A stretch of DNA of 64,000 bases from Thioalkalivibrio halophilus. Lineage in GTDB: Bacteria; Pseudomonadota; Gammaproteobacteria; Ectothiorhodospirales; Ectothiorhodospiraceae. Under the pieces are notes generated by a model. It worked only from the letters and a program-made list of their open reading frames with translations, was not told where the DNA came from and made no database searches. The DNA lies in contig NZ_MUZR01000017.1 in the NCBI RefSeq assembly GCF_001995255.1, forward strand, positions 591 to 64,590. Direction: 5' to 3'. Positions 1 to 64,000 of this stretch are shown one piece after another (the first letter of the stretch is position 1; each line of letters opens with the position of its first letter). The position numbers and the translations under genes were made by a program.

Positions 1-593
1 GCGGGGTCTTCCCTCACGATCTCCGCGTCCTCCAACGCTCCGCCGGCATCGCGATAAACCACCCGCCGGTCGGTGATCTCGAATTCCCCCTCGGCGTGCC
101 GCACGTCGCCCGCCAGCATGCGTTCGTCCAGACGTTCGAACAGGCGCTGCAGCGCCAGCGCAATCGCCTCCCGGGCCCGCACGTCCAGACCGTATCCTTC
201 CCAGTTCGCGTGCGCGGTCGCCAGACGCGCGTACCCGGCCTGCACGAAGCCTGCAACCAGCAGTGCCCGCAGGGCCCCCTGCCCCGCCCACTGCGCCAGC
301 CCTCGCAGATGTTCCGGATCGGGGCGAGTATCCGTCACGGGCCGCAGGGCTTCCGGCAACAGGGCCGGCCAGTCGTCCGCGACCGGACGCCCGGGCAGCA
401 GGTCCTCGTCGATCATCTGACGATAGTCCTCCACCGGATCCGAACCCGTGCGCAGCGCCAGCTGCATCAGCGCGCCCGCCGAAGCCATCCTCCCATGTCC
501 TGCAATAACGTACCGGCACATGCACCGGCGGTATGGCCGATCCACCGGAGGTACCCGGGACCCCGTCATCCGAAACGCCCCGTGCAGAGCCAT
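1..593 (-). CDS. Hypothetical protein, 3' part cut by the window edge
   Basis: An open frame runs leftward off the window edge. The part inside position 488 reads like a real protein (residue stretches such as ALRALLVAGFVQAGYARL and EFEITDRRVVYRDAGG) with G/C-rich third positions. I recognise no family. The start is unresolved. In-frame ATGs lie at 593 and 488, but the only strong ribosome binding site here (GGAGGAG, 5 nt before an ATG at 618) opens a different frame that is also free of stops to the edge. Either the gene starts weakly, or a +1 shift between about 593 and 488 joins the two frames. It is transcribed divergently from the TetR gene, so the TetR protein could control it; that is inference. 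Confidence 0.5.
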   Translation of the reverse strand, partial: MALHGAFRMTGSRVPPVDRPYRRCMCRYVIAGHGRMASAGALMQLALRTGSDPVEDYRQMIDEDLLPGRPVADDWPALLPEALRPVTDTRPDPEHLRGLAQWAGQGALRALLVAGFVQAGYARLATAHANWEGYGLDVRAREAIALALQRLFERLDERMLAGDVRHAEGEFEITDRRVVYRDAGGALEDAEIVREDP

Positions 594-632
594 TCGCTTC
601 GTTCATGGGATCTGCCATTGGATCTCCTCCCC

Positions 633-664
633 TTGCGTTTACCGACTGGTCAACTAGACTCTAG
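633..664 (+). promoter_or_regulatory. Putative sigma70 promoter with overlapping palindromic operator upstream of tetR
   Basis: TTGCGT at 633-638 and TAGACT at 655-660 are separated by 16 nt. The palindrome CTAGA-C-TCTAG at 654-664 covers the -10 hexamer. The TetR-family gene starts at 668, so transcription would begin almost at its start codon and give a nearly leaderless message. This fits autorepression, common in TetR regulators. It is a pattern call only. Confidence 0.4.
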
Positions 665-667
665 ATC

Positions 668-1288
668 ATGAACACCACGGACAACAGTCGACAGGCCCTG
701 ATGGACGCCACCCGCGGTCTGGTGCTCACCCGCAGCTACGGTTCGGTGGGCATCGCCGGCATCTGCGAGCGCGCCGGCGTCCGGCGGGGCAGCCTGTATC
801 ACTTCTTCCCGGGCAAGGAGGATCTGGTCATCGCCACGCTGGAGGCGCTGTATACCGAGTTCACAGCGGAAGTCCTGGAGCCCGCCCTGCGCGGCCCCGG
901 CGGACTGCGGGAACGAATGGCGGCCTTCGTCGGCGCGATCCACGCTTTCCAGGCCCGCATGCAGGCCGCGGAGGGCCGCCTGCCGGGCTGCCCGTTCGGC
1001 AGCCTGGCGGTGGAAACCGGCACGCAGAGCCCGCGCCTGCGCGAAGCCATGCAGGGCCATCTGGACGCGATCCGCGCGCAATTCCGCGCGGCCCTCGACG
1101 CGGCCGTCGCACACGGCGAACTGGACGCACGCACCGACACCGCCCGCCTCGCCGATCACTGGCTCGCGCTGATGGAGGGCATCCTGCTGATGGCGCGGGC
1201 GGAACAGGACGCGGACACCATCCTGCGCCTGGCCCCGGCGCTGCAGGATCTGCTGCTCACCACCCATCCCGACGGAGACGCGCCATGA
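668..1288 (+). CDS. TetR/AcrR family transcriptional regulator
   Basis: A 206-residue TetR-type repressor. The N-terminal helix-turn-helix region (about residues 8-55) has the family pattern GSVGIAGICERAGVRRGSLYHFF followed by a K-E-D-L stretch. The rest would be the ligand-binding and dimerisation domain, whose ligand cannot be read from sequence. Its stop overlaps the start of the next gene (ATGA), an AhpD-like protein, so the two are translationally coupled and probably functionally linked. No Shine-Dalgarno sequence precedes the ATG, in keeping with a leaderless transcript from the promoter at 633-660. The palindrome at 654-664 is a candidate autoregulatory site. The family assignment is firm; the physiological signal is unknown. 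Confidence 0.9.
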   Translation: MNTTDNSRQALMDATRGLVLTRSYGSVGIAGICERAGVRRGSLYHFFPGKEDLVIATLEALYTEFTAEVLEPALRGPGGLRERMAAFVGAIHAFQARMQAAEGRLPGCPFGSLAVETGTQSPRLREAMQGHLDAIRAQFRAALDAAVAHGELDARTDTARLADHWLALMEGILLMARAEQDADTILRLAPALQDLLLTTHPDGDAP

Positions 1289-1851
1289 CGACCGAATCCG
1301 ATTTCCCACTGCACGACCGCGCATCGGCCCCCGCGGCGGCCGCCAGTTTCGACCGCGCCGAGGCCACCTTCGGCATGGTCCCCAACCTGATCCGCAAGAT
1401 GGCCACCGTCCCGGCCCTGGCCGCGGCCTATCTCGATCTCAACGAACTCCTGCAGCAGACCTCGCTGAGCGGCGAGGAACAGGCCGTGCTCCTGCTCACC
1501 GTCAGCCGTTTCCACGCCTGTGATTACTGCATGGCCGCCCACAGCATGACCGGCCGCATGGCCGGCGTCGCCGATTCGGTGGTGGACGCCCTGCGCGAGG
1601 ACCGGCCGCTGGAGGACCCCGCGCTGGAGGCCCTGCGCGGGTTTGCCCGGGCCATGCTGGAACACCGCGGCTGGGTCGACGAGACGGACAAGCAGGCCTT
1701 TCTGGAGGCCGGCCACACACCGCAGAAAATGCTGGAGGTCATCCTCGCCATCGGCCTCAAGACCCTGTCCAACTACACCAACCACATCGCCGCCACACCG
1801 GTGGACGAACCGATGCAGGGCGAACGCTGGACGGCCCCGGCCGGCGGCTGA
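1285..1851 (+). CDS. AhpD-like / carboxymuconolactone decarboxylase family protein
   Basis: A 188-residue protein with the AhpD-type redox motif C79-D-Y-C82-x3-H86 in the segment FHACDYCMAAHS. In AhpD-like proteins this CxxC plus nearby His performs thiol-dependent peroxide or alkylhydroperoxide chemistry. The upstream segment SFDRAEATFGMVPNLIRKMA is typical of the peroxidase-related subgroup. It is the second gene of a TetR-AhpD pair joined by an ATGA overlap, so it is probably the main target of the adjacent regulator and may be induced by oxidants or electrophiles. No signal peptide is seen, so it should be cytoplasmic. The true substrate is not inferable. Confidence 0.85.
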   Translation: MTTESDFPLHDRASAPAAAASFDRAEATFGMVPNLIRKMATVPALAAAYLDLNELLQQTSLSGEEQAVLLLTVSRFHACDYCMAAHSMTGRMAGVADSVVDALREDRPLEDPALEALRGFARAMLEHRGWVDETDKQAFLEAGHTPQKMLEVILAIGLKTLSNYTNHIAATPVDEPMQGERWTAPAGG

Positions 1852-1868
1852 GGCAGAGCGCAGTCCGA

Positions 1869-2975
1869 ATGAACCGGGAAATGCGTCCACGCGTGCTGCT
1901 GCTGTCGGCCTATCGTGCCGACAGCCATGCCGCGTGGGCGGACGCCCTGGTGACCGCCTTTCCCGGGATCGACTGGCAGCGCTTCGAGCTGCCCGGGCGC
2001 CATTTCCGCTGGCGCATCCGCGGCAACCCGATCTCGTGGCTGGATGCGCTGGAAGGCGTTCAGGCCGATGCGATCGTCGCCACCTCGATGGTGGATCTGG
2101 CCACGCTGCGAGGCCTGCACCCGACGCTGGCGGCCCTGCCCGCGCTGTACTACTTCCACGAAAACCAGTTCGCCTACCCCGTGGGCGAACAACAGGTGCG
2201 TTCCGTCGAGCCGCAGATGGTCCAGGTGTACGGCGCGCTGTCCGCCGGGCATCTCGCGTTCAATTCGGCCTTCAACCGCGACTCCTTCCTCGACGGCCTG
2301 CGGGCCCTGTTGCGGCGCATGCCCGACGCAGTTCCGCCCGGCGTCCCCGAACGCCTGTCCGAGCGGGCCCGCGTACTCCCGGTCCCGGTCGCGCCGCCGC
2401 GGCGCCCCGACGGGGGAACACCCGAACGTGACCCGGGACTGATCCTGTGGAACCATCGCTGGGAATACGACAAGCGCCCGGAACTCTTCGCCGAGGCGCT
2501 GGAAAGACTGACCGCGCGCGGGCGGGATTTTCGCCTGGCCCTGCTGGGTCCGCGTCCGGAACCGCCCCCCGACGCCCTGCAACGAATACGGCAGCGTTTC
2601 GGTGCATGGATCGTCGCCGACGGGCGCGTGCCACGGGAGGAATACGACGCCCTGCTGCGGCGCGCGGGCATCGTGGTCAGCAGCACCGCACACGAATTCC
2701 AGGGACTGTCGATGCTGGAGGCGAGCGCCGCCGGCGCCCGCCCGCTGGTGCCGGACGCCCTTTGCTACCCGGAGCAGTACCCCCGCGAGTACCGCTATCC
2801 GGCCGGCGACTCCGAGGCCCTGGCCGCGCGACTGGACGGCTGGCTCACCGACGGCCTGCCGCCACCGGTGGACGTCTCGACGCTGGAAACCACCGCGCTG
2901 CTGCCGGCCTGGGCGCGGGCCCTGGAGGACCTGACCGGGAGCGTGCTCAGTCCAGCGCCACCCGCGGTCCGGTGA
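1869..2975 (+). CDS. tRNA-queuosine alpha-mannosyltransferase family glycosyltransferase (DUF3524/QTMAN)
   Basis: A 368-residue GT-B type glycosyltransferase. The family N-terminal motif YYFHENQF lies at 94-101, the WNHRWEYDK segment at 194-202, and the C-terminal nucleotide-sugar loop with FQGLSMLEA at about 278-286. These are hallmarks of the DUF3524 / GTDC1-like family, whose characterised members add mannose from GDP-mannose to queuosine in tRNA-Asp. The bacterial role is assigned by family. It starts 17 nt after the AhpD-like gene but is not clearly linked to it in function. Its last 29 bp overlap tail-to-tail with mltF on the other strand, so both stop codons lie inside the neighbouring gene. 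Full length for the family. Confidence 0.85.
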   Translation: MNREMRPRVLLLSAYRADSHAAWADALVTAFPGIDWQRFELPGRHFRWRIRGNPISWLDALEGVQADAIVATSMVDLATLRGLHPTLAALPALYYFHENQFAYPVGEQQVRSVEPQMVQVYGALSAGHLAFNSAFNRDSFLDGLRALLRRMPDAVPPGVPERLSERARVLPVPVAPPRRPDGGTPERDPGLILWNHRWEYDKRPELFAEALERLTARGRDFRLALLGPRPEPPPDALQRIRQRFGAWIVADGRVPREEYDALLRRAGIVVSSTAHEFQGLSMLEASAAGARPLVPDALCYPEQYPREYRYPAGDSEALAARLDGWLTDGLPPPVDVSTLETTALLPAWARALEDLTGSVLSPAPPAVR

Positions 2976-4392
2976 GCGGCACCGATTCGTCCTCGACGAA
3001 CACCGGCCGGATCACGTCGCGGTAATTGCGGATGCGCTGGACGTAGTACACCGGCTGGTAGCCACGCGCATAGCCGTAACGCAGGTTGCTGTAGTAACGC
3101 TCCTCGGTCAGCAGCGGCAGCACCTCGCGCATGTCCGCCCAGCGGTCGGGATCGCGGCCCAGCTCGCGCGCCAGACGCCGCGCGTCCAGCAGATGCCCGC
3201 GGCCGATGTTGTAACTGGCCAGCGCGAGATAGGTACGGTCCGGTTCCGGGATGTCCTCATCCAGGCGCTCGTGCATCTGGCGCAGGTAACGTGCCCCGCC
3301 GCGAATGCTCTGCTCCGGATCCAGGCGATCCTCGATGCCCAGCTCCTGCGCGGTGCGCTGCGTGAGCATCATCAGGCCGCGCACCCCGGTGGGACTGCGG
3401 GCTTCCGGATCCCAGTGCGACTCCTGGTAGGCCAGCGCGGCCAGCAAGTCGGCGGGCAGTTCGTGCTCGTCCGCGGCCTCCTCGAACACCGGGCGGAAAT
3501 CCGGCAGCCGCTGGTCGATGCGCCGGGTCAGCGCGCGCAGGTCGACGAAATCGAATTCGGGTACATAGGCGTAGTACAGCTCGTCCACCCGGGCACGCGC
3601 CTGCACCCCCTCGTCGGTGTCCATCCAGGCGCGCGCCTGTCCGGCCAGCCCCTCGAAATCGGGGTGCAGGTACCAACCAATCGCGCGGACGTCACTCAGG
3701 TCGAAAGACACCTCCAGATGCGGGAACATCCGCCGGTTGAGCTCGGCGATATGCGAGTCCGCCACGGTGCAGTCCAGTTCGCCCTTCTCCACCGCCGCCA
3801 GCAGTCGCTCGGTGCCCTTCGGCTCGGCGCGATACGGTACCGGCTCCTCCAGCGCCTGCAGCGTTTCCACGTACGCACTGTTGGCGCTCACCGCCAGCTC
3901 CAGGCCGTCGAGATCGGCGGCCTCCGCGGGCTGCGGGCGCTGGTCGCGATGACAGACCACCCGTTCGGTCACCTCGGTGTGCTTCGGCCCCCGCAGAAAA
4001 TCCTCGTCGCGCGAAGCGAGATGCGTGAGGCCGGCCGCGGCCATGTGGACATCCCCCGAAGCCAGGCTCCGCAGCACGGCATCGACCGAATCCACAACCT
4101 TCCATTCAACCTCCCAGCCACGGGCTTCGGCGAAGGCCTCGACCAGATCGTGCTCGGGACCGGCGGTCCGGGTATGGCGGTCGTAGAACCAGGCGGTGGG
4201 TGCGTTGCGGGTGACCACCACCAGTTCGCCCGCTTCCTCCGGATGCGCCAGCGCGGCCGCCTCCACCCCGGGCACCTCGGACTGCCCTTCGCCGGGGCCG
4301 CAGGCCATCAGTATGGCCGCGCCGGCGGCCACCAGGCCCGACCGAGACCAGTGACGTGCATGCAGCGAACGATTGAGCAAGAACGATGACAT
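2947..4392 (-). CDS. mltF: Membrane-bound lytic murein transglycosylase F
   Basis: A 481-residue lipoprotein with MltF architecture. A signal peptide with lipobox LMAC (C31) comes first. A periplasmic amino-acid-binding-like domain (SBP_bac_3 type, about 50-270) follows, then a Slt-type lysozyme-like domain (about 300-440). The catalytic Glu is E324 in YQESHW, followed by the family segment SPTGVRGLMML. The enzyme cleaves peptidoglycan glycan strands to 1,6-anhydro-muropeptides at the outer membrane; in known MltF proteins the first domain regulates activity on muropeptide binding. A good ribosome binding site (GGGAGGG) precedes the ATG. It is monocistronic and converges on the mannosyltransferase with a 29-bp overlap. 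Length fits the family. Confidence 0.95.
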   Translation of the reverse strand: MSSFLLNRSLHARHWSRSGLVAAGAAILMACGPGEGQSEVPGVEAAALAHPEEAGELVVVTRNAPTAWFYDRHTRTAGPEHDLVEAFAEARGWEVEWKVVDSVDAVLRSLASGDVHMAAAGLTHLASRDEDFLRGPKHTEVTERVVCHRDQRPQPAEAADLDGLELAVSANSAYVETLQALEEPVPYRAEPKGTERLLAAVEKGELDCTVADSHIAELNRRMFPHLEVSFDLSDVRAIGWYLHPDFEGLAGQARAWMDTDEGVQARARVDELYYAYVPEFDFVDLRALTRRIDQRLPDFRPVFEEAADEHELPADLLAALAYQESHWDPEARSPTGVRGLMMLTQRTAQELGIEDRLDPEQSIRGGARYLRQMHERLDEDIPEPDRTYLALASYNIGRGHLLDARRLARELGRDPDRWADMREVLPLLTEERYYSNLRYGYARGYQPVYYVQRIRNYRDVIRPVFVEDESVPLTGPRVALD

Positions 4393-4569
4393 GAGATCCC
4401 TCCCGATTGGCTGTCTCCTGACAACCCACTATCCTGAATGGTCATTACCACCTTCGAGCACTGAGACTCCGTTCACAACCAACCCCGGTGAGATCAGGGT
4501 TGGGATGCGAAATGGGGGAACGCAACGCATGATCCATGATGCAGGATCCGTCGTTCGCCCGGGAGCTTC

Positions 4570-4773
4570 ATGGAATACGCCGCACTGCTGGACATCTTCG
4601 GCATCATCCTGCTGGTCGCCGGCGCCATCACTGCGCTGGTCGGGGTACAGGATGCCTTCACCCGTCGCGAAAGCGCCCGTCCCGTGGTCGGGCGTTTCAC
4701 CGCCCGCACCCTGGGGCTCACCGGCGGCGGCGCCGTCACTGCCGCCATCGGTCTGGGCGTTCTCCTCGTATAA
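4570..4773 (+). CDS. Small two-helix membrane protein, hypothetical
   Basis: A 67-residue protein with two hydrophobic segments (about residues 5-26 and 46-67) joined by a short polar loop rich in Arg, typical of small inner-membrane hairpin proteins. The ATG has a plausible ribosome binding site (GGGAG, 5 nt upstream). It lies between the divergent mltF and the fadL-like gene, 109 bp upstream of the latter and on the same strand. I recognise no family and propose no function. Confidence rests on the start signal, the clear hydrophobic pattern and the absence of a competing gene. Confidence 0.6.
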   Translation: MEYAALLDIFGIILLVAGAITALVGVQDAFTRRESARPVVGRFTARTLGLTGGGAVTAAIGLGVLLV

Positions 4774-4882
4774 CCGCCACGGTTCACGCCCCCCGCGACG
4801 CTTGTGCCCTTCGGGCGCCCCCGCTACTGTCGGCTGCAAAACGGATCATGACCGTACGCTCCAGAGGCATGAAGGGGGAAGC

Positions 4883-6184
4883 ATGTCTGTTCGACCGCGC
4901 CATCTCGCGGCCGCGGCCATCGCCGCGCCGCTCGGTCTGGCCCCGGCCACCGTGCTGGCCGCCGGCTTCTACCTGCAGGAACAGGGGGTGACCGGCCTGG
5001 GCCGGGCCTATGCCGGCGAGGCCGCCATCGCCTCCGACGCCAGCACCATCTATTTCAACCCCGCCGGCATGACCCGCCTGGAAAGCGCCGAGGTGCAGGC
5101 CGGTGCGCATCTGCTGTTCCCGCGCTCCAGCACCCGCAACGACGGCTCGAGCTTCACGAATGCCAACGGCCAGACGCTCCCCGTGGAAGGCAGCGAGGGC
5201 GACAACCCCTACGACCCCACCCCGCTGCCCAATTTCTACTGGGCCGAGCCACAGTCGGATCGCGTATGGCTGGGCTTCGGCCTGGGCACCCATTTCGGAC
5301 TGAAGGGCGAGTATGACGACGATTTCTTCGCCCGCTACGACTCGCTGGAGACCGACCTGCGGGTGCTCAATCTGCAGCCCAGCATCGCCGTGCAGGTCAG
5401 CGATCGGGTCTCCGTCGGCGGCGGCATCGACCTGCAGTACGCCGATGCCACGCTGCGTGCGGCCATCCCGGACCCGATTGGTCCGGACCCGGCACTCGAC
5501 GGCGAATACCGCCTGGAAGGGGACAGCTGGGACGTGGGGTACAACCTCGGCGTGCTGATCGACCTCGCGGACACCACTCGCCTCGGGTTGCACTATCGCA
5601 GCGGGGTGACCCACACGCTCAAGGGCACGGCGCGCGTCGCCATGCCGGAGAACGGCCCGCCGCTGACCGGGCCGGTGGTGGCCACCGGCGAGGCCGACCT
5701 CAAGCTCCCGGACATCGCCAGCGCCGCGCTCAGCCATCGCTTCAACGAACGCTGGACCGGGCTGCTGCAGTACACCTGGTTCAACTGGTCGAATTTCGAC
5801 GAGATCGCGGTGGAGTCCAACCACCCGCTGGCCGAACAGGAGCTGGAGCAGGACTATCGCAACAGCTACGCGCTGGCGATCGGGGCCGAATACGAGCTCA
5901 ACCCGGCCTGGACCCTGCGCGGCGGCATCCAGTACGACCGCACCCCCACCCGCGACAGCCATCGCTCGACCCGAACCCCGGACGGCGACCGCACCTGGCT
6001 GTCGCTGGGGGCCTCCTGGCATCCGTCGGAACGACTGAGCGTCGACCTCGGTTACTCCTACGTCCACGTGTCGAGCGAGGACATCGAACTGACCCGCGAA
6101 TTCGACACCGGCACGGTGGAATACAGCGGAAGCACCCGCGGGCGGGTGAACATCCTGTCGGCAGGGCTGCGCTACCGCTACTGA
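4883..6184 (+). CDS. Outer membrane protein transport protein, OmpP1/FadL/TodX family
   Basis: A 433-residue beta-barrel protein. The start at 4883 follows a strong site (GAAGGGGGAA). It has a signal peptide ending near AAG, then the mature N-terminus GFYLQEQGVTGLGRAYAGEAAIASDASTI (positions about 27-55, with the FNPAGM motif next), which is the FadL hatch signature. The C-terminus ends in alternating residues with a terminal aromatic (GLRYRY), as expected for outer-membrane insertion. Family members carry long-chain fatty acids or other hydrophobic substrates across the outer membrane; the substrate here cannot be told. The reading frame is open upstream to 4373, but that stretch lacks protein character. 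It overlaps the convergent protease gene by 7 bp. Confidence 0.92.
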   Translation: MSVRPRHLAAAAIAAPLGLAPATVLAAGFYLQEQGVTGLGRAYAGEAAIASDASTIYFNPAGMTRLESAEVQAGAHLLFPRSSTRNDGSSFTNANGQTLPVEGSEGDNPYDPTPLPNFYWAEPQSDRVWLGFGLGTHFGLKGEYDDDFFARYDSLETDLRVLNLQPSIAVQVSDRVSVGGGIDLQYADATLRAAIPDPIGPDPALDGEYRLEGDSWDVGYNLGVLIDLADTTRLGLHYRSGVTHTLKGTARVAMPENGPPLTGPVVATGEADLKLPDIASAALSHRFNERWTGLLQYTWFNWSNFDEIAVESNHPLAEQELEQDYRNSYALAIGAEYELNPAWTLRGGIQYDRTPTRDSHRSTRTPDGDRTWLSLGASWHPSERLSVDLGYSYVHVSSEDIELTREFDTGTVEYSGSTRGRVNILSAGLRYRY

Positions 6185-7179
6185 CCCCGTGCAGGCCCGG
6201 TGGGCCCGGTGGGCCCGGTGGTCACGTCACAGGCCTGTTCCAGCGCACGCCGATCGGCCTCCGCGAGCCGCTCGCGCCCCGCATTCTCGGCACCCAGACT
6301 GGCGTACATCACCGCGGCCGGATCCGCGACGTGGCCGATGCCCAGCGCATGCCCCAGCTCGTGCGCCAGCACCAGCGTCAGCTGCTCGCGATCGGTAGCC
6401 TGATAGACGGTGATCGAACGCCCTTCGCCGGAGCGCTCGTACAATCCCACGTTGAATCCGCTCGCCTCGCGCGAGCGTTCGTTATGGCCGTCCGCACGTG
6501 CATTGTAGTCCGCGATCGCCGCGTCCAGCTCCGCTCGGCGGTCCTCCAGTTCATCACGGCGTTCGCCCAGCCGCTCGGCCCGGCGGTTCAGCTCGCGCCG
6601 CTGGCGCTCGATGGCCTCCGCTTCGCGCTCCAGCCGCGCACGACGCGCCTCGGTGCGGCGCCCTTCTCCGGCATTCCATGAGGCCACGTCGCGCTGGTGG
6701 GCCGCCTGACGTTCCGCCAGCTCCTGTCGGTTTTCGTCATGGCGCCGGATATCCGCCTCCAGCGCGGAACGTGCGTGATCCAGACGCTCGCGCCGGCGCT
6801 CGATCTCCGCATACAGCTCCTCCAGGCCCGTCCGGGCCTGATCCCGCCGCAGGGCCGCAGCCTGACGCTCGTCGAACACCAGCCGCACCGCAACCCCCTT
6901 ACCCTCTTCCTCACGGAACAGCTCCGCGTCAGTGGTCTCCTCCCACATCCCCCGGGCATCGCGCAGGGCCGCGCGCACCTCGCGCTCCGACAGTCCGAAC
7001 TCGGCGTCGACCCGGTCGAGGTGAAAGCTCACCGGCAGCCGGCATCCCGGAGCGACCGGATGCTCCGCGAGGGTGGTGACCGGATTCCCCGGTTGCTCCG
7101 CCCCCTCCTCCACCAGTTCGCGCCACCCCCCGATCGCGACCAGCACCACGACCAGAGGCAACCACCAGCGTCCCGTCAT
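6178..7179 (-). CDS. Matrixin-like zinc metalloprotease with long coiled coil
   Basis: A 333-residue protein with an N-terminal membrane anchor or signal (about 5-18). A very long charged coiled coil spans about 110-235. A metzincin motif H273-E-L-G-H277-x5-H283 is followed by MY (M291), the Met-turn expected in matrixins. The start at 7179 has a GAGGAG site 7 nt upstream; an earlier in-frame start at 7236 does not. The coiled coil between the short N-terminal region and the catalytic motif is unusual and may mediate oligomerisation. The C-terminus ends in TGP-TGP-TGP-ARGQ, encoded by a 9-bp tandem repeat. Probably periplasmic or membrane-attached; the target is unknown. Confidence 0.8.
   Translation of the reverse strand: MTGRWWLPLVVVLVAIGGWRELVEEGAEQPGNPVTTLAEHPVAPGCRLPVSFHLDRVDAEFGLSEREVRAALRDARGMWEETTDAELFREEEGKGVAVRLVFDERQAAALRRDQARTGLEELYAEIERRRERLDHARSALEADIRRHDENRQELAERQAAHQRDVASWNAGEGRRTEARRARLEREAEAIERQRRELNRRAERLGERRDELEDRRAELDAAIADYNARADGHNERSREASGFNVGLYERSGEGRSITVYQATDREQLTLVLAHELGHALGIGHVADPAAVMYASLGAENAGRERLAEADRRALEQACDVTTGPTGPTGPARGQ
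6194..6220. repeat. 9-bp tandem repeat GGCCCGGTG x3
   Basis: Three perfect copies of GGCCCGGTG lie just after the fadL stop and inside the 3' end of the metalloprotease gene, where they encode three Thr-Gly-Pro triplets. Because the unit is a multiple of three, changes in copy number would lengthen or shorten the collagen-like tail without breaking the frame. Confidence 0.8.
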
Positions 7180-7277
7180 TGCGTACTCCTCTTCCCCTGC
7201 AAATGCAGAGTTGCCACACCTCCGGCCCCCATGCAAGATGGATCGGGAAAGCCCTTTTCCGCATCCGGAGAACCGTC

Positions 7278-7700
7278 ATGCTTCGATTCCTGATCCCGCT
7301 GGCCCTGCTGGCCCTGCCCGTGGCCGCCCAGGCCGAGACGCCCAACATCGAACCCGGTGAATGGGAGTACACCCATACGACCACCATCGAAGGCATGCCC
7401 CAGATGCAGGACCAGGTCGAAGTCACCCGCGAATGCGTGACGCAGGAAGACATCGAAAAGGGTGAGGACGTCATCGAGGTCCCGGAAGAATGCACCCTGG
7501 ATCACGTGGACGTCCGTTCCGACGGCGCCGACTTCGCCATGACCTGTACCGATCCGCAGGGCGGCCGCGCCACCATGGAAGGCGAGATGCGCTTCATGGG
7601 GACGCGCTCCGAAGGTACCATGACCACCGACGTCGACAGCCCCATGGGCCCGATGACGATCATCATGGAGATCGAGGGCGAGCGCATCGGGGACTGCTGA
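7278..7700 (+). CDS. DUF3617 family secreted protein
   Basis: A 140-residue exported protein. The signal peptide ends at the AQA site (about residue 20). The mature N-terminus NIEPGEWEYT begins the DUF3617 pattern, in which short proteins start with a P-G-x-W-E/Y strand and carry paired cysteines. Cysteines are present at ECVT, ECTL, TCTD and the terminal DC. The start at 7278 has GGAGA 7 nt upstream. Members are common in proteobacteria, periplasmic, and of unknown role. It is divergent from the metalloprotease and is followed by a G/C-rich hairpin (7718-7741) shared with the convergent small membrane protein gene. Confidence 0.8.
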   Translation: MLRFLIPLALLALPVAAQAETPNIEPGEWEYTHTTTIEGMPQMQDQVEVTRECVTQEDIEKGEDVIEVPEECTLDHVDVRSDGADFAMTCTDPQGGRATMEGEMRFMGTRSEGTMTTDVDSPMGPMTIIMEIEGERIGDC

Positions 7701-7717
7701 CCCGCGGCTCGACCCGC

Positions 7718-7741
7718 GGGGCCTCTCCTCGGCGAGGCCCC
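7718..7741. terminator. Hairpin between convergent genes, possible bidirectional terminator
   Basis: The inverted repeat GGGGCCTC / GAGGCCCC has an 8-bp perfect stem and an 8-nt loop. It lies 17 bp after the DUF3617 stop and 25 bp from the end of the convergent gene at 7767. No T-tract follows on either strand, so it may act as a transcript end stabiliser or a weak terminator. Confidence 0.45.
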
Positions 7742-7766
7742 GCACACCGCTTGCGGGACGAACGGA

Positions 7767-7988
7767 CTACAGCAGTCCCAGATGTTCCGTCAGCAGGTAC
7801 CAGACGACATACCCCCCGTACAGGATCAGGAAGATCACGCTGAGGATGGTGATCGGCCGATAACCCTTGATCCGCACCTCGTAGGAGATGTCCTCGCCGC
7901 GTGCCCGGCGCCGGCGCACCTCCAGCCAGCGCGACACCCGCCACCAGATGAACAGCAGGATCAGGATCGCGGTCAGGAACTTCAGCAT
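7767..7988 (-). CDS. Small membrane protein, hypothetical
   Basis: A 73-residue protein with two hydrophobic helices (about 4-16 and 47-67). A strongly basic segment between them (RWLEVRRRRARGED) would be cytoplasmic by the positive-inside rule. It converges on the DUF3617 gene and lies downstream of hrpB on the same strand, with 108 bp between them. I recognise no family. Retained because of its clear membrane pattern and lack of a better frame in this stretch. Confidence 0.6.
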   Translation of the reverse strand: MLKFLTAILILLFIWWRVSRWLEVRRRRARGEDISYEVRIKGYRPITILSVIFLILYGGYVVWYLLTEHLGLL

Positions 7989-8096
7989 CGGGGGAATCTT
8001 CTCGCAGTGGTGCTGAACGCGACACTACCCGAGAACGCCGCGCGCCGCATCGTGGACCCGAGCCGGAGCCGGACTCCGGGGGAGCGGCCCCCGCGA

Positions 8097-10652
8097 TCAC
8101 CGCCGCTTCGCATGCCGGGTCGCCGGCGCGTTCCACGGATCCTCCGGCCACGGATGCTTCGGATAGCGCCCCTTCAGCTCGCGGCGCACCTCCGGGTAGC
8201 CGTTCGCCCAGAAGCTTTTCAGATCCTGAGTGACCTGTACCGGGCGCCCGGCCGGTGACAGCAGATGCAGCATCACCGCCACCCGGCCGCCGGCGACCGT
8301 CGGGGTGTCGGTCAGACCGAACAGCTCCTGCAGCTTGACCGCCAGCACCGGCGGGTCGCAGGTGTAGTCGACCCGGTGCGCGGAACCGGAGGGCACCTCG
8401 ATGCGCGCCGGCGCCTCGCGCTCCAGTTGCTGCTGCTGCGCCCAGTCCAGGCGTGCGCGCAGGATCGCCGCCAGATCGAGGCGTTCCAGATCGCGCCGCC
8501 GCGTGATCCCGGCGAGATACGGGCCCAGCCACTGCTCCAGGTCCGCCAGCAGCGCGGCATCGTCCATATTCGGAAAGCCCGCCTCCGGCATCGCCTCGTG
8601 CAGCAGGCGGATGCGCGCGCGGAGCTGGCTCGCCGCCGCGTCCCACGGCAGCCGCTCCAGCCCCTCGCGACGCAGCCGCGCGCACCACGGGGCAACGGTG
8701 TCGGCGGGATCCTCCAGGGCGATCATCTGCCGTTCGATCACCAGCGTCCCGACCCGGCGGATGCGCGCATTCTCCAGGCGCGCACCGTCCTCCACCCAGT
8801 CGCAGCGGGTCTCGCGGTGGAACAGCTCCGGCGCCTCGCGTTCCAGCTCCGCCGGATCCAGCGCCACCGCGCAGCGGATGCGGGCCTCGCGTTCGGCATC
8901 GCTGCAGTCCACCGCCACCAGGAATTCCGCATGCGCCAGGCGTTCGCGCTCCGGCAGCACCGCGCCGCGGCCGTTGCCCATCACGAAACGCCCGGCCGCG
9001 CCGCCACGGCGCCGGGCGATGCGCTCCGGCCAGGCCAGCGCGGCCAGCACGCCCGGGGCGGCGGACTCGTCCATTGCCTCGTTCGCCGCCGCTTCGCCGA
9101 CTCCGGCCGCGCCCGCGCCCCGTTCCAGTCCCTGTTCCAGACGCCGCAGGGATCGCTGCCAGGTCCGTCCGCCCGCGCGCCGCGCCCGCTCCAGCCGCAG
9201 TTCCAGATCCAGGGGCATCTCCGGTCCGGCCAGACCCGGCTCCTCCACCAGCACCGCCAGCTCACAGGCCAGCCGCGACCACCCGCGTTCCTGCGCACGC
9301 AGCAGCATGTGCGCCAGCCGCGGATGGGTCGGCAGGCGCAGCAGCGCACGCCCGTGATCGGTGATGCGCCCCACTGCGTCCACCGCGCCCAGTTCCGCGA
9401 GCAGCGCCTGCGCCGAGGCCAGTCCCTGCCCCGGGGGCGGTTCCAGCCAGTCTAGCCCGGCCACCGGCTCGCCCCAACCCGCCAGCTCCAGCGCCAGCGG
9501 CAGAAGGTCCACCTGGCGCAGTCCCGGGGTTGCATAGTCCGGCCGGGCGACCTCCTCCGCCCGCGCCCACAGGCGGATCGCGACGCCGGGTTCGGTGCGT
9601 CCGGCACGCCCGGCACGCTGTTCGGCCGCGGCCTTCGAGGCCGCCACCGTCACCAGGCGCGAAAGCCCGGTGGCCGCATCGAAGCGCGGCTCGCGGGCCA
9701 GACCCGCATCCACCACCACCCGCACGCCTTCGATGGTCAGGCTGGTCTCGGCGATGTCGGTGGCCAGCACCACCTTGCGTTCGCCCGCCGGGGCCGGCTG
9801 CACCGCGCGCGCCTGTTCCTCCGCGGAGAGACGGCCGAACAGCGGCACGACCCGCGCATAACCGGACGGCGTATCCAGGCCGGCTTCCCCGCCCGCCTGC
9901 AGCCGCCCAGCCACCTCGCGGATCTCGCGCTCCCCCGGCAGGAAGACCAGCAGGGAACCGCTCTCGGCCGCCAGCGCCTCGCGCACCGCCCCGGCCACCG
10001 CGTCCGCCAGCGACGCGTCCGGCCCCGGCGGCGCATGCCGCACATCCACCGGAAACTGCCGGCCGCGTGCCCGCAGCACCGGCACGGGGTCGGCCCCGCC
10101 CTCTGAGCCGCCGTCTGGCCCGGCCCCGGCCAGCAGGCGCGCCACCGCATCGTCATCCAGGGTGGCCGACATCACCACGATGCGCAGCTCCGGGCGCAGC
10201 AGCCGGCGAACCTGCAGCGCGAAGGCCAGCGCCAGCTCCGCCTCCGGCCGGCGCAGGTGGAATTCGTCGAAGACCAGGGTATCGACCCCCTCGAGCAGCG
10301 GGTCGGCCTGGATCCGGCGCAAGAAGATCCCGTCGGTGACCAGCTCCACCCGGGTCTGCGCCGACACCTGCTGCGCATCGCGCACGCGATAGCCCACCGT
10401 CTGCCCCACGGCGTCGCCGCACTGCCCGGCCATGAACGTGGCCGCCATGCGCGCGGCCAGACGCCGCGGCTGCAGCACCACCACGCGCCCGGGCGACTCC
10501 CCGGAGGCCAGATGCAGCGGCACGCGGGTGGTCTTGCCCGCCCCGGGCTCGGCCACCAGTACCGCCGCCCCGTGCGAGGACAGCGCCGCATCCAGCGGCC
10601 CCAGCAGATCCTCCAGCGCCGCCGCTTCTTCGCGGGCCATCGTCGCGCTCAT
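8097..10652 (-). CDS. hrpB: ATP-dependent RNA helicase HrpB
   Basis: An 851-residue DEAH-type helicase. Walker A AEPGAGKTT is at about 34-42. Motif II is DEFH (VFDEFHLRR), motif III MSATLDDDAV, and motif VI-like Q-R-x-G-R-A-G-R in EQRAGRAGRTEPG. A helicase-associated domain and the long HrpB-specific C-terminal region follow, near the family's usual 810-850 residues. HrpB is a DExH helicase related to HrpA; its substrate is not established and it is usually non-essential. It is monocistronic and divergent from the ModE-type regulator gene. The start may be at the first Met or the Met four codons later, as neither has a strong ribosome binding site. Confidence 0.93.
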   Translation of the reverse strand: MSATMAREEAAALEDLLGPLDAALSSHGAAVLVAEPGAGKTTRVPLHLASGESPGRVVVLQPRRLAARMAATFMAGQCGDAVGQTVGYRVRDAQQVSAQTRVELVTDGIFLRRIQADPLLEGVDTLVFDEFHLRRPEAELALAFALQVRRLLRPELRIVVMSATLDDDAVARLLAGAGPDGGSEGGADPVPVLRARGRQFPVDVRHAPPGPDASLADAVAGAVREALAAESGSLLVFLPGEREIREVAGRLQAGGEAGLDTPSGYARVVPLFGRLSAEEQARAVQPAPAGERKVVLATDIAETSLTIEGVRVVVDAGLAREPRFDAATGLSRLVTVAASKAAAEQRAGRAGRTEPGVAIRLWARAEEVARPDYATPGLRQVDLLPLALELAGWGEPVAGLDWLEPPPGQGLASAQALLAELGAVDAVGRITDHGRALLRLPTHPRLAHMLLRAQERGWSRLACELAVLVEEPGLAGPEMPLDLELRLERARRAGGRTWQRSLRRLEQGLERGAGAAGVGEAAANEAMDESAAPGVLAALAWPERIARRRGGAAGRFVMGNGRGAVLPERERLAHAEFLVAVDCSDAEREARIRCAVALDPAELEREAPELFHRETRCDWVEDGARLENARIRRVGTLVIERQMIALEDPADTVAPWCARLRREGLERLPWDAAASQLRARIRLLHEAMPEAGFPNMDDAALLADLEQWLGPYLAGITRRRDLERLDLAAILRARLDWAQQQQLEREAPARIEVPSGSAHRVDYTCDPPVLAVKLQELFGLTDTPTVAGGRVAVMLHLLSPAGRPVQVTQDLKSFWANGYPEVRRELKGRYPKHPWPEDPWNAPATRHAKRR

Positions 10653-10843
10653 CGCGAACGGGGCACCCGCCAGCGGACGTCGCGGTCGGCCCGGCCGACG
10701 CGGAACGGGGCCGATCTGGAAAGCTTGCTCACCATATCCTCAGTCTCGCAGATCCCGCTGCGCCGCGCCGCCTGCCGGGCGCATGCCTCGCAATCCGCGT
10801 CCTTTCACGGCACCATCGACGCAGATTGCGACCACGGCCGGCC

Positions 10844-11245
10844 ATGAGCAGCGACCCCGACAACCCCGACAGCGCCCCCAACAGCGGAAACCGACATGAC
10901 CCGACGCCCCGCCTGCGCATCCTGCTGGGCGAGGTGACGGCCCTCGGACCGGGCAAGGCACGCCTGCTGGAGGCCATCCGGAGCGCGGGTTCGATCTCCG
11001 CTGCGGCGCGTGACATGGGCATGTCCTATCGCCGGGCCTGGAACCTGGTGGAGACCATGAACCGCAGCTTCCGCGAACCCCTGGTGGACACCGCACGTGG
11101 AGGCTCCCGGGGCGGCGGCGCCCGGGTCACACCGCTGGGCGAGGACGTCCTCGCCCGCTACCGCCGCATGGAGGAGCGCGCCGCCGAGGCCATCCGCGAC
11201 GAGCTCGACGCCATGCGCCCACTGCTGCGCGACGACAGCGAATAG
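10844..11245 (+). CDS. ModE-type winged-helix regulator, DNA-binding domain only
   Basis: A 133-residue protein matching the N-terminal domain of ModE (LysR-like HTH, COG2005). The core is GPGKARLLEAIRSAGSISAA, then RDMGMSYRRAWNLVETMN, ending with the wing segment GGGARVTPLGEDVLARYRRMEE. Full ModE (about 260 residues) carries two C-terminal molbindin domains that sense molybdate; these are absent here, so sensing must be indirect or involve a partner. A ModE-type operator lies 713 bp downstream in front of modA, making modABC the likely target. An upstream TTG at 10826 is a weaker start candidate. Divergent from hrpB. Confidence 0.82.
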   Translation: MSSDPDNPDSAPNSGNRHDPTPRLRILLGEVTALGPGKARLLEAIRSAGSISAAARDMGMSYRRAWNLVETMNRSFREPLVDTARGGSRGGGARVTPLGEDVLARYRRMEERAAEAIRDELDAMRPLLRDDSE

Positions 11246-11257
11246 CCCGCACATCTA

Positions 11258-11329
11258 TATCTGGCCAGGCGGGTATCTGGGTATCTGGCCAGGTGGGTAT
11301 CTGGCTATGCGGGTATGTGGGTATGTGGG
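11258..11329. repeat. Nine tandem 8-bp units, consensus TATSTGGG
   Basis: Nine uninterrupted 8-mers follow one another in exact 8-bp phase: TATCTGGC, CAGGCGGG, TATCTGGG, TATCTGGC, CAGGTGGG, TATCTGGC, TATGCGGG, TATGTGGG, TATGTGGG. The array fills most of the short gap between the convergent ModE-type and rhodanese genes. A short inverted repeat (GCGTGC-TC-GCACGC) follows directly. Base composition differs from the coding surroundings. An 8-bp unit suggests slippage-driven growth. Confidence 0.85.
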
Positions 11330-11399
11330 AGCGTGCTCGCACGCGAACAACGGCCTTGCCGCCCCCGACCGGACCGAACCCGGCCACCTCCCGCCATCC

Positions 11400-11834
11400 T
11401 CAATCCGCCTCCCCGGCCCCCTGCCACCCGCGAAACCCCTCGCGCACCGACAGGCTGCGGGCATACCCCAGATCGCGCAGCAGCTGCGCCGCCCGCAGGC
11501 TGCGCCGCCCGCTGTTGCACAGACACAGCAGAATTTGATCCTGCCGCACATGGTGCTGGTTGATCAGCGACAGGAAGTGCTGGAAGTCCCGCTCGTCCGG
11601 CTCGTCCGCATCCAGCAGCTCCTGTTCTTCTTCCGACAGATGCTTGCCCAGCAGCTGCTTCAGCCGGAACAGCGGCACCGACACCGCACCATCCACCGCG
11701 CCTTCCAGCTCCAGCTCGAACGGCTGGCGGATGTCCAGCAGCACCGCCAGCCCGATATCCACCAGCTCGCGCGACGCATCCACGCTGATCTCCAGCTGCG
11801 GCTCGTCCATCGGTTCGTTCCTTTCGTTACTCAT
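11400..11834 (-). CDS. Rhodanese-like domain protein with extended insertion
   Basis: A 144-residue single-domain rhodanese. The active-site loop is C106-N-S-G-R-R111 (LCLCNSGRRS), so the sulfur-accepting cysteine is present, and the domain ends with the usual GYARSLSVREGFRGW segment. Compared with GlpE-type proteins (about 108 residues) it carries an acidic insertion (about 64-85, rich in Glu/Asp). Such enzymes carry persulfide sulfur. The start at 11834 has GGAG 5 nt upstream. It converges on the ModE-type gene; a role in molybdenum-cofactor sulfuration is conceivable from location but is inference only. Confidence 0.82.
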   Translation of the reverse strand: MSNERNEPMDEPQLEISVDASRELVDIGLAVLLDIRQPFELELEGAVDGAVSVPLFRLKQLLGKHLSEEEQELLDADEPDERDFQHFLSLINQHHVRQDQILLCLCNSGRRSLRAAQLLRDLGYARSLSVREGFRGWQGAGEAD

Positions 11835-11937
11835 GCGCACTCCTTCAAAAAGGCGCTGAATCGAGGCATCCCGGATCCGGAATGCACGGCCGGCGGTCCC
11901 CCGGCCCCTGCGGCCACCGGGCCCGACCGCCCGATGC

Positions 11938-11966
11938 TTGACCGGGTTAATCGAGCCCGTTATGTT
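11938..11966 (+). promoter_or_regulatory. Sigma70 promoter of modABC
   Basis: TTGACC (11938-11943) and TATGTT (11961-11966) are separated by exactly 17 nt, a near-consensus sigma70 promoter. It points at modA, leaving a leader of about 155 nt. The -10 hexamer lies inside the palindrome at 11958-11981, so binding there would block RNA polymerase. Confidence 0.75.
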
Positions 11967-11981
11967 TCATTAAACATAACG
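11958..11981 (+). promoter_or_regulatory. ModE-type operator upstream of modA
   Basis: A perfect 10-bp inverted repeat CGTTATGTTT-N4-AAACATAACG, 24 bp in all. From memory, the E. coli modA operator has the same total length and outer half-sites (CGTTAT ... ATAACG). It overlaps the -10 element of the modABC promoter, the classical position for molybdate-dependent repression. Confidence 0.8.
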
Positions 11982-12127
11982 CGAATGCAAAAATCCCCGC
12001 CGACCTGTCACCCGGATCCTCCAGCCATGGCCCGATCCGCTGTGAAAGGTACGAATACCCTCGTACGGGGAAGAACGTACAGACAAGGCGTTCCCAGACG
12101 CATTCAGCCCGAAGAAAAGGACGACCG

Positions 12128-12910
12128 ATGATGCACCTGCGCACCCTGCTCCTGACCCTGTTCCTGTTGCTCCCCGGCCTGGTGGCCGCCAACGGCCCGC
12201 TGACCATCGCCGCCGCCTCCGACCTGCGCTTCGCCCTGGACGACATCATCGAGGAATACGAACGCGAACACCCGGACGACGCGGTCCGCGTGACCTACGG
12301 CTCCTCCGGCCGCATGACCACGCAGATCATGAACGGTGCGCCGTACGACGTCTTCTTCTCCGCCGATATCGCCTACCCGCAGAAGCTGCGCGCCGAGGGC
12401 CATGCCGTGACGGAACCGGAGGTCTACGCGATCGGCCGCATCGTGCTGTGGAGCAATCGCATGGATGCCTCGGAGATGACGCTTGAAGACCTGCTGCGCG
12501 ACGACATCCGCCGGGTCGCCATCGCCTCGCCCACCCACGCGCCCTACGGCGTGCGCGCGATGGAGGCGCTGAAGTCCGTCGGTATCTGGGAGGATCTGCA
12601 GCCCAAGATCGTCAACGGCGACAACATCGCCCAGACCGCACGCATGATCCAGGCCGGCGGTGCCGAGATCGGCATCATCGCGCTGTCGCTGGCCGAGTTC
12701 CCGGACCTCGCCGAACACCCGCACCACCTGATCGACGACGCCCTGCACGAACCACTCACCCAGGGCTTCATCATCACCCGACGCGGCGAAGACAACGCGA
12801 CCGCGCACCGCTTCGCCGACTACATGAACGGCGACACCGCCCGCGACATCATGCGCCGCTACGGCTTCGTGATGCCCGGCGAAGAGCTGCCCGACGACGC
12901 CACCCGGTAA
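12128..12910 (+). CDS. modA: Molybdate ABC transporter, periplasmic binding protein
   Basis: A 260-residue protein with a cleavable signal peptide (about 1-21, VAA/NGP). The ModA core begins LTIAAASDLRFALDDIIEEY and includes the oxyanion-contact segments SSGRMTTQI and the A/S-rich AIASPTHAPYG loop. It binds molybdate (or tungstate) in the periplasm and hands it to ModB. It is first in a modABC operon controlled by the promoter and operator at 11938-11981. The 153-nt segment between operator and start codon contains only small imperfect hairpins; I could not identify a molybdenum-cofactor riboswitch in it. Confidence 0.93.
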   Translation: MMHLRTLLLTLFLLLPGLVAANGPLTIAAASDLRFALDDIIEEYEREHPDDAVRVTYGSSGRMTTQIMNGAPYDVFFSADIAYPQKLRAEGHAVTEPEVYAIGRIVLWSNRMDASEMTLEDLLRDDIRRVAIASPTHAPYGVRAMEALKSVGIWEDLQPKIVNGDNIAQTARMIQAGGAEIGIIALSLAEFPDLAEHPHHLIDDALHEPLTQGFIITRRGEDNATAHRFADYMNGDTARDIMRRYGFVMPGEELPDDATR

Positions 12911-12916
12911 CCGGAC

Positions 12917-13609
12917 ATGTTCGAGCTGAGCCCCACGGACTGGATGGCGATCGAGGTCACCCTCAAGCTCGCGATCTACACCACGCTGATCCTGCTGGTG
13001 ATCGCCACGCCCATCGCCTGGTGGCTGGCCAACGGCCGCGCCCCCGGCGGGCTGCGCACCGCGGTGCAGGCCCTGGTGGCCCTGCCGCTGGTGCTGCCCC
13101 CCACCGTTCTCGGCTTCTATCTATTGGTCCTGCTGGGCCCCGCCGGCCCGGTCGGCAGCACGCTCGAGAGCTGGGGCCTGAACCACCTGGCCTTTACCTT
13201 TCAGGGCATCCTGATCGCCTCGGTGATCTACTCCCTGCCGTTCGCCGTGCAGCCCCTGCAGCAGGCCTTCGCCAACCTCGGCCGCCGGCCCACCGAGATC
13301 GCCGGCTCGCTGGGCGCCGGGCGCATGGACCGCTTCTTCACCGTGATCCTGCCGATGTCGCGCGGCGGATTCATCGTCGCCGCCACGCTCGCCTTCGCCC
13401 ACACCCTCGGCGAGTTCGGCGTGATCCTGATGCTCGGCGGCGCCATCCCCGGCGAGACCCAGGTGCTGTCCATCCTGATCTACGACCACGCCGAGGCGAT
13501 GGACTTCGCCTCCGCCCACCGCCTGTCGCTGGGCCTGCTGATCTTCGCCTTCGTGGTGCTGTTCGTGGTCTACGCGATCAACCGCCGCTTCGACACGGTG
13601 CGCCTGTGA
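12917..13609 (+). CDS. modB: Molybdate ABC transporter permease
   Basis: A 230-residue inner-membrane permease with about five hydrophobic helices. The binding-protein-dependent transport signature (EAA-type loop) lies near FANLGRRPTEIAGSLGAGRMDRF, which docks onto the ModC ATPase. It begins 6 nt after modA and ends in a GTGA overlap with a possible modC start. Length and sequence fit ModB (about 225-230 residues). Molybdate moves through the ModB dimer on ATP hydrolysis by ModC. Confidence 0.94.
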   Translation: MFELSPTDWMAIEVTLKLAIYTTLILLVIATPIAWWLANGRAPGGLRTAVQALVALPLVLPPTVLGFYLLVLLGPAGPVGSTLESWGLNHLAFTFQGILIASVIYSLPFAVQPLQQAFANLGRRPTEIAGSLGAGRMDRFFTVILPMSRGGFIVAATLAFAHTLGEFGVILMLGGAIPGETQVLSILIYDHAEAMDFASAHRLSLGLLIFAFVVLFVVYAINRRFDTVRL

Positions 13610-13620
13610 GCCTGCCCTTG

Positions 13621-14715
13621 ATGAGCGATGGGCTGCGCATCCAGGCGCGCCTGGAGCGCCCCGGCTTCGCGCTGGACGTGGACACGGCCATCCCACTGGA
13701 GGGCGTCACCGCCCTGTTCGGCCGCTCCGGCTGCGGCAAGACCACACTGCTGCGCATCATCGCCGGGCTGGAACACCCGCCCGGCGCCGAGCTGCACTTC
13801 GGCAATACCGTCTGGCAGTCCGGCAAGACCTTCGTCCCGCTGCACCGGCGCCGCGTCGGCCTCGTGTTCCAGGAATCCACCCTGCTGCCGCACCTGTCGG
13901 TACGCGGCAACCTGCTCTACGGCTACAAGCGCACGCCGGAGCCCCTGCGCCGCCTGCACCTGGACGAGGTCGCCGACCTCCTCGGCATCGACGAGCTGCT
14001 GGAGCGCCGCGCCGAGGCGCTCTCCGGCGGCCAGCGCCAGCGCGTCGCCCTCGGCCGCGCCCTGCTCACCAGCCCCGACCTGCTGCTGCTCGACGAACCC
14101 CTGAACGCCCTCGACACCCAGACCAAACGCGAGATCATGCCCTTCCTCGCCCGCCTGTCCGAGGAGACCGGCATCCCCACCCTGCTGGTCACCCACGCCC
14201 CGGACGAGGTCGAACGCCTCGCCCACCGCGTCGCCTTCATGCACCAGGGCCGCCTGGAACGCCTGGAACCCCTGCGCGAGGCGCTCGCCCGCGCCGACTC
14301 GCCCCTGTTCCGCGACGAAGGCGCCGTCTCCGTCCTGCAAGGCGAACTGGGCCCGCCCGACGAACACGGCCTGCACCCCTTCGGCCCGCCCGAGGCCCGC
14401 TACCGCGTACCGACCACCCCCGGCGCCACCAACGGCGCCGGAAACCAGGCCCGCCTGCGCATCGACGCCCGCGACGTGTCACTTGCCCTCACCGCCCCGG
14501 AGGACGTCTCCATCCTCAACATCCTCCCCGTCACCATCGAGTCCCGGGACGAAGCCCCCGGCCACCATGGCCCCGCCCGGGTCCTTGTCACCTGCCGTCA
14601 GGACGACGGTCAGACCCTGATGGCCGAACTCACCCGCCTCTCCACCGAACGCCTCCGCCTGAAGCCCGGCACCCGCGCCCACGCCCTCGTCAAATCCGTC
14701 GCCTTTCTCGACTGA
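13621..14715 (+). CDS. modC: Molybdate ABC transporter ATP-binding protein
   Basis: A 364-residue ABC ATPase with Walker A GRSGCGKTT (34-42), ABC signature LSGGQRQR (134-141) and Walker B LLLLDEP (154-160). A C-terminal TOBE/molbindin-like domain (about 300-362) is where ModC proteins bind oxyanion. The start is either ATG 13621 or GTG 13606; the latter overlaps the modB stop as GTGA and would add five residues. Energises ModAB-dependent molybdate uptake. A linker (about 245-300) with low-complexity GATNGAGNQ separates the two domains. It is the last gene of the mod operon; the next gene starts 187 bp downstream under separate control. Confidence 0.94.
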   Translation: MSDGLRIQARLERPGFALDVDTAIPLEGVTALFGRSGCGKTTLLRIIAGLEHPPGAELHFGNTVWQSGKTFVPLHRRRVGLVFQESTLLPHLSVRGNLLYGYKRTPEPLRRLHLDEVADLLGIDELLERRAEALSGGQRQRVALGRALLTSPDLLLLDEPLNALDTQTKREIMPFLARLSEETGIPTLLVTHAPDEVERLAHRVAFMHQGRLERLEPLREALARADSPLFRDEGAVSVLQGELGPPDEHGLHPFGPPEARYRVPTTPGATNGAGNQARLRIDARDVSLALTAPEDVSILNILPVTIESRDEAPGHHGPARVLVTCRQDDGQTLMAELTRLSTERLRLKPGTRAHALVKSVAFLD

Positions 14716-14831
14716 CCACCCATTTGTGCCAGGCCATCCATGCACGGGACCGTCGACTGTTAGTATTACTTGCACCCGAGCCAGCCGGGGAGAGAAACCC
14801 GGTCTTTGTTCAGATCGGCAGCTGGTCTGGC

Positions 14832-14852
14832 CTGAAAGTTGATAACTGTCAG
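14832..14852 (+). promoter_or_regulatory. Near-perfect 21-bp palindrome, candidate operator of the four-gene cassette
   Basis: The arms are CTGAAAGTT and AACTGTCAG around the centre GAT; eight of nine arm positions pair. It lies 50 bp upstream of the first gene of the HEPN/ParA/ATPase/HigA cassette. HigA-type antitoxins bind such palindromes, and the cassette encodes one, so autoregulation is plausible. I could not define a convincing -35/-10 pair beside it. Confidence 0.5.
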
Positions 14853-14902
14853 AAACGGAGGGCCGATTCGGTGGATCTTGGTGTGATTGAGGAAGGCGGA
14901 TC

Positions 14903-15280
14903 ATGGACGATTATCGGGAAGCAGCCATGCGATGGTTACAGGACGGAGAGTGTCTGCTTCGTTCAGATCGCTTCGGTGGGGCGAGTCACGCCTTCGGGCT
15001 GGCCGCCGAATGCGCGGTGAAACACGCGATGGACCGGCTTCCGGGAGGGGAGCGTGAACTCCCCCGCCGGCACTTGCCGGACCTGATCGATGACGGCAAG
15101 CGCTGGTTCAGCGGGCGCACCCAGCGCGGGCTTTACCAGTTGCTGAATTCCACGGGCTATATGGAAGGCTGGACGATCGACAACCGCTACCGGGGAGACG
15201 ATGCGTTTGATGTCGAAATGGCCGAACGCTACCGCGACCACGCTCGCCGGACGTGCCGCGCGGCGAATCTGGGGGCGTGA
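14903..15280 (+). CDS. HEPN-like all-alpha protein, first gene of a four-gene cassette
   Basis: A 125-residue protein with the layout of HEPN domains. A first helix carries WLQDGECLLRSDRFGGASHA, then the conserved-looking helix FGLAAECAVKHAMD, an H-L-P-D-L segment (57-61), and a late NRY motif (NRYRGDDAF) followed by a final helix. HEPN proteins are often RNases or RNA-binding partners in toxin-antitoxin and phage-defence loci. The canonical catalytic Rx4-6H is not clear here; only R-Y-R-D-H (Rx3H) is seen, so activity is uncertain. A good site (GAGGAAGG) precedes the ATG. The next gene begins 2 nt after its stop, so the genes are co-transcribed. Family call by pattern, not by search. Confidence 0.55.
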   Translation: MDDYREAAMRWLQDGECLLRSDRFGGASHAFGLAAECAVKHAMDRLPGGERELPRRHLPDLIDDGKRWFSGRTQRGLYQLLNSTGYMEGWTIDNRYRGDDAFDVEMAERYRDHARRTCRAANLGA

Positions 15281-15282
15281 AC

Positions 15283-16614
15283 ATGGAAGGCCGCCAGATA
15301 TCCTTCGACCGCTGCATCCCGGAGCTCGTGCATGCAGTGCGCTCGGTCGAACCGACCGCCGATTTCTCCGGACTGCGCGTGGTGCGCGACATGCACGGCC
15401 GCCTGTATCTGACAGTCCCGGATGACTGGCCCCAGCCGGCCCTCGACACATTGCGCGAGCAACTGCACCGGGTGCTTGGACCGTTCAGCCCGGGCAGGAA
15501 CAATGGCGTGGCCAGATGCTCGGAAACGCTGTCTGGCGAAGCGCTTTACCGAGAACCCAGCCTGGTGCAGTGGGTGGGCGATACGGGGGTGCACCTCGTG
15601 GAGCGGCGTGCCATGGGCCAGGACTGGGTCCTGCAACCTGACCCTGGTCAGACCTCACATCCGCCGCGATTCGTGTTCCACAGCCTGAAGGGCGGTGTCG
15701 GGCGTTCCACGGCGCTCATGCTGTGGGGCCGAGAGCTTGTCCGACAGGGGCGTACGGTGCTGCTGGTGGATCTGGACCTCGAGGCCCCGGGGCTTGGCGC
15801 CCACATGCTGCCCGAACAAAACCGACCGGAATACGGCGTGCTGGACTGGCTGGTGGAGGATCTTGTCGGCAACACCCACCCGGGCCTGGCGGCCGACATG
15901 GTGGCTGAAAGTTCACTGGTCGACCGGCCGGGACTCTGGCTGGCCCCGGCCCTGGGTCGAACCGCAGCCGAGCATTCCGAAAGTGCGCTGGCCAAGCTCG
16001 CGCGCGCCTACCTCGAAGGCGAGGATGGAAGCGGCTTTGCGGTGCGTCTGCAAAAAATGCTCGGTGCCCTGGAGGCAGAGGTACAACCGGATGTCGTGTT
16101 GATCGACAGCCGGGCCGGCCTTCACGAGACGGTCGCAGCGCCCCTGTTGCATCTGGATGCGGAAGTGTTCTTTTTTGCCGTGGACGTACCCGCCACATGG
16201 GAAGGTTACCGGTACCTGTTCGCGCATCTCGCCCAGCTGGCATCCGTCAGCGGTTCCGGATCGAACGATGCGCAGTGGCGAACGCGCTTCCATATGGTTC
16301 AGGCGCGTTCAACCATGCGCATGGAAGACAAGTACCGTTTCGCCTCCAGTTCCTACGGGGTATGGGTCGACACTCTGTATGATGCCGTTTCATCGGATGG
16401 CATGGACGGCCCGGATATCGCATTCACATTCGACGAACGTGACCCTGAAGCACCCCACTGGCCATTCGGCATCCTGCGTAGCGAGCACTTCGAGGCATTC
16501 AATCCGATGGAGCAGCTGGCGGACGTCGGGGAGGCTGCGATACGGGAGGCGTTCGGAGAGCTCTTCGAAGGCCTGCACTCCTGTCTGAGCCTGCTGGAGG
16601 AAGAAGCCGGATGA
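15283..16614 (+). CDS. ParA/MinD-like deviant Walker ATPase with unknown N-terminal domain
   Basis: A 443-residue protein. Residues 1-125 form a domain I do not recognise. Then comes a ParA/MinD-type (SIMIBI) ATPase core: deviant Walker A K136-G-G-V-G-R-S-T143, the switch segment LLVDLDLEAPGLG (160-172), and Walker B VVLIDSRAG (271-279) followed by the FFFAVDVPATWEGY strand. The lysine at the start of the P-loop (KGGVGRS) marks ATPases that dimerise on ATP. Overlap with the next gene (ATGA at 16611-16614) implies coupled synthesis. With no parB-like gene or centromere-like repeats nearby, chromosome or plasmid partition is unlikely. A signalling or defence role is inferred from the neighbours. 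Confidence 0.7.
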   Translation: MEGRQISFDRCIPELVHAVRSVEPTADFSGLRVVRDMHGRLYLTVPDDWPQPALDTLREQLHRVLGPFSPGRNNGVARCSETLSGEALYREPSLVQWVGDTGVHLVERRAMGQDWVLQPDPGQTSHPPRFVFHSLKGGVGRSTALMLWGRELVRQGRTVLLVDLDLEAPGLGAHMLPEQNRPEYGVLDWLVEDLVGNTHPGLAADMVAESSLVDRPGLWLAPALGRTAAEHSESALAKLARAYLEGEDGSGFAVRLQKMLGALEAEVQPDVVLIDSRAGLHETVAAPLLHLDAEVFFFAVDVPATWEGYRYLFAHLAQLASVSGSGSNDAQWRTRFHMVQARSTMRMEDKYRFASSSYGVWVDTLYDAVSSDGMDGPDIAFTFDERDPEAPHWPFGILRSEHFEAFNPMEQLADVGEAAIREAFGELFEGLHSCLSLLEEEAG

Positions 16615-18131
16615 ATCAGCCCGCCTTGCACCGTGACGACCTGCGCGCGGCCTTTGAAGCCATCCCGGAAGAAGTGGCGCATCACGGTACCCACCCTCCG
16701 GCACCCGCGAGCGTATACGTGGTCCCCGGTCACGAAAGTGCACTCAACCCCAATACACCAGTGGTGGTCGGGGACCGGGGCACGGGCAAGAGCTTCTGGA
16801 GTGCCGCCCTCAACGGTGAAACCACTCGTATGATGATCGGCCGCCAGCTGAAGCGGCTGAGGCTCGACAAGGTTCGTGTCGGCTGGGGCTACTCTTCCGA
16901 GACAGGCAACCACAGCCACCCTTCCCGGCGAGTATTGCGGAAGCTGCTTGACGAAGGATTCCGGGCCGAGGACATCTGGCGCACGGTCATCCTCTACCAG
17001 CTTGCCGGTCCAGCTGAACAGGGCCTGTTTCGGGGGGCGGAACGCTGGGCCGAACGTGTTCAGCGAATCGTCGATGACCCGGAGACCGAAGAACAACTGT
17101 TTGCAACGCTGGACGCTGACCTGAAGGCACGCGGGGAACGGCACCTGGTGGTATTTGATGCGCTGGACCGTCTGGGCGATGACTGGGCGCGCATCCGCAC
17201 CCTGCTGCGGGGGCTGCTGCGGGTTGGTCTCGATCTGCGGGAATACAGTGCGATCCGCACCAAATTCTTTCTGCGCCCCGACATGTGGGAAGACGAAAGT
17301 GTCTGGGCCTTCCCCGATGCATCCAAGCTCACCCACGGGCGTGTACTGCTGGAATGGCATCGCGCCGATCTGTATGGCCTGCTGTGGCACCACCTGGGAA
17401 ACGATCCACAATCCGGCCCCGCTTTCCGCGAATGGCTGGCCGCTACGCACAACGAACACTTCGAGTCGGTGGAGATCGACGGCGAGACCGTTTTCGTGGT
17501 CCCGGAATCGCTGCGAACACAGGACAAGGCACAGGCCGAAGTACTTCGGGCCATTGCAAGCCCCTTCATGGGGCGCGACCGACGCAGGGGCAAGACCTAC
17601 ACATGGGTGCCAACCCATCTGGCGGATGCCAAAGGGCAAATCAGTCCACGTAGTTTCCTGGTGGCACTGAAACAGGCTCATGTGCTCACCGAGCACCAGT
17701 ACGCCGATTCCGGCGTTCTGCTTCACTTTGAGGGCATCAAGCGCGGCGTACAGGAAGCCTCGCGCATCCGTTTGCAGGAACTGCAGGAGGACTACCCCTG
17801 GATCAAGCAGATGCTCGAACCACTGCACGGGATGACAGTACCGGCTACCAGAGAAGACCTCCAGACCCGCTGGCGCGAAAGCGGCGTGGTGGACGCCATC
17901 CAGCAGGCCGCAACGGACGACAGCAACCAGGACGACTCCGCACGCCCCTACCTGCCACCGCATGCGCTGGAAACGCCCGCCGCCGGCCAGTGTGCGGAAG
18001 ACGCGCTCATCGAGGCCGCAATCGAGATCGGCGTGATGAGTCGCACGGCCGATGGCCGTCTGAATATCCCCGACCTGTTCCGGGTGGCTGCCGGTATCGG
18101 GCGTCGTGGCGGCGTCCGGGCGATCCGGTGA
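16611..18131 (+). CDS. P-loop ATPase of unknown family, third gene of the cassette
   Basis: A 506-residue protein. Walker A G54-D-R-G-T-G-K60-S61 is preceded by a hydrophobic strand (PVVVGD). A Walker B-like strand HLVVFDALDRLGDDW (178-192) follows, with D183 and D186 available for metal and catalysis. A later R-P-D-M-W segment (222-226) could be the sensor region. A helical C-terminal part includes WVPTHLADAKGQISPRSFL. This resembles KAP/STAND-like or Sll1717-type ATPases that gate effectors, but I cannot place it firmly. It starts inside the ParA-like stop codon and is followed 1 nt later by the HigA-type gene, so all four genes form one transcript. Confidence 0.6.
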   Translation: MNQPALHRDDLRAAFEAIPEEVAHHGTHPPAPASVYVVPGHESALNPNTPVVVGDRGTGKSFWSAALNGETTRMMIGRQLKRLRLDKVRVGWGYSSETGNHSHPSRRVLRKLLDEGFRAEDIWRTVILYQLAGPAEQGLFRGAERWAERVQRIVDDPETEEQLFATLDADLKARGERHLVVFDALDRLGDDWARIRTLLRGLLRVGLDLREYSAIRTKFFLRPDMWEDESVWAFPDASKLTHGRVLLEWHRADLYGLLWHHLGNDPQSGPAFREWLAATHNEHFESVEIDGETVFVVPESLRTQDKAQAEVLRAIASPFMGRDRRRGKTYTWVPTHLADAKGQISPRSFLVALKQAHVLTEHQYADSGVLLHFEGIKRGVQEASRIRLQELQEDYPWIKQMLEPLHGMTVPATREDLQTRWRESGVVDAIQQAATDDSNQDDSARPYLPPHALETPAAGQCAEDALIEAAIEIGVMSRTADGRLNIPDLFRVAAGIGRRGGVRAIR

Positions 18132-18132
18132 G

Positions 18133-18450
18133 ATGACGATGCACAACCCTCCGCATCCGGGCGAGTTCATTCGCGAGGTCTATCTGGAACCATTCGGGCT
18201 GAGTGCCCGCCACCTGGCCAGCAAGCTTGATGTCTCGCCTTCCACCCTGGGGCGTATCCTGCAGGGGCGCAGCGGAGTCAGCCCCGAGATGGCGCTGCGT
18301 CTTTCGAAAACGCTCGGGCGGTCTCCGGAAAGCTGGCTTGCCATGCAGGACCAGCACGACCTCTGGTGTGCACGCAGGAGCGTGAAGCTGGACGGCGTAC
18401 AGCGAATCCAGTTCGACGGGCTCGGCGACAGCGGACAACCAGGCGCGTAG
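18133..18450 (+). CDS. HigA-type antitoxin / XRE regulator without a HigB partner
   Basis: A 105-residue HigA-family protein. The N-terminus HNPPHPGEFIREVYLEPFGLS and the helix-turn-helix ASKLDVSPSTLGRILQGRSG (about 29-48) are classic, and it ends with SPESWLAMQDQHDLW. It starts 1 nt after the ATPase stop. HigA normally follows a HigB RNase gene, but no HigB-like frame precedes or follows it; the upstream gene is a large ATPase. It may therefore act as transcriptional regulator of the cassette, perhaps at the palindrome 14832-14852, or neutralise the HEPN-like protein. Both ideas are inference. Confidence 0.85.
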   Translation: MTMHNPPHPGEFIREVYLEPFGLSARHLASKLDVSPSTLGRILQGRSGVSPEMALRLSKTLGRSPESWLAMQDQHDLWCARRSVKLDGVQRIQFDGLGDSGQPGA

Positions 18451-18587
18451 CCCGGCAAGCAGGTGCGCGACGGGCAAGGTGGCTACCCCCGGCCCGGTCA
18501 GCGCCGAGGCATCCACCGATATCGTTAAGGACCAGAGGGGGCCTCCAGCGCATGGAGAAGAAGACCCCTTCCGTCTCGTTACGCTGC

Positions 18588-19139
18588 TTACCGGGCCGCC
18601 TCGGCTTCCAGCATATCTGCGAGTTCGGCTGCGGGGACAAGGCCGTACCTGATCTGGCCCTCGGGGGTGATGATGGTGGGGGTACCCAGGAAGCGGTGCT
18701 CCCGGGCGATGGCCAGATGATCGGCCACGGGATTCGGGCAGTCTTCCGCCTTTATGGTCTCGGCCCGCTTGGCCCGGGTGATGGCATCCTGCCGGTCGTC
18801 GCTGCACCACACCGCCTCCATCTGCTCGAAGGCGTTGCCGATGACGGGGAACGCCGCATAGCGAATGCGGATGTCCCACAGGAGGTAGTCATCGATTTGC
18901 TGGTGGAACTCGCGGCAATAGGGGCAGTTGACGTCGGTAAAGACCGTCACGGTGTACTGGGCGCCATCCGGCTCAAAGACGATGAGCTCGTCCTCGTCCA
19001 GGCCTTCCACCAGTTGCACGATCTCGGCCTGCCGTTCCCCGGCGGCCGCGTTGCCGCTCAGGCCGAACACCAGAAGCGCCACGGCCACCAGGACCATGGG
19101 CCATGTGCAGATCCCGTTCGTCCGTATCACGTGCACCAT
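18588..19139 (-). CDS. Short DsbC/DsbG-like thiol:disulfide interchange protein
   Basis: A 183-residue exported thioredoxin-fold protein. A hydrophobic signal (about 16-33) is followed by the active site C-P-Y-C in FTDVNCPYCREFHQQ, and by the cis-Pro loop LGTPTIITPEGQIRYG typical of DsbC. The N-terminal dimerisation domain is reduced to about 20-25 residues, so the protein is some 50 residues shorter than DsbC (about 216 mature plus signal). It may be monomeric and act more as an oxidase or reductase than an isomerase. The start is uncertain: GGAAGG directly abuts the ATG at 19139, and a GTG at 19130 would have better spacing. It is divergent from pyruvate kinase. Confidence 0.8.
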   Translation of the reverse strand: MVHVIRTNGICTWPMVLVAVALLVFGLSGNAAAGERQAEIVQLVEGLDEDELIVFEPDGAQYTVTVFTDVNCPYCREFHQQIDDYLLWDIRIRYAAFPVIGNAFEQMEAVWCSDDRQDAITRAKRAETIKAEDCPNPVADHLAIAREHRFLGTPTIITPEGQIRYGLVPAAELADMLEAEAAR

Positions 19140-19323
19140 CCTTCCGGCTTGATATGTTGACAGCCGGATTTGTCGGTCTGGCGGATCCCCTCCCCCGAAA
19201 CACATACCAATGGACCATTGCGAGGCATCCGGGTTCCGGATGGAGGACGCTTGCCGGGCTCGGTGGCGACAGGCTGGCGCGGACGGTTTACTCTCGATAG
19301 CAGTGAACAAATAAGGGCCTGCC

Positions 19324-20766
19324 ATGCCGTTGCCCGCGCAGAAGACGAAGATCGTGGCCACCGTCGGGCCGGCGTCCGATTCACCGGAGACGCTGCGGCG
19401 GATGATGCAGGCCGGGCTGAACGTGGTCCGGCTGAACTTCTCGCATGGCGATCCCGCCTGTCACGCCGGCCTGATCGCGCAGATCCGCGAAGCGGCGCAG
19501 GAGACCGGCACCCGTGTGGCCATCCTCGGGGATCTGCCGGGGCCGAAGATGCGCATTGGCGAGCTGGCCGAGGAGCCGATCGAGCTGGAGCCGGGTCAGG
19601 GCATCACGTTGACCACCCGGGAGTGCATCGGGGACGCCTCGCGGGTCAGCGTGTCGTTCTCCGGGTTGCCGGAGGCGGTGCAGCCGGGCGATGCGCTGTT
19701 TTTGAACGACGGCTACATCGAGCTGGAGGTGATGTCGGTCGCCGGCCCCGACGTCAGCTGCCGCGTGCAGACCGGCGGGGAACTGCGCTCGCGCAAGGGG
19801 CTGAACCTGCCGGGCATCGATCTCGGGATCCGCGCCTTCACGCTGGACGATCACGAATGGCTGCGGTTTGCGGCGGAACACGGCGTGGATGCGGTGAGCC
19901 AGAGCTTCGTGGTCGACGGCGAGGACATCCTGGCGGTGCGCAAGGCCGCGGAGGATCTGGGCTACAACCCATTCATCATCGCCAAGATCGAGCGCGCCGA
20001 TGCGCTGGAGCAGCTCGACAGCATCCTCGAGACGGCCGACGGCATCATGGTGGCGCGCGGAGACCTGGGGGTGGAGATTCCGATCGCGAGCATCGCGCTG
20101 GCCCAGCGCCGCATCACCCGCCGCGCCAACCGACACAACCGCCCGGTGATCACCGCCACGCAGATGCTGGAGTCGATGGTGAACTCGCGCCGGCCCACGC
20201 GCGCCGAGGCCACCGACGTGGCCAATGCCATCCTCGGCGGCACCGACTGCGTGATGCTCTCCGGCGAGTCCGCGATGGGGCGCTATCCGGTGGAGTCGGT
20301 GGCGATGCTGGCGGCCATCGCCCGCTCGATCGAACCGGAACGCGACGCCGCCGCGGGCACCGACCACCCCGACGAACCCGACCTGCCCGAGCAGGAGCGC
20401 GCCGCCGACCTGATCGCGCGCAGCGTGTTCCACACCGCGCACCGGAGCCGACCGCAGGTCACGCTGGTGCCCACGCTCAGCGGCGCCACCGCCCGACGCA
20501 TCGCCGGCCTGGGCCTGCCCTGCTGGATCGCGGCCTTTACGCCGCACCCCGAGACCGCTCAGGGCCTGCAGTTTTCCTACGGTGTCCGGCCGGAGGCCGT
20601 GGCCGAGGACCGCAGCGACTGGAACGACTTTGCGCGCCAGTGGCTCGCGGAGAACGGCATCAACGAAGGCCTGGCTCTGCTCGTCCAGGGCCCCTCCGAG
20701 CCGCACCCCTCGGGCAATCACCGCCTGGAGCTGCTGGAACTGGGTCCGTTCCGCGGGGAAGGCTGA
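19324..20766 (+). CDS. pyk: Pyruvate kinase
   Basis: A 480-residue pyruvate kinase converting phosphoenolpyruvate and ADP to pyruvate and ATP. N-terminal KTKIVATVGPASDS is present, with the NFSHGD substrate loop and GDLPGPKMRIGEL. The catalytic block is FIIAKIERADAL (Lys in the K-I-E motif), then DGIMVARGDLGVEI and TATQMLESM, followed by a C-terminal allosteric domain. Length fits the family (about 470-490). It is monocistronic, with a probable terminator at 20785-20806. It is divergent from the DsbC-like gene. Confidence 0.97.
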   Translation: MPLPAQKTKIVATVGPASDSPETLRRMMQAGLNVVRLNFSHGDPACHAGLIAQIREAAQETGTRVAILGDLPGPKMRIGELAEEPIELEPGQGITLTTRECIGDASRVSVSFSGLPEAVQPGDALFLNDGYIELEVMSVAGPDVSCRVQTGGELRSRKGLNLPGIDLGIRAFTLDDHEWLRFAAEHGVDAVSQSFVVDGEDILAVRKAAEDLGYNPFIIAKIERADALEQLDSILETADGIMVARGDLGVEIPIASIALAQRRITRRANRHNRPVITATQMLESMVNSRRPTRAEATDVANAILGGTDCVMLSGESAMGRYPVESVAMLAAIARSIEPERDAAAGTDHPDEPDLPEQERAADLIARSVFHTAHRSRPQVTLVPTLSGATARRIAGLGLPCWIAAFTPHPETAQGLQFSYGVRPEAVAEDRSDWNDFARQWLAENGINEGLALLVQGPSEPHPSGNHRLELLELGPFRGEG

Positions 20767-20771
20767 TTCCG

Positions 20772-20990
20772 CTACCGGCCTGAGCGGGCCTCACCGGGCC
20801 CGTTTCGCGACGTATCGGCCGGGACAGCGGGGTCCGGAGCGAACGCCCCCGGCTCGGCCCCCGGATCAACCACATCGATCCGGTCGCGTCCGTCGTTCTT
20901 GGCCGAGTACAGCGCCCGGTCGGCGCGCCTGAGCAGGGTATCCGCGTTGTCCCCGGATCGGCATTCGGTCAGCGCCGGGGGCCTCCAAAG
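20772..20990 (-). pseudogene. C-terminal remnant of a GGDEF diguanylate cyclase
   Basis: Reading the minus strand gives ADTLLRRADRALYSAKNDG, followed by RDRIDVVDP and a TAG stop at 20772-20774. This is the highly conserved last helix of GGDEF domains (LLxxADxALYxAKxxGRNR). No start codon, GGDEF loop or upstream domain exists: the frame loses similarity within about 25 codons, near the XRE gene end at 21002. It is therefore a decayed fragment, perhaps cut by insertion of the adjacent toxin-antitoxin pair. It also overlaps the pyk terminator. Confidence 0.75.
20785..20806 (+). terminator. Putative rho-independent terminator of pyk
   Basis: Stem CGGGCC (20785-20790) / GGCCCG (20797-20802) with a 6-nt loop, followed by TTT. 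It lies 19 bp after the pyruvate kinase stop. The T-tract is short, so strength is uncertain. Confidence 0.5.
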
Positions 20991-21001
20991 GCCGCCGTTC
21001 C

Positions 21002-21394
21002 TCAGGGCTCTACCGGGAGCAGATCCTCGATGTCGACCTCGAGGATAGCGGCGATGCGACGCATGGCATCCACGGAACCGGACTTGCTACCGGCTTCCAG
21101 TTGGGAGATGTAGGACTTGCCCACCCCCGCCGCCGTCGCCAGCGACTCCTGCGTCAACCCACGATGTTCACGCCAGACGCGCATCGGGTGCTCGTCCCCG
21201 GCCAGAAGCCGCTGCGCAACCGCCTCCGGCACAACCTCGTCCTCGCCACGCTCCAGCTCGACCATGGCGCGGTCGAAAGTCCGGATGTCCTCGGCCTTTT
21301 CGGCGCTCGCCACCAGGCGCTCATAGGTGTCGATGGGGACCACGGCATATTCGGGTTTGCCGTCGCGCTCGATGATCTGAACCGCTTCACTCAT
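21002..21394 (-). CDS. XRE-family antitoxin with N-terminal Phd/RelB-like segment
   Basis: A 130-residue antitoxin. The N-terminus resembles Phd/YefM-type neutralising segments (IIERDGKPEYAVVPIDTYERLV). The C-terminal half is an XRE helix-turn-helix (LTQESLATAAGVGKSYISQLEAG, about 79-101, then the usual MRRIAAILEVDIEDLLP). Such fused antitoxins both cover the toxin and repress the operon. Its start overlaps the RelE-like toxin stop as ATGA. The toxin-first order is like HigBA and unlike RelBE. It is downstream of a diguanylate cyclase remnant, consistent with insertion as an accessory module. Confidence 0.85.
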   Translation of the reverse strand: MSEAVQIIERDGKPEYAVVPIDTYERLVASAEKAEDIRTFDRAMVELERGEDEVVPEAVAQRLLAGDEHPMRVWREHRGLTQESLATAAGVGKSYISQLEAGSKSGSVDAMRRIAAILEVDIEDLLPVEP

Positions 21395-21648
21395 TTGTAG
21401 ATGCCTCCTCGTGCGCCTGCGTCCAACACCAGAATGACCAGATCGTCATCCTGCCGACGAAACAGAACCCTCCACCGGCCGATGCGCAGACGGTAACCTT
21501 CGCGCCCCTGCAGTGGTCTGACATCCAGTCCCGGTTCGTCCGGGTCCCGCGCCAGCCGGCTCAGCGCCCCGGTCACGCGCTGGCGCTCTCCACGCGGCAT
21601 CCGCGCCAGGCACTTGAGTGCCGACTTCTTGTAGTTCAACCGGCACAC
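21391..21648 (-). CDS. RelE/ParE-superfamily toxin
   Basis: An 85-residue toxin of the RelE/ParE fold. The N-terminus CRLNYKKSALKCLARMPRGERQRV and the strand RIGRWRVLFRRQDDDLVILVLDAG match family length and pattern (basic, with a C-terminal YK). RelE members cleave mRNA in the ribosome and ParE members poison gyrase; which applies here cannot be told. The start chosen is GTG 21648, where family similarity begins. It lies 1 nt beyond the predicted transcription start of a strong promoter (21656-21684), suggesting a leaderless message. An ATG at 21687 would precede that promoter. Coupled to the antitoxin by ATGA. Confidence 0.82.
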   Translation of the reverse strand: MCRLNYKKSALKCLARMPRGERQRVTGALSRLARDPDEPGLDVRPLQGREGYRLRIGRWRVLFRRQDDDLVILVLDAGARGGIYK

Positions 21649-21655
21649 GAAGAAG

Positions 21656-21684
21656 AGTGTAGAAAAAGGTTTACCAACAGGCAA
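21656..21684 (-). promoter_or_regulatory. Sigma70 promoter of the toxin-antitoxin operon
   Basis: On the minus strand, TTGCCT (21684-21679) and TACACT (21661-21656) are separated by exactly 17 nt. Transcription would begin near 21649, directly at the GTG start of the toxin. The stretch is A/T-rich against its GC-rich surroundings. Confidence 0.65.
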
Positions 21685-21844
21685 CATAACGAATGACCCG
21701 TCCCGGGCATCCATCCGAACCAGGGGCACCCCGGCATGCTGATCCCGGCTTCGGGAACGCGGCCCGGCAACCCCGGGGCACAGGTCTTTGTCGCCGGGGC
21801 GCGTATCCGGCTATGGTCCGGGGTACGGATCAAGGAGAGCTGGC

Positions 21845-24298
21845 ATGACCCGACCGACACCCCTGGACGCGGAACGGACCTACCATCGCTGCCCGCCGGA
21901 GCAGCTCGAGTTCGACACCACCGAAGAGCTGGAAGAACTGGAACTCCCCTGCGGCCAGGACCGGCTGCTGCGCGCGCTGGAATTCGGTGCGGGCATGCGC
22001 AGCGCGGGTTTCAACCTGTTCGTGCTCGGCCCCGAGGGCAGCGACCGGCACGACCTGGTGCGCCGTTTTCTCGCCCGCCGCGCGGCCAGCGAGGCGGTCC
22101 CGCCGGACTGGTGCCATGTCTTTAATTTCGACCGGCCGGAACGCCCCCACGCGATTCGCCTGCCGGCCGGCGAAGGACGTCAACTGCGCGATGATCTCGA
22201 GAACCTGGTCGAGGAGATGCGCACCAGCATCCCTGCCGCCTTCGAGAGCGACGAATACCAGGGGCGGCTGCGGGAACTGCAGGAGGAGATGTCCGAACGC
22301 CAGAACGAGGGCGTCCGCGAGGTCCAGGAAGAGGCCAACAAGCACGACATCGAGCTGGTCAGCACCCCCAGCGGCTTCACCTTCGCACCCGTGCGTGACG
22401 GCGAGGTCCTGGACCCCGAGGAATACGAAAAGCTGCCAGAGGAAGAACGCGAGCGCATCGAGCAGAAGGCCGAGGAGCTGCAGAAACAGCTGCAGCAGGC
22501 CATCCAGCAGGTGCCCCGCCTGCGCAAGGAACTGCGGGAGAAGGTCCACTCGCTGAACGAGGAGATGGTGCAGCTGACCCTCGGCGATCCGATTCACGAT
22601 CTGAAGGAGAAGTGGGCGCACCTGCCACGCGTGGCGGAACAGCTCGACGCCATCCACGGCCACGTGGTGGAACACGCGGAGATCTTCCGCGGCGGCCACG
22701 ACGAACACGGCGGGCAGGATGAGCAGAGCGGGCAGGATCACGCGCCCCCGGAAGCGATGCTGGCCCGCTTTCGCGCCAACCTGCTGGTGGACCATGCGGA
22801 AACCGAAGGGGCGCCGGTGATCTACGAGGATCTGCCCAATCACCAGCATCTGACCGGCCAGATTGAACACCACGTGCACAACGGCGCGCTGTACACCGAC
22901 TTCTCGCTGATCCGCGCCGGTGCGCTGCACCATGCCAGCGGCGGCTACCTGATCCTCGACGCCCGGCGAGTGCTGATGCAGCCAATGGCGTGGGACAGCC
23001 TGAAGCGCGTGCTGTTCTCCGGCGAGATCCGCATCGAATCACTGGAGCGGCTCTACGGCCTGGTCAGCACGGTCAGCCTGGAACCCGAGCCGGTCCCGGT
23101 ATCGCCCAAGGTGGTGCTGGTGGGCGACCGCCTGCTGTACTACCTGCTGTCGCATTACGACCCGGACTTCGCCGAGCTGTTCAAGGTCGAGGCCGACTTC
23201 GAGGACGACCTCGAGCGCGACGAGGCCGGTTACGCCCTGTACGCGCGCATGCTCGCCAGCATGGCGCGGCGCGACGAGCTGCGCCCGCTGGACCGCGGCG
23301 CCGTGGCCCGCACCATCGAACACGCCAGCCGTCTGGCCGGGGATCAGACGAAACTCACCGCTCACGACCGCACCCTGCGCGACCTGCTGATGGAGGCCGA
23401 CCACTGGGCGCGTCAGGCAGAGGCCGAAACCATCGGCGCCGCCCACATCGAACGCGCGATCGAGGAACGCATCGAGCGTTCGGCACGCGTGCAGCGGCGC
23501 AGCCTGGAACAGATCCGCCGCGGCACGGTGATGATCGCCACGGAAGGCACGCAGACGGCCCAGGTCAACGGGCTGTCCGTGATGCAGCTGGGCAGCCACC
23601 TGTTCGGACGCCCGATGCGCATCACCGCGACCGCGCGGCCGGGCAAGGGCCAGGTCATCGACATCGAGCGCGAGGCCAGACTGGCCGGGCCGATCCACAG
23701 CAAGAGCGTGATGATCCTTTCACGCTTTCTCGCCAGCCGTTACACCGGGGATGCGGAGCTGTCGCTGTCGGCCAGCCTCGCCTTCGAACAGTCCTACGGC
23801 GGGATCGAGGGCGATTCCGCCTCGGTGGCCGAGATCTGTGCCCTGCTGTCGGCCATCGCACGGATCCCGCTGAAGCAGGCGCTGGCGGTGACCGGCTCGG
23901 TCAACCAGCACGGCGAAGTCCAGGCCGTCGGCGGGGTCAACGAAAAGATCGAGGGGTTCTTCGATGTCTGTCGGGAAGCGGGCGAGATGAACGGCCACGG
24001 CGTGCTCATCCCCGCCAGCAACGTCGAGCACCTGATGCTGCGGCGCGACGTGCGCGAAGCCGTGGCCGCCGGCCACTTCCGCGTGTACCCGCTACGCACG
24101 GTAGACGACGCCATTGGCCTGCTCACCGAGATGTCCCCCGGGGAAGCGGACGCCGATGGCGAGTTCCCGGCGGAGAGCTTCAACCGTGCGGTCGCCGACC
24201 GGCTGGCGACCTTCGCCCGCCTTGCGCGGCATCGCCGGCACGACGACGCGGGCGCCGAGGACGCCGGACCCGTTCCTCGGGCCGAGGACGATGACTGA
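21845..24298 (+). CDS. Lon-family ATP-dependent protease (AAA_32 / LonB-YcbZ type)
   Basis: An 817-residue protease. The N-terminal AAA_32-like region has the strand FNLFVLGPEGSDRHDLV, where a Walker A would sit, but the GK[ST] is replaced (G-S-D-R-H). A long charged helical insertion (about 115-270, Glu/Gln/Arg-rich) follows. The C-terminal Lon protease domain has the Ser-Lys dyad S658 (EGDSASVAE) and K701 (GGVNEKIEGFF). It lacks the N-terminal Lon substrate domain, as in YcbZ/LonH proteins. Role: cytoplasmic protein degradation, substrates unknown. AAGGAGAG precedes the ATG. The stop overlaps the start of the universal stress protein gene, so they form a stress-related pair. Confidence 0.85.
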   Translation: MTRPTPLDAERTYHRCPPEQLEFDTTEELEELELPCGQDRLLRALEFGAGMRSAGFNLFVLGPEGSDRHDLVRRFLARRAASEAVPPDWCHVFNFDRPERPHAIRLPAGEGRQLRDDLENLVEEMRTSIPAAFESDEYQGRLRELQEEMSERQNEGVREVQEEANKHDIELVSTPSGFTFAPVRDGEVLDPEEYEKLPEEERERIEQKAEELQKQLQQAIQQVPRLRKELREKVHSLNEEMVQLTLGDPIHDLKEKWAHLPRVAEQLDAIHGHVVEHAEIFRGGHDEHGGQDEQSGQDHAPPEAMLARFRANLLVDHAETEGAPVIYEDLPNHQHLTGQIEHHVHNGALYTDFSLIRAGALHHASGGYLILDARRVLMQPMAWDSLKRVLFSGEIRIESLERLYGLVSTVSLEPEPVPVSPKVVLVGDRLLYYLLSHYDPDFAELFKVEADFEDDLERDEAGYALYARMLASMARRDELRPLDRGAVARTIEHASRLAGDQTKLTAHDRTLRDLLMEADHWARQAEAETIGAAHIERAIEERIERSARVQRRSLEQIRRGTVMIATEGTQTAQVNGLSVMQLGSHLFGRPMRITATARPGKGQVIDIEREARLAGPIHSKSVMILSRFLASRYTGDAELSLSASLAFEQSYGGIEGDSASVAEICALLSAIARIPLKQALAVTGSVNQHGEVQAVGGVNEKIEGFFDVCREAGEMNGHGVLIPASNVEHLMLRRDVREAVAAGHFRVYPLRTVDDAIGLLTEMSPGEADADGEFPAESFNRAVADRLATFARLARHRRHDDAGAEDAGPVPRAEDDD

Positions 24299-25160
24299 CC
24301 CCGCGGGCACCCAGCCGCTCCCGTCGGCGGAGGCCGGGCGCATCCTGGTCCTGCTCGACGCCTCGCACGCCAGCCAGGCCGCGCTCGAGGCCGCGGCGAC
24401 CCTGGCCGCCACGCTGCAGGGCGAGCTGCAGGCGATCTTTGTCGAGGAGGCCGATCTGCTGCGCAGCGCCGCCTACCCCTTCACCCGCGAGATCGGTTCG
24501 CTCTCCGGGCAGCCGCGGCCACTGGAAACCGGGCTGCTGGAAACCCGCCTGCGGCGCCGCGCCGCCCACCTCCGCCGTGCGGCCGAACAGGCCGCCGCGC
24601 GTGCAAGGATCCACTGCTCGCTCGAGGTCCGCCGCGGATCGGTGCGCCGCGAGGTGCTTGCGCTGACCACCCCGGGTGATTTCCTCGTGCTGGGCAAGAT
24701 CGGATGGTCGGCCGCGACCGGCAGCCGCCTGGGCTCCACCGCGCGCAGCCTGGTCCATGAAGCCCCGGGACGGGTCCACCTCACCGGAACCCGGCCGACA
24801 CGCCCCGACAGCCCGGTCCTGGTGGTGGTCGATGCCCCGGAGACCGCGCACGAAGCGCTCGTCTTCGCCCGCGCCCGGGCCCGCCAGCAAAGGCGCCCCC
24901 TGACCGTGCTGCTCGTCCCGCTGGACGACCCCGACGCCGCGCGGGAGCGGGACCGGGCCCTGAGCGAATGGGTGGCGACCGACGACCCTCCGGTGCGGGT
25001 TCGCTCGCTGCGCTCGAGCGCTCCCCGCGAGCTGCTCCGCACACTGGAACGTCAGCCGGCGGCCGAAGTGGTGCTCGGCCGCCGCAGCCCGCTGCTGGCC
25101 GGCCCGCAGGGCGACGCCCTGCTCGGCGCCCTCGAGCCCCCGGTCACCATCACCCCCTAA
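24291..25160 (+). CDS. Universal stress protein-like, two tandem Usp domains
   Basis: A 289-residue protein that appears to hold two Usp-like alpha/beta halves. The first begins RILVLLDASHASQAALEAAATLA and ends near LVLGKIGWSA. The second begins SPVLVVVDAPETAHEALVFARARA and ends VVLGRRSPLL. The Gly-rich ATP-binding loop is weak in both. It overlaps the Lon-like stop by 8 bp and shares its transcript. The TAA stop (25158-25160) lies within the left end of the inverted-repeat element, so the insertion may have supplied the present stop and changed the tail. Function: stress-related; ligand unknown. Confidence 0.7.
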   Translation: MTDPAGTQPLPSAEAGRILVLLDASHASQAALEAAATLAATLQGELQAIFVEEADLLRSAAYPFTREIGSLSGQPRPLETGLLETRLRRRAAHLRRAAEQAAARARIHCSLEVRRGSVRREVLALTTPGDFLVLGKIGWSAATGSRLGSTARSLVHEAPGRVHLTGTRPTRPDSPVLVVVDAPETAHEALVFARARARQQRRPLTVLLVPLDDPDAARERDRALSEWVATDDPPVRVRSLRSSAPRELLRTLERQPAAEVVLGRRSPLLAGPQGDALLGALEPPVTITP

Positions 25161-25433
25161 GGGAAACACTGATCCATGTACACGCTCGCGTTGGTGCCCC
25201 GGGTTTTCCGAGACAAGGCGCGTCGTGCAGTGGGTAGTGGTTCTACCCGCAAGCGGCGCAACGCCGGATCGGGGAACCCGGGGCCCAACCCCGTAGGGGC
25301 TCGGCCGCTTTTGCGCGCGCACGGCGTTGCGGCTTCCTTGTGCAGAATGACTGCACGGCGGTCGCCGCGCCTTGTTCGCACGCAAAAGCGACTCAAGCGC
25401 GAGCGTGTACATGGATCAGTGTTTCCCTTAGGG
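25155..25433. mobile_element. 279-bp MITE-like element with 36-bp perfect terminal inverted repeats
   Basis: Positions 25155-25190 and 25398-25433 are exact 36-bp inverted copies (outer part CCCTAAGGGAAACACTGATC). The inner sequence is also imperfectly palindromic: blocks such as ACAAGGCGCG, CGTGCAGT and GCAACGCCG recur in opposite orientation, so the whole element could fold into one long hairpin. It has no transposase frame. It fills the gap between the universal stress protein gene and DUF3817. The left end holds the stop codon of the upstream gene. A 15-bp copy of the tip recurs at 58451-58465. Confidence 0.75.
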
Positions 25434-25516
25434 CTGCGTCAGGCACCGGGAATGCCGCCAACGGGGCGCCCGCGTGCTACCCTTCGCGGCCGTTTCACCA
25501 GCGATACCGGAAGGCC

Positions 25517-25813
25517 ATGAAATACTTTCGCGCGATCAGCGTGATCGAGGGTATCTCCCTGATCACGCTGCTGTTTGTCGCCATGCCGCTGCGCACCTAC
25601 GCGGACATGCACATGGCGGTCACCTGGGTCGGCTGGATCCATGGCATCCTGTTCCTGATCTATGCGGCCGCCACCGTGGTGGCCAGCCACATGCGCGGCT
25701 GGTCGGTTCTGAAGTGGCTGCTGGTGCTGATCATGGGCGTGGTGCCCTTCGGGTTCCTGTACGTGGACTGGATGATCCGGCGCGAGCTGACGCGCGAGCT
25801 GCAGCACGCCTGA
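25517..25813 (+). CDS. DUF3817 family membrane protein
   Basis: A 98-residue integral membrane protein with three hydrophobic helices. It has the DUF3817 pattern: N-terminal F-R-x-I-S-V-I-E-G-I-S, then [21 protein letters not shown], and a C-terminal [14 protein letters not shown]. The role of the family is unknown; some actinobacterial relatives are fused or adjacent to transporters. The start at 25517 follows GGAAGG. It lies 84 bp after the right end of the inverted-repeat element and 26 bp before the ABC ATPase gene, so it may be in the same transcript. Confidence 0.85.
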
Positions 25814-25839
25814 CCGTCCGCGCGCGAGCGGAGGTGAGC

Positions 25840-26820
25840 GTGGACAACACCATCGAAGTGGAAGGCCTGGTCCGGGATTTCGCCGGCACCCGCGCGGTGG
25901 ACGAGGTCAGCCTGCAGGTCCCCGCCGGCCATGTACTCGGGCTGCTGGGCCCGAACGGCGCCGGCAAGACCACCACGGTGCGCATGCTGGCGACCCTGCT
26001 CTCGCCCACCGCCGGTCGCGCGCGGGTCGGCGGCCTCGATGTCGTCGACGAGGCGGCGCGGGTGCGCGAGATCATCGGCCTGACCGGCCAGTACGCATCG
26101 GTGGACGAGAAGCTGACCGGGCGCGAGAACCTGATCCTGATCGCCCGCCTGCTGGGCATGAAACGCGCCGCGGCCCGGGCCCGCGCCGACGAGCTGCTGG
26201 CCGACTTCTCCCTGCGGGACGCCGGGCACCGCCCGGTGCAGACCTATTCCGGCGGCATGCGCCGGCGGCTGGATCTGGCGGCCAGCCTGGTCGGCCGCCC
26301 GCGCATCCTGTTCCTCGACGAACCTTCCACCGGACTGGACCCGCGTGCCCGCCGCGACCTGTGGGCGCGGGTACGCCGGCTGCAGGACGCGGGCACCACG
26401 GTGCTGCTGACCACCCAGTACCTCGAGGAGGCCGATGCACTGGCCGATTCCATCGTGGTGCTGGATCAGGGCCGCGTAATCGCCGAGGGCACGGCCGCGG
26501 AGCTGAAGGCCCGGGTCGGCACGCGCACGCTGTTCCTGCGCCTGGCGCGGGCGGACCAGGCGGATGCGGCCGCCCGCCAGGTGGCCGCCCTCACCGGCAG
26601 CGACCCGCATGTGGAAGGCGAGACCCTCAGCGCACCGGTGGCCGAGGCCTCGCTGCTGCCGGCGGTGCTGCGCGAACTGGATGCCACCGGGATCGAGGTC
26701 GCGGAGCTGGGCCTGCGCAGCGCCAGCCTGGACGACGTGTTCCTTACACTCACCGGGCAGACCGGCAGCACCGACGCGCCGGCCGATGCCGCCGGGGACA
26801 GCGGGGAGGATGCCGCATGA
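25840..26820 (+). CDS. ABC exporter ATP-binding protein, DrrA type
   Basis: A 326-residue ABC ATPase with Walker [11 protein letters not shown] (near 36-45), signature [12 protein letters not shown] and Walker [14 protein letters not shown]. The C-terminal extension of the daunorubicin-resistance ATPase family includes [13 protein letters not shown]. The chosen GTG start at 25840 has GGAGG 5 nt upstream. It powers the permease encoded next, with which it overlaps at ATGA. Substrate is unknown; relatives export antibiotics, lipids or polysaccharides. Confidence 0.9.
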
Positions 26821-27584
26821 ATGCCCTCGACCAGACCCTCGCGCTGGCCTGGCGCAGCCTGGTGCAGGTGCGCCGCAATCCGTGGGAGCTGGGGGATTAC
26901 TCCATCCAGCCGATCCTGTTCCTGGTGCTGTTCCTGTTCGTGTTCGGCGGGGCCATCGCCGGCTCGCCGGATGACTACCTCGCCTTCGTACTGCCGGGCG
27001 TGATCGTGATGAACATGCTGTTCGTCACGGTGTATGTGGGCCACGGCCTCAACACCGACCTGACCCGCGGGGTGTTCGACCGCTTCCGCGCCCTGCCCAT
27101 CCCGCGCTGGGCGCCGCTGGCCGGCCGCATCCTCGCGGACGTAGTGAAGCAGGTGCTGTGCATCGCCCTGCTGCTGATCGTGGGCTACCTGCTGGGCTTC
27201 CGCCTGGCCACCTCCTTCGGCCATCTGCTCGTCATGGTGCTGCTGGTGCTCACCTTCGCGGTGGCGTTCTCCTGGGTGATGGTGCTGGTCGGCGTGCTCG
27301 CGCGCGACCCGGAACACGTGCAGCTGTTCGGCTTCACCGCGCTGTTCCCGGTCACCTTCGTCAGCTCGGCGTTTGTCCCGGTGGAGACCATGCCCGAGTG
27401 GCTGCAGGGCTTCGTCCAGGCCAACCCGGTATCGCTCCTGACCGAGGCCGCGCGCGGGCTGATGAACGACGACGGAGCGGTCGCGGCCCCGGCGCTGGCA
27501 TCGCTGGCCTGGGCGGCGGGGATCGCGGCGGTGTTCGCGCCGTTATCCGTATGGGTGCTCAACCGCCGGCTGGCGCGCGGCTGA
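26817..27584 (+). CDS. ABC-2 type exporter permease, DrrB type
   Basis: A 255-residue ABC-2 permease with six hydrophobic helices. The DrrB-like N-terminal amphipathic stretch LAWRSLVQVRRNP is followed by the family segment FDRFRALPIPRWAPLAGRI. Late motifs FPVTFVSSAFVPVETMPEWLQ and ANPVSLLTEAAR are diagnostic of the family. Together with the ATPase gene it overlaps (ATGA) it forms a two-gene exporter. No regulator is adjacent. Substrate is unknown. Confidence 0.9.
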   Translation: MNALDQTLALAWRSLVQVRRNPWELGDYSIQPILFLVLFLFVFGGAIAGSPDDYLAFVLPGVIVMNMLFVTVYVGHGLNTDLTRGVFDRFRALPIPRWAPLAGRILADVVKQVLCIALLLIVGYLLGFRLATSFGHLLVMVLLVLTFAVAFSWVMVLVGVLARDPEHVQLFGFTALFPVTFVSSAFVPVETMPEWLQGFVQANPVSLLTEAARGLMNDDGAVAAPALASLAWAAGIAAVFAPLSVWVLNRRLARG

Positions 27585-27678
27585 AGAAAAGATGCCTCCA
27601 CCGTAGCGACCTCGGCAAAAACCGGTGTTAAGGTAGGGCTTCATCGGCGGGTCCGGGAGTCCGGCGAAGGAGCACCGA

Positions 27679-28797
27679 TTGATACAGCTCAGGACGAGTT
27701 CCGACTCGAGGACAGAAAACCTTGAGGTCATGTTGCGGGATCTCGAGGCCGACCCGTCGATTGGCGGCATCCTGCTGATGGTCGCCCACGGCCATTCCCG
27801 GCCCGAACCCGCGGCCTGGACCGAATTACTGGGGACGCGGCAATGCCCCGTTTTCGGCGGCGAGTTCCCCGGCCTGGTGACACACGACGGTGTCATGGAG
27901 AGCGGCGCGATCGCCGTGGGGCTTCCCCGGTTCTCCCGGGTCGCCCGCATCGATGCGCTGTCGCAGCCCGAATGCGACCCGCCCGAAGCGCTCGAAAGGG
28001 CCTTCCCGGATCCACCGGGCCACGGCCTGCTGTTCGTCTTCGTCGACGGACTGGCGGCCGGCATTGATCGCCTGGTCAATGCACTGTACGACCATTTCGG
28101 GCTGGAAACCGGCTATATCGGTGGCGGTTGCGGCAATGCTCGCTTACAGCCCGGCCCGGTGGTACTGGATTCCGAAGGGCTGCACGCCGACAGTGCAGTG
28201 GTAGCCTGGCTGGATCTGCCTGCCGGCATCGGCGTGGCCCACGGCTGGGAGCCGATATCCGCCCCCCTCAAGGTGACATCCGCCAGCAGCAACACCATAC
28301 ACGGCCTTGACTGGAAACCGGCCGCTTCCGTATGGGGCCGGATTGTGCAGGAACACGGCGGAGAGGCCCCCACACCGGCCTCGTTCACCCGCCTCGCGCC
28401 CGCCTACCCCTTCGGCATCGGCCGCATTGGCGGCGAGCTGGTGGTGCGCGACCCGATTCAGCTCGAAGGAAATGCACTGGTCTGTGTCGGCGAGGTGCCG
28501 GAGGGGGCGTTCGTGCGGGTCCTGACCGGCAATCGCCACACGCTTCTCAACGCAGCCCGCAAGGCACGGGAACGCAGCCGGGAAGGCGCGGAAGAATTCA
28601 CTCCGACCATCCGCCTGACCATGGACTGCATATCGCGGGCCCATTTTCTCGGACGGGCTTACGACCAGGAGGTCGCAACCCTCTGCGAGGAGGACACCCT
28701 GCCGCTGGCGGGCGCGCTTTCGCTGGGCGAGATCGCGAACTGTGGCGAGGAATCACTCGAGTTCTACAACAAGACCGTAACGGCAGGCCTGCTGTGA
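27679..28797 (+). CDS. FIST domain sensory protein
   Basis: A 372-residue protein with FIST N and FIST C domains. It has a Gly-rich sensory fold with GGILLMVAHGHSRPEP, VFGGEFPGLVTHDG and YIGGGCGNA in the first half. In the second half are MDCISRAHFLG and a C-terminal GEIANCGEESLEFYNKTV, the FIST_C signature (G-E-I-x4-G plus NKT). FIST domains are predicted to sense small ligands such as amino acids. The TTG start at 27679 is favoured by AAGGAG 7 nt upstream. It ends in a GTGA overlap with a GGDEF/EAL gene, so it likely provides sensory input to c-di-GMP turnover. Confidence 0.88.
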   Translation: MIQLRTSSDSRTENLEVMLRDLEADPSIGGILLMVAHGHSRPEPAAWTELLGTRQCPVFGGEFPGLVTHDGVMESGAIAVGLPRFSRVARIDALSQPECDPPEALERAFPDPPGHGLLFVFVDGLAAGIDRLVNALYDHFGLETGYIGGGCGNARLQPGPVVLDSEGLHADSAVVAWLDLPAGIGVAHGWEPISAPLKVTSASSNTIHGLDWKPAASVWGRIVQEHGGEAPTPASFTRLAPAYPFGIGRIGGELVVRDPIQLEGNALVCVGEVPEGAFVRVLTGNRHTLLNAARKARERSREGAEEFTPTIRLTMDCISRAHFLGRAYDQEVATLCEEDTLPLAGALSLGEIANCGEESLEFYNKTVTAGLL

Positions 28798-30584
28798 GCC
28801 ACAACCGTCTGTACGAATTTGAAGTGCTGCACGAAATCGCGATGGCGATCGGCGTCAGCCTCGATCGTGACGGGATGCTCGGGCACTGCTTGCCCCTGTT
28901 CCTGCGCCGTCTCCGCTGCACCTCGGTCACCGTCCTCGCCGACGGGCCACGAATCGTGATGTCGGCCCCCCGCAGCGTGGACATCCGGTCGCTGCTGCCG
29001 CAGCTGGACGAAGCCCTGAGTTCGGACGATCCGCTGCCGGTCCCGGCTCTGCTCCGGAATGACCGCCATTATTATCTGTGGCGCCTGGAGGGCTTCGGTG
29101 CTCTCGTCCTGGGGCGTGCCCGACCCTTCAGCCAGGATCTGGTGCAGGAGATCGCCCAGCTGGCCAAACGCCTCGCCGTTGCCCTGCATGCCTGCGAGGA
29201 GCATGCCCGATTGAACGATCTGGTCCGCGAGACCACGTGGCAGGCCCACCACGATGACCTGACCGGTCTGCATGGCCGACGCTTCTTCCTTGAGCGGCTG
29301 GACACGCTCGGCTCCACCGCCCCGGATGCCGAGAAGGGGTTTCACGCCCTGATCTATCTGGACCTCGACCAGTTCAAGATCGTCAACGACACCGCCGGGC
29401 ACATGGCCGGCGACCAGCTGCTGCAGGAACTCGGCGCCCGCCTGCGGTCCGCGGGTTGCGAGGCGGATACCATCGCCCGGCTGGGCGGTGACGAATTCGG
29501 CATCCTGCTCGCCGGCACAACCGAGGACGGCGCCCGGGGCGCCGCCGACGCACTGATCCGGGTCGTCCGCACCTACCGCTTCGAATGGCAGGAGCGTCAG
29601 TTCCGCATCGGCGCCAGCGCCGGCATCGCACTGTTCGACGGCAGCGAGAATGACGTGCGCGACATCCTGGCCGCAGCGGATACCGCCTGCTACATGGCCA
29701 AGGAACGGGGGGGCGGCCGGGTACAGACCTACACCACCCACGACGGCGAGCTGTCCCGCCGTCACGACGAGATGCACTGGGCCGCGCACCTCAGCGGCGT
29801 GATCGAACGCGGCGGCTTTGCCCTGTACGCCCAGCGCATCCAGAGTCTGGAGGACGATCCGGCAGGGCGCATTGAGGTTCTGGTGCGCATGCAGGACAGG
29901 CCCGACGAGGAACCTGTCCTGCCGGGGCAGTTCATCCCCGCCGCGGAACGCTTCGGCCTGATGGGTGCCATCGACCGCTGGGTGGTCACCCGCACCCTTG
30001 CACTGCGCGACGAGCCGGAACGCAGCGGCCATCGTGTCGCATGGAACATCAACCTTTCCGGGGCCTCGCTCAGCGATCCCGGATTCCTGCGCTTCGTGAC
30101 CGGGAAGATCCGCGACCACGTACCAGAACCGGGAACGATCTGCTTCGAGATCACCGAGACGGCGGTGGTGGACAATCTGGAGGCCGTGTCCGCATTCATC
30201 CACGAGCTGCGGGGGCTGGGCTGCGAGTTCGCGCTGGACGACTTCGGCAGCGGCCTGTCGTCCTTCGCCTACCTGCAACAACTGCCGGTGGATTATCTGA
30301 AAATCGATGGCCGGTTCGTCCGGGACATTGCATCCAGCCCCTCCGATCGAGCGATCGTGGAGTCCATCCATCATATCGGCGGAACCCTGGGACTGCGCAC
30401 CATCGCCGAATACGTCGAGGACACCACCGCCATGGAGATCCTGCGGGAGGTGGGCATCGAATTCGGCCAGGGCTTCCACATCCATCAACCCGAACCGCTG
30501 GAACATCTGCTGTCCAGCGGGGAGGACGACACCGGCGCACCGGACATTGCCCCGATGCCCGGTGCCGTCCACCGGGTTCAGTAG
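28794..30584 (+). CDS. GGDEF-EAL protein with GAF-like sensor; cyclase active, EAL variant
   Basis: A 596-residue cytoplasmic c-di-GMP enzyme. Residues 1-150 form a GAF-like input region. The GGDEF domain has an intact G231-G-D-E-F235 loop (RLGGDEFGILL), so diguanylate cyclase activity is expected; no RxxD inhibitory site is seen upstream. The EAL domain has E361-V-L in place of E-A-L, but keeps ITETAVV, DDFGSGLSSF, YLKIDGRF and an acidic AEYVED, so phosphodiesterase activity is possible. It starts at GTG inside the FIST stop codon and so is translationally coupled to it. It overlaps the convergent DsrE-like gene by 7 bp. Confidence 0.92.
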   Translation: MSHNRLYEFEVLHEIAMAIGVSLDRDGMLGHCLPLFLRRLRCTSVTVLADGPRIVMSAPRSVDIRSLLPQLDEALSSDDPLPVPALLRNDRHYYLWRLEGFGALVLGRARPFSQDLVQEIAQLAKRLAVALHACEEHARLNDLVRETTWQAHHDDLTGLHGRRFFLERLDTLGSTAPDAEKGFHALIYLDLDQFKIVNDTAGHMAGDQLLQELGARLRSAGCEADTIARLGGDEFGILLAGTTEDGARGAADALIRVVRTYRFEWQERQFRIGASAGIALFDGSENDVRDILAAADTACYMAKERGGGRVQTYTTHDGELSRRHDEMHWAAHLSGVIERGGFALYAQRIQSLEDDPAGRIEVLVRMQDRPDEEPVLPGQFIPAAERFGLMGAIDRWVVTRTLALRDEPERSGHRVAWNINLSGASLSDPGFLRFVTGKIRDHVPEPGTICFEITETAVVDNLEAVSAFIHELRGLGCEFALDDFGSGLSSFAYLQQLPVDYLKIDGRFVRDIASSPSDRAIVESIHHIGGTLGLRTIAEYVEDTTAMEILREVGIEFGQGFHIHQPEPLEHLLSSGEDDTGAPDIAPMPGAVHRVQ

Positions 30585-31084
30585 ACGGGTACCAGCGCGT
30601 AGCCCTGGTTCTGGTAGCCCATCACCGCGATGAATCCGCTGCGAACCGGCTTGATCGGCTCCAGGATGGTGTCGTTGTCCACGCCGTAGGCGCGGGTGGC
30701 GGCCGAGCAGACTTCCATCTGCACGCCCAGCTCATCCAGCCGGTCCACTGCCTTCGCGATCTCCTCCAGGGTCTCCGCGTGGTCGATGTCCACCTCCGGC
30801 TCCGGATCGGTAGTGATGAACTTGACCGCCTCGGCGATGAACACCATGCGCAGGTCGGGCTCCACGCCCTCCTTGAGCAGGTTCTCGTGGTTGGTGGCAA
30901 TGCCGCGCAGGTACGCCAGCATTACGTCCGGATCGGACTTGCGCATGTCGTAGACCGCCCGCATGGTCTCGATCCCCTGCGTGGCCTCACGGTTGTCCAG
31001 GCCCTCGTCGTCGGCGACCGCCGGCACGGCCAGGCCAAGCGGCAGGACGCAGGCGAAAAAGATGCTCAGTATCGTTTTTCTCAT
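30578..31084 (-). CDS. DsrE-like secreted protein, copy 1
   Basis: A 168-residue exported protein. A signal peptide (about 1-24, AVPAVADD) leads a DsrE/DsrF-like alpha/beta domain. It keeps a single cysteine in the segment MEVCSAATRAYGVD, the position where DsrE-family proteins bind persulfide sulfur. The C-terminal block GFIAVMGYQNQGYALVPVY is nearly repeated in the neighbouring paralogue. It is the last gene of a TetR-DsrE-DsrE operon, 43 bp behind its paralogue. AGGAGGAGG precedes the ATG. A periplasmic role in sulfur handling is inference from the fold and the Cys. Confidence 0.8.
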   Translation of the reverse strand: MRKTILSIFFACVLPLGLAVPAVADDEGLDNREATQGIETMRAVYDMRKSDPDVMLAYLRGIATNHENLLKEGVEPDLRMVFIAEAVKFITTDPEPEVDIDHAETLEEIAKAVDRLDELGVQMEVCSAATRAYGVDNDTILEPIKPVRSGFIAVMGYQNQGYALVPVY

Positions 31085-31127
31085 GTAGTTTCCTCCTCCT
31101 GGTGGTTTTCCGGTTCTCTTCCCGGGG

Positions 31128-31640
31128 TCAGTAGATCGGGATCACCGCATAGCCCTGCGCCTGATACCCGGTCAGCGACACGAAAGTATTGCGCACCGGC
31201 TCGATGCCGGGGAGCAGCTCGCCGTGATCCACGCCGAACAGGCGCGTGGCCACCGAACAGGCCTCCATCCGCACGCCCTTCTCGCGCAGCGCGGCGATGT
31301 GTTCCTCGATCGCGTCCAGATGCTCGAACTGCGTCAGTTCGAACCGCTCGCGGTCCTCGCTGACCATGGTCACCGCCAGCCCGCGGAAGGCGAGGATCAT
31401 GTCCGGCTCCACGCCCTGGTCGGTGAAGTCCTCGTGGGTCTCGCGGATCACCGTCAGGTAAAGCGCCAGCCCCTCGGGGTCGCTGTTGTTGAGATCGAAC
31501 ACCACGCGCCCGGTTTCGACGCCCTCCAGCGCCTTCGCGTCGGTGGGTTCAGCGCCGGCTTCGGCGGCGGACACCGCCAGCATTGGCCAGGCGGCCAGCG
31601 CCAGCAGCAACGGCAGTACGGCCATTCTTTTCATCATCAT
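31128..31640 (-). CDS. DsrE-like secreted protein, copy 2
   Basis: A 170-residue paralogue of the downstream protein. A signal peptide (about 1-26) is followed by ETGRVVFDLNNSDPEGLALYLTVI and the Cys segment MEACSVATRLFGVDHGE. The C-terminus FVSLTGYQAQGYAVIPIY closely matches the copy-1 C-terminus in layout. Three consecutive ATG codons occur at the start; the first (31640) has GGGAG 5 nt upstream and overlaps the TetR stop as ATGA. The two copies probably arose by tandem duplication and may form heteromers, as DsrE/F/H do; that is inference. Confidence 0.8.
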   Translation of the reverse strand: MMMKRMAVLPLLLALAAWPMLAVSAAEAGAEPTDAKALEGVETGRVVFDLNNSDPEGLALYLTVIRETHEDFTDQGVEPDMILAFRGLAVTMVSEDRERFELTQFEHLDAIEEHIAALREKGVRMEACSVATRLFGVDHGELLPGIEPVRNTFVSLTGYQAQGYAVIPIY

Positions 31641-32263
31641 GCGTTCTCCCGAGTGGTGTTGCGAGGCGGATCCATCGCAATCGCCCGCCATGCCGCCTCC
31701 TGCATGTCGGGCAAAAAGTCGGACAGGGGCCGGTCCAGCACGCCATCGAGGTACAGGTGCAGCAGGCGGATGGCTCCACCGAAGGCCACGGTGGCCGCCA
31801 CCGGCACCTCCATCGGCCGCAGCTCGCCGGCCGCCATGCCCTGCTCGATGCATTCGCGCATGCGCTGGAACGGCTGCGACGAACACACCGGCGGTTCATC
31901 CGGCAGGAACTCCCGGTGCCGCGACTCCAGCACGAAGCGCATGGTCTGCGGGGCCTGTGCGGTGGTCTCGAACAGAAAGGCGATGATCCCGTCGCAGCGC
32001 GTGCGGCAGTCCTGACTCTCCTCCATCACCTGCTGCAGCCCGGCGTCCATGCGCTGCAGCAGGTCGTCGTACAGCGCCTTGGCCAGGGCCTCCTTGTTGC
32101 CGAAGTGGTGATAGATCGAACCAATCGACACCCCGGCCTGGCGGCGGATGTCGTGGATGGAGGTATTGAAATAGCCGTCGGTGCTGAAGCGCTCCAGCGC
32201 AGTGTCCAGAACCAGCTTGCGCAGGGTCTCCCCGCGTACGACCTTTCCGGGACTGGCAGTCAT
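31637..32263 (-). CDS. TetR/AcrR regulator of the DsrE-like pair
   Basis: A 208-residue TetR repressor. The helix-turn-helix is in TSIHDIRRQAGVSIGSIYHHFGNKEALAKAL (about 34-64), with a C-terminal ligand domain of unknown specificity. It is the first gene of the operon with two secreted DsrE-like proteins, joined to the first by an ATGA overlap. A perfect 14-bp palindrome sits 15 bp upstream of its start codon (32278-32291), a typical TetR operator, so the whole operon is likely autoregulated. GAGG precedes the ATG. Confidence 0.9.
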   Translation of the reverse strand: MTASPGKVVRGETLRKLVLDTALERFSTDGYFNTSIHDIRRQAGVSIGSIYHHFGNKEALAKALYDDLLQRMDAGLQQVMEESQDCRTRCDGIIAFLFETTAQAPQTMRFVLESRHREFLPDEPPVCSSQPFQRMRECIEQGMAAGELRPMEVPVAATVAFGGAIRLLHLYLDGVLDRPLSDFLPDMQEAAWRAIAMDPPRNTTRENA

Positions 32264-32277
32264 CGACGCCTCACTAA

Positions 32278-32291
32278 AACGAACGTTCGTT
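32278..32291 (-). promoter_or_regulatory. TetR-type operator, perfect 14-bp palindrome
   Basis: AACGAACGTTCGTT is fully self-complementary and lies 15 bp upstream of the TetR start. Similar AACGnnCGTT cores are common operators of TetR-family repressors. It sits where it would cover the operon promoter, though I could not define unambiguous -35/-10 hexamers. Confidence 0.7.
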
Positions 32292-32335
32292 CTAATCTAC
32301 ACCCGCAATGCGTCGGGGGAAAGACTCGACCCGGC

Positions 32336-32626
32336 TCAGCCGGTGGTGAACCGCTCCGGCGGCGGCTGCGGGATCGGAACGTCCTCGACCTGCAGATCGT
32401 CCACCCGGGCCTGGCGCGGGCCCTCCTGCAGCCACGTCCCGAGCCGGTCGAGGGCCTCGGGCGAGCCCACCGCCAGCACCTCCACGCTGCCGTCGGGGAG
32501 ATTGCGGGCATGGCCGGTCAGGCCCAACGGGCGCGCCTGTTTCTGCGTGGAGGCGCGGAAAAACACGCCCTGCACCCGGCCGCTGACACGCCAGCGGCGG
32601 GCCCGGTTATCATTGGCCTCAGTCAT
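32336..32626 (-). CDS. acyP: Acylphosphatase
   Basis: A 96-residue acylphosphatase hydrolysing acyl phosphates such as carbamoyl phosphate or acetyl phosphate. The family motif VSGRVQGVFFR contains the phosphate-binding R24. N42 in GHARNLPDGSVEV is the catalytic Asn. Length is near the family's usual 90-98. A strong site (GGAGGTGAAGGA) precedes the ATG at 32626. Only 26 bp separate its start from the divergent arsC start, and the ribosome binding sites of the two genes abut on opposite strands. Confidence 0.93.
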   Translation of the reverse strand: MTEANDNRARRWRVSGRVQGVFFRASTQKQARPLGLTGHARNLPDGSVEVLAVGSPEALDRLGTWLQEGPRQARVDDLQVEDVPIPQPPPERFTTG

Positions 32627-32652
32627 GAATCCTTCACCTCCGGAGTCCGTGC

Positions 32653-33015
32653 ATGTCCGAATCGCCACGCCCTACGCTGTACCACAACCCGCGCTGCAGC
32701 AAGTCCCGCGCCGCGCTGGCCCTGCTGCGTGAACGCGACATCGAGCCGGAGATCGTCGAATACCTGAAGACCCCGCCGGACGCGGACACCCTGCGCACGA
32801 TCCTCGAGCGTCTGGAAGTGCGCCCGCGCGAGCTGCTGCGCACCGGCGAGGCCGAATACCGCGAACTGGGCCTGAAGGACGCCGAGCTGGACGACGAGGC
32901 GCTGATCCGGACCATGGTCGAACACCCGAAACTGATCGAGCGCCCGATCCTGGTCCACGGTGACGCCGCACGCATCGGCCGGCCGCCCGAACAGATCCTG
33001 GAGATCCTGCCGTGA
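32653..33015 (+). CDS. arsC: Arsenate reductase (glutaredoxin-dependent), ArsC family
   Basis: A 120-residue ArsC-family oxidoreductase. The active Cys is C15 in HNPRCSKSR, and the later R-P-I-L segment (IERPILVHGDAARIGRPPEQIL) corresponds to the arsenate-binding arginine region. It reduces arsenate to arsenite with glutathione/glutaredoxin; close relatives (YfgD type) may have other thiol roles. It is first of three overlapping genes arsC-wrbA-DUF2069 (GTGA and ATGA junctions). No arsenite pump or ArsR is nearby, so a housekeeping role is as likely as resistance. Confidence 0.9.
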   Translation: MSESPRPTLYHNPRCSKSRAALALLRERDIEPEIVEYLKTPPDADTLRTILERLEVRPRELLRTGEAEYRELGLKDAELDDEALIRTMVEHPKLIERPILVHGDAARIGRPPEQILEILP

Positions 33016-33638
33016 GCGCCGCCGTGGAAGTCCTGGTGCTGTACTACAGCCGCTACGGCGCCACTGCCGAACTGGCGCGCCACGTGGCCACCGGCGTGGA
33101 GCAGTCCGGGGCCACCGCCCGGGTACGCACGGTCCCGCCGGTGACCACCGGCACCCCCGGCGACACCCCGGCGGTGCCCGACAGCGGCCCGCCCTGGGCC
33201 GAGACCCGCGATCTGGAAGAATGCGCCGGGCTGGTGCTGGGCTCGCCGACCCGCTTCGGCAACATGGCCGCGCCGCTCAAGCACTTCCTCGATGGCACCA
33301 GCGGGCTGTGGGCCAGCGGCGGCCTGGTGGACCGCCCGTTCGGGGTGTTCACCAGCACCGCCACCCAGCACGGCGGTCAGGAGACCACCCTGCTGACCAT
33401 GGCCCTGCCGCTGATCCATCAGGGCATGCTGTGGGCCGGCGTGCCGTACACCGTGCCGGAACTCTCCACGACCACCACCGGCGGCACGCCCTACGGCGCC
33501 AGCCACGTGGCCGGGGAACGCGGCGAGGCGCCGGTCTCGCGCGAGGAGCAGCGCATCGCCAGCGCGCTGGGCGAGCGCGTGGGGCGGCTGGCGCAGCGGC
33601 TTCAGGCCGCAGAGGGCCAGGGAGGCGGCAAGGCATGA
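33012..33638 (+). CDS. wrbA: NAD(P)H:quinone oxidoreductase WrbA
   Basis: A 208-residue flavodoxin-like quinone reductase that uses FMN. The FMN phosphate loop is at YYSRYGATAELA (positions about 11-22). The WrbA-specific block GSPTRFGNMAAPLKHFLD and the FTSTATQHGGQETT loop follow. It performs two-electron quinone reduction, limiting semiquinone stress. It starts at GTG in the arsC stop (GTGA) and ends in an ATGA overlap with the DUF2069 gene, a gene order common in gammaproteobacteria. Confidence 0.93.
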   Translation: MSAAVEVLVLYYSRYGATAELARHVATGVEQSGATARVRTVPPVTTGTPGDTPAVPDSGPPWAETRDLEECAGLVLGSPTRFGNMAAPLKHFLDGTSGLWASGGLVDRPFGVFTSTATQHGGQETTLLTMALPLIHQGMLWAGVPYTVPELSTTTTGGTPYGASHVAGERGEAPVSREEQRIASALGERVGRLAQRLQAAEGQGGGKA

Positions 33639-34015
33639 ACCTCGTGGCCCTGTTCCGCTGGATGGCCCTGATCGGCTGGTTCGGCCTGTTCGCCACCCTG
33701 CTGGCGTTCACCGGCTGGCTGCAGCCGCCGGAGGCCCTGCCGCGCGCCCTCGCCCTGGCGATCCTGCTGGTGCCGCTGCTGTTCCCGCTGCGCGGGATCC
33801 TGCATGCGCGCCGCTACACCCATGCCTGGGCCAGCCTGCTGGCGCTGGCCTACATCACCCTCGGGATCACACTGGCGTCGGTCGCCAGCGACCGTCTCTA
33901 CGGTGCGCTGGTCACGGGCTTCAGCCTGGCCTGGTTTGCCGGCTGCCTGCTGTTCGTGAAGCTGGACGCGCGCCGCGCCCGCGCGGCTCAGTCGGCGGCC
34001 GAACGCGCCAGCTGA
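33635..34015 (+). CDS. DUF2069 family membrane protein
   Basis: A 126-residue inner-membrane protein with four hydrophobic helices. The pattern PLLFPLRGILHARRYTHAWASLLALAYI is typical of DUF2069 proteins, which lie beside wrbA in many gammaproteobacteria. Function unknown. It starts in the wrbA stop (ATGA) and overlaps the convergent hda gene by 28 bp at its 3' end. Confidence 0.88.
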   Translation: MNLVALFRWMALIGWFGLFATLLAFTGWLQPPEALPRALALAILLVPLLFPLRGILHARRYTHAWASLLALAYITLGITLASVASDRLYGALVTGFSLAWFAGCLLFVKLDARRARAAQSAAERAS

Positions 34016-34731
34016 TCGCGCACGAAGGGGATGGTCAGGCGGCGCTGTTCGGCCAGCGCCGCCAGGTCCAGGCGTTCCAGCAGGGCCAGCAGCGCGGCAA
34101 CATCCCGCCGCTGGTGGCGCAGCACATAGGCGGCCACCGCATCCGGCATCTCCAGGCCGCGCCGCCGGGCGCGGTCCACCAGGATGCGCCGTAGATCCTC
34201 CTCCTCCGGGGGCTCCAGGCGGAATACCGGCCCCCAGCCCAGGCGGGAGCTCAGATCCGGCAGGGTCGCGCCCATGTCGTCCGGCGGCTCCGGCGCCGCC
34301 AGCAGCACCCGGCAGCCAGCATCGCGCAGACGGTTGAGCAGGCCGAACAGCGCCTCGTCCCAGGCCGGCGAACCGACCACCGCCGCAAGGTCATCCAGCG
34401 CCACCAGCCCTGCACGCTCCAGCCCGTCCAGCACCGCCGCGGGGGGCGCCGTGGCCAGTTCCGCCAGCGGCAGGTAGGCGGCCCGGTCGCCGCGTTCATG
34501 CGCCACGTGGCAGGCGGCCTGCAGCAGATGGGTCTTGCCGGTCGCGCCCGGCCCGTGCAGATAGACCTGCGGCTGACTCAGCCCGGCGTTGCGCCCCAGG
34601 CTCTCGACGGTGTCGCGCGCGATCCGATTGGCCTCGGCGTGGTATTCCACAAAGCGCGATGCATCGCGCAGCCGCAGGTCCAGCGGGAGCTGGGCCACGT
34701 CGGTGTCGACGCTGGCAGGATCTCGGGTCAC
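33988..34731 (-). CDS. hda: DnaA regulatory inactivator Hda
   Basis: A 247-residue AAA+ protein homologous to the central domain of DnaA. Walker A is GPGATGKTHLLQ, Walker B LVALDDLAAVVG, with sensor and arginine-finger regions further on. The N-terminus QLPLDLRLRDASRFVEY contains the QLPLDL clamp-binding peptide that tethers Hda to DnaN. It promotes ATP hydrolysis by DnaA after initiation (RIDA). The GTG start at 34731 overlaps the perM stop (GTGA). The tail overlaps the convergent DUF2069 gene by 28 bp. Confidence 0.93.
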   Translation of the reverse strand: MTRDPASVDTDVAQLPLDLRLRDASRFVEYHAEANRIARDTVESLGRNAGLSQPQVYLHGPGATGKTHLLQAACHVAHERGDRAAYLPLAELATAPPAAVLDGLERAGLVALDDLAAVVGSPAWDEALFGLLNRLRDAGCRVLLAAPEPPDDMGATLPDLSSRLGWGPVFRLEPPEEEDLRRILVDRARRRGLEMPDAVAAYVLRHQRRDVAALLALLERLDLAALAEQRRLTIPFVRDQLARSAAD

Positions 34732-35846
34732 GGGTCGGCATCCCCTCCGGGGGCGGGCTGATTGAGCGCGCGATAATGCGCCAGCGCGTGGCGCACCGCA
34801 ACGGCCAGCACCGCCGCCACCGGCAGGGCCAGCAGCACCCCCACGAACCCGAACAGCTGCCCCCCGGCCAGCACGGCGAAGATCACTGCCACCGGGTGCA
34901 GCCCGGTGCGGTCCCCCACCAGCCACGGGGTCAGCCAGACCGATTCGAGGACCTGCGCCACCGCGAAGATCGCCCAGACCACCAGCAGCAGGAGCCAGCC
35001 ATCCCCGGCAAACAGCACCGCGGCACTGGCCAGGCTGATGCCCACGATCACGCCCACGTACGGGATGAAACTCACCACGCCCGCGATCACGCCGATGGCC
35101 AGCCCCAGCTCCACGCCCGCCAGCGACAGGGCCACCGCATAGAACAGGCCCAGCGAAACCATCACCAGCAGCTGCCCGCGCAGGAACGCACCCAGCACTT
35201 CGTCGGATTCGCGCGCGAAAGTCTCCACCGACGGGCGCCAGGCCAGCGGCAGCAGGTCGTGCAGGCCGTCGATCAGGCGCGGCCAGTCGCGCAGCAGATA
35301 GAAGCTCACCACCGGGATCAGCACCAGGTTGAGCACGCCCATCACCAGCGCGGTGGTGGAACTGCCGATCCAGTGCAGCGCGCCGCCGGCCAGGCCGCCC
35401 GCCTCCTGCCAGTGGCGCGCCACCATGTCCTGCACCGCCTGCGGATCCAGCGCCGGGATGCCGTCGCCGACATGCCGCTCCAGCCATGGCCGTGCCTGCT
35501 GGTCGAACCAGGCCATGATCTCCGGCAGGAACAGGAACAGGCGCTCCAGCTGGGCGGCCACCAGCGGGATCAGGACCAGCACCACCGCCGCCAGCAGCAG
35601 CATCACCAGCAGGGAGATGACCAGCGTGGCCACCGTGCGCGAGGTATTCAAACGCACCCCCAGGCGGGTCACCAGCGGGTTGAACAGGTAACCCACCAGC
35701 AGGGCGACCAGAAATGGCATGAGAATGGGCGCCAGCAGATACAGCGCGCCGGCCACGACCAGCAGCCCCAGCAGGGCGGCCACGGTGGCGGCGGATACGT
35801 TCCCCGGGGCCGGGCCACCGGGGGGCAGGGTTTCTGTGGCGCTCAT
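34728..35846 (-). CDS. perM: AI-2E/PerM family transporter
   Basis: A 372-residue membrane protein with about eight hydrophobic helices. The family region includes FIPYVGVIVGISLASAAVLF, the segment HPVAVIFAVLAGGQLFGFVGVLLALPVAAV, and a large middle loop. AI-2E family members transport diverse small molecules or ions (some are Na+/H+ antiporters); no substrate can be inferred. It is co-transcribed with hda (GTGA overlap), and the DUF2066 gene ends only 16 bp upstream on the same strand. The start at 35846 is preceded by GGGGAAG. A second paralogue is at 52257-53390. Confidence 0.9.
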   Translation of the reverse strand: MSATETLPPGGPAPGNVSAATVAALLGLLVVAGALYLLAPILMPFLVALLVGYLFNPLVTRLGVRLNTSRTVATLVISLLVMLLLAAVVLVLIPLVAAQLERLFLFLPEIMAWFDQQARPWLERHVGDGIPALDPQAVQDMVARHWQEAGGLAGGALHWIGSSTTALVMGVLNLVLIPVVSFYLLRDWPRLIDGLHDLLPLAWRPSVETFARESDEVLGAFLRGQLLVMVSLGLFYAVALSLAGVELGLAIGVIAGVVSFIPYVGVIVGISLASAAVLFAGDGWLLLLVVWAIFAVAQVLESVWLTPWLVGDRTGLHPVAVIFAVLAGGQLFGFVGVLLALPVAAVLAVAVRHALAHYRALNQPAPGGDADP

Positions 35847-35862
35847 CGGATCTTCCCCCGGA

Positions 35863-36912
35863 TCAACGCACACCCAGCCACAGTGCAGCGTCGGGGAGTC
35901 CGGCCTCTTCCCGTTCCTCCTCCCCGGCCGCAGGGAAACCCGCCTCCTGCAGCACTTCGCCCAGGGCCTCGGCATCCAGACCGGTGCGCAACCGCAAGGT
36001 CAGGGCGGCCCTGCCCAGCGAGTCCAGCTGCACGCGTTCGATGGCCTCCATGCCGTCCAGCCGGGCACGCAGCTGGCGAAAACCGTCGAAACCCGCCACC
36101 CCGGTAAAGCCCACCGTGATCCACTCGGGTTCGTCCGGCACCCGCGCCAGGTCAGCGCCCATCCGGTCCAGCGCGGCGGCGATCGCCTGACGCGCGGCCG
36201 CCGGGGCATCCGCGCCGGTGGCCTCGGCACGGTATTCGCGGTCCCGGTGCACCAGCAGGGCCCGCGCGCGGGTCTCGCCTTCCGCCGGTCGCAGGTGCAG
36301 CAGGATCAGGCCGTCCGGGCCGTAGCGCCCGGCCGCCTCGAACAGCGGCTCGGTCACGCGTCCGACGATGTCGCTGATGCGCGCCTCGCGCCGGTCCTGC
36401 AGATCCCCCAGCGGGAACAGCAGCGGCATGTCCCGCTCGCCGGCCAGGGTCTCCAGTGCGGCCAGCACGCCGGAGTCCTCCCCGACGGACGCGGTGCCCA
36501 GCAGGTCACGTCGGCCGCCGGCCTCCTCCACCGCCCACACCAGCAGGGACGGACGCGAGCCGACAAGCATCGGAACGGCGGCGTCGCGCAGCGACCGGCG
36601 CAGGGCAGTCCGGTCGAACTCCAGGCGATAGCCGCCCGCCTCGCGCGCCTGCTGGCGCTCCAGCGCCGCCGGCAGTTCGTCATCGTCCGGGGCCTCGCGC
36701 AGCTCGTCGGCGAGCGCCCGCACCGCGTCGGAATCCAGCCCCGCCACCCGCACCAGCGCCGCGTGAAGCCCTTCCGCCAGCGCCGCTTCGCGCTCTTCCG
36801 CATCGCTCTGAACGACCAGCGTCCCCGCCCCCGCGGCCTGTGGAAGCAAAGCGATCAGCCACAGGGACAGGAACAGGACGACGGCGGAGATGGAACGCGA
36901 CACGGCAGACAT
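35863..36912 (-). CDS. DUF2066 family exported protein
   Basis: A 349-residue protein with an N-terminal signal (about 8-28, LPQAAGAG). The DUF2066 features are an early LVRVAGLD segment, YRLEFDRTALRRSLRDAAVP, and the strand LLVWAVEEAG. It ends with a tandem beta-alpha domain (QLRARLDGMEAIERVQLDSLG). DUF2066 genes are often found beside purM, hda and perM in gammaproteobacteria, as here, where it is divergent from purM and 16 bp upstream of perM. Function unknown; periplasmic or lipid-facing by its signal. Confidence 0.85.
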   Translation of the reverse strand: MSAVSRSISAVVLFLSLWLIALLPQAAGAGTLVVQSDAEEREAALAEGLHAALVRVAGLDSDAVRALADELREAPDDDELPAALERQQAREAGGYRLEFDRTALRRSLRDAAVPMLVGSRPSLLVWAVEEAGGRRDLLGTASVGEDSGVLAALETLAGERDMPLLFPLGDLQDRREARISDIVGRVTEPLFEAAGRYGPDGLILLHLRPAEGETRARALLVHRDREYRAEATGADAPAAARQAIAAALDRMGADLARVPDEPEWITVGFTGVAGFDGFRQLRARLDGMEAIERVQLDSLGRAALTLRLRTGLDAEALGEVLQEAGFPAAGEEEREEAGLPDAALWLGVR

Positions 36913-37092
36913 GGGACTCACGGGCAGCAGGCAGGCAACACGCCGCTCAACATAGCACAGCGCCCGCCGCCGGCGCGCCGCCCGCGCTTTGCACGCCCCG
37001 GCACGGGCGGCTAACATGCCCGGGTTCAATGCGCGCCTGCCCACGGGCAGCGTCGCGGCCCGCCAGAAGGCCCTTTTCCGGGAACGTTGCCC

Positions 37093-38150
<1,058 letters not shown>

Positions 38151-38154
<4 letters not shown>

Positions 38155-38837
38155 CAGGCATGACCCCGCAACGGCTGGTCGTGCTGATCTCCGGGCGCGG
38201 CAGCAACCTCAAGGCCCTGATCGACGCCTGTGAACGCGGCGAGATCAACGGCCAGGTGGTCGGCGTGATCAGCAACCGCCCCGACGCCGGCGGACTCGAG
38301 TTCGCGCGCGCCCGAGGCATCCCGGAACAGGTCCTCAACCACCGCGACTACGCCGGGCGCGAACCGTTCGACGCGGCCCTGGCCGGGGCCATCGAGGCGT
38401 TCGAGCCGGACCTGGTGCTGCTGGCCGGGTTCATGCGCATCCTGACCCCGGGATTCGTGGAACGCTTTACCGGACGGTTGCTGAACATTCACCCGTCGCT
38501 GTTGCCGAAATACCGCGGGCTGGACACCCATGCCCGCGCCCTGGCCGACGGCGAGACCGAACACGGCGCCAGCGTGCACTTCGTCACGCCGGAACTGGAC
38601 GGGGGACCGGTTATCATGCAGGCACGGGTCCCGGTTCTGGCCGACGACACCGAAGCCTCCCTGAGTGCCCGCGCGCAGCAGGCCGAGCACCGCCTCTACC
38701 CCGCAGCAGCCGGGCTGGTGTGTTCAGGGCGGATTCAGTGGTCGGAACCCACGATCCGGTACGATGGCGCCCCGCTGGAGGCGCCCCTGCAGCTCGATCA
38801 CGAGGTGACTTCCCATGCCCCAGGTGAATCGTCCTGA
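38151..38837 (+). CDS. purN: Phosphoribosylglycinamide formyltransferase
   Basis: A 228-residue GAR transformylase transferring formyl from 10-formyl-THF to GAR, the third step of purine synthesis. The N-terminal loop [17 protein letters not shown] binds phosphate. Catalytic N and H are in [18 protein letters not shown] and the Asp in [13 protein letters not shown]. The start is either ATG 38151, overlapping the purM stop, or ATG 38160 three codons later. It is slightly longer than E. coli PurN (212) with a C-terminal extension. Overlaps the DUF3108 gene by 23 bp. Confidence 0.96.
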
Positions 38838-39654
38838 CGCCGCCCGACGGCGTTTCACGGCGCGGTTGCTGACCGGTCTCGTCCTGGCGCTGGCCGCGAT
38901 CCTCGCAACGGCGTTCCCGACCGCCGCCCCTGCCACCGACAGCAACGCGGACCCGGCGGACGCGTCGCGGATTCCGCCGTTCACGGCCAGCTTCGAAGCC
39001 ACGGCCATGGCCAGCACGCTGAATGCCTCCATGAGCCTCAACCACGAAGACCTCCGCACGCGCATGGCGATGGATGCCCACGTGACCGGATTCCTGCGCG
39101 TACTCGGGCGTTTCGAACTCAGCCGCGAATCGCTGCTGAACACCAATGGTTCCGGCCTGCACCTGATCTCGTCGCGCTCCCACCAGGTCACCCCGCGTGA
39201 GGAACGTAAAGTCGAAACCCGCCTGGACCACGAGGAACAGCAGGCCATCGGCCACATCGACAGCGAGCGGTTCACGCTCGACGTGCCCGAAGGCACCCTC
39301 GACTTCCTTGGCTCGCTCTACATGATGATGCAGCAGCTGGAAACCGGCGAACTGGGCGTCACCGGCGACACCGTCCGCATCCGCACCCTGGAGCGCGACC
39401 GCCTGCGCGAATACGAATTCCGCCGCGACGGCGAGGAAACCGTGGACTCCGGCATCGGCTCGCTGGACACCGTGCGCGTGGTCCGCCGCAGCGACAACGG
39501 CGATGTCGAACTCGCCGCCTGGTTCGCCCCGGACCTGAACCACATCCCCGTGCGCTTCGACTACGAAGCCGGCGGGCGCGTGTTCGAACTCGAACTCACC
39601 GCGCTGGAATGGCACGAACCCATCATCGACCTGACCGAAGATCCCAATCCGTGA
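38815..39654 (+). CDS. DUF3108 family exported protein
   Basis: A 279-residue protein with a signal peptide or N-terminal anchor (about 14-40). The DUF3108 domain has FTASFEATAMASTLNASMSLN, RFELSRESLLNTNGSGLHLISS and the C-terminal VELAAWFAPDLNHIPVRFDYE. Homologues follow purN in many gammaproteobacteria; function is unknown but likely in the envelope. Its start, with GAGGTGA upstream, lies inside the 3' end of purN. The stop abuts the Lpd-like gene. Confidence 0.85.
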   Translation: MPQVNRPDAARRRFTARLLTGLVLALAAILATAFPTAAPATDSNADPADASRIPPFTASFEATAMASTLNASMSLNHEDLRTRMAMDAHVTGFLRVLGRFELSRESLLNTNGSGLHLISSRSHQVTPREERKVETRLDHEEQQAIGHIDSERFTLDVPEGTLDFLGSLYMMMQQLETGELGVTGDTVRIRTLERDRLREYEFRRDGEETVDSGIGSLDTVRVVRRSDNGDVELAAWFAPDLNHIPVRFDYEAGGRVFELELTALEWHEPIIDLTEDPNP

Positions 39655-39662
39655 GCACATCC

Positions 39663-41069
39663 ATGAGCGAAACCTTCGACCTGGCCATCATCGGCAGCGG
39701 CCCCGGCGGTTATCGCGCCGCCGTCCTCGGCGCCCTGCGCGGACTCTCCGTCGTCATCATCGAGAAGGACACCTGGGGCGGCTGCTGCCTCAACCGCGGC
39801 TGCGTGCCCAAGAAGGACTGGTACCACACCGCGCGCACCGTGGCCGCCCAGCGCCACTTCGAGGGCCGCGGCATCCGGGGCTCGCTGAGCGCGGAGATGG
39901 ACCCGGCCTGGGACCATCAGAAGGAGGTCGTGACCTCGGTGCGCGACTCCTACCTGGAGTACATGAAGCACCTGAAGATCCAGTACCGCGAGGGCACCGC
40001 GCGCTTTCGCGACGCCACCACCCTGGAGGTCACCGGCGCCGACGGCAGCGAGACCCTGGAAGCGAAGCACACCATCATCGCCACCGGCGCCACGGCCACC
40101 GTGCCCGCACCGTTCGAGGCCGTCCCCGGGCGGGTGATCACCACCGACATGCTGTTCGACGAGCGTCCGCCGCTAGGGCACCGGGTCGCCATCATCGGCT
40201 CCGGCGTGGTGGCCACCGAATTCGCCTTCATCTTCTCCCAGCTGGGCAAGGAAGTGACCTGGCTGACCCGCTCGAAACCCCTGAACGGCCAGAAGTTCAG
40301 CCCCCAGGCCCTGTCGACGCTGAAGGACAAGCTGGGTGAGAACGGCGTCGAGCCGATCCGGGTGAAGGGCTACGAGAGCGTGGAGACCACCGATAACGGC
40401 GTCGTCATCACCGATCAGGACGGCGGGCGCCACGAGGTCGACTGGGTCCTGCTCGGTACTGGCCGCACGCCGCATACCGCGGACCTGAACCTGGAGGCCG
40501 TCGGCGTGCAGACCGACGCGCGCGGCTTCGTGCAGCGACGCGCCACCCTGCAGACCGACGTCGACCACATCTATGCCATCGGCGACGTCGCCAGCGAATG
40601 GCAGACCGCCAACCACGCGCTGGCCGATGCCACCATCGCGGTGGAGAACATCCAGACCGGCAACACCCGCGAGCAGGACGAGCGCTACGTGCCGATCGCC
40701 ATCTATTCGGCGGTGGAGATGGCGCGTCTGGGCATGGACGAGGACGATGCCGAGGACGAGGAACTGGAACCCGCGGTCGGTTTCGCCGCGTTCGAGACCT
40801 CGCCACGCGCCCTGGGGCAGGACGAGCCCGAGGGCTTTGTTCGCCTGATCGGCGACATGGACACCGGCGGCCTGCTGGGCGGGGAGGTCATCGGCGGTGA
40901 CGCCGGCGAGCTGATCCACATCCTGTCGCTGGCCCCCGATCGCGACACCGCGCTCAACTGGATCGCGAAGGGCCAGTGGAACCACCCGGCCCGCGCCGAG
41001 GAGTTCCTCAACGCCACCGAGACCCTGGCCTCCAAGTGGGGCCTGAAGGCCGAGATCTTCGATCTCTGA
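39663..41069 (+). CDS. Dihydrolipoamide dehydrogenase-like flavoprotein
   Basis: A 468-residue pyridine nucleotide-disulphide oxidoreductase. The FAD site is LAIIGSGPGGYRAAVLGAL (7-25). The redox-active disulphide is C-L-N-R-G-C (GGCCLNRGCVPKKDW). The NAD(P) site is VAIIGSGVVATEFAF, and the second FAD motif is YAIGDVA. The C-terminal dimerisation domain ends WNHPARAEEFL, keeping HP and a later Glu like Lpd. No 2-oxoacid dehydrogenase or lipoyl-carrier gene is nearby, so it may serve another lipoyl or sulfur pathway. The start is ATG 39663 or GTG 39651; the latter overlaps the DUF3108 stop. Confidence 0.85.
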   Translation: MSETFDLAIIGSGPGGYRAAVLGALRGLSVVIIEKDTWGGCCLNRGCVPKKDWYHTARTVAAQRHFEGRGIRGSLSAEMDPAWDHQKEVVTSVRDSYLEYMKHLKIQYREGTARFRDATTLEVTGADGSETLEAKHTIIATGATATVPAPFEAVPGRVITTDMLFDERPPLGHRVAIIGSGVVATEFAFIFSQLGKEVTWLTRSKPLNGQKFSPQALSTLKDKLGENGVEPIRVKGYESVETTDNGVVITDQDGGRHEVDWVLLGTGRTPHTADLNLEAVGVQTDARGFVQRRATLQTDVDHIYAIGDVASEWQTANHALADATIAVENIQTGNTREQDERYVPIAIYSAVEMARLGMDEDDAEDEELEPAVGFAAFETSPRALGQDEPEGFVRLIGDMDTGGLLGGEVIGGDAGELIHILSLAPDRDTALNWIAKGQWNHPARAEEFLNATETLASKWGLKAEIFDL

Positions 41070-41104
41070 CCCCCCCGGCCGGCGCCCGTCGCCAGCCGGC
41101 CGTC

Positions 41105-42502
41105 TCAGTCCACGCGCCGCGTCATCCGCACCGCATGTTCGTGCGGATAGCGCGCCGCATGGAAGCGGCCCTCCCAGGTGTCCGCATCCAGGCGTTCGAG
41201 CTCCAGGTGGTAACTCTCCTGCTGGTCCGGGGTCGGGTTCCACACCAGTTCCACGCGTTCCCCGTCTGCGGCAAGCGCCACCGAATCCAGATCACCGCTG
41301 GCGCCGTCCAGCCCGGGCCCGCGGGCATTGCCCATCAGGAAATCGCCCTGCGCACGGGTCTCGCCACGGCCATGGAACACGCTGAAATACGCCAGCGGCA
41401 CGTCACCCTCGACCAGCGCCGCACGCCACGAACCCTGCAGTGCACCGGCGGGCTGACCGCCCTTGCCGTACTCGGCATCCCGCCTGTCCTTCCCGGCGTC
41501 GTCCGGGTCGTCCGGGGCGGCATCCGGGGCCGCATCCGGGGCGTCACCTTCCTCCAGCCAGGGCGGGGGCGGACGCCGATCCACCGCCCACGCGGTGCGG
41601 ATCTGCGCGTCCGGCCCGACGCTCAGGCGCTGCCAGATCGCCTCCAGCTCGTGGTCCATCAGGTCGCCGTCGCGCAGCAGGATATCCACGCTGCCCGGCT
41701 CCTCCAGCCCGACCTCCACCACCGCTTCGGCGAAGGGTTCGGCGAAGCCGACGCTCTCGCGGGCCTCCAGCTGTCCCGGCCGGGTATCCAGCAGGGACCC
41801 CAGCAGGAATGCCGGGGCCGGAGCGCCTTCCGGCGATGACGACAGCGATGGCGGGACGAAATCCCACAGCCCCTCGCCGTTGTCACGCCACTGCGTGACC
41901 CGGTCACCCAGCGGTTCGGGATCGGTACAGGCCTGCTCGAGGCAGCGGGCCTGTTCGATGGCCGATGCGTCCAGGCTCCGGCGCGAGGCCGCGACCACGT
42001 GCCCCGGGAACCCCTGGATCGGGCTCATCACCATGCGCCAGGAGACCCCGTCCCACGCCCCACCGTCGTTACCGTCGCCGGCGTCCTCGTCCGAAGGTTC
42101 AAAACGGTCGATCTGCACGAAATGCAGATCCCGCATCCGCCCGGGCGGACTACCCTCCATCCACTCGAAGCCCGCCTGCATCCGGTAACGCGCCGGTTCC
42201 GCCGGGCCCTCGTGGCCCTCCAGCAGCAGGACGGGCACGGTCCACGGCCCGGCCCGTTCGAACGGCCGCACCGATTCGCGCTGCTCCGGCGGCAGCCGCT
42301 CTCGCAACAGGTCCGGTATCTCTCCGCTCTCGACCCGGCAATACCCTTCCGCTGCGACGAAATCACGTGCAGCCTCGCCCATGTCCTGCGGCGGTGCGGC
42401 CACCGCGCCCCCCGCCGTCAGGCACAGGCCGGTAGTCAGTGCACCCGACGCCAGGCGTCGGCGCAGGCACCCCCGGACGGGGCGCTGTTCCGAATCCCTC
42501 AT
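41105..42502 (-). CDS. Large secreted hypothetical protein
   Basis: A 465-residue protein with a signal peptide (about 17-36, GGAVAAPPQ), so probably periplasmic. The mature part is acidic. A low-complexity spacer (about 310-340) rich in Asp, Ala and Pro (GDAPDAAPDAAPDDPDD) divides a larger N-terminal domain from a C-terminal beta-rich domain with PLAYFSVFHGRGETRAQGDFLMG. I recognise no family. It converges on the Lpd-like gene (36-bp gap) and is downstream of pmbA on the same strand. The start at 42502 has a weak GGAG site; an upstream in-frame start (42586) adds an unlikely N-terminus. Confidence 0.65.
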   Translation of the reverse strand: MRDSEQRPVRGCLRRRLASGALTTGLCLTAGGAVAAPPQDMGEAARDFVAAEGYCRVESGEIPDLLRERLPPEQRESVRPFERAGPWTVPVLLLEGHEGPAEPARYRMQAGFEWMEGSPPGRMRDLHFVQIDRFEPSDEDAGDGNDGGAWDGVSWRMVMSPIQGFPGHVVAASRRSLDASAIEQARCLEQACTDPEPLGDRVTQWRDNGEGLWDFVPPSLSSSPEGAPAPAFLLGSLLDTRPGQLEARESVGFAEPFAEAVVEVGLEEPGSVDILLRDGDLMDHELEAIWQRLSVGPDAQIRTAWAVDRRPPPPWLEEGDAPDAAPDAAPDDPDDAGKDRRDAEYGKGGQPAGALQGSWRAALVEGDVPLAYFSVFHGRGETRAQGDFLMGNARGPGLDGASGDLDSVALAADGERVELVWNPTPDQQESYHLELERLDADTWEGRFHAARYPHEHAVRMTRRVD

Positions 42503-42617
42503 CTTCGTCCACTCCCTCACGCCAGTACCCGGCCATATTGGCCCAACTGGCAACGGCGCGCCCCGCATGATTGCAGGGGCCAGCACGGCCCTCCGGGAGG
42601 GTCCCGGTGAGCGAGGC

Positions 42618-43991
42618 CTATTCCCCGGCGACGGTCATCGACTCGATCAGGATGGAGCCGGTGCGGATGTTCCCGCGGTAGTCGACGTCGGACCCGGTGG
42701 CGACGATGGCACGGAACATGTCCTTGAGGTTGCCGGCGATGGTGATCTCCTCCACCGGATGGACGATCTCGCCGTTTTCCACCCAGAACCCGGCCGCGCC
42801 GCGCGAGTAGTCGCCGGTCACCGGATTCACGCCCTGACCGATCAGCTCGGTCACCAGCAGTCCGGTGCCCATCTCGCGCAGCATGCCCGGGGCATCCAGC
42901 GTCCCCGGACGCACCGTCACGTTGCGCGCCCCGCCGGCATTGCCGGTAGTCTCGCGGCCGAGACGCCGGGCGGCGTAGCTGTCGAGGGTGTAGCTGCGCA
43001 GCACGCCCTGTTCCACCAACGGCCGGTTGCGGGTCTGCACGCCCTCGCCGTCGAACGGTGCGCTGCCGAGCCCGCGCGGGGTCAGCGGGCGCTCCTCGAT
43101 ACGCATCCATTCGGGGAAGATGCGTTCGTCCAGGGCGTTCAGCAGGAACGAGCTCTCGCGGAACTGGGCCGGGCCGGAGATCGCGCGGGTGAAGCTGCCG
43201 ATCAGGGTGCGCGCCATCTCCGGGGCGAACAGCACCGGGCAGCTGCGGGTGGAGAGCTTTTCTCCGCCCAGCCGGCGCACGGTGCGCTCCGCCGCCTCGC
43301 GCCCGATGTCCTCGGGGATACCCAGATCGGCGGCGCGGCGGCTGACGCTGTAGGCGTAATCGCGCTGCATGCCATCGTCGCCGCGCGCCACCAGGGCGCA
43401 GGAAAGCGAATGGCGGGTGCTGCGATAGCCGCCCATGAAGCCCTGGGTGTCACCGAGGAAGGCCATCGCGCGGCGGGTATTCACCGAGGCGCCTTCGGAA
43501 TTCTCGATGCGCGACTCGGCGTCGAACCCGGCCTGTTCGGTGCGCTGCGCCAGCTCGGTGGCCTGCGCGATGGACAGCTCCCAGGGGTGATCGAGGTCCA
43601 GGTCCTGCCAGTCCACTGCCTTGAAGGCGATCGACGGCATGCCGGCATACGGATCCGGCTCGGTGTACCGGGCGATGCGGCAGGCCGCCTCGACGGTATC
43701 CAGCAGGGCCTGTTCGCTGAAATCGGTGGTCGACGCAGCTCCCTTGGACTGACCGAAGTGCGCGATCAGCGACAGGTTCTGGTCGCGTTCATGCTCCAGG
43801 GTCTCGATCTCGCCCTTGCGCACCCCCAGGTCCAGGCCCACGCTGTGGCTGACGACCACCTGAGCATCGGTGGCCCCCTGCTTCTTTGCCTCTTCCAGCG
43901 CCTGCTGCACGCGGGCGCGCAGGGATTCGGGGCTGTGCGAGAGCGCCTGGGCGGCGGCTTCCGGGGTCTCGACTGCGGGACGTTGACTCAT
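42618..43991 (-). CDS. pmbA: Metalloprotease PmbA (TldE)
   Basis: A 457-residue partner of TldD; the TldD/PmbA heterodimer trims peptides such as microcin B17 precursor and degrades some unfolded antitoxins. PmbA itself lacks the HExxxH zinc motif, and none is seen. Diagnostic parts are GVRKGEIETLEHERDQNLSL, the segment ESSFLLNALDERIFPEW, and the C-terminal TSN-like end (GADYSRGAAGFWVENGEI-like with NLKDMF). Typical length (about 450). It is separated from tldD by a small unknown gene and a strong terminator, so it has its own promoter. Confidence 0.95.
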   Translation of the reverse strand: MSQRPAVETPEAAAQALSHSPESLRARVQQALEEAKKQGATDAQVVVSHSVGLDLGVRKGEIETLEHERDQNLSLIAHFGQSKGAASTTDFSEQALLDTVEAACRIARYTEPDPYAGMPSIAFKAVDWQDLDLDHPWELSIAQATELAQRTEQAGFDAESRIENSEGASVNTRRAMAFLGDTQGFMGGYRSTRHSLSCALVARGDDGMQRDYAYSVSRRAADLGIPEDIGREAAERTVRRLGGEKLSTRSCPVLFAPEMARTLIGSFTRAISGPAQFRESSFLLNALDERIFPEWMRIEERPLTPRGLGSAPFDGEGVQTRNRPLVEQGVLRSYTLDSYAARRLGRETTGNAGGARNVTVRPGTLDAPGMLREMGTGLLVTELIGQGVNPVTGDYSRGAAGFWVENGEIVHPVEEITIAGNLKDMFRAIVATGSDVDYRGNIRTGSILIESMTVAGE

Positions 43992-44025
43992 GCGGATTCC
44001 GGTCCGTTTTCGATTTGGGGGAGAG

Positions 44026-44078
44026 AAAAACCACGGGGTCCGCGCCCGCCCCTGCCGGGGGCGGACCCGGACCCCGTG
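44026..44078 (-). terminator. Strong rho-independent terminator
   Basis: On the minus strand, stem CACGGGGTCCG / CGGACCCCGTG (11 bp) encloses a G/C-rich loop and is followed by GTTTTTC. It ends the rng-yhdP-nitrilase-tldD transcript after the small gene 44090-44350, just upstream of pmbA. Confidence 0.85.
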
Positions 44079-44089
44079 CGGAAGTCGGG

Positions 44090-44350
44090 CTAGACGCGGG
44101 TGCCGTGCTTGTGGACCGCGCCGACGTTACCCCAGCGCTCGAGGTCATCCACGTGCACGCCGACCCAGTAGAGCATGCCGACGCTGTCACGGGTCCAGCC
44201 ACCGATCAGGTCCTGGCCCTCGCCCAAATTGACGTGACGGGCGAATTCCTCGGCCTTGTCGCGGGCCCGGAACACGTGCCACTGAACGACCTTGTCGTGG
44301 CCGTGCCCTTCGGGGAGGGAGCGTTCCTGTTCCAGAAAATCGGTATTCAT
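44090..44350 (-). CDS. Small hypothetical protein between tldD and pmbA
   Basis: An 86-residue soluble protein with a clear ribosome binding site (AGGAGAG before the ATG). It has strands and a helix (VVQWHVFRARDKAEEFARHV) and several conserved-looking Trp/His positions (GGWTRDSVGMLYWVGVHVDDLERWG). I recognise no family. It is the last gene of the rng-tldD transcript, with a strong terminator 12 bp beyond its stop. Its placement between tldD and pmbA hints at a role with the TldD/PmbA protease, but that is inference. Confidence 0.7.
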   Translation of the reverse strand: MNTDFLEQERSLPEGHGHDKVVQWHVFRARDKAEEFARHVNLGEGQDLIGGWTRDSVGMLYWVGVHVDDLERWGNVGAVHKHGTRV

Positions 44351-44409
44351 GCGGCTCTCCTTTTCTTGCTGGCCAGATCCGGTCCGGTGACGCCCCGGAC
44401 GATGCCGGG

Positions 44410-45849
44410 TCATGCCGCCTGGGTACCGCCCACCGTCATGCCGTCGATGCGCAGCGTGGGCTGGCCCACGCCAACCGGCACGCCCTGCCCCTCCTTGCCG
44501 CAGGTACCCACGCCGGGGTCGAGCTGCATGTCGTTGCCGACCATCGACACGCGGGTCAGGACATCCGGACCGTTACCGATCAGGGTCGCACCCTTCACCG
44601 GCCGCGTCACCTTTCCGTTCTCTATGAGATAGGCCTCCGAGGCCGAAAACACAAACTTCCCGGAGGTGATGTCCACCTGACCGCCGCCGAAATTGACCGC
44701 ATACAGGCCGTCTTCCACCGAACCGATGATCTCTTCGGGATCGGCGTTGCCCCCCAGCATGTAGGTGTTGGTCATGCGCGGCATGGGCAGGTGGGCGTAG
44801 GACTCGCGCCGACCGTTGCCGGTGGTCTGCGTGCCGCTCAGGCGCGCGTTGAGCTCGTCCTGCATGTAGCCGCGCAGGATGCCGTCCTCGATCAGCACGG
44901 TTTCCTCGGTCGGATTGCCCTCGTCATCCACGTTGAGCGAGCCGCGGCGCCCGGCCAGCGTGCCGTCATCGACGATGGTGATGCCCTCGGCCGCGACCCG
45001 TTCGCCGATGCGTCCGGCGAAGGCGGAGGTACCCTTGCGGTTGAAGTCGCCCTCGAGGCCGTGGCCGATCGCTTCGTGCAGCAGGACGCCGGGCCAGCCC
45101 GGACCCAGCACCACTTTCATGCTGCCGGCGGGGGCGTCCACCGCCTCGAGGTTGACCAGCGCCTGACGCACCGCCTCGCGCGCGTAGGCGGCGGCCTGCC
45201 CGTTCTCGAGGAAATGGCGATAGCCGAAGCGGCCGCCGCCGCCGGAGCTGCCGGATTCGCGACGCCCGCCCTGCTCGACGATCACCTGCACGTTGAGCCG
45301 CACCAGCGGACGCACGTCGGTGGTGAGTTCGCCGCGCGCGTTGAGCACCATCACCACCTCGCGCGAGCCGGCCAGCGAGCACATCACCTGGGTCACGCGC
45401 GGATCGGCGGCACGGGCCTCGGCATCGACCTCCTTGAGCAGGTCGATCTTCTCCTGCTCGCCCAGGGAGTCGATGGGATTGTCGGGCACGTAAAGCTCGC
45501 GCGCGGGCGTACGCCCCTGCACCGCCACCCCGCCGCTCTGGCCCGCGCGGGCAATGCTGCGCGCGGTGCCCGCCGCCTCCAGCAGCGCGGGCATGGCGAG
45601 ATCGTCCGAGTAGGCGAACCCGGTCTGCTCGCCGCGCACCACGCGGATGCCGGCGCCGCGCTCGATGTTGAAGTTCGCGGATTTGACGATCCCGTCCTCC
45701 AGCGACCAGCCCTCCTGGCAGGCGAACTGGAAATAGCAGTCACCGCCGTCGATCCCCTGGCCGAAAGTCGTTCCGACCAGGCGGGAGAGTTCGGATTCGC
45801 CGAGACCGGCGGGATCCAGCAGGGTCTGTCGGGCCAGGTTGTCGATCAT
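44410..45849 (-). CDS. tldD: Metalloprotease TldD
   Basis: A 479-residue zinc protease subunit. The metal motif H-E-A-I-G-H in [14 protein letters not shown] is the TldD HExxxH signature. The later conserved Cys of TldD is in [31 protein letters not shown] (C-terminal). It works with PmbA to cleave unstructured peptides in the cytoplasm. Start ATG 45849 has GAGGGATG upstream. It follows the nitrilase gene by 110 bp on the same strand. Length matches E. coli TldD (481). Confidence 0.97.
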
Positions 45850-45959
45850 GCATCCCTCGGGTTGGCTCGTTTTCGTCAGTATGAGGCTTGGGGCCCGGGC
45901 AGCGCTTTCAAGCCCGCGAGCGGCGGGGGCTCTCGCAACCCCCACGCGCTCCGGGAGGC

Positions 45960-46790
45960 TCACTCCGGAATGGCACAACCCAGACGCCGATGCGAGACAG
46001 TGGGGAACACGGTCCGCATGCGTTCCACCTCGCGGCCGTCGATCTCCCCCAGCAGGACCCCGGGGTTGCGCCCCAGCTCCCCCAGTACGCGACCCCAGGG
46101 GTCGATCACCGCACTGTGGCCCCAGGTCTCGCGACCGTTCACGTGAAAACCGCCCTGAGCCGCGGCCACCACGTACATCTGGTTTTCCACCGCACGCGCC
46201 CGCAGCAGCACCTCCCAGTGGGCCTGCCCGGTCTGCGCCGTAAACGCCGATGGCAGAGCGAGCCATTCCGCGCCCTGGTCCAGCAGCGCGCGGAACAGCT
46301 CGGGGAAACGCAGGTCGTAGCAGATCGCCAGTCCCAGGCGACCGGCGGGGGTGTCCACCGTAACCACCTCATCACCGGGCTGGTACACCCGCGACTCGGT
46401 ATAGGCCTCGTTGTTGTCAGGCAGGTGCACGTCGAACAGGTGGATCTTGTCGTAACGGGCCGCGAGCTCGCCGCGGTCGTCATACACCAGGCAGGCCGAA
46501 CGCACGCGTTCACCGTCGGGGGCCTGCAGCGGCACCGTCCCACCCACGATCCACACCCCCAGAGTGCGCGCCTGTTCGGCCAGGAAACGCTGCAGCGGGC
46601 CCTGACCATCGGGGGCCTCGGCGATGTCGAGGACATCGGTTTCCTGCATCCCCATGAAGGCAAAGTTCTCCGGCAGCACCAGTACCCGGGCTCCCTGCTC
46701 CGCCGCCTCGACCATGCGCCGGCGGGCATCGGCCAGGTTGGCCCGGGGCTGGGTCCCGGATGCCATCTGGATGGCGGCGACCGGTGTCAT
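45960..46790 (-). CDS. Carbon-nitrogen hydrolase (nitrilase/omega-amidase family)
   Basis: A 276-residue nitrilase-superfamily enzyme with the complete catalytic triad: E41 ([10 protein letters not shown]), K115 ([11 protein letters not shown]) and C157 ([13 protein letters not shown]). The pattern fits the Nit1/Nit2-like branch, whose members hydrolyse deaminated glutathione or omega-amides, so metabolite repair is the likely role. It lies between yhdP and tldD, a common position in gammaproteobacteria. No signal peptide; cytoplasmic. Confidence 0.92.
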
Positions 46791-46818
46791 GCGCGTTCCT
46801 CGTGATTGTTCGAATTCA

Positions 46819-49800
46819 TTATTGTTCGTTCTCCGCGGCTTCCACTCGGGCTTCCACCCGCGGCCGTTCCCACGGCCCGGTCACGCGATACTCCACCCGG
46901 GCCGCCTCTTCCATTTGATCGCCGATCCCCAGCACGCGTTCGAGCAGCAGTACCGCCGCCCCCGTCACCGGGCCGCCCAGCAGCGCCCCCGCGATCGGCA
47001 ACGCCGTACGCAGGCGCGGCACGACCACGATTTCCTGGTCGTATTCGCGCGCCACGAGATCCGTATCTCCCCGCACCCGGATGGCGGCCGAGCCGGCTTC
47101 CAGGCGGAGCTCCGGCACGTGCAGCACGCCATCACGGAGTCGGGCAGTGCCTTCGAGTTCGCTGAAGGCCAGCCCCTCGACAAACAGGTCGCGAAAATCC
47201 AGACGCAGCCGCTGCGGCAGGAGGTCGAGGCTCACCAGGCCCAGCAGCCGTCCGGCGCCGGGCTCGACATCGGCCAGCTCGCCATCGCTCATGGCCAGCG
47301 CCATCTCGCCGGTGAGGCGCCGCAGCGACGGCCGGAACAGGGGCCCCGGCCATTCCAGTTGCACCACGCCGTTCCCGGCACCGCCCCGCAGGGCCCGACT
47401 CAGGCCCGTGGACTCCAGCCCCTGCCCCCAGTCGCCACCCTCCAGCTCGAACTGCAGCCGACTCTGCCCGCGACCCTCGGCATCCACGCGCCAGCCCCCG
47501 CTTCCGGATGCCCGAACACCCGGATCCGGGCTGCGGAGCACCAGATCCTGCAGGGCCAGACCATCGGAGTGGGGGACCAGATCCCCGCGGATGTCGGCGA
47601 AACGGTAATCCCCCAGGCGCAGGCTGTCGAGGGCAAGCCGCACCGAGGGCCAGTTGCGGGGATCGGTCAGACCCTCGACGACCGCCGGCTCCTCGAGGGA
47701 CGGATCCCCGTCGGGTCCGGCGAATTCCAGCTCCGGCAGATCCACCCGTTCCAGCCCCAGCTGCAGATGGTCCCGCCGGTCGCCCATACCGTAGCGCCAC
47801 CCCACGGTTCCCGCGAGCCAGTCCGAACGGCTTTCCACCTGCCAGCCCCCGAGGTCCCGCACCGCCCGGATCCGGGTTTCCGGAACGCTGAGGCCATCCC
47901 AGTGCAGGGCGTGGTCCACGCGCAGGATCAGGCGATTCAGCGGTACCCCGGTGACGGCTTCCTCCGCGGCATCGGTACCGGGGCCGGCGACCTGTACGTT
48001 CCCCGCCCACGGGGCGCCCTGCAGGGCATCGACCCAGGCGCGGGCATCCAGCTCGCCGAAATGCCCCTCCACTACGGCACCCTGCGAGGGCAGCCCGGGG
48101 GGATCCACCGTCGCCCGCCCCAGCCCCAGGGCCAGCGCCTGCAGCGCCGGCGGCTCCCCGACCCCGGTCTCCGCCAGGACCCGCACGCGTGCCCGCAGGG
48201 CATCCCCCAGCACCAGATCTCCCACGGCCGGGCGCTGGTTACCCAGCGGCAACGACAGCTCCAGCTCGCGTCGCTTCTCCTCGGTCTTGCCCACGGGTGC
48301 GGGCCAGTCGATGGAGGCCCCCTCCAGATCCGAACGCAGATCCAGGCGCATCCCGTCCATCCCGCCCCCCAGGCTCAGTTCCGCGTCCCAGTGGGCGCGG
48401 CCACTGGCATGGGCCGCCAGTTCGGGTATCCCCTCCAGCCAGGGCTCGAGCGGCTGCGGACCACGCAGCCCCAGCCGGGCGCGTTCGCCGTCCAGCGGCC
48501 AGTCGATATCCAGGGCCACCCGTTCGCCATGCACCCCTGCCTCCAGACCCTCGGCATGCACCCGGTCCGCGGTATCGAAACGGATCTCGCCGCGCAGTCC
48601 GTCCAGTGCGACCGGCCATTGCGGCACGTTCAGGTCCAGCCCCTGCGGCCGCAGCCGCCCGGCCACCCGCAGGTCATCCATGCGATCGCTGTCCAGCGGC
48701 ACCAGGAGCTGCAGGTCCAGGCCCGCCGGGCCGGCGGCCTCGGCCCCGTCGCGCAGCTCCGCCAGTTCGTCGCCCAGCCCGGCCCGGCGCAGGTATGCGA
48801 GCAGATCCGCCGCGTTGCTGTCGGCCGACGCATCCAGTTCGAGATCGGGCTCGCCGGTCATGTCGGTCACGGTGACATCGCCGCGCGTGATGCGGGTGTC
48901 GAGGATGCGGGCCCGCGCACCCTCGGTGCGGAAGGCCTCGTTGCGAAACCACAGACGCCCCGCCAGTTCCTCCGCCGGCGGCCAGTCCTCCTGATAGTCC
49001 AGCACTCCGTCCTCGATATCGGCCCACAGATCGAACACGCCCTGGTGGTCCGCAAACGGGAATTCGCGCGGGCGACCCCGGTAGGCCATGCCCCCGCCGG
49101 TCCCCCGACCGTCGACGATGCTGCGCGCCAGCCATTGATAGGTGGTCGCCGGGAGATAGCGTTCGGGGAGATAGCGAGCGGCATAGGCCCCGTCGGCATG
49201 GTGAATGTCCATCGCCATGGCCAGCAGCGGCCCCTGCTCGTGACCATCCAGGCGCAGTTCTCCGCGCAGCGAAGCCGCCCCCTGCTCGGCCCGGACCTCC
49301 AGCCCCTCGCCGGTCACGGTCCAGTCGCCCGGCGCATGCCGCCGTGCATGCAGCTCGCCGCGCAGGCGGTCCAGCCACAGGATCTCGTCACCCAGCACGC
49401 GCGGGAACTCCGCACGCAGGTGTTCGCCATCGAACGTGGCGCCGGCCTCGTCGGTCTCCGCGTCCCACCATGCACGCAGATCCAGGCCACGCACCCCCGG
49501 CCAGTCGCCATCGGTGCGCAGACTGAACGAGCGCAGATCGAGCTCTGCTTCGCGGATCCGCAGACGGTCGTCGTCGCGCCGCGCCACCAGCGTGCCCTCC
49601 GCCAGGCGGCCGCGCGGACGCAGGCGCGCCACAGGGTCCGCCAGGGCGGGCGCCGCATGATCCAGCAAAGGCTTGAACGGGGCATAGACGTCGGCCTCCA
49701 GCCCGCGCGCGGCCAGCTCCAGCCGGTCCACCACGGCGCCGTGCGCCCCCGTCTCCAGGCGATAGCGCATGCGCAGGTCACCGGAACCGGGCCGCGTGCC

Positions 49801-50730
49801 GGTCCAGGCGGAGCGGTGCCAGGCATCGTCCACGTGCCAGTCGAAGCGGTGTCCGAGTTCGCGCTCGCGCGCGTCCTCGTCGCCGTTCATCCGGGTGGTA
49901 TGGAACCCGCGCAGACGGGTGAGGCGACCGTCTTCCAGGTCACCCCAGATCCGCGCCCCGCTGGTGCCGTCGATCGCCGGCAGGCCGAGATACGCCAGCC
50001 AGGGTGCCCAGTGAGCGATCTCCAGGCTCTGGCCCTCGAGGAAGAACCGGGCATCGCGGGCGGCGGACGCCGGGATCCGCACGCCCAGTTCGAAACGACC
50101 GGCGGCCTGCGGGTCGAGGGCGCCCGCCAGCCGCAGCAGGCCGTCGCCATCCGCGGCGCTGCGAAAGCTCAGACGCTCCAGCCGGGCGGCCGACGTAATA
50201 CCGGCAACGCGGTCCTCCCACACCAGCGAGATCGCCTCGCCATCGAACTCCGGCCAGGCCTCCAGCGCATGTTCCAGCACCGCGCCCTCGCCGGTGCCCA
50301 TGGTGTGGCCATGGAAGGTGACCCGCCCGTCCGCCTGGCGGACCAGACGGGCCTCCATGCCGATGACCTGCAGCCGCAGGCGGGGCGCCCACGCGCGCAA
50401 CGACGCCACCGGGTCCAGGGTGGCCCCGACCCGTTCGACCTCCAGGGGCTCGGCCTCGCCCTCGACCATGTGCACCCCGCGCACCACCAGCTCGGGGGTC
50501 CAGCCGCGCCAGCCCAGCTCCACCGACTCGGCCCGCACCTGCATGCCGGAGGTTTCGGAAGCGGCCGTTTCCAGGCGTTCGTGCAACCCGTCCCAGTGCG
50601 GCAGGAACAGCCGCAGGCCCAGCAGCACGAGCACCAGCAGCAGGACCACGACAAGCAACGCAGGCAGCAGCACCCGAGCGATCGTGCGCAGCCTGTTCCA
50701 GGCGTACCCGGTTCGCTCCGCTGCATTCAC
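46819..50730 (-). CDS. yhdP: YhdP family AsmA-like lipid-transport protein
   Basis: A 1303-residue envelope protein anchored by an N-terminal helix (about 12-40). A very long beta-rich periplasmic region follows, ending in an AsmA-like C-terminal domain (DGVLHVPELRLEAGSAAIRVRGDTDLVAREYDQEI). YhdP/TIGR02099 proteins are bridge-like lipid carriers between inner and outer membrane. The GTG start at 50730 has GGGAGG nearby; a TTG at 50754 is an alternative. It begins 16 bp after rng, in the conserved rng-yhdP-tldD order. The opposite strand is also open for most of this length, but its translation lacks protein character. Confidence 0.92.
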   Translation of the reverse strand: MNAAERTGYAWNRLRTIARVLLPALLVVVLLLVLVLLGLRLFLPHWDGLHERLETAASETSGMQVRAESVELGWRGWTPELVVRGVHMVEGEAEPLEVERVGATLDPVASLRAWAPRLRLQVIGMEARLVRQADGRVTFHGHTMGTGEGAVLEHALEAWPEFDGEAISLVWEDRVAGITSAARLERLSFRSAADGDGLLRLAGALDPQAAGRFELGVRIPASAARDARFFLEGQSLEIAHWAPWLAYLGLPAIDGTSGARIWGDLEDGRLTRLRGFHTTRMNGDEDARERELGHRFDWHVDDAWHRSAWTGTRPGSGDLRMRYRLETGAHGAVVDRLELAARGLEADVYAPFKPLLDHAAPALADPVARLRPRGRLAEGTLVARRDDDRLRIREAELDLRSFSLRTDGDWPGVRGLDLRAWWDAETDEAGATFDGEHLRAEFPRVLGDEILWLDRLRGELHARRHAPGDWTVTGEGLEVRAEQGAASLRGELRLDGHEQGPLLAMAMDIHHADGAYAARYLPERYLPATTYQWLARSIVDGRGTGGGMAYRGRPREFPFADHQGVFDLWADIEDGVLDYQEDWPPAEELAGRLWFRNEAFRTEGARARILDTRITRGDVTVTDMTGEPDLELDASADSNAADLLAYLRRAGLGDELAELRDGAEAAGPAGLDLQLLVPLDSDRMDDLRVAGRLRPQGLDLNVPQWPVALDGLRGEIRFDTADRVHAEGLEAGVHGERVALDIDWPLDGERARLGLRGPQPLEPWLEGIPELAAHASGRAHWDAELSLGGGMDGMRLDLRSDLEGASIDWPAPVGKTEEKRRELELSLPLGNQRPAVGDLVLGDALRARVRVLAETGVGEPPALQALALGLGRATVDPPGLPSQGAVVEGHFGELDARAWVDALQGAPWAGNVQVAGPGTDAAEEAVTGVPLNRLILRVDHALHWDGLSVPETRIRAVRDLGGWQVESRSDWLAGTVGWRYGMGDRRDHLQLGLERVDLPELEFAGPDGDPSLEEPAVVEGLTDPRNWPSVRLALDSLRLGDYRFADIRGDLVPHSDGLALQDLVLRSPDPGVRASGSGGWRVDAEGRGQSRLQFELEGGDWGQGLESTGLSRALRGGAGNGVVQLEWPGPLFRPSLRRLTGEMALAMSDGELADVEPGAGRLLGLVSLDLLPQRLRLDFRDLFVEGLAFSELEGTARLRDGVLHVPELRLEAGSAAIRVRGDTDLVAREYDQEIVVVPRLRTALPIAGALLGGPVTGAAVLLLERVLGIGDQMEEAARVEYRVTGPWERPRVEARVEAAENEQ

Positions 50731-50746
50731 GCTGGAAGACCTCCCG

Positions 50747-52210
50747 TCAGACAAACACGACGTCGAACTGCTCCTGGGTGTAGAGGGTTTCGACCTGGAA
50801 ACGGATGGGGATGCCGACGAAGCTCTGCAGCTCCGCCAGGCTCGCCGACTCCTCGTCCAGCAGCAGGTCGATCACGCTCTGCGAGGCCAGCACCCGCAGT
50901 TCGCGGGCATCGTACTGGCGCACCTCCCGAAGGATCTCGCGAAACAGTTCGTAACACACGGTTTCGGCCGTCTTGAGATACCCCCGGCCGCCACAGGTGG
51001 GACAGGGCTCACACAACTGGTGTTCGAGGCTGTCGCGGGTGCGCTTGCGGGTCATTTCCACCAGTCCCAGCGGCGACACGTCGCAGATCTGGGTCTTCAC
51101 GTGGTCGCGTTCCAGCGCCTTCTCCAGCGCGCGGATCACCTGGCGCTTGTGCTCGTCATCCTGCATGTCGATGAAATCGATGATGATGATCCCGCCGAGA
51201 TTGCGCAGGCGCAGCTGGCGACCGATGGCCTGGGCCGCCTCCAGGTTGGTCTTGAAGATGGTCTCCTCGAGCTTGCGGTGGCCGACGAAGCCGCCGGTGT
51301 TGATGTCCACCGTGGTCATCGCCTCGGTCTGGTCGAAGATCAGGTAGCCGCCGGATTTCAGCTCGACCTTGCGCTCCAGCGCGCGCTGGATCTCCTCGTC
51401 GATGTTGAACAGATCGAAGATCGGCCGCTCGCCGGGGTAGTGCTCGATGCGTTCGGTCAGCTCCGGCAGATAGCGCCGGGAGAAATCGACGATCTTCTGG
51501 TAGGTCTCGCGCGAGTCGATGCGGACCCGTTCCAGGTCCACCCCGACCATGTCGCGCAGGATGCGCTGAACCAGCGGCAGGTCGGCGTACACCTCGGTCC
51601 CGGCCGGCGCGCTGCGCGCGGCTTCCTGCAGGCTGTCCCAGATCTTCTTGAGGAACGCGGTGTCGGTACCCAGGGCCTCGTGGTCCGCCAGCTCCGCCGC
51701 GGTACGCACGATGAAGCCGTGCTGCGGGGCCAGTTCGTCGCGCAGGGCCTCGACCTGTTCGCGCAGGCGGGCACGCATGGCATCGTCCTCGATCCGCGTG
51801 CTGACCCCGACGTTGTTCTGGTTGGGCATCAACACCAGGTGACGGGCCGGCACGGTGATGTAGGTCGTCAGGCGCGCGCCCTTGGAACCCATCGGGTCCT
51901 TGGTCACCTGCACCAGCAGCTCCTGCCCTTCGTGCAGCAGATCGCGGATCGCTTCGCTTCCCCGCCCCTCGTCCTCGTTGCGCGAGATGACGTCCGAGGC
52001 ATGCAGAAAGGCGGTGCGGTCGCGACCGATCTCGACGAACGCGGCATCCATCCCCGGCAGCACGCGCACCACGCGCCCCTTGTAGATGTTGCCGACGATG
52101 CCCCGCTGACGCGCGCGCTCGATGTGCAGTTCGGTCAGCACGCCGTTCTCGACCAGGGCCACCCGGCTCTCCTGGGGCGTGACGTTCATCAGCAGTTCGG
52201 TTCCGGTCAT
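50747..52210 (-). CDS. rng: Ribonuclease G
   Basis: A 487-residue endoribonuclease of the RNase E/G family. An S1 domain near the N-terminus (GIVGNIYKGRVVRVLPGMDAAFVEIG) is followed by the catalytic domain with magnesium-binding Asp residues (TTVDINTGGFVGHR; IIIIDFIDMQDDEHKR). The Zn-link is CPTCGG. Length is nearly identical to E. coli RNase G (489), so the long RNase E tail is absent. It matures the 5' end of 16S rRNA and degrades mRNAs. It heads the yhdP operon, about 35 bp downstream of the AI-2E terminator. Confidence 0.97.
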   Translation of the reverse strand: MTGTELLMNVTPQESRVALVENGVLTELHIERARQRGIVGNIYKGRVVRVLPGMDAAFVEIGRDRTAFLHASDVISRNEDEGRGSEAIRDLLHEGQELLVQVTKDPMGSKGARLTTYITVPARHLVLMPNQNNVGVSTRIEDDAMRARLREQVEALRDELAPQHGFIVRTAAELADHEALGTDTAFLKKIWDSLQEAARSAPAGTEVYADLPLVQRILRDMVGVDLERVRIDSRETYQKIVDFSRRYLPELTERIEHYPGERPIFDLFNIDEEIQRALERKVELKSGGYLIFDQTEAMTTVDINTGGFVGHRKLEETIFKTNLEAAQAIGRQLRLRNLGGIIIIDFIDMQDDEHKRQVIRALEKALERDHVKTQICDVSPLGLVEMTRKRTRDSLEHQLCEPCPTCGGRGYLKTAETVCYELFREILREVRQYDARELRVLASQSVIDLLLDEESASLAELQSFVGIPIRFQVETLYTQEQFDVVFV

Positions 52211-52239
52211 GCGGGATCTTTGGTCGGCGTGTACGAAAA

Positions 52240-52271
52240 AGGAACGCGACTCCGCCTCAGGCGGAGTCGCG
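52240..52271 (-). terminator. Rho-independent terminator containing the stop codon of the AI-2E gene
   Basis: A perfect 12-bp stem CGCGACTCCGCC / GGCGGAGTCGCG (52245-52256 and 52260-52271) encloses the three bases of the TGA stop codon (52257-52259) as its loop. On the minus strand it is followed by TTCCTTTTTCG. It ends the LysR-to-AI-2E operon just before rng. Confidence 0.85.
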
Positions 52272-53390
52272 CGCGGGGATCGCTGCGGCAGGATCCGCAT
52301 CCCCGTCGGACGGCGGCGGATCGCCCGGCGGCGATCCGGGTGGCAGGGACCGCGGCCAGGACTTGATCACCGCATGCACCAGGGTGGCCAGCGGGATGGC
52401 GAAGAACACGCCCCACAGGCCCCAGATCCCGCCGAAGATGAACACCGAGGCGATGATCGCCACCGGATGCAGGTTAACCACCTCGGAAAACAGCAGCGGC
52501 ACCAGCACGTTGCCATCGAGAAACTGGATCACGCCGTAGGCCACCAGCACCCAGGCGAACTCGGAACTGAAGCCGAACTGAAAATACGCCACCGCCGCCA
52601 CGGGTATGGTCACGACCGCGGCACCGATGTAGGGGATGATCACGGAGATGCCGACCATGAACGACAGCAGCACCGCGTATTCCAGCTGAAACCAGTTGAA
52701 CGTGGTGAAGCTGACCACCCAGACGATCAGGATCTCGATGAACTTGCCACGCACGTAGCTGGCGATCTTCACGTTCACCTCGCCCCAGACCTCGCTGGCC
52801 AGATGGGTATCCCGAGGCAGGAAACCCCGGATCCAGCCGAGGATCTGGTCGCGGTCCTTGAGCATGAAGAACACCATCAGCGGAACCACGATCAGGTAGA
52901 TCACCACGTCCACCAGATGGCGTGCCGACGCCAGCGAGAAGGTCACCACCTGCTGCCCCAGCTGGGTGGCCTCGGCACGGATCGCGCCCATCAGCTCGAA
53001 CACCTGCTCGTCGGTGATCAGCTGGGGGTAGCGCTCCGGCAGCTGCAGCAGCAGTTTCTGCCCCTCGGAGATCATGCCCGGCAGCTCGCGCACCAGCTGG
53101 GTCACCTGCTGCGACATCAGCGGCACCACGCTGAACAGTGCGGCCAGCGTGGCCAGCAGTGCTCCCAGCAGCACCAGTATCACCGCGAGGATGCGCGGCA
53201 CCCGCAGGCGCTGCAGCTTGGCCACTGCCCCTTCCAGGAGATAGGCGATGATCACGCTCGCCAGCAGCGGCGCCAGGATGCGCCCGGCGAACACGATGAT
53301 CAGGAACCCGGCCAGCAACAGCATGGCCAGGATCACCACCTGCGGATCCGTGAAGTGCCGCCGGTACCACTGGCGGAGCATGTCGATCAT
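52257..53390 (-). CDS. AI-2E/PerM family transporter, second copy
   Basis: A 377-residue polytopic membrane protein of the same family as the perM product at 34728-35846. It has about eight hydrophobic helices, with VGISVIIPYIGAAVVTIPVAAVAYFQFGF and LHPVAIIASVFIFGGIWGLWGVFFAIPLATLV diagnostic. The C-terminal tail is charged and Pro-rich and is encoded across the terminator hairpin. It is the last gene in a four-gene operon behind LysR; the start overlaps the stop of the upstream unknown gene (ATGA). The substrate is unknown. Confidence 0.9.
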   Translation of the reverse strand: MIDMLRQWYRRHFTDPQVVILAMLLLAGFLIIVFAGRILAPLLASVIIAYLLEGAVAKLQRLRVPRILAVILVLLGALLATLAALFSVVPLMSQQVTQLVRELPGMISEGQKLLLQLPERYPQLITDEQVFELMGAIRAEATQLGQQVVTFSLASARHLVDVVIYLIVVPLMVFFMLKDRDQILGWIRGFLPRDTHLASEVWGEVNVKIASYVRGKFIEILIVWVVSFTTFNWFQLEYAVLLSFMVGISVIIPYIGAAVVTIPVAAVAYFQFGFSSEFAWVLVAYGVIQFLDGNVLVPLLFSEVVNLHPVAIIASVFIFGGIWGLWGVFFAIPLATLVHAVIKSWPRSLPPGSPPGDPPPSDGDADPAAAIPARDSA

Positions 53391-53899
53391 GACGTCGGGC
53401 TGTCCTTGTCGTTACCGTCGCGATGCGGGTCCTCGGCCTGCACCCTGGCCTGATAGTGCGACCAGAATACCGTTTCCAGTTCGTCGATGACCTCGCTGGC
53501 CTCGCGCCCCTGCATCACGTGCTGGGCCATCAGGGACGAGGCCTCGTTGAGCAGCTTGCCGCGGTCCAGCATGTAATAGGTGGCGGTCAGCCGGCGCATC
53601 GCCTTGATCACCGACTCGCCCTCGGGCCGCGGGATGGGCTCGGGTTCCGGCACGCCGGCCGGCTCGGGTTCGGACCCCGCGGCGATGTCACCGGACTCCT
53701 CGCCCGCGCCATCGCCCTGGGATTCGAGGAAACGCGCGAATTTCAGCAGGCTCGTCCGGTCGGCTTCGGACAGGCGCGCGGCCACCTCGGCGATGGCCTC
53801 GGTGGTCACATCACGCTTGCGCCCGCCCTGGCCTCCGGCCAGGACCTGTCCGAGATCCCCGGGCAGGCCGGCGTCCGTCGAGCCCTTCGGCGGGATCAT
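53387..53899 (-). CDS. Hypothetical protein in the LysR/AI-2E operon
   Basis: A 170-residue soluble protein. An N-terminal helical region (TTEAIAEVAARLSEADRTSLLKFARFLES) is followed by a Glu/Pro-rich linker with EPEPAGVPEPEPIPRPEGES, then a helical domain beginning VIKAMRRLTATYYMLDRGKLL. I recognise no family. It overlaps both neighbours by 4 bp, so it is translated within the operon between the amidotransferase-like gene and the AI-2E transporter. The partners suggest a common but unknown process. Confidence 0.7.
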   Translation of the reverse strand: MIPPKGSTDAGLPGDLGQVLAGGQGGRKRDVTTEAIAEVAARLSEADRTSLLKFARFLESQGDGAGEESGDIAAGSEPEPAGVPEPEPIPRPEGESVIKAMRRLTATYYMLDRGKLLNEASSLMAQHVMQGREASEVIDELETVFWSHYQARVQAEDPHRDGNDKDSPTS

Positions 53900-54642
53900 C
53901 CATCACCCTCGATCTGCAGGCTGAACACGGGCATCTTGCGCCGCTCCTGCATCAGCGACAGCTGCTTGACCAGGGCGACGAGCAGTTCGTCGGTAACCTG
54001 CTGCATCTGGTTCCATTCCATGCGCGCCTCGCCGAGCAGTTCGCCCATGTTCGGCGGCGGATTGTGGTCGCCCTCCATCAGGATATCCTCGAGCATCCCG
54101 GGCTTGGCCTCCGGACGGAACAGCATGCCATAGGTCAGCTCGTCGGGCCGCACCATCAGCCACTGGCCATCGTCATCCACCATGATCGGCTCCAGACCCT
54201 CGGGCAGCTCCACCGAGCCGTGGTGCAGCTGCAGCACGCGGTGGCCGTCCACCGCCTCGGCCACCGGGTCACCCTCGCCGGCCGCGGTCTTGTGGGCGGT
54301 GGTGAAACGCGCCACGTAGGGCGGCTCCTCGCTGGCCGTACCGCCGGCCTGCTCGGCCACCAGCAGTCCGCCCATGCCCAGCCCGACCACCGGGCGCTGC
54401 GAGCGGCGGAAGATGTCGATCAGGGACAGTTCGTCCGGGACCTGCGGGTTGTTCTCGCGGTCCGCCGTGGGCCAGGCCCCGCCCAGCAGCCACAGGCCGT
54501 CGAACTGGGCCGCCGACCCGGGCAGGTCCTGCCCGACGAAGGGACGGTAGTAGGAGAATCCAATGTCGCGTTTTTCGAGCTGGGCCTCGATCAGGGCCAG
54601 GAACTCGGAATAGGTGTGCTGTACTACGCAGTAGTTCTTCAT
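53896..54642 (-). CDS. Glutamine amidotransferase-like protein lacking the catalytic Cys and His
   Basis: A 248-residue class-I GATase-fold protein. The fold markers are present (FDGLWLLGGAWP, RPVVGLGMGGLLVAEQAGG, VLQLHHGSVELPEG). However the nucleophile elbow G-x-C-x-G reads G-L-G-M-G, so Cys is replaced by G89. The usual F-H-P-E reads FRPE, so the catalytic His is R176. It is therefore predicted to be unable to hydrolyse glutamine and may bind a ligand instead. It follows the LysR gene by 12 bp and overlaps the next unknown gene. Confidence 0.75.
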   Translation of the reverse strand: MKNYCVVQHTYSEFLALIEAQLEKRDIGFSYYRPFVGQDLPGSAAQFDGLWLLGGAWPTADRENNPQVPDELSLIDIFRRSQRPVVGLGMGGLLVAEQAGGTASEEPPYVARFTTAHKTAAGEGDPVAEAVDGHRVLQLHHGSVELPEGLEPIMVDDDGQWLMVRPDELTYGMLFRPEAKPGMLEDILMEGDHNPPPNMGELLGEARMEWNQMQQVTDELLVALVKQLSLMQERRKMPVFSLQIEGDG

Positions 54643-54654
54643 CGCACTTTGTCC

Positions 54655-55563
54655 TTATTTGGGCATGTCGGGGCCGGGCCGGCAGTAGTCCTGCAGGAAC
54701 TGCTTGAGCACCTCCAGCGTCGGCACCCGGAATTTCTGTCGCGCATGGACCAGCGAGATGGGCCGTTCCAGCGCGGGATCGAGCGGGATCGCCGCCAGTT
54801 CGCCCAGGGCCAGTTCCTTGGCCACCACGGCCTCGGACAGCACCGAGACCCCCATACCGGCGGCCACGGCCCCCTTGATGGCCTCGGGGCTGCCCAGTTC
54901 CATGCAGCCGCGCAGGGCGTTGCGGTCGTACCCGGCCTGCCCAAGGTACTCCATGATGACCTCGCGGGTCCCGGAACCCTCCTCACGGCATATGAATGGG
55001 GCGTCGATGAAGGCCTCCACCCCGACACTGTCGTGTCCGGCGAGCGGATGGTCGGGCGGTACGATCAGCTGCAGACGGTCACTGAAACAGGCCTGCACCT
55101 CCAGACTGCGATGGGTCACCGGCGCCTCAACGATGCCCAGGTCCACGCTGCCTTCCTCGACCATGCCCACCACCATCCCGGTGTTGCCCACCCGCAGGCG
55201 GATGCCGATCTCCGGATGCGCACGGCGAAACGCCCCCAGCAGCGACGGCAGCATGTATTCGGCCACCGTGGTGCTGGCGCCGATCACCAGGGCCCCGGCG
55301 GCCCCCTTCAGCTCGCGCAGGGCGGCCTCCATCTCGCCGTAGGTATCGAAGATCCGCTCGGCGTAACGCCGCACCAGTTCCCCGGCTTCGGTCAGGGCCA
55401 CCCGGTTGTGGTTGCGGTCGAACAGCCGCGCGTCCAGCTGCTCTTCCAGCTGGCGGACCTGAAAGGTGACCGCCGGCTGGGTCATGTGGAGGATCTCCGC
55501 GGCGCGGGTAAAGGACAGCTGCCGCGCCACCGTCAGAAACACCTGCAAGCGTCGATCGGCCAT
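54655..55563 (-). CDS. LysR-family transcriptional regulator (CbbR-like)
   Basis: A 302-residue LysR regulator. The N-terminal winged helix is RLQVFLTVARQLSFTRAAEI followed by LHMTQPAVTFQVRQLEEQL. The effector domain (about 88-300) has VIGASTTVAEYMLPSLLGAFR and CREEGSGTREVI. The sequence resembles CbbR/YeiE-type regulators. It heads a four-gene operon and is divergent from a GGDEF/EAL gene with 123 bp between, which may hold its operator. The effector is unknown. No RuBisCO genes are in the window. Confidence 0.9.
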   Translation of the reverse strand: MADRRLQVFLTVARQLSFTRAAEILHMTQPAVTFQVRQLEEQLDARLFDRNHNRVALTEAGELVRRYAERIFDTYGEMEAALRELKGAAGALVIGASTTVAEYMLPSLLGAFRRAHPEIGIRLRVGNTGMVVGMVEEGSVDLGIVEAPVTHRSLEVQACFSDRLQLIVPPDHPLAGHDSVGVEAFIDAPFICREEGSGTREVIMEYLGQAGYDRNALRGCMELGSPEAIKGAVAAGMGVSVLSEAVVAKELALGELAAIPLDPALERPISLVHARQKFRVPTLEVLKQFLQDYCRPGPDMPK

Positions 55564-55686
55564 CGGCCCCGTTCACCCCTGTCGCGCCGGAAACCGGCAT
55601 GCTACCAGTGCCACTGCCCGCGCGGCACATGCCGGCGCAGGGATCCCGCTTGCATCCGCTGCAGCAATACTCCAGAAAGGGACATC

Positions 55687-57375
55687 ATGGACATACAACA
55701 GCTGCTCGACTCCCGCTGGCGGCCCGAACCCTGGCTGGAGATTTCCGGTGGCCGACGGCTGGCCGCCCTGGTACTCATCCTCATCCAGATGGGTGCCGTG
55801 GTCGCCCTGGTCCTGCGCACCGGCGGCACCGCCACCGCCTACCTGAATTTCATCCTGATCCCGATCCTGGCCGGGGCCGCGATCTTCGGCCCGCGCGGCG
55901 GCGCCGCGCTGGGCCTGCTCGCCGGACTGGTCCTGGGCCCGTTCATGCCCCTGGACACCACCACCGGGCAGATGCAGCCGCTGCTCAACTGGACCACCCG
56001 TGCGGGACTCTATGTCTTCCTCGGCGGGGTCACCGGCTGGATGTTCGCCCAGCTCCACGGGCACGCGCGACGCCTGGTGGACCAGGCGCTTGCCAACCCG
56101 CTGACCGGCCTGCCGAACCGCCAGGCACTGGAGCGCGACCTGGCGGAACCGGGCATCCCCCGGCCGGCATGGCTCGCGAGCCTGCGAATGGACAACTATG
56201 CGGATGCCGTCAGCGCCCTGGGGCTGGAAGCCGAACGCCACCTGGTGCAGGCCATCGGCCAGCGGCTGCAGACCATAGCCAAGGAAACCGGCAGTCGCCT
56301 CTACCATGTCCACGACGACCATTTCGCCCTGATCGTTCCGGCCAACGGCGAGGCGCCCTGCACCGAGATCACCCATCTGGCCGTGGAGCGGCTGCAGGCC
56401 CCGTTCCTGGTTCGCGGCATCCCGGTTTATCTGGGGGCACACGCCGGGGTCACGGCCTTTCCGACCGGGCCTCGCGAAAAACCTGCCGGTTTGCTGACCC
56501 GCGCCTGGATGGCCATGCACGAAGCGCGTATCAGCGGGCTTCCCTGCCGGGTCTGGAACGCCGAACAGGAAGAGCGCTCGCGGCGCACGGTCGAGCGTCT
56601 TGGCGAACTGCAGGAGGCACTCGGCCGCGAGCAGCTGCACCTGTGGTATCAGCCCAAGACCCACCCCGACGACGGCCGCCTCCTCGGGCTGGAAGGCCTG
56701 CTGCGCTGGGAACACCCGCGACTCGGGAATATCCCGCCCGACGAGTTCATGCCGCAGGCCGAACACACCGGCCTGATCCACCCGCTGACCCGCGAACTGC
56801 TGGAACGCGCGGCCGCCGACACACTGCGCCTGCGCGAATCCGGGATCGACGTGCCGGTGAGCGTGAACGTGTCCGCCCGGAATTTCCTCGATCCCGAGTT
56901 CGCCGAGCGCGTGCTCGCGATCATCCGGGAGGCCGGTCTGTCACCCCGCGACCTGGAGCTGGAATTCACCGAGACCGCGGTCATGGCCAACCCCGAGGAG
57001 GTCATCGCCGCCCTCGACCGCCTGCAGAACGCCGGAGTCGACGTGGCGATCGACGACTTTGGCACCGGCCAGGCGTCGCTGTCCTACCTGCGCCGACTGC
57101 CGGTGCACGCACTCAAGCTCGACCAGGCGTTCGTGCGCGAGATGACCCGGCGTCCCGTCGACGCTCAGATCACCCGCGCGGCCATTGGTCTGGGACACGA
57201 CCTCGGGCTGCAGGTGGTGGCCGAGGGCGTGGAGGACGAAGAGACCCTGAACGAGCTGCACCAGCTGGGCTGCGATGCGGTTCAGGGGTACGGCATCGCC
57301 CGGCCAATGCCGCTGGACGACGTGATCCGCTGGACACACGCGAATTCGCCGCCAGTGCCGGCGCCGGCCACCTGA
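55687..57375 (+). CDS. Membrane-anchored degenerate GGDEF plus EAL c-di-GMP phosphodiesterase
   Basis: A 562-residue protein. The N-terminal membrane region has several hydrophobic helices (about 25-125, an MHYT/MASE-like sensor). A GGDEF-like domain follows whose signature is H209-D-D-H-F213, so cyclase activity is not expected. The EAL domain is near consensus: E336-G-L for EAL, NVSARNF, EFTETAV, DDFGTGQASLSYL, HALKLDQAF and EGVEDEE. It should hydrolyse c-di-GMP to pGpG. It is divergent from the LysR gene and probably monocistronic. The start at 55687 has AGAAAGGG upstream. Confidence 0.9.
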   Translation: MDIQQLLDSRWRPEPWLEISGGRRLAALVLILIQMGAVVALVLRTGGTATAYLNFILIPILAGAAIFGPRGGAALGLLAGLVLGPFMPLDTTTGQMQPLLNWTTRAGLYVFLGGVTGWMFAQLHGHARRLVDQALANPLTGLPNRQALERDLAEPGIPRPAWLASLRMDNYADAVSALGLEAERHLVQAIGQRLQTIAKETGSRLYHVHDDHFALIVPANGEAPCTEITHLAVERLQAPFLVRGIPVYLGAHAGVTAFPTGPREKPAGLLTRAWMAMHEARISGLPCRVWNAEQEERSRRTVERLGELQEALGREQLHLWYQPKTHPDDGRLLGLEGLLRWEHPRLGNIPPDEFMPQAEHTGLIHPLTRELLERAAADTLRLRESGIDVPVSVNVSARNFLDPEFAERVLAIIREAGLSPRDLELEFTETAVMANPEEVIAALDRLQNAGVDVAIDDFGTGQASLSYLRRLPVHALKLDQAFVREMTRRPVDAQITRAAIGLGHDLGLQVVAEGVEDEETLNELHQLGCDAVQGYGIARPMPLDDVIRWTHANSPPVPAPAT

Positions 57376-57458
57376 GGAGCCGGGGACGGGTCTCCCGGAA
57401 AACCCGGGCCACCAGTGCGAATGTGCACATTGCCCGGCGTTTCCCTAGACTGCGCCGC

Positions 57459-58031
57459 ATGAGCAAGGCCTGGAAGAAACTCGATCTGGAAGGTGGCGGG
57501 CTGCAGGCGGTCAACGCCCGGCTGGCCAGCACCATGCGCTCGCGGCCGGCAGCCTATGCCGCGTGGCTGCTGTTCCCCGTCGGCGGGCACCGTTTCTATC
57601 TCCACGAACCCGTCGGTGCGGTGGCGTTCATCGCCGGCAGCGCGGCCACCGCCGCCCTCGCCGTCCTCGTACCCGGACTCTGGTGGCTGCTCCCGGCGGC
57701 CCCGGTCGCCGCGCTGGCGGCCTTCGACCTGGTGTGGATCGACCGTCGCGTGACGCGCTACAACAAGGAACTGCGGATGCGGGCCTTCCTGCGCAAGGGC
57801 GACCGCCCGCCGCAGGACTATCGCGGACGCTACACCTCCGACGAGGACGCCCGGCGCGAGCTGCAGGAATACCAGGAGGTCAAGGAAGGCGAACGCCCGG
57901 GCCAGCCGGGCCCCGCCGGTGCCAACGACCGCGATCGCGATGCCGGGGGGAAACGCCGCATGCCCAGCTTCAACGAACAGGAGGCAATGCTGCGGCAGAT
58001 GCGGCAGCGCCGTCAGGACGACGAGGACTGA
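57459..58031 (+). CDS. TM2-like small membrane protein
   Basis: A 190-residue protein with two or three hydrophobic helices (about 33-90). It contains the TM2-like motif AWLLFPVGGHRFYLHEPVGAVAF, where G-x-H-R-F-Y-L is the hallmark. A long, highly charged and Arg/Glu-rich C-terminal tail follows (about 115-190, RRELQEYQEVKEGER). TM2 proteins are often linked to membrane stress or ligand sensing, but the role here is unknown. No strong ribosome binding site is seen. Confidence 0.75.
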   Translation: MSKAWKKLDLEGGGLQAVNARLASTMRSRPAAYAAWLLFPVGGHRFYLHEPVGAVAFIAGSAATAALAVLVPGLWWLLPAAPVAALAAFDLVWIDRRVTRYNKELRMRAFLRKGDRPPQDYRGRYTSDEDARRELQEYQEVKEGERPGQPGPAGANDRDRDAGGKRRMPSFNEQEAMLRQMRQRRQDDED

Positions 58032-58067
58032 CCGGCCGCCCCGGCGTCCCCGTCGCCAACCGCCGGC

Positions 58068-58358
58068 TCAGTCGTCGCCGGGGCGCCACACGCCGCTGGC
58101 TTCCTGCGGGGCGGCGGGCTGCTGCTGCTTCTGGCCTTCCACGTCGTCGAACACCGATTCGGTGAAGGCGGCGAGCTGCTTGAGGTAATCCTTGCGTTCA
58201 TCCACCGACTCGGGCATCTGCGCCAGCAGAAAGCCGGTGATCGCACTCAGGTACTGCACGGCCACCAGCGGCTGCTGGGCACGCGGATCGGCCTCGGCCA
58301 AGACGCCCTGAACCTTCTGGATCAGTTCGCCGGACAGCTGCAGGGTTTCGTCGCTCAT
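58068..58358 (-). CDS. Small hypothetical soluble protein
   Basis: A 96-residue acidic, mainly helical protein (ELIQKVQGVLAEADPRAQQPL, AITGFLLAQMPESVDERKDY) with a Gln-rich spacer (EGQKQQQPAAPQEA) and a short tail. The start at 58358 has GGAG 9 nt upstream; a start 15 bp earlier lacks a site. I recognise no family. It converges on the TM2-like gene with 36 bp between and lies behind the BCCT carrier gene, separated by a hairpin. Confidence 0.65.
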   Translation of the reverse strand: MSDETLQLSGELIQKVQGVLAEADPRAQQPLVAVQYLSAITGFLLAQMPESVDERKDYLKQLAAFTESVFDDVEGQKQQQPAAPQEASGVWRPGDD

Positions 58359-58428
58359 TTCCGGATTCTCCATTCACACTCAAAGTTTGCGCGCAACCCT
58401 AAGCCATGCCCGGAAGCACCGAAAGTCC

Positions 58429-58450
58429 GCCCGTGCAGCGACGGGCCTTT
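58429..58450 (-). terminator. Hairpin after the BCCT gene, possible terminator
   Basis: Stem GCCCGT (58429-58434) / ACGGGC (58441-58446) with a 6-nt loop lies 18 bp beyond the BCCT stop. On the minus strand it is followed by GGACTTTC, a weak T-tract. Confidence 0.35.
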
Positions 58451-58465
58451 AGGGAAACACTGATC
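58451..58465 (+). repeat. 15-bp copy of the inverted-repeat element tip
   Basis: AGGGAAACACTGATC here is identical to the outer tip of the element at 25155-25433 (copy at 25160-25174, inverted at the other end). Its end overlaps the TGA stop of the BCCT gene. Beyond the 15 bp the sequences diverge. It may be a relic of an excised element or a shared target-like motif. Confidence 0.6.
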
Positions 58466-60140
58466 AGCCCTGACGCGAGCGCCAGCCCTCGTCGTCGCGA
58501 TCATCGTCGGACGAATGCTCCGCCAGCGGGGCGTCGTCCTCCACGTCGAAATCCTCGTAGGCCCGGTCAGGCGGGACCTGCCAGGGCTCGGAGGGCACGA
58601 TGTTGTGCTCGCCGGGACGCGGTGCCCACCGCTCCTCCTCCAGCCCGCGGATCAGCCCGACGACCATCACCAGCATCACCAGCGAGAACGGCAGGGCCGC
58701 CAGGATGACCGCGCTCTGCAGCACTTCCAGCCCGCCGGCCAGCAGCAGCACCGCGGTCAGCAGGCCCATCGCCCCGCCCCAGGTCGCCAGGTGCACCGTG
58801 CGATGTTCGGTGGAGCCGTGCGCCAGAAGGGTGTTGATGACCACGATCCCGGCGTTCGCGGAGGTCAGCAGGTAGGTCGCGATCAGCACGGTCACCAGTA
58901 TGCTGCCGCCGATCGCGACCAGCCCCGGCTCCAGGGTCTCCATGGTCAGGAAGGTGGCCCGGGTCATGTCCTCGCTGACCGCGACAGCGATGCCGGCCAC
59001 CCCCTCGGATTCGGCGTACAGCGCGGTCCCGCCCAGCAGCCCCAGCCACACGAAGGTGATCAGGGTCGGCATCAGCAGCACGCCCATCACGAACTCGCGC
59101 AGGGTGCGCCCGCGCGATATGCGCGCGATGAACAGCCCGACGAACGGCGCCCAGGCCAGCCACCAGCCCCAGTAGAAGACCGTCCAGTCGGCATGCCAGC
59201 CGTCGGTATGGTGGGCATGGGTGTACAGCGACAGCCCCATCAGGTTCTGCAGATAGGAGCCGGTGGACTGCACCACCAGCGCCAGCAGGTACTGGGTCGG
59301 CCCCCAGATCAGCAGCAGCGCGAGCAGCCCTGCGCTGAGCCACATGTTGGCCTGCGAGATCCGCTGCACGCCGGACTGCAGCCCGGTCGCCACCGACAGC
59401 ACCGCGATCACCGTGAGCACCGCGGTGATCACCACCTCGGTGGTCGCCGAGGTGCCCATCCCGGTGAGGTGGTCCAGTCCCGACCCCAGCTGCTGGATGC
59501 CCAGGCCCAGGGTGGTGGCGATGCCGAATACCGTCGCGAGGATCGCCAGCAGGTCGACGATGTCACCCGGCCAGCCATGCACGTACTTGCCCAGCATCGG
59601 GTGCAGGGCCGAGCGCAGGGCCAGCGGCTGGCCACGACGAAAGCCGAAATAGGCCAGCATCAGCGCCAGAAGCGCGAACACCGCCCATGCGTTCAGCCCC
59701 CAGTGGAAATAGGTCAGCACCATGGACATGTCCGCCGCCGCGGGGTCGCCGTCGCCGGCCACGAACGGATTGCCGCCATAGTGACTGAGGGGCTCGGCCA
59801 CCGCCCAGAACAGCAGCCCCACGCCCATGCCCGCGGCGAACAGCATCGCCAGCCAGGACAGGGTAGTGAACTCGGGGACCTCGTCGTCATGCCCCAGACG
59901 GACGTCCTTGTAACGGCCGATGCCCAGCCAGATTACCAGGACCAGGAAGAAGGCCATGGCGGCGACGTAATACCACTCCAGCAGGGGACTGAGGAAATCG
60001 CGTGCCCCGCTGACCGCGGAATCGACCTGATCGGTACGGTAAATCGCCAGCGCCACGATGATCAGCACGGCACCGATGGAGACGAAGGCGACTCGGGGAT
60101 TCAGGCCCTTGAACGGACCGCGAGTGGCAACGTTGTACAT
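58464..60140 (-). CDS. BCCT family betaine/choline/carnitine transporter
   Basis: A 558-residue secondary transporter with about twelve hydrophobic helices. Family signatures are GMGVGLLFWAVAEPLSHY and the substrate region WTVFYWGWWLAWAPFVGLFIARISRGRT with the aromatic cage Trp residues. It imports betaine-type osmolytes coupled to Na+ or H+. A cytoplasmic acidic C-terminal tail (about 520-558, EDDAPLAEHSSDDDRDDE) could act as an osmotic or regulatory sensor. Start ATG 60140 has AGGGGAG upstream. It fits life in saline habitat. Monocistronic. Confidence 0.95.
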   Translation of the reverse strand: MYNVATRGPFKGLNPRVAFVSIGAVLIIVALAIYRTDQVDSAVSGARDFLSPLLEWYYVAAMAFFLVLVIWLGIGRYKDVRLGHDDEVPEFTTLSWLAMLFAAGMGVGLLFWAVAEPLSHYGGNPFVAGDGDPAAADMSMVLTYFHWGLNAWAVFALLALMLAYFGFRRGQPLALRSALHPMLGKYVHGWPGDIVDLLAILATVFGIATTLGLGIQQLGSGLDHLTGMGTSATTEVVITAVLTVIAVLSVATGLQSGVQRISQANMWLSAGLLALLLIWGPTQYLLALVVQSTGSYLQNLMGLSLYTHAHHTDGWHADWTVFYWGWWLAWAPFVGLFIARISRGRTLREFVMGVLLMPTLITFVWLGLLGGTALYAESEGVAGIAVAVSEDMTRATFLTMETLEPGLVAIGGSILVTVLIATYLLTSANAGIVVINTLLAHGSTEHRTVHLATWGGAMGLLTAVLLLAGGLEVLQSAVILAALPFSLVMLVMVVGLIRGLEEERWAPRPGEHNIVPSEPWQVPPDRAYEDFDVEDDAPLAEHSSDDDRDDEGWRSRQG

Positions 60141-60175
60141 GGGCTCCCCTGGTTTCCGGGTCCGGCGCGGGCGGG

Positions 60176-61348
60176 TCAGGCGGATGACCGCCGGGACGCG
60201 AACGACTCGCCGGCCGGCCCCGTCCCGGGCCCCGGTCCCGACGCTTCGCGCGCGGCCCGAATGATCGCATGGACCCACCGCAGCTTCGCAATCGCGGCCG
60301 GGGTCAGCGTGAACGGGTAGATGTGGCCGTGCCCCATGCTGCGGTTGAGGCTGTTGAGGGCATTGGTCAGCGGCAGCCAGTGATCCATCAGGGTATCGAT
60401 GTCCGGGGCATGATAGGGATCATAGTCCGGCGCGTGGCTCATCGCCGACCCGGCCAGCCCCTCGGCGCCAACCTCGAGGCCATAGGCCCGCGCGGTGTCC
60501 AGGGTATCCACGATGTGCAGATAGTGCGCCCAGGTCTCCGCCCAGTCCTCCCACGGATGAGCACTGGCATAGGCACTGACGAAGCGCTCCTGCCAGTCGG
60601 CCGGCGGCCCCTCGCGATAATGCCGGCGCAGCGCGGCATCATAATCGGCGCGCTCGTCGCCGAACACCCGGCGGAAATCCTCGTGCGCCGGGCCACCGCG
60701 CACCAGGCGTTCCCAGTAATGGTGGCCGCTCTCGTGGCGGAAATGCCCCAGAATGGTGCGATAGGGCTCGGCCATCGCCTCGCGCATGCGCTCGCGCACC
60801 GCCGGATCGGCCTCGGCGATATCCAGGGTGATGAGACCGCCGGCATGCCCGGTCACCACGCCGCCGCCTTCCTGAAAGGCCGGCGCGGTGGACGCCAGGA
60901 AATCGAACGCCAGGCCCGCGGGATCATCGCGTTTCGGCGTCACCGGCAGACCGAGCCGCAGCAGGCCATAGACCAGACGCCTCTTCTCAGCCTCCAGACG
61001 CGCCCACAGGGTCCGGTTCCCGGGAACACTCAGATCGGGGATGGTCCGGTTGAGACGGCATGCGCGGCAGAACGGATCCGGATCCGACTCCGGCACCATC
61101 CAGTTGCAGATGCCGTCCACCGCATAATGCCGACACTGCCGATAGCGCTGGCCATCCGGCTCCCCGGCTATTTGCCACCATCCTTCCGGAACCTCGCGGC
61201 CATGCCGGTCGGTGCCCGCCCCGACCGGGGCCAGGGCCGCCACCCGCATGCGGTCGGGCAGAAAACCCAGACGGTGGCCGCAGCGGGTGCAGCAGGTATT
61301 GTCGAAATGCACCGCAAGGCCACAGGCCTCGCACTCGAACAACTGCAT
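60176..61348 (-). CDS. Zinc-ribbon and putative zinc-metallopeptidase family protein
   Basis: A 390-residue cytoplasmic protein. An N-terminal zinc ribbon uses CxxC pairs (CEACG and CTRCG) and a second Cys cluster (CRACRLN). The C-terminal putative peptidase domain has HESGHHYW (H-E-x-x-H) and downstream Glu/His (WAETWAHYLHIVDTLDTA). This is the pattern of the family annotated as zinc-binding metallopeptidase, common in proteobacteria, with no defined substrate. The start at 61348 gives the ribbon at once; an earlier start adds an unlikely Arg/Gly-rich N-terminus. It is 35 bp upstream of the BCCT gene on the same strand. Confidence 0.85.
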   Translation of the reverse strand: MQLFECEACGLAVHFDNTCCTRCGHRLGFLPDRMRVAALAPVGAGTDRHGREVPEGWWQIAGEPDGQRYRQCRHYAVDGICNWMVPESDPDPFCRACRLNRTIPDLSVPGNRTLWARLEAEKRRLVYGLLRLGLPVTPKRDDPAGLAFDFLASTAPAFQEGGGVVTGHAGGLITLDIAEADPAVRERMREAMAEPYRTILGHFRHESGHHYWERLVRGGPAHEDFRRVFGDERADYDAALRRHYREGPPADWQERFVSAYASAHPWEDWAETWAHYLHIVDTLDTARAYGLEVGAEGLAGSAMSHAPDYDPYHAPDIDTLMDHWLPLTNALNSLNRSMGHGHIYPFTLTPAAIAKLRWVHAIIRAAREASGPGPGTGPAGESFASRRSSA

Positions 61349-61412
61349 GGATATTCCCCGCTGCTCCCGGTCTGCCGGTACCGCCCCAGAGTACGCCCTC
61401 CGGCGCCCCGCG

Positions 61413-62762
61413 TCAGGGCCCCTCGAGCAGCGTCCGCACCCGTTCCAGGGTACGCGGATGCTCGAGGATGCCGGCATGCGTGGCATCCACCCCGTAGAGA
61501 CTCGCAGCCGCCGCCTGGGCCTCCGGCCGCAACATGCTCTCGAGGCTCACCACGCCGTCGGTAAGTTCGCGGCTGCGCCCGCTGTCCCGACGATGCGCGA
61601 ACAGCAGGTGCATCTCGGCCGGGATCCCGACCGAGCCGGCGAACAGGCCTTCCAGAAATTCGCTGCCCGGCGCCATGTCACGCCAGACCGGCACCACGAC
61701 CGGCGCATGCGCGACCCCGGTCGCGGCCATCCGGTGGCCTCCCCAGGGCGTGGCCAGGGTCACCAGCCGCGGCACCCGGGCAGGCGCGCCGCGGCGCTCG
61801 CGCTCCAGCAGGAAACCGCGCGCCACCAGACCGCCCATGCTGTGCGCCACCACATGATACCGTTCCAGGTCGTGGCGCAGCTCCAGCTCCTCCATCACCT
61901 GGGCCAGGTGCACCGCGGCCGCTTCCAGCGGGACACCCGACGGGTAGTAATAAGCCCAGGGCTGGAAACGGCGGGTATCCAGGTCCTCCACCAGCGCCTC
62001 GAAAGAGACGGGCGAACCGTTCATGCCATGGATGAACAGCACCGGCTCGCGCGAGGAATCGTAGGGACCATCGAGGAAATACACCCCCGTGTGGCCGTCG
62101 CGGACGAAATCCAGTGGCCGCCACTGACTGGCGGCGGCAATCGCCGGATCGAATCGCGGGTCCGCCAGCGTGGTGACAAGACCGAAGGCCGTAACCCGCC
62201 CGAGGCTGGGCAGCGAACCATCCTCGTGTTCCACCCGTTCCGCCGCCGCGCCCGCGAACGCCAGACCGCCCTCGGCGAAAACCCCCTCGATCCGCCTCGC
62301 GGGGTCGTCGACCCGGATGCGCTCGTCCAGGTAGCGCTCGCCGGCGCCGCAATCGAGCGTTGCACCGCGCTCCCAGGCATGGGCGGCCACGGGCACGGCC
62401 TCCGCATCGCGGCCATCCTGCCAGTAACCCAGCACCGACCACACGCCCGGTTCGAGGGCAAAGAACCACTGCCCGCCGGACCCAGTGAGCACGTGATCCA
62501 CCACCTCCGGCGGCAACCCTTGACCGCGCTCGCGCACCGCCAGCACCACGTAGGCCCCGTCGTCCGGATCCTTGCCAAGCGCTCCGGCCCCGGCGATGCG
62601 GCCCTCCAGTACGCAGCCCCCCTGCATCGCGGCAAACTGGCCGCGCGCCTCCAGCAGGGTGCAGCCGGTCCCGGCCACCGCCACGGCCAGCAGCACAGGC
62701 ATCCACGCAAGCCGCCACATCGCCCGGCGGAACACGTCACGCACCCCTGCCCGCTCATCCAT
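61413..62762 (-). CDS. Alpha/beta hydrolase lipoprotein, lipase-like
   Basis: A 449-residue protein with an N-terminal lipoprotein signal (lipobox AGTGC, Cys about 34). A beta-rich N-terminal region (about 40-230) precedes an alpha/beta hydrolase domain. There the oxyanion segment is LFIHGMNGSPVSF and the nucleophile elbow AHSMGGLVARGF carries the catalytic Ser. The late DGVVSLESML and DATHAGIL provide candidate Asp and His. It resembles triacylglycerol lipase/PGAP1-like hydrolases. It is divergent from gdhA; AGGATG precedes the ATG. The substrate is unknown. Confidence 0.85.
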   Translation of the reverse strand: MDERAGVRDVFRRAMWRLAWMPVLLAVAVAGTGCTLLEARGQFAAMQGGCVLEGRIAGAGALGKDPDDGAYVVLAVRERGQGLPPEVVDHVLTGSGGQWFFALEPGVWSVLGYWQDGRDAEAVPVAAHAWERGATLDCGAGERYLDERIRVDDPARRIEGVFAEGGLAFAGAAAERVEHEDGSLPSLGRVTAFGLVTTLADPRFDPAIAAASQWRPLDFVRDGHTGVYFLDGPYDSSREPVLFIHGMNGSPVSFEALVEDLDTRRFQPWAYYYPSGVPLEAAAVHLAQVMEELELRHDLERYHVVAHSMGGLVARGFLLERERRGAPARVPRLVTLATPWGGHRMAATGVAHAPVVVPVWRDMAPGSEFLEGLFAGSVGIPAEMHLLFAHRRDSGRSRELTDGVVSLESMLRPEAQAAAASLYGVDATHAGILEHPRTLERVRTLLEGP

Positions 62763-62777
62763 GGTTTCATCCTTTGA

Positions 62778-64000
<1,223 letters not shown>

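Follow-up and report, generated by a model that had tools for sequence, protein, structure and literature searches.

An imperfect 8 bp tandem array joined to a REP palindrome between convergent genes of Thioalkalivibrio halophilus

Palindromic elements of the kind described below are known as REPs. GTAG-1 REPs have been reported from Thioalkalivibrio sp. K90mix and, in the portion of that report used here, most REPs are said to lie between genes that are unidirectional or convergent (PMC3733652). Among short intergenic arrays, those made of G-rich heptamers have been described from Xanthomonas and Nostoc, according to the relevant part of PMC4692102. A literature search by title and start of abstract returned no REP-joined 8 bp array, which does not prove absence from print. 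Here, we describe such a locus from Thioalkalivibrio halophilus.

The array and its setting

All positions refer to the window, i.e. the whole stretch of 64 000 nucleotides of T. halophilus DNA that was analysed. The features concerned are the following.

10847–11245, plus strand: short ModE-type HTH gene, ending 12 bp before the array.
11246–11399, no strand assigned: shared 3′ intergenic region containing the array and the REP; this seam was found only in the window genome and Thioalkalivibrio sp. ALJ24.
11258–11329, plus strand: imperfect tandem array of nine 8 bp units with a 24 bp higher order (from unit splitting, lag identity and TRF).
11325–11347, plus strand: REP palindrome of GTRG type, its head GTGGG common to the last array unit.
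11400–11840, minus strand: convergent rhodanese-domain gene, its stop about 50 bp past the REP.

The units, in order, are TATCTGGC CAGGCGGG TATCTGGG TATCTGGC CAGGTGGG TATCTGGC TATGCGGG TATGTGGG TATGTGGG. Their mismatches to the consensus TATSTGGG number 1, 3, 0, 1, 2, 1, 1, 0 and 0. The preliminary description of this DNA had placed nine 8-mers at 11258–11329, and its coordinates, unit length and unit count were correct. The units themselves are imperfect, three of the nine fitting the consensus exactly.

Identity at lag 8 was 42/64 in the array, the best lag-8 value in 200 dinucleotide-shuffled 64 kb windows being 41. The best lag-8 value of the intergenic region was 43, which was reached by none of 2000 shuffles of the region. 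Identity at lag 24 was 39/48 (maximum of 31 in the 200 shuffled windows). The array site also received the top TRF score of the window (88, period 24), and a three-unit higher order is therefore present too. The array is thus real and, as in a variable-number tandem repeat, its tandem units stand above chance, both at lag 8 and at lag 24.

The product of the upstream gene matched TIGR00637 with 89.2 bits, under the cut-off of 98.5, and that of the downstream gene matched PF00581 with 43.3 bits (cut-off 22.2). These matches bear out the convergent ModE-type and rhodanese genes proposed earlier. The space between the two stops is 154 bp and holds both the array and the REP. No Rfam match was obtained in 10800–12200, and a terminator scan gave a single site at 11943, with none at the array or the REP. 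A perfect 10 bp inverted repeat (CGTTATGTTT-CATT-AAACATAACG) lies at 11958–11981, before modA; we take it to resemble the ModE operator, for which it is a candidate.

The REP palindrome and its family

The array is not an isolated feature: its last unit runs into a REP that had been overlooked, with the sequence GTGGGAGCGTGCTCGCACGCGAA at 11325–11347. Positions 11325–11346 fit the pattern GTRGGAGCNNNCTYGNNNGCGA with 0 mismatches, giving the terminal GTRG followed by a short palindrome that characterizes REPs of the GTRG/GTAG type. The many dispersed genome copies of such REPs are found as well: the pattern occurs at 46 places in the T. halophilus genome at ≤1 mismatch (31 exact, the other 15 with a single mismatch), while the reversed-pattern control gave 0. 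With a slightly looser pattern, the REP beside the array was the one exact match in the window. Exact copies are present in 19 of 30 genomes of the genus, with between one and 100 in each. The REP hairpin shows in RNA folds of the intergenic region; the short stretch alone folds no better than shuffles (z = −0.67).

The T. halophilus genome encodes a REP-associated tyrosine transposase (RAYT; NF047646, 145.6 bits, cut-off 80), the gene lying on contig 49 (locus L198, 572–1015). The palindromes that flank this gene belong to another REP class (GTRGGAGGCC...), part of the stretch upstream reading N. The RAYT was therefore not assigned as the cognate transposase of the REP at the array.

The same site in other genomes

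Searching for the unit elsewhere, as had been proposed, placed the array in T. halophilus at its home locus only (two adjoining units, 0–1 mismatches). Relaxing the search for two adjoining units to ≤3 mismatches gave 36 matches, seven of them inside the array, versus 19 for the reversed control, and the scattered ones look like chance. A pair of adjoining units at ≤1 mismatch was found in three of the 30 genomes of the genus, namely T. halophilus, ALJ24 at the same site and genome G027, where the match sits inside an inverted REP pair elsewhere and not at the array site. By the same measure, 28 of the 30 have no tandem unit pair at the array site. In G027 (locus L180, near position 1501) two inverted REPs with a different stem are separated by TATGCGGGTATGTGGG, a sequence also present in the array; this is perhaps coincidence.

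The ALJ24 array consists of seven units (TATCCGGC CAGACGGC CAGGTGGG TACCCGGG TAACTGGC TATGCGGG TATGTGGG) followed by an identical REP, and is more diverged (lag-8 identity 30/48). The REP-proximal end, comprising TATGCGGG, TATGTGGG, the REP and about 8 bp beyond, has identical letters in both genomes. The window has one TATGTGGG more beside the REP, and the REP-distal ends are diverged and of unequal length. Alignment of the two arrays matched 46 of 56 bases with 16 bp of gaps. The suggestion of a variable locus thus holds only as a difference between two species (nine versus seven units, one genome per species). Because ALJ24, a separate assembly, also has the array and joins it to the REP in the same way, an assembly error, likewise raised beforehand, is unlikely. 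The sequence GGGTAACTGGCT, which also occurs within the ALJ24 array, stands before another REP of the T. halophilus genome (locus L221).

The search was extended to 47 genomes of the family, in which only short weak matches to the array were obtained besides those in T. halophilus and ALJ24 (best E value 0.022). GGG at an 8 bp phase before a REP was found at 12 places in eight of these genomes (≤1 mismatch; seven for the reversed control); inspected by eye, only the site common to T. halophilus and ALJ24 has an 8 bp array. These searches bear on the order of events. The array could be the older element, its TATGTGGG units having been the insertion target for the REP, which would account for the common GTGGG, and the REP head does match the array period exactly at the junction. 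Yet no REP-less copy of the array was found in the 30 genus or 47 family genomes, and we regard this order as distinctly unlikely.

The surroundings were compared in the genus genomes. Besides ALJ24, 13 contain modE-type relatives of 64–74% identity; seven further genomes, with relatives of only 46–49%, were outside this comparison. Rhodanese relatives of 81–88% were found in 14. By eye, neither the array nor the REP junction was seen in any of the 13 genomes over the 400 bp that follow the modE match, or in any of the 14 over the 330 bp that follow the rhodanese match (one stretch being shortened by a contig end). The start of modA falls within 400 bp after modE in seven of the 13 (by eye). 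Three genomes were compared for gene order. ALJ24 is arranged as in the window; G009 and G011 have modA after modE, with the rhodanese gene at another place about 24 and 19 kb off, respectively. Since the two genes are not neighbours in G009 and G011, the array and REP mark the seam at which they became neighbours.

Possible function and origin

Array and REP together might be a selected 3′-end element that parts the transcription of the convergent genes by termination, protection of RNA 3′ ends or supercoil relief, the array adding RNA structure. Both lie between the convergent stops and are kept in two species, the position of the REP fits the placement reported for REPs in the cited portion of PMC3733652, and on the minus strand the array RNA gives a better fold than its shuffles do (z = −3.49). 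The plus strand, however, gave z = −0.99 and the full intergenic region −0.65 and −1.91, and the minus-strand fold arises from two copies of CTGGCCAG, a pair that by eye is not kept in ALJ24. The terminator scan and the presence of the array in two species only also speak against such an element, which we hold to be unlikely.

It is very improbable that the G-rich 8-mers constitute a G-quadruplex element or the protein-binding array that the preliminary description had considered. GGG recurs at the 8 bp phase, the mean G4Hunter-type score of 0.86 over 72 bp is reached by 0.9% of window positions, and the heptamer arrays of Xanthomonas and Nostoc, as far as PMC4692102 was drawn upon, offer a parallel. 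Against this, four runs of at least three G with loops of 1–7 were not matched in the array, and the ALJ24 array scored 0.54. Protein binding is left unsupported by units that are degenerate, confined to a single genome locus, without a site pair in 28 of 30 genus genomes and positioned past the 3′ ends of the two genes.

The locus is probably a degenerate 8 bp mini-array grown by slippage or unequal exchange beside a REP singleton, with a passive array and a functional-looking REP. The array would have arisen next to the REP, by replication slippage or unequal exchange, in the ancestor of T. halophilus and ALJ24, and its units would since have been gained or lost and have mutated. The REP, a GTRG-type palindrome able to form a hairpin, may act as a 3′-end element for both convergent genes, and the array would have no function of its own. 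Sequence comparison favours this origin, in that the array occurs once in its own genome and with seven units in one relative, and the REP-proximal end is identical while the far end has diverged. The dispersed REP family, the RAYT gene and a second REP-flanked array on contig 77 (below) also count in its favour, whereas the result for REPs of two other species (below) counts against it. The 8 bp phase retained in ALJ24 (30/48 at lag 8) is counted against a passive array and could reflect weak selection. Overall, the array appears to be intergenic repeat DNA of an ordinary sort, not a dedicated switch. What seemed an isolated array would be explained by its place at the edge of a dispersed REP. 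The nine-unit and seven-unit forms provide a natural pair at one site for following the ageing of a short intergenic array.

A bolder proposal is that the REP hairpin seeds minisatellites, slippage at the GTGGG head copying the head and a few preceding bases outward, so that REPs here would be birthplaces of variable arrays (8 bp at this locus and 19 bp on contig 77); we consider it doubtful, if conceivable. The second array (locus L038, 1578–1634) has three copies of the 19 bp unit AGGGGTACATACCGGCGGG (score 86) and sits between two inverted REPs. It was not seen by eye at REPs of G004 and G008 where the sequence following the REP is similar. Lag scores before the head were taken at 42 distinct REP sites of T. 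halophilus (from fetched loci with a pattern looser than that used for the GTRGGAGCNNNCTYGNNNGCGA count). Three sites reached ≥0.7, namely the 8 bp array and both sides of the one 19 bp array. No array of period <60 and score ≥60 was found within 100 bp of 118 REPs in two other species (all 46 exact copies in G004 and 72 of 100 in G005, among the matches listed), so that REPs do not in general act as array seeds. In G005, a period-24 array lies 160 bp and a period-91 array 24 bp from a REP head. In G004 (locus L276, 410–783), four copies of an 87 bp tandem unit beginning GTAGGAGC lie 718 bp from the nearest REP; this array is perhaps a tandem REP cluster. Beyond this locus the present array matters little, unless REPs turn out to be seeds of arrays.

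Compared with known systems, the REP resembles the GTAG-1 REPs of Thioalkalivibrio sp. K90mix, Pseudomonas and others, as characterized in the portions of PMC3733652 and PMC2817692 used here, in its GTRG head, its imperfect palindrome of about 23 bp and its dispersed intergenic copies. The Pseudomonas putida REP given there (TGTGGGAGCGGGC.TGCCCGCGAA; PMC2817692) has the same head and foot, and the stem letters differ. Those portions of the two descriptions contain no 8 bp array joined to the head, unlike the present locus. Intergenic short tandem repeats and VNTR loci, including the G-rich heptamers of Xanthomonas and Nostoc (PMC4692102, relevant part), differ from the array, which has a unit of 8, is degenerate, occupies a single locus, is joined to a REP and was compared between species only; the array shares with them a short intergenic unit repeated head to tail, the number of which differs between related species.

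Follow-up and report, generated by a model that had tools for sequence, protein, structure and literature searches.

The segment 25162–25426 of the window (the whole stretch of 64,000 nucleotides of Thioalkalivibrio halophilus DNA that was analysed) is one copy of a gene-less MITE which, in the collections searched, is restricted to Thioalkalivibrio. It represents a new MITE family with an unusual, exchangeable interior. Both the distribution of this family and the existence of an insertion sequence (IS) with matching ends are firm observations. In our view it is very probably a non-autonomous palindromic element, mobilised in trans by an IS5-family transposase, whose interior is replaced by ectopic gene conversion after insertion.

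In the mechanism suggested by the sequence comparisons, an IS5-family DDE transposase would recognise the terminal ~17 bp of the MITE (GGAAACRCTGATCAATG) in trans and insert it at YTAR-type sites, namely CTAG, TTAA or CTNAG. After insertion the ends would evolve together with their locus, and the interior, consisting of two hairpin arms and three exchangeable cassettes, would be replaced by sequence of other copies via ectopic gene conversion.

Extent and distribution of the element

A repeat search of the window returned two arms of 36 nt, 25155–25190 and 25398–25433, which are 100% complementary, as stated in the original prediction of a 279-bp palindromic element at 25155–25433. The palindrome as such stands, but the comparison of copies with different flanks reduces the element proper to 265 bp (GGAAACACTGATC...GATCAGTGTTTCC, no strand assigned), since the outermost 7 bp on either side, CCCTAAG on the left and CTTAGGG on the right, belong to the flank. 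The terminal inverted repeats at 25162–25190 (plus strand; first ~17 bp matching the IS5-family end) and 25398–25426 (minus strand) are thus 29 bp long and exact inverted copies of each other. They are bordered by the target-type flanks CTAAG (25157–25161) and CTTAG (25427–25431), both read on the plus strand. Further inside, inverted pairs were found at 25187–25211/25269–25293 (76%) and 25306–25322/25374–25390 (88%). The absence of a transposase was also borne out, the reading frames overlapping the 265 bp being mechanical. Elsewhere in the window we found a degraded end fragment of the same family (57393–57446, minus strand, 78% over 54 bp) and, as an end-motif match, a solitary end sequence of 14 bp, GGGAAACACTGATC, that has no partner (58452–58465, plus strand).

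The reading frame of the universal stress protein gene (a name taken over from the earlier annotation; 24114–25160, plus strand) ends in the left flank. It had been proposed that the left tip of the element carries the stop codon of this gene and that the insertion truncated the protein or supplied its terminator. The stop codon, TAA at 25158–25160, however lies within CTAAG and adjoins the element from outside. In addition, an element-free ortholog in genome G012, 92% identical, terminates with VTITP-stop at the same residue, with TAG for TAA, so that the protein was not truncated by the insertion and does not owe its stop codon to it. A terminator-like site was not found by scanning, which leaves the third proposal unsupported. 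The spacer behind the G012 gene differs, and the exact sequence before insertion is not recoverable from it; this spacer contains an extra ~750 bp (L216, ~2300–3050) that are absent in the window and apparently carry a frame on the opposite strand. A general preference of insertions for stop codons was considered and rejected: a junction TAA or TAG closes a frame of at least 100 codons at 58 of 144 sites, compared with 56 and 33 in control frames.

In the genome of the window, a similarity search identified eight full copies together with several fragments, and the end motif gave 35 matches against none for the reversed control. Among 58 genomes searched, the MITE is present in 16 of 30 from Thioalkalivibrio and in none of the 28 from outside the genus. 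Scanning a 23-base end motif over 84,980 species returned matches only in Thioalkalivibrio records, there was no match among the PLSDB plasmids, and no published Thioalkalivibrio MITE was found in the literature searched. After removal of two duplicates (one genome under two names), our collection comprises 195 distinct full copies at 152 independent sites, dispersed in unrelated flanks. The search of the genome and its relatives proposed in the original prediction has thus yielded many further copies, and orthologous loci are not all alike. For annotation this means that the MITE accounts for many of the repeated hairpins beside genes in Thioalkalivibrio.

At one locus of the window's genome (L006) a second element end, GTGTTTCCCTAGGGAAACAC, abuts a full copy (G000:C28:28512–28555 beside 28548–28836), an arrangement that looks as if one copy had inserted into the border CTAG of another.

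Candidate helper and insertion sites

The sole DDE_Tnp_1 match in the genome of the window is a transposase remnant (C62:17506–17700) lying just inside a degraded MITE-type end at C62:17326. Using the protein of this remnant as query, a complete IS of ~1200 bp was found in relatives; its transposase of 321 amino acids belongs to the IS5 family (NF033581, E 2e-95; DDE_Tnp_1 and DUF772). The start of the IS, GGAAACRCTGATCAATG, matches that of the MITE, and the two share the YTAR target and ~17 bp at the terminus; past these ~17 bp no similarity was seen by inspection of the sequences. MITE status does not depend on an interior derived from the IS by deletion. IS copies are flanked by 4-bp duplications (CTAG, GTAG and TAAG), the latter two of which are non-palindromic. 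Of the 16 genomes that carry the MITE, 6 contain the IS or a remnant of it, and none of the other 14 Thioalkalivibrio genomes has either, so that an IS with the same ends, one of the checks proposed at the outset, was found in carriers only. In the MITE copies L191 and L183 both ends are similar to the second end of the IS (GGAGACRCTGATTTAAT in some IS copies), and most MITE copies have the first-type IS end at both termini; the MITE ends thus give the impression of one IS end duplicated in inverted form.

This IS5-family element is probably the helper of the MITE. The original prediction was right to see a MITE here, and the idea that the element is mobilised in trans gains support from its many copies, from an IS with the same ends and the same target, and from orthologous sites that are free of it. 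An intact helper was not found in the genome of the window, a draft of 97 contigs of a kind that can lose repeats, and since nothing but the transposase remnant was found there, the window copy is probably no longer moving.

Exact direct repeats of 4–5 bp flank the element at 60 of the 152 independent sites (29 by shuffling), mostly CTAG (40) and TTAA (13). About 60% of the sites lack exact repeats, and the window copy is among them: its right flank CTTAG is one base off a 5-bp direct copy of CTAAG, being also the reverse complement of the latter, and the pair is one substitution away from a 5-bp CTNAG duplication, a type which further empty sites fit as well. A clean empty site, one of several at orthologous loci and likewise looked for at the suggestion of the original prediction, is provided by L191 and L272 (flanks 97% identical), which show one CTAG when empty and two when filled.

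On its two sides the element is almost invariably bordered by AG...CT or AA...TT, bases that are complementary to each other (mutual information 0.75 versus 0.07 when permuted), and this AR...YT complementarity holds even at sites with a differing target. At 46 sites the right outer bases are other than AG or AA, and in only 4 of these are they repeated in the left inner bases. Several empty sites read CTGG, and the sequence left of the filled site is then CTAG, CTTG or CCAG. A simple 4-bp duplication does not explain these complementary borders; the outermost two bases either travel with the element or are overwritten by later conversion.

Avoidance of genes beyond the choice of target was rejected as an additional factor. 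Long frames contain 29% of the insertions, 21% of YTAR sites and 66% of random positions; insertions are thus placed like other YTAR sites, and their intergenic bias stems from where YTAR occurs.

A separate observation concerns the orthologous site of L317 (G026) and L312 (G022), on the minus strand at about base 275 of the L317 reverse complement, where the full element of one strain is matched in the other by no more than CTAG-GGGAACACTGATTAGTGTTCCC-CTAG, a palindrome of 22 bp left after loss of the whole interior.

These sites also bear on whether the palindrome might simply be an immobile host terminator or extragenic palindrome, as its long GC-rich hairpin, which follows immediately on a stop codon, would lead one to expect. 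However, it has defined boundaries with target-type repeats, orthologous sites without it were found, an IS with the same ends exists and there is no T-run, which makes such an explanation scarcely credible.

Fold of the element and probable exchange of its interior

The region 25155–25433 folds with energy z-scores of −12.5 (DNA) and −16.4 (RNA), and none of 200 shuffled sequences folds as well. The minimum-energy fold comprises an outer stem from which two hairpin arms project, with a small hairpin in the centre between them. The inner blocks do mirror each other, as had been noticed, but instead of the single long hairpin envisaged, both the energy minimum and covariation favour an outer stem with arms. 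With approximate limits and no strand assigned, the left arm (25193–25284) is a long hairpin with the inner hairpin GGTAGTGGTTCTACC and cassette site A near 25250, the central hairpin CCCC-GTA-GGGG (25286–25300) is the short form of cassette site B, which in other copies holds a variable loop of ~17 nt, and the right arm (25301–25392) contains the inner hairpin GTGCAGAATGACTGCAC and cassette site C, here TTTT near 25309. All three cassettes of the window copy are thus of the short form.

In an alignment of 63 distinct copies, 98% of the cells at paired positions are paired, and both partners are changed in 28 of 86 predicted pairs, compared with 9.0 in shuffles. The alignment had itself served to derive the structure, however, which builds in part of the excess over slid controls, and the shuffles ignore the kinship of copies. 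Ten of the pairs changed on both sides fall in helices 2–4 of the left arm (defined by RNAalifold and pair counts), which supports the arms beyond the outer stem.

The two ends of the same copy are on average 94.9% identical and closer to each other than to the ends of other copies, with few mismatches between them at position 13 (29 versus 102 expected) and position 14 (16 versus 90). Between shared insertions, however, 83 changes affect one end and only 2 both ends. In-place correction within the hairpin was therefore rejected as the main source of matching ends, and since changes after insertion are single-ended, the matched ends are mostly older than the insertion.

The strong covariation of pairs might also suggest that the element persists because it has its own function, as a structured RNA or DNA whose junction bears switchable hairpin heads and whose mobility is secondary. 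Near-invariant motifs outside the stems, e.g. CAAGGCGCG and CGCAACG, would be in line with this, as would cassette loops that are far more variable than the remaining element. However, Rfam gave no match at the gathering threshold or at E<=1, the scan for promoters and terminators found no such site, presence at orthologous sites is patchy, about half of the genus yielded no copy of the MITE, and its insertion sites resemble ordinary YTAR sites. We therefore consider such a function improbable. Slightly less improbable, but still doubtful, is a modular structured nucleic acid with a conserved junction and three fast-evolving hairpin heads, which a process that is either dedicated or triggered by structure would swap between loci; each genome would then carry a reshuffled repertoire of variants.

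The lengths of the copies cluster at 265, 280, 295 and 310 bp because the sites A, B and C each hold either a short segment or one that is ~15 nt longer and has a variable loop; all eight combinations of states were seen. Between random copies the cassette loops differ by 0.19–0.27 per site, compared with mostly 0.04–0.12 in the rest of the element. At constant length, loops A, B and C are two to three times more variable than most of the element, and many of them hold short AT-rich near-palindromes, e.g. CATTGAATG and TTGATCAA.

When insertions were grouped by their flanks, 35 were found to be shared between strains (37 minus two clusters from one genome under two names). In nineteen of them the strains carry different cassette states despite agreement of the ends and flanks. 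Relative to random copies, the divergence at shared insertions is mostly 0.5–1.1 inside but only 0.17–0.29 over the outer 45 and 27 positions. The interior is nearer to a non-orthologous copy than to the ortholog in 47 of 78 copies, the ends in only 19 of 78 (four duplicates taken out). Copies of the same genome are no closer as donors than copies elsewhere, the copy sets being incomplete. This pattern points to an interior that is swapped among dispersed copies by gene conversion. Since homology between copies stops at the border of the element, conversion would be expected to spare the ends, as is observed. At the shared sites, ends and flanks would thus record descent and interiors exchange, which makes the tracts directly mappable.

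It could be argued that the shared sites arose by independent insertion into the same target in different strains, as the target preference permits reuse of a CTAG. Yet private end variants occur at shared sites (GATGAAT/ATTCATC in L075, L108 and L122) and the ends there are about five times more alike than those of random copies, so that we regard this as very improbable.

A local mechanism, such as template switching in the hairpin or the insertion and loss of loops, would account for the differences without exchange between copies. Some pairs indeed differ almost solely in one cassette (L136/L213, 98.7% identical otherwise, and L082/L126), and the long cassette of site A is similar to that of site C when one of the two is inverted. 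However, a short cassette and a long one (TTTT versus CCGTTGTTATCAAAAACGGG) are alternative sequences and not simple deletions, for which templated exchange is the simplest reading. Several pairs differ moreover across long interior tracts with their ends agreeing, and interiors are often nearer to other copies. A purely local origin is thus unlikely, though it deserves more weight than the other alternatives, and ectopic gene conversion is the reading that we prefer.

Breakage by canonical SbcCD was considered as a trigger of conversion but is not supported. Canonical SbcCD was not found in the draft genome of the window, and no SbcD reached the family cut-off there, which makes the tolerance of long palindromes understandable; the only SbcD-like nuclease found is diverged (L373, G000:C9; 32 bits versus a cut-off of 78), with an ATPase-like frame next to it. 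The family also offers a natural system for the question of how genomes tolerate many palindromes of ~265 bp.

Comparison with known palindromic elements

Dispersed palindromes are also formed by REPINs and by GTAG/CGTC palindromic repeats (PMC3116915, PMC3733652), and one such family, the GTAG elements, is listed for Thioalkalivibrio (PMC3733652). Those elements, however, are built of REP units of 20–40 bp, whereas the present one has 265 bp, IS5-type ends and a YTAR target. An identity with REPINs or REP sequences was rejected, as the element is not built of GTAG- or CGTC-tagged units and has other ends and a DDE-type candidate helper.

QMITE1 of Coxiella burnetii resembles the Thioalkalivibrio element, according to the parts of its description considered here (PMC5896051), in being palindromic, with a very stable predicted fold, many divergent copies and no relatives in other genomes. 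It differs in its unrelated host and in direct repeats of 2–4 bp of other composition, and exchangeable cassettes do not appear in those parts of the description.

Prokaryotic MITEs mobilised by insertion sequences, including those of the IS5 family, have been reviewed (PMC10969869). The Thioalkalivibrio element agrees with them in being short, gene-less and multicopy, in its IS-type target and stable stem-loop folding, and in sharing terminal inverted repeats with an IS of the same lineage. Gene conversion is a term absent from that review, and a report of interlocus conversion among bacterial MITEs was not found in the literature searched. The element is GC-rich, unlike the AT-rich MITEs described there, and both its ends reproduce one IS end almost perfectly in inverted arrangement, whereas the two ends of the IS itself differ. 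It is further set apart by an interior of two related hairpin arms with cassettes that are probably exchanged between copies. To be a MITE is ordinary as such, and the interest of the element lies in its exchangeable, co-varying interior.
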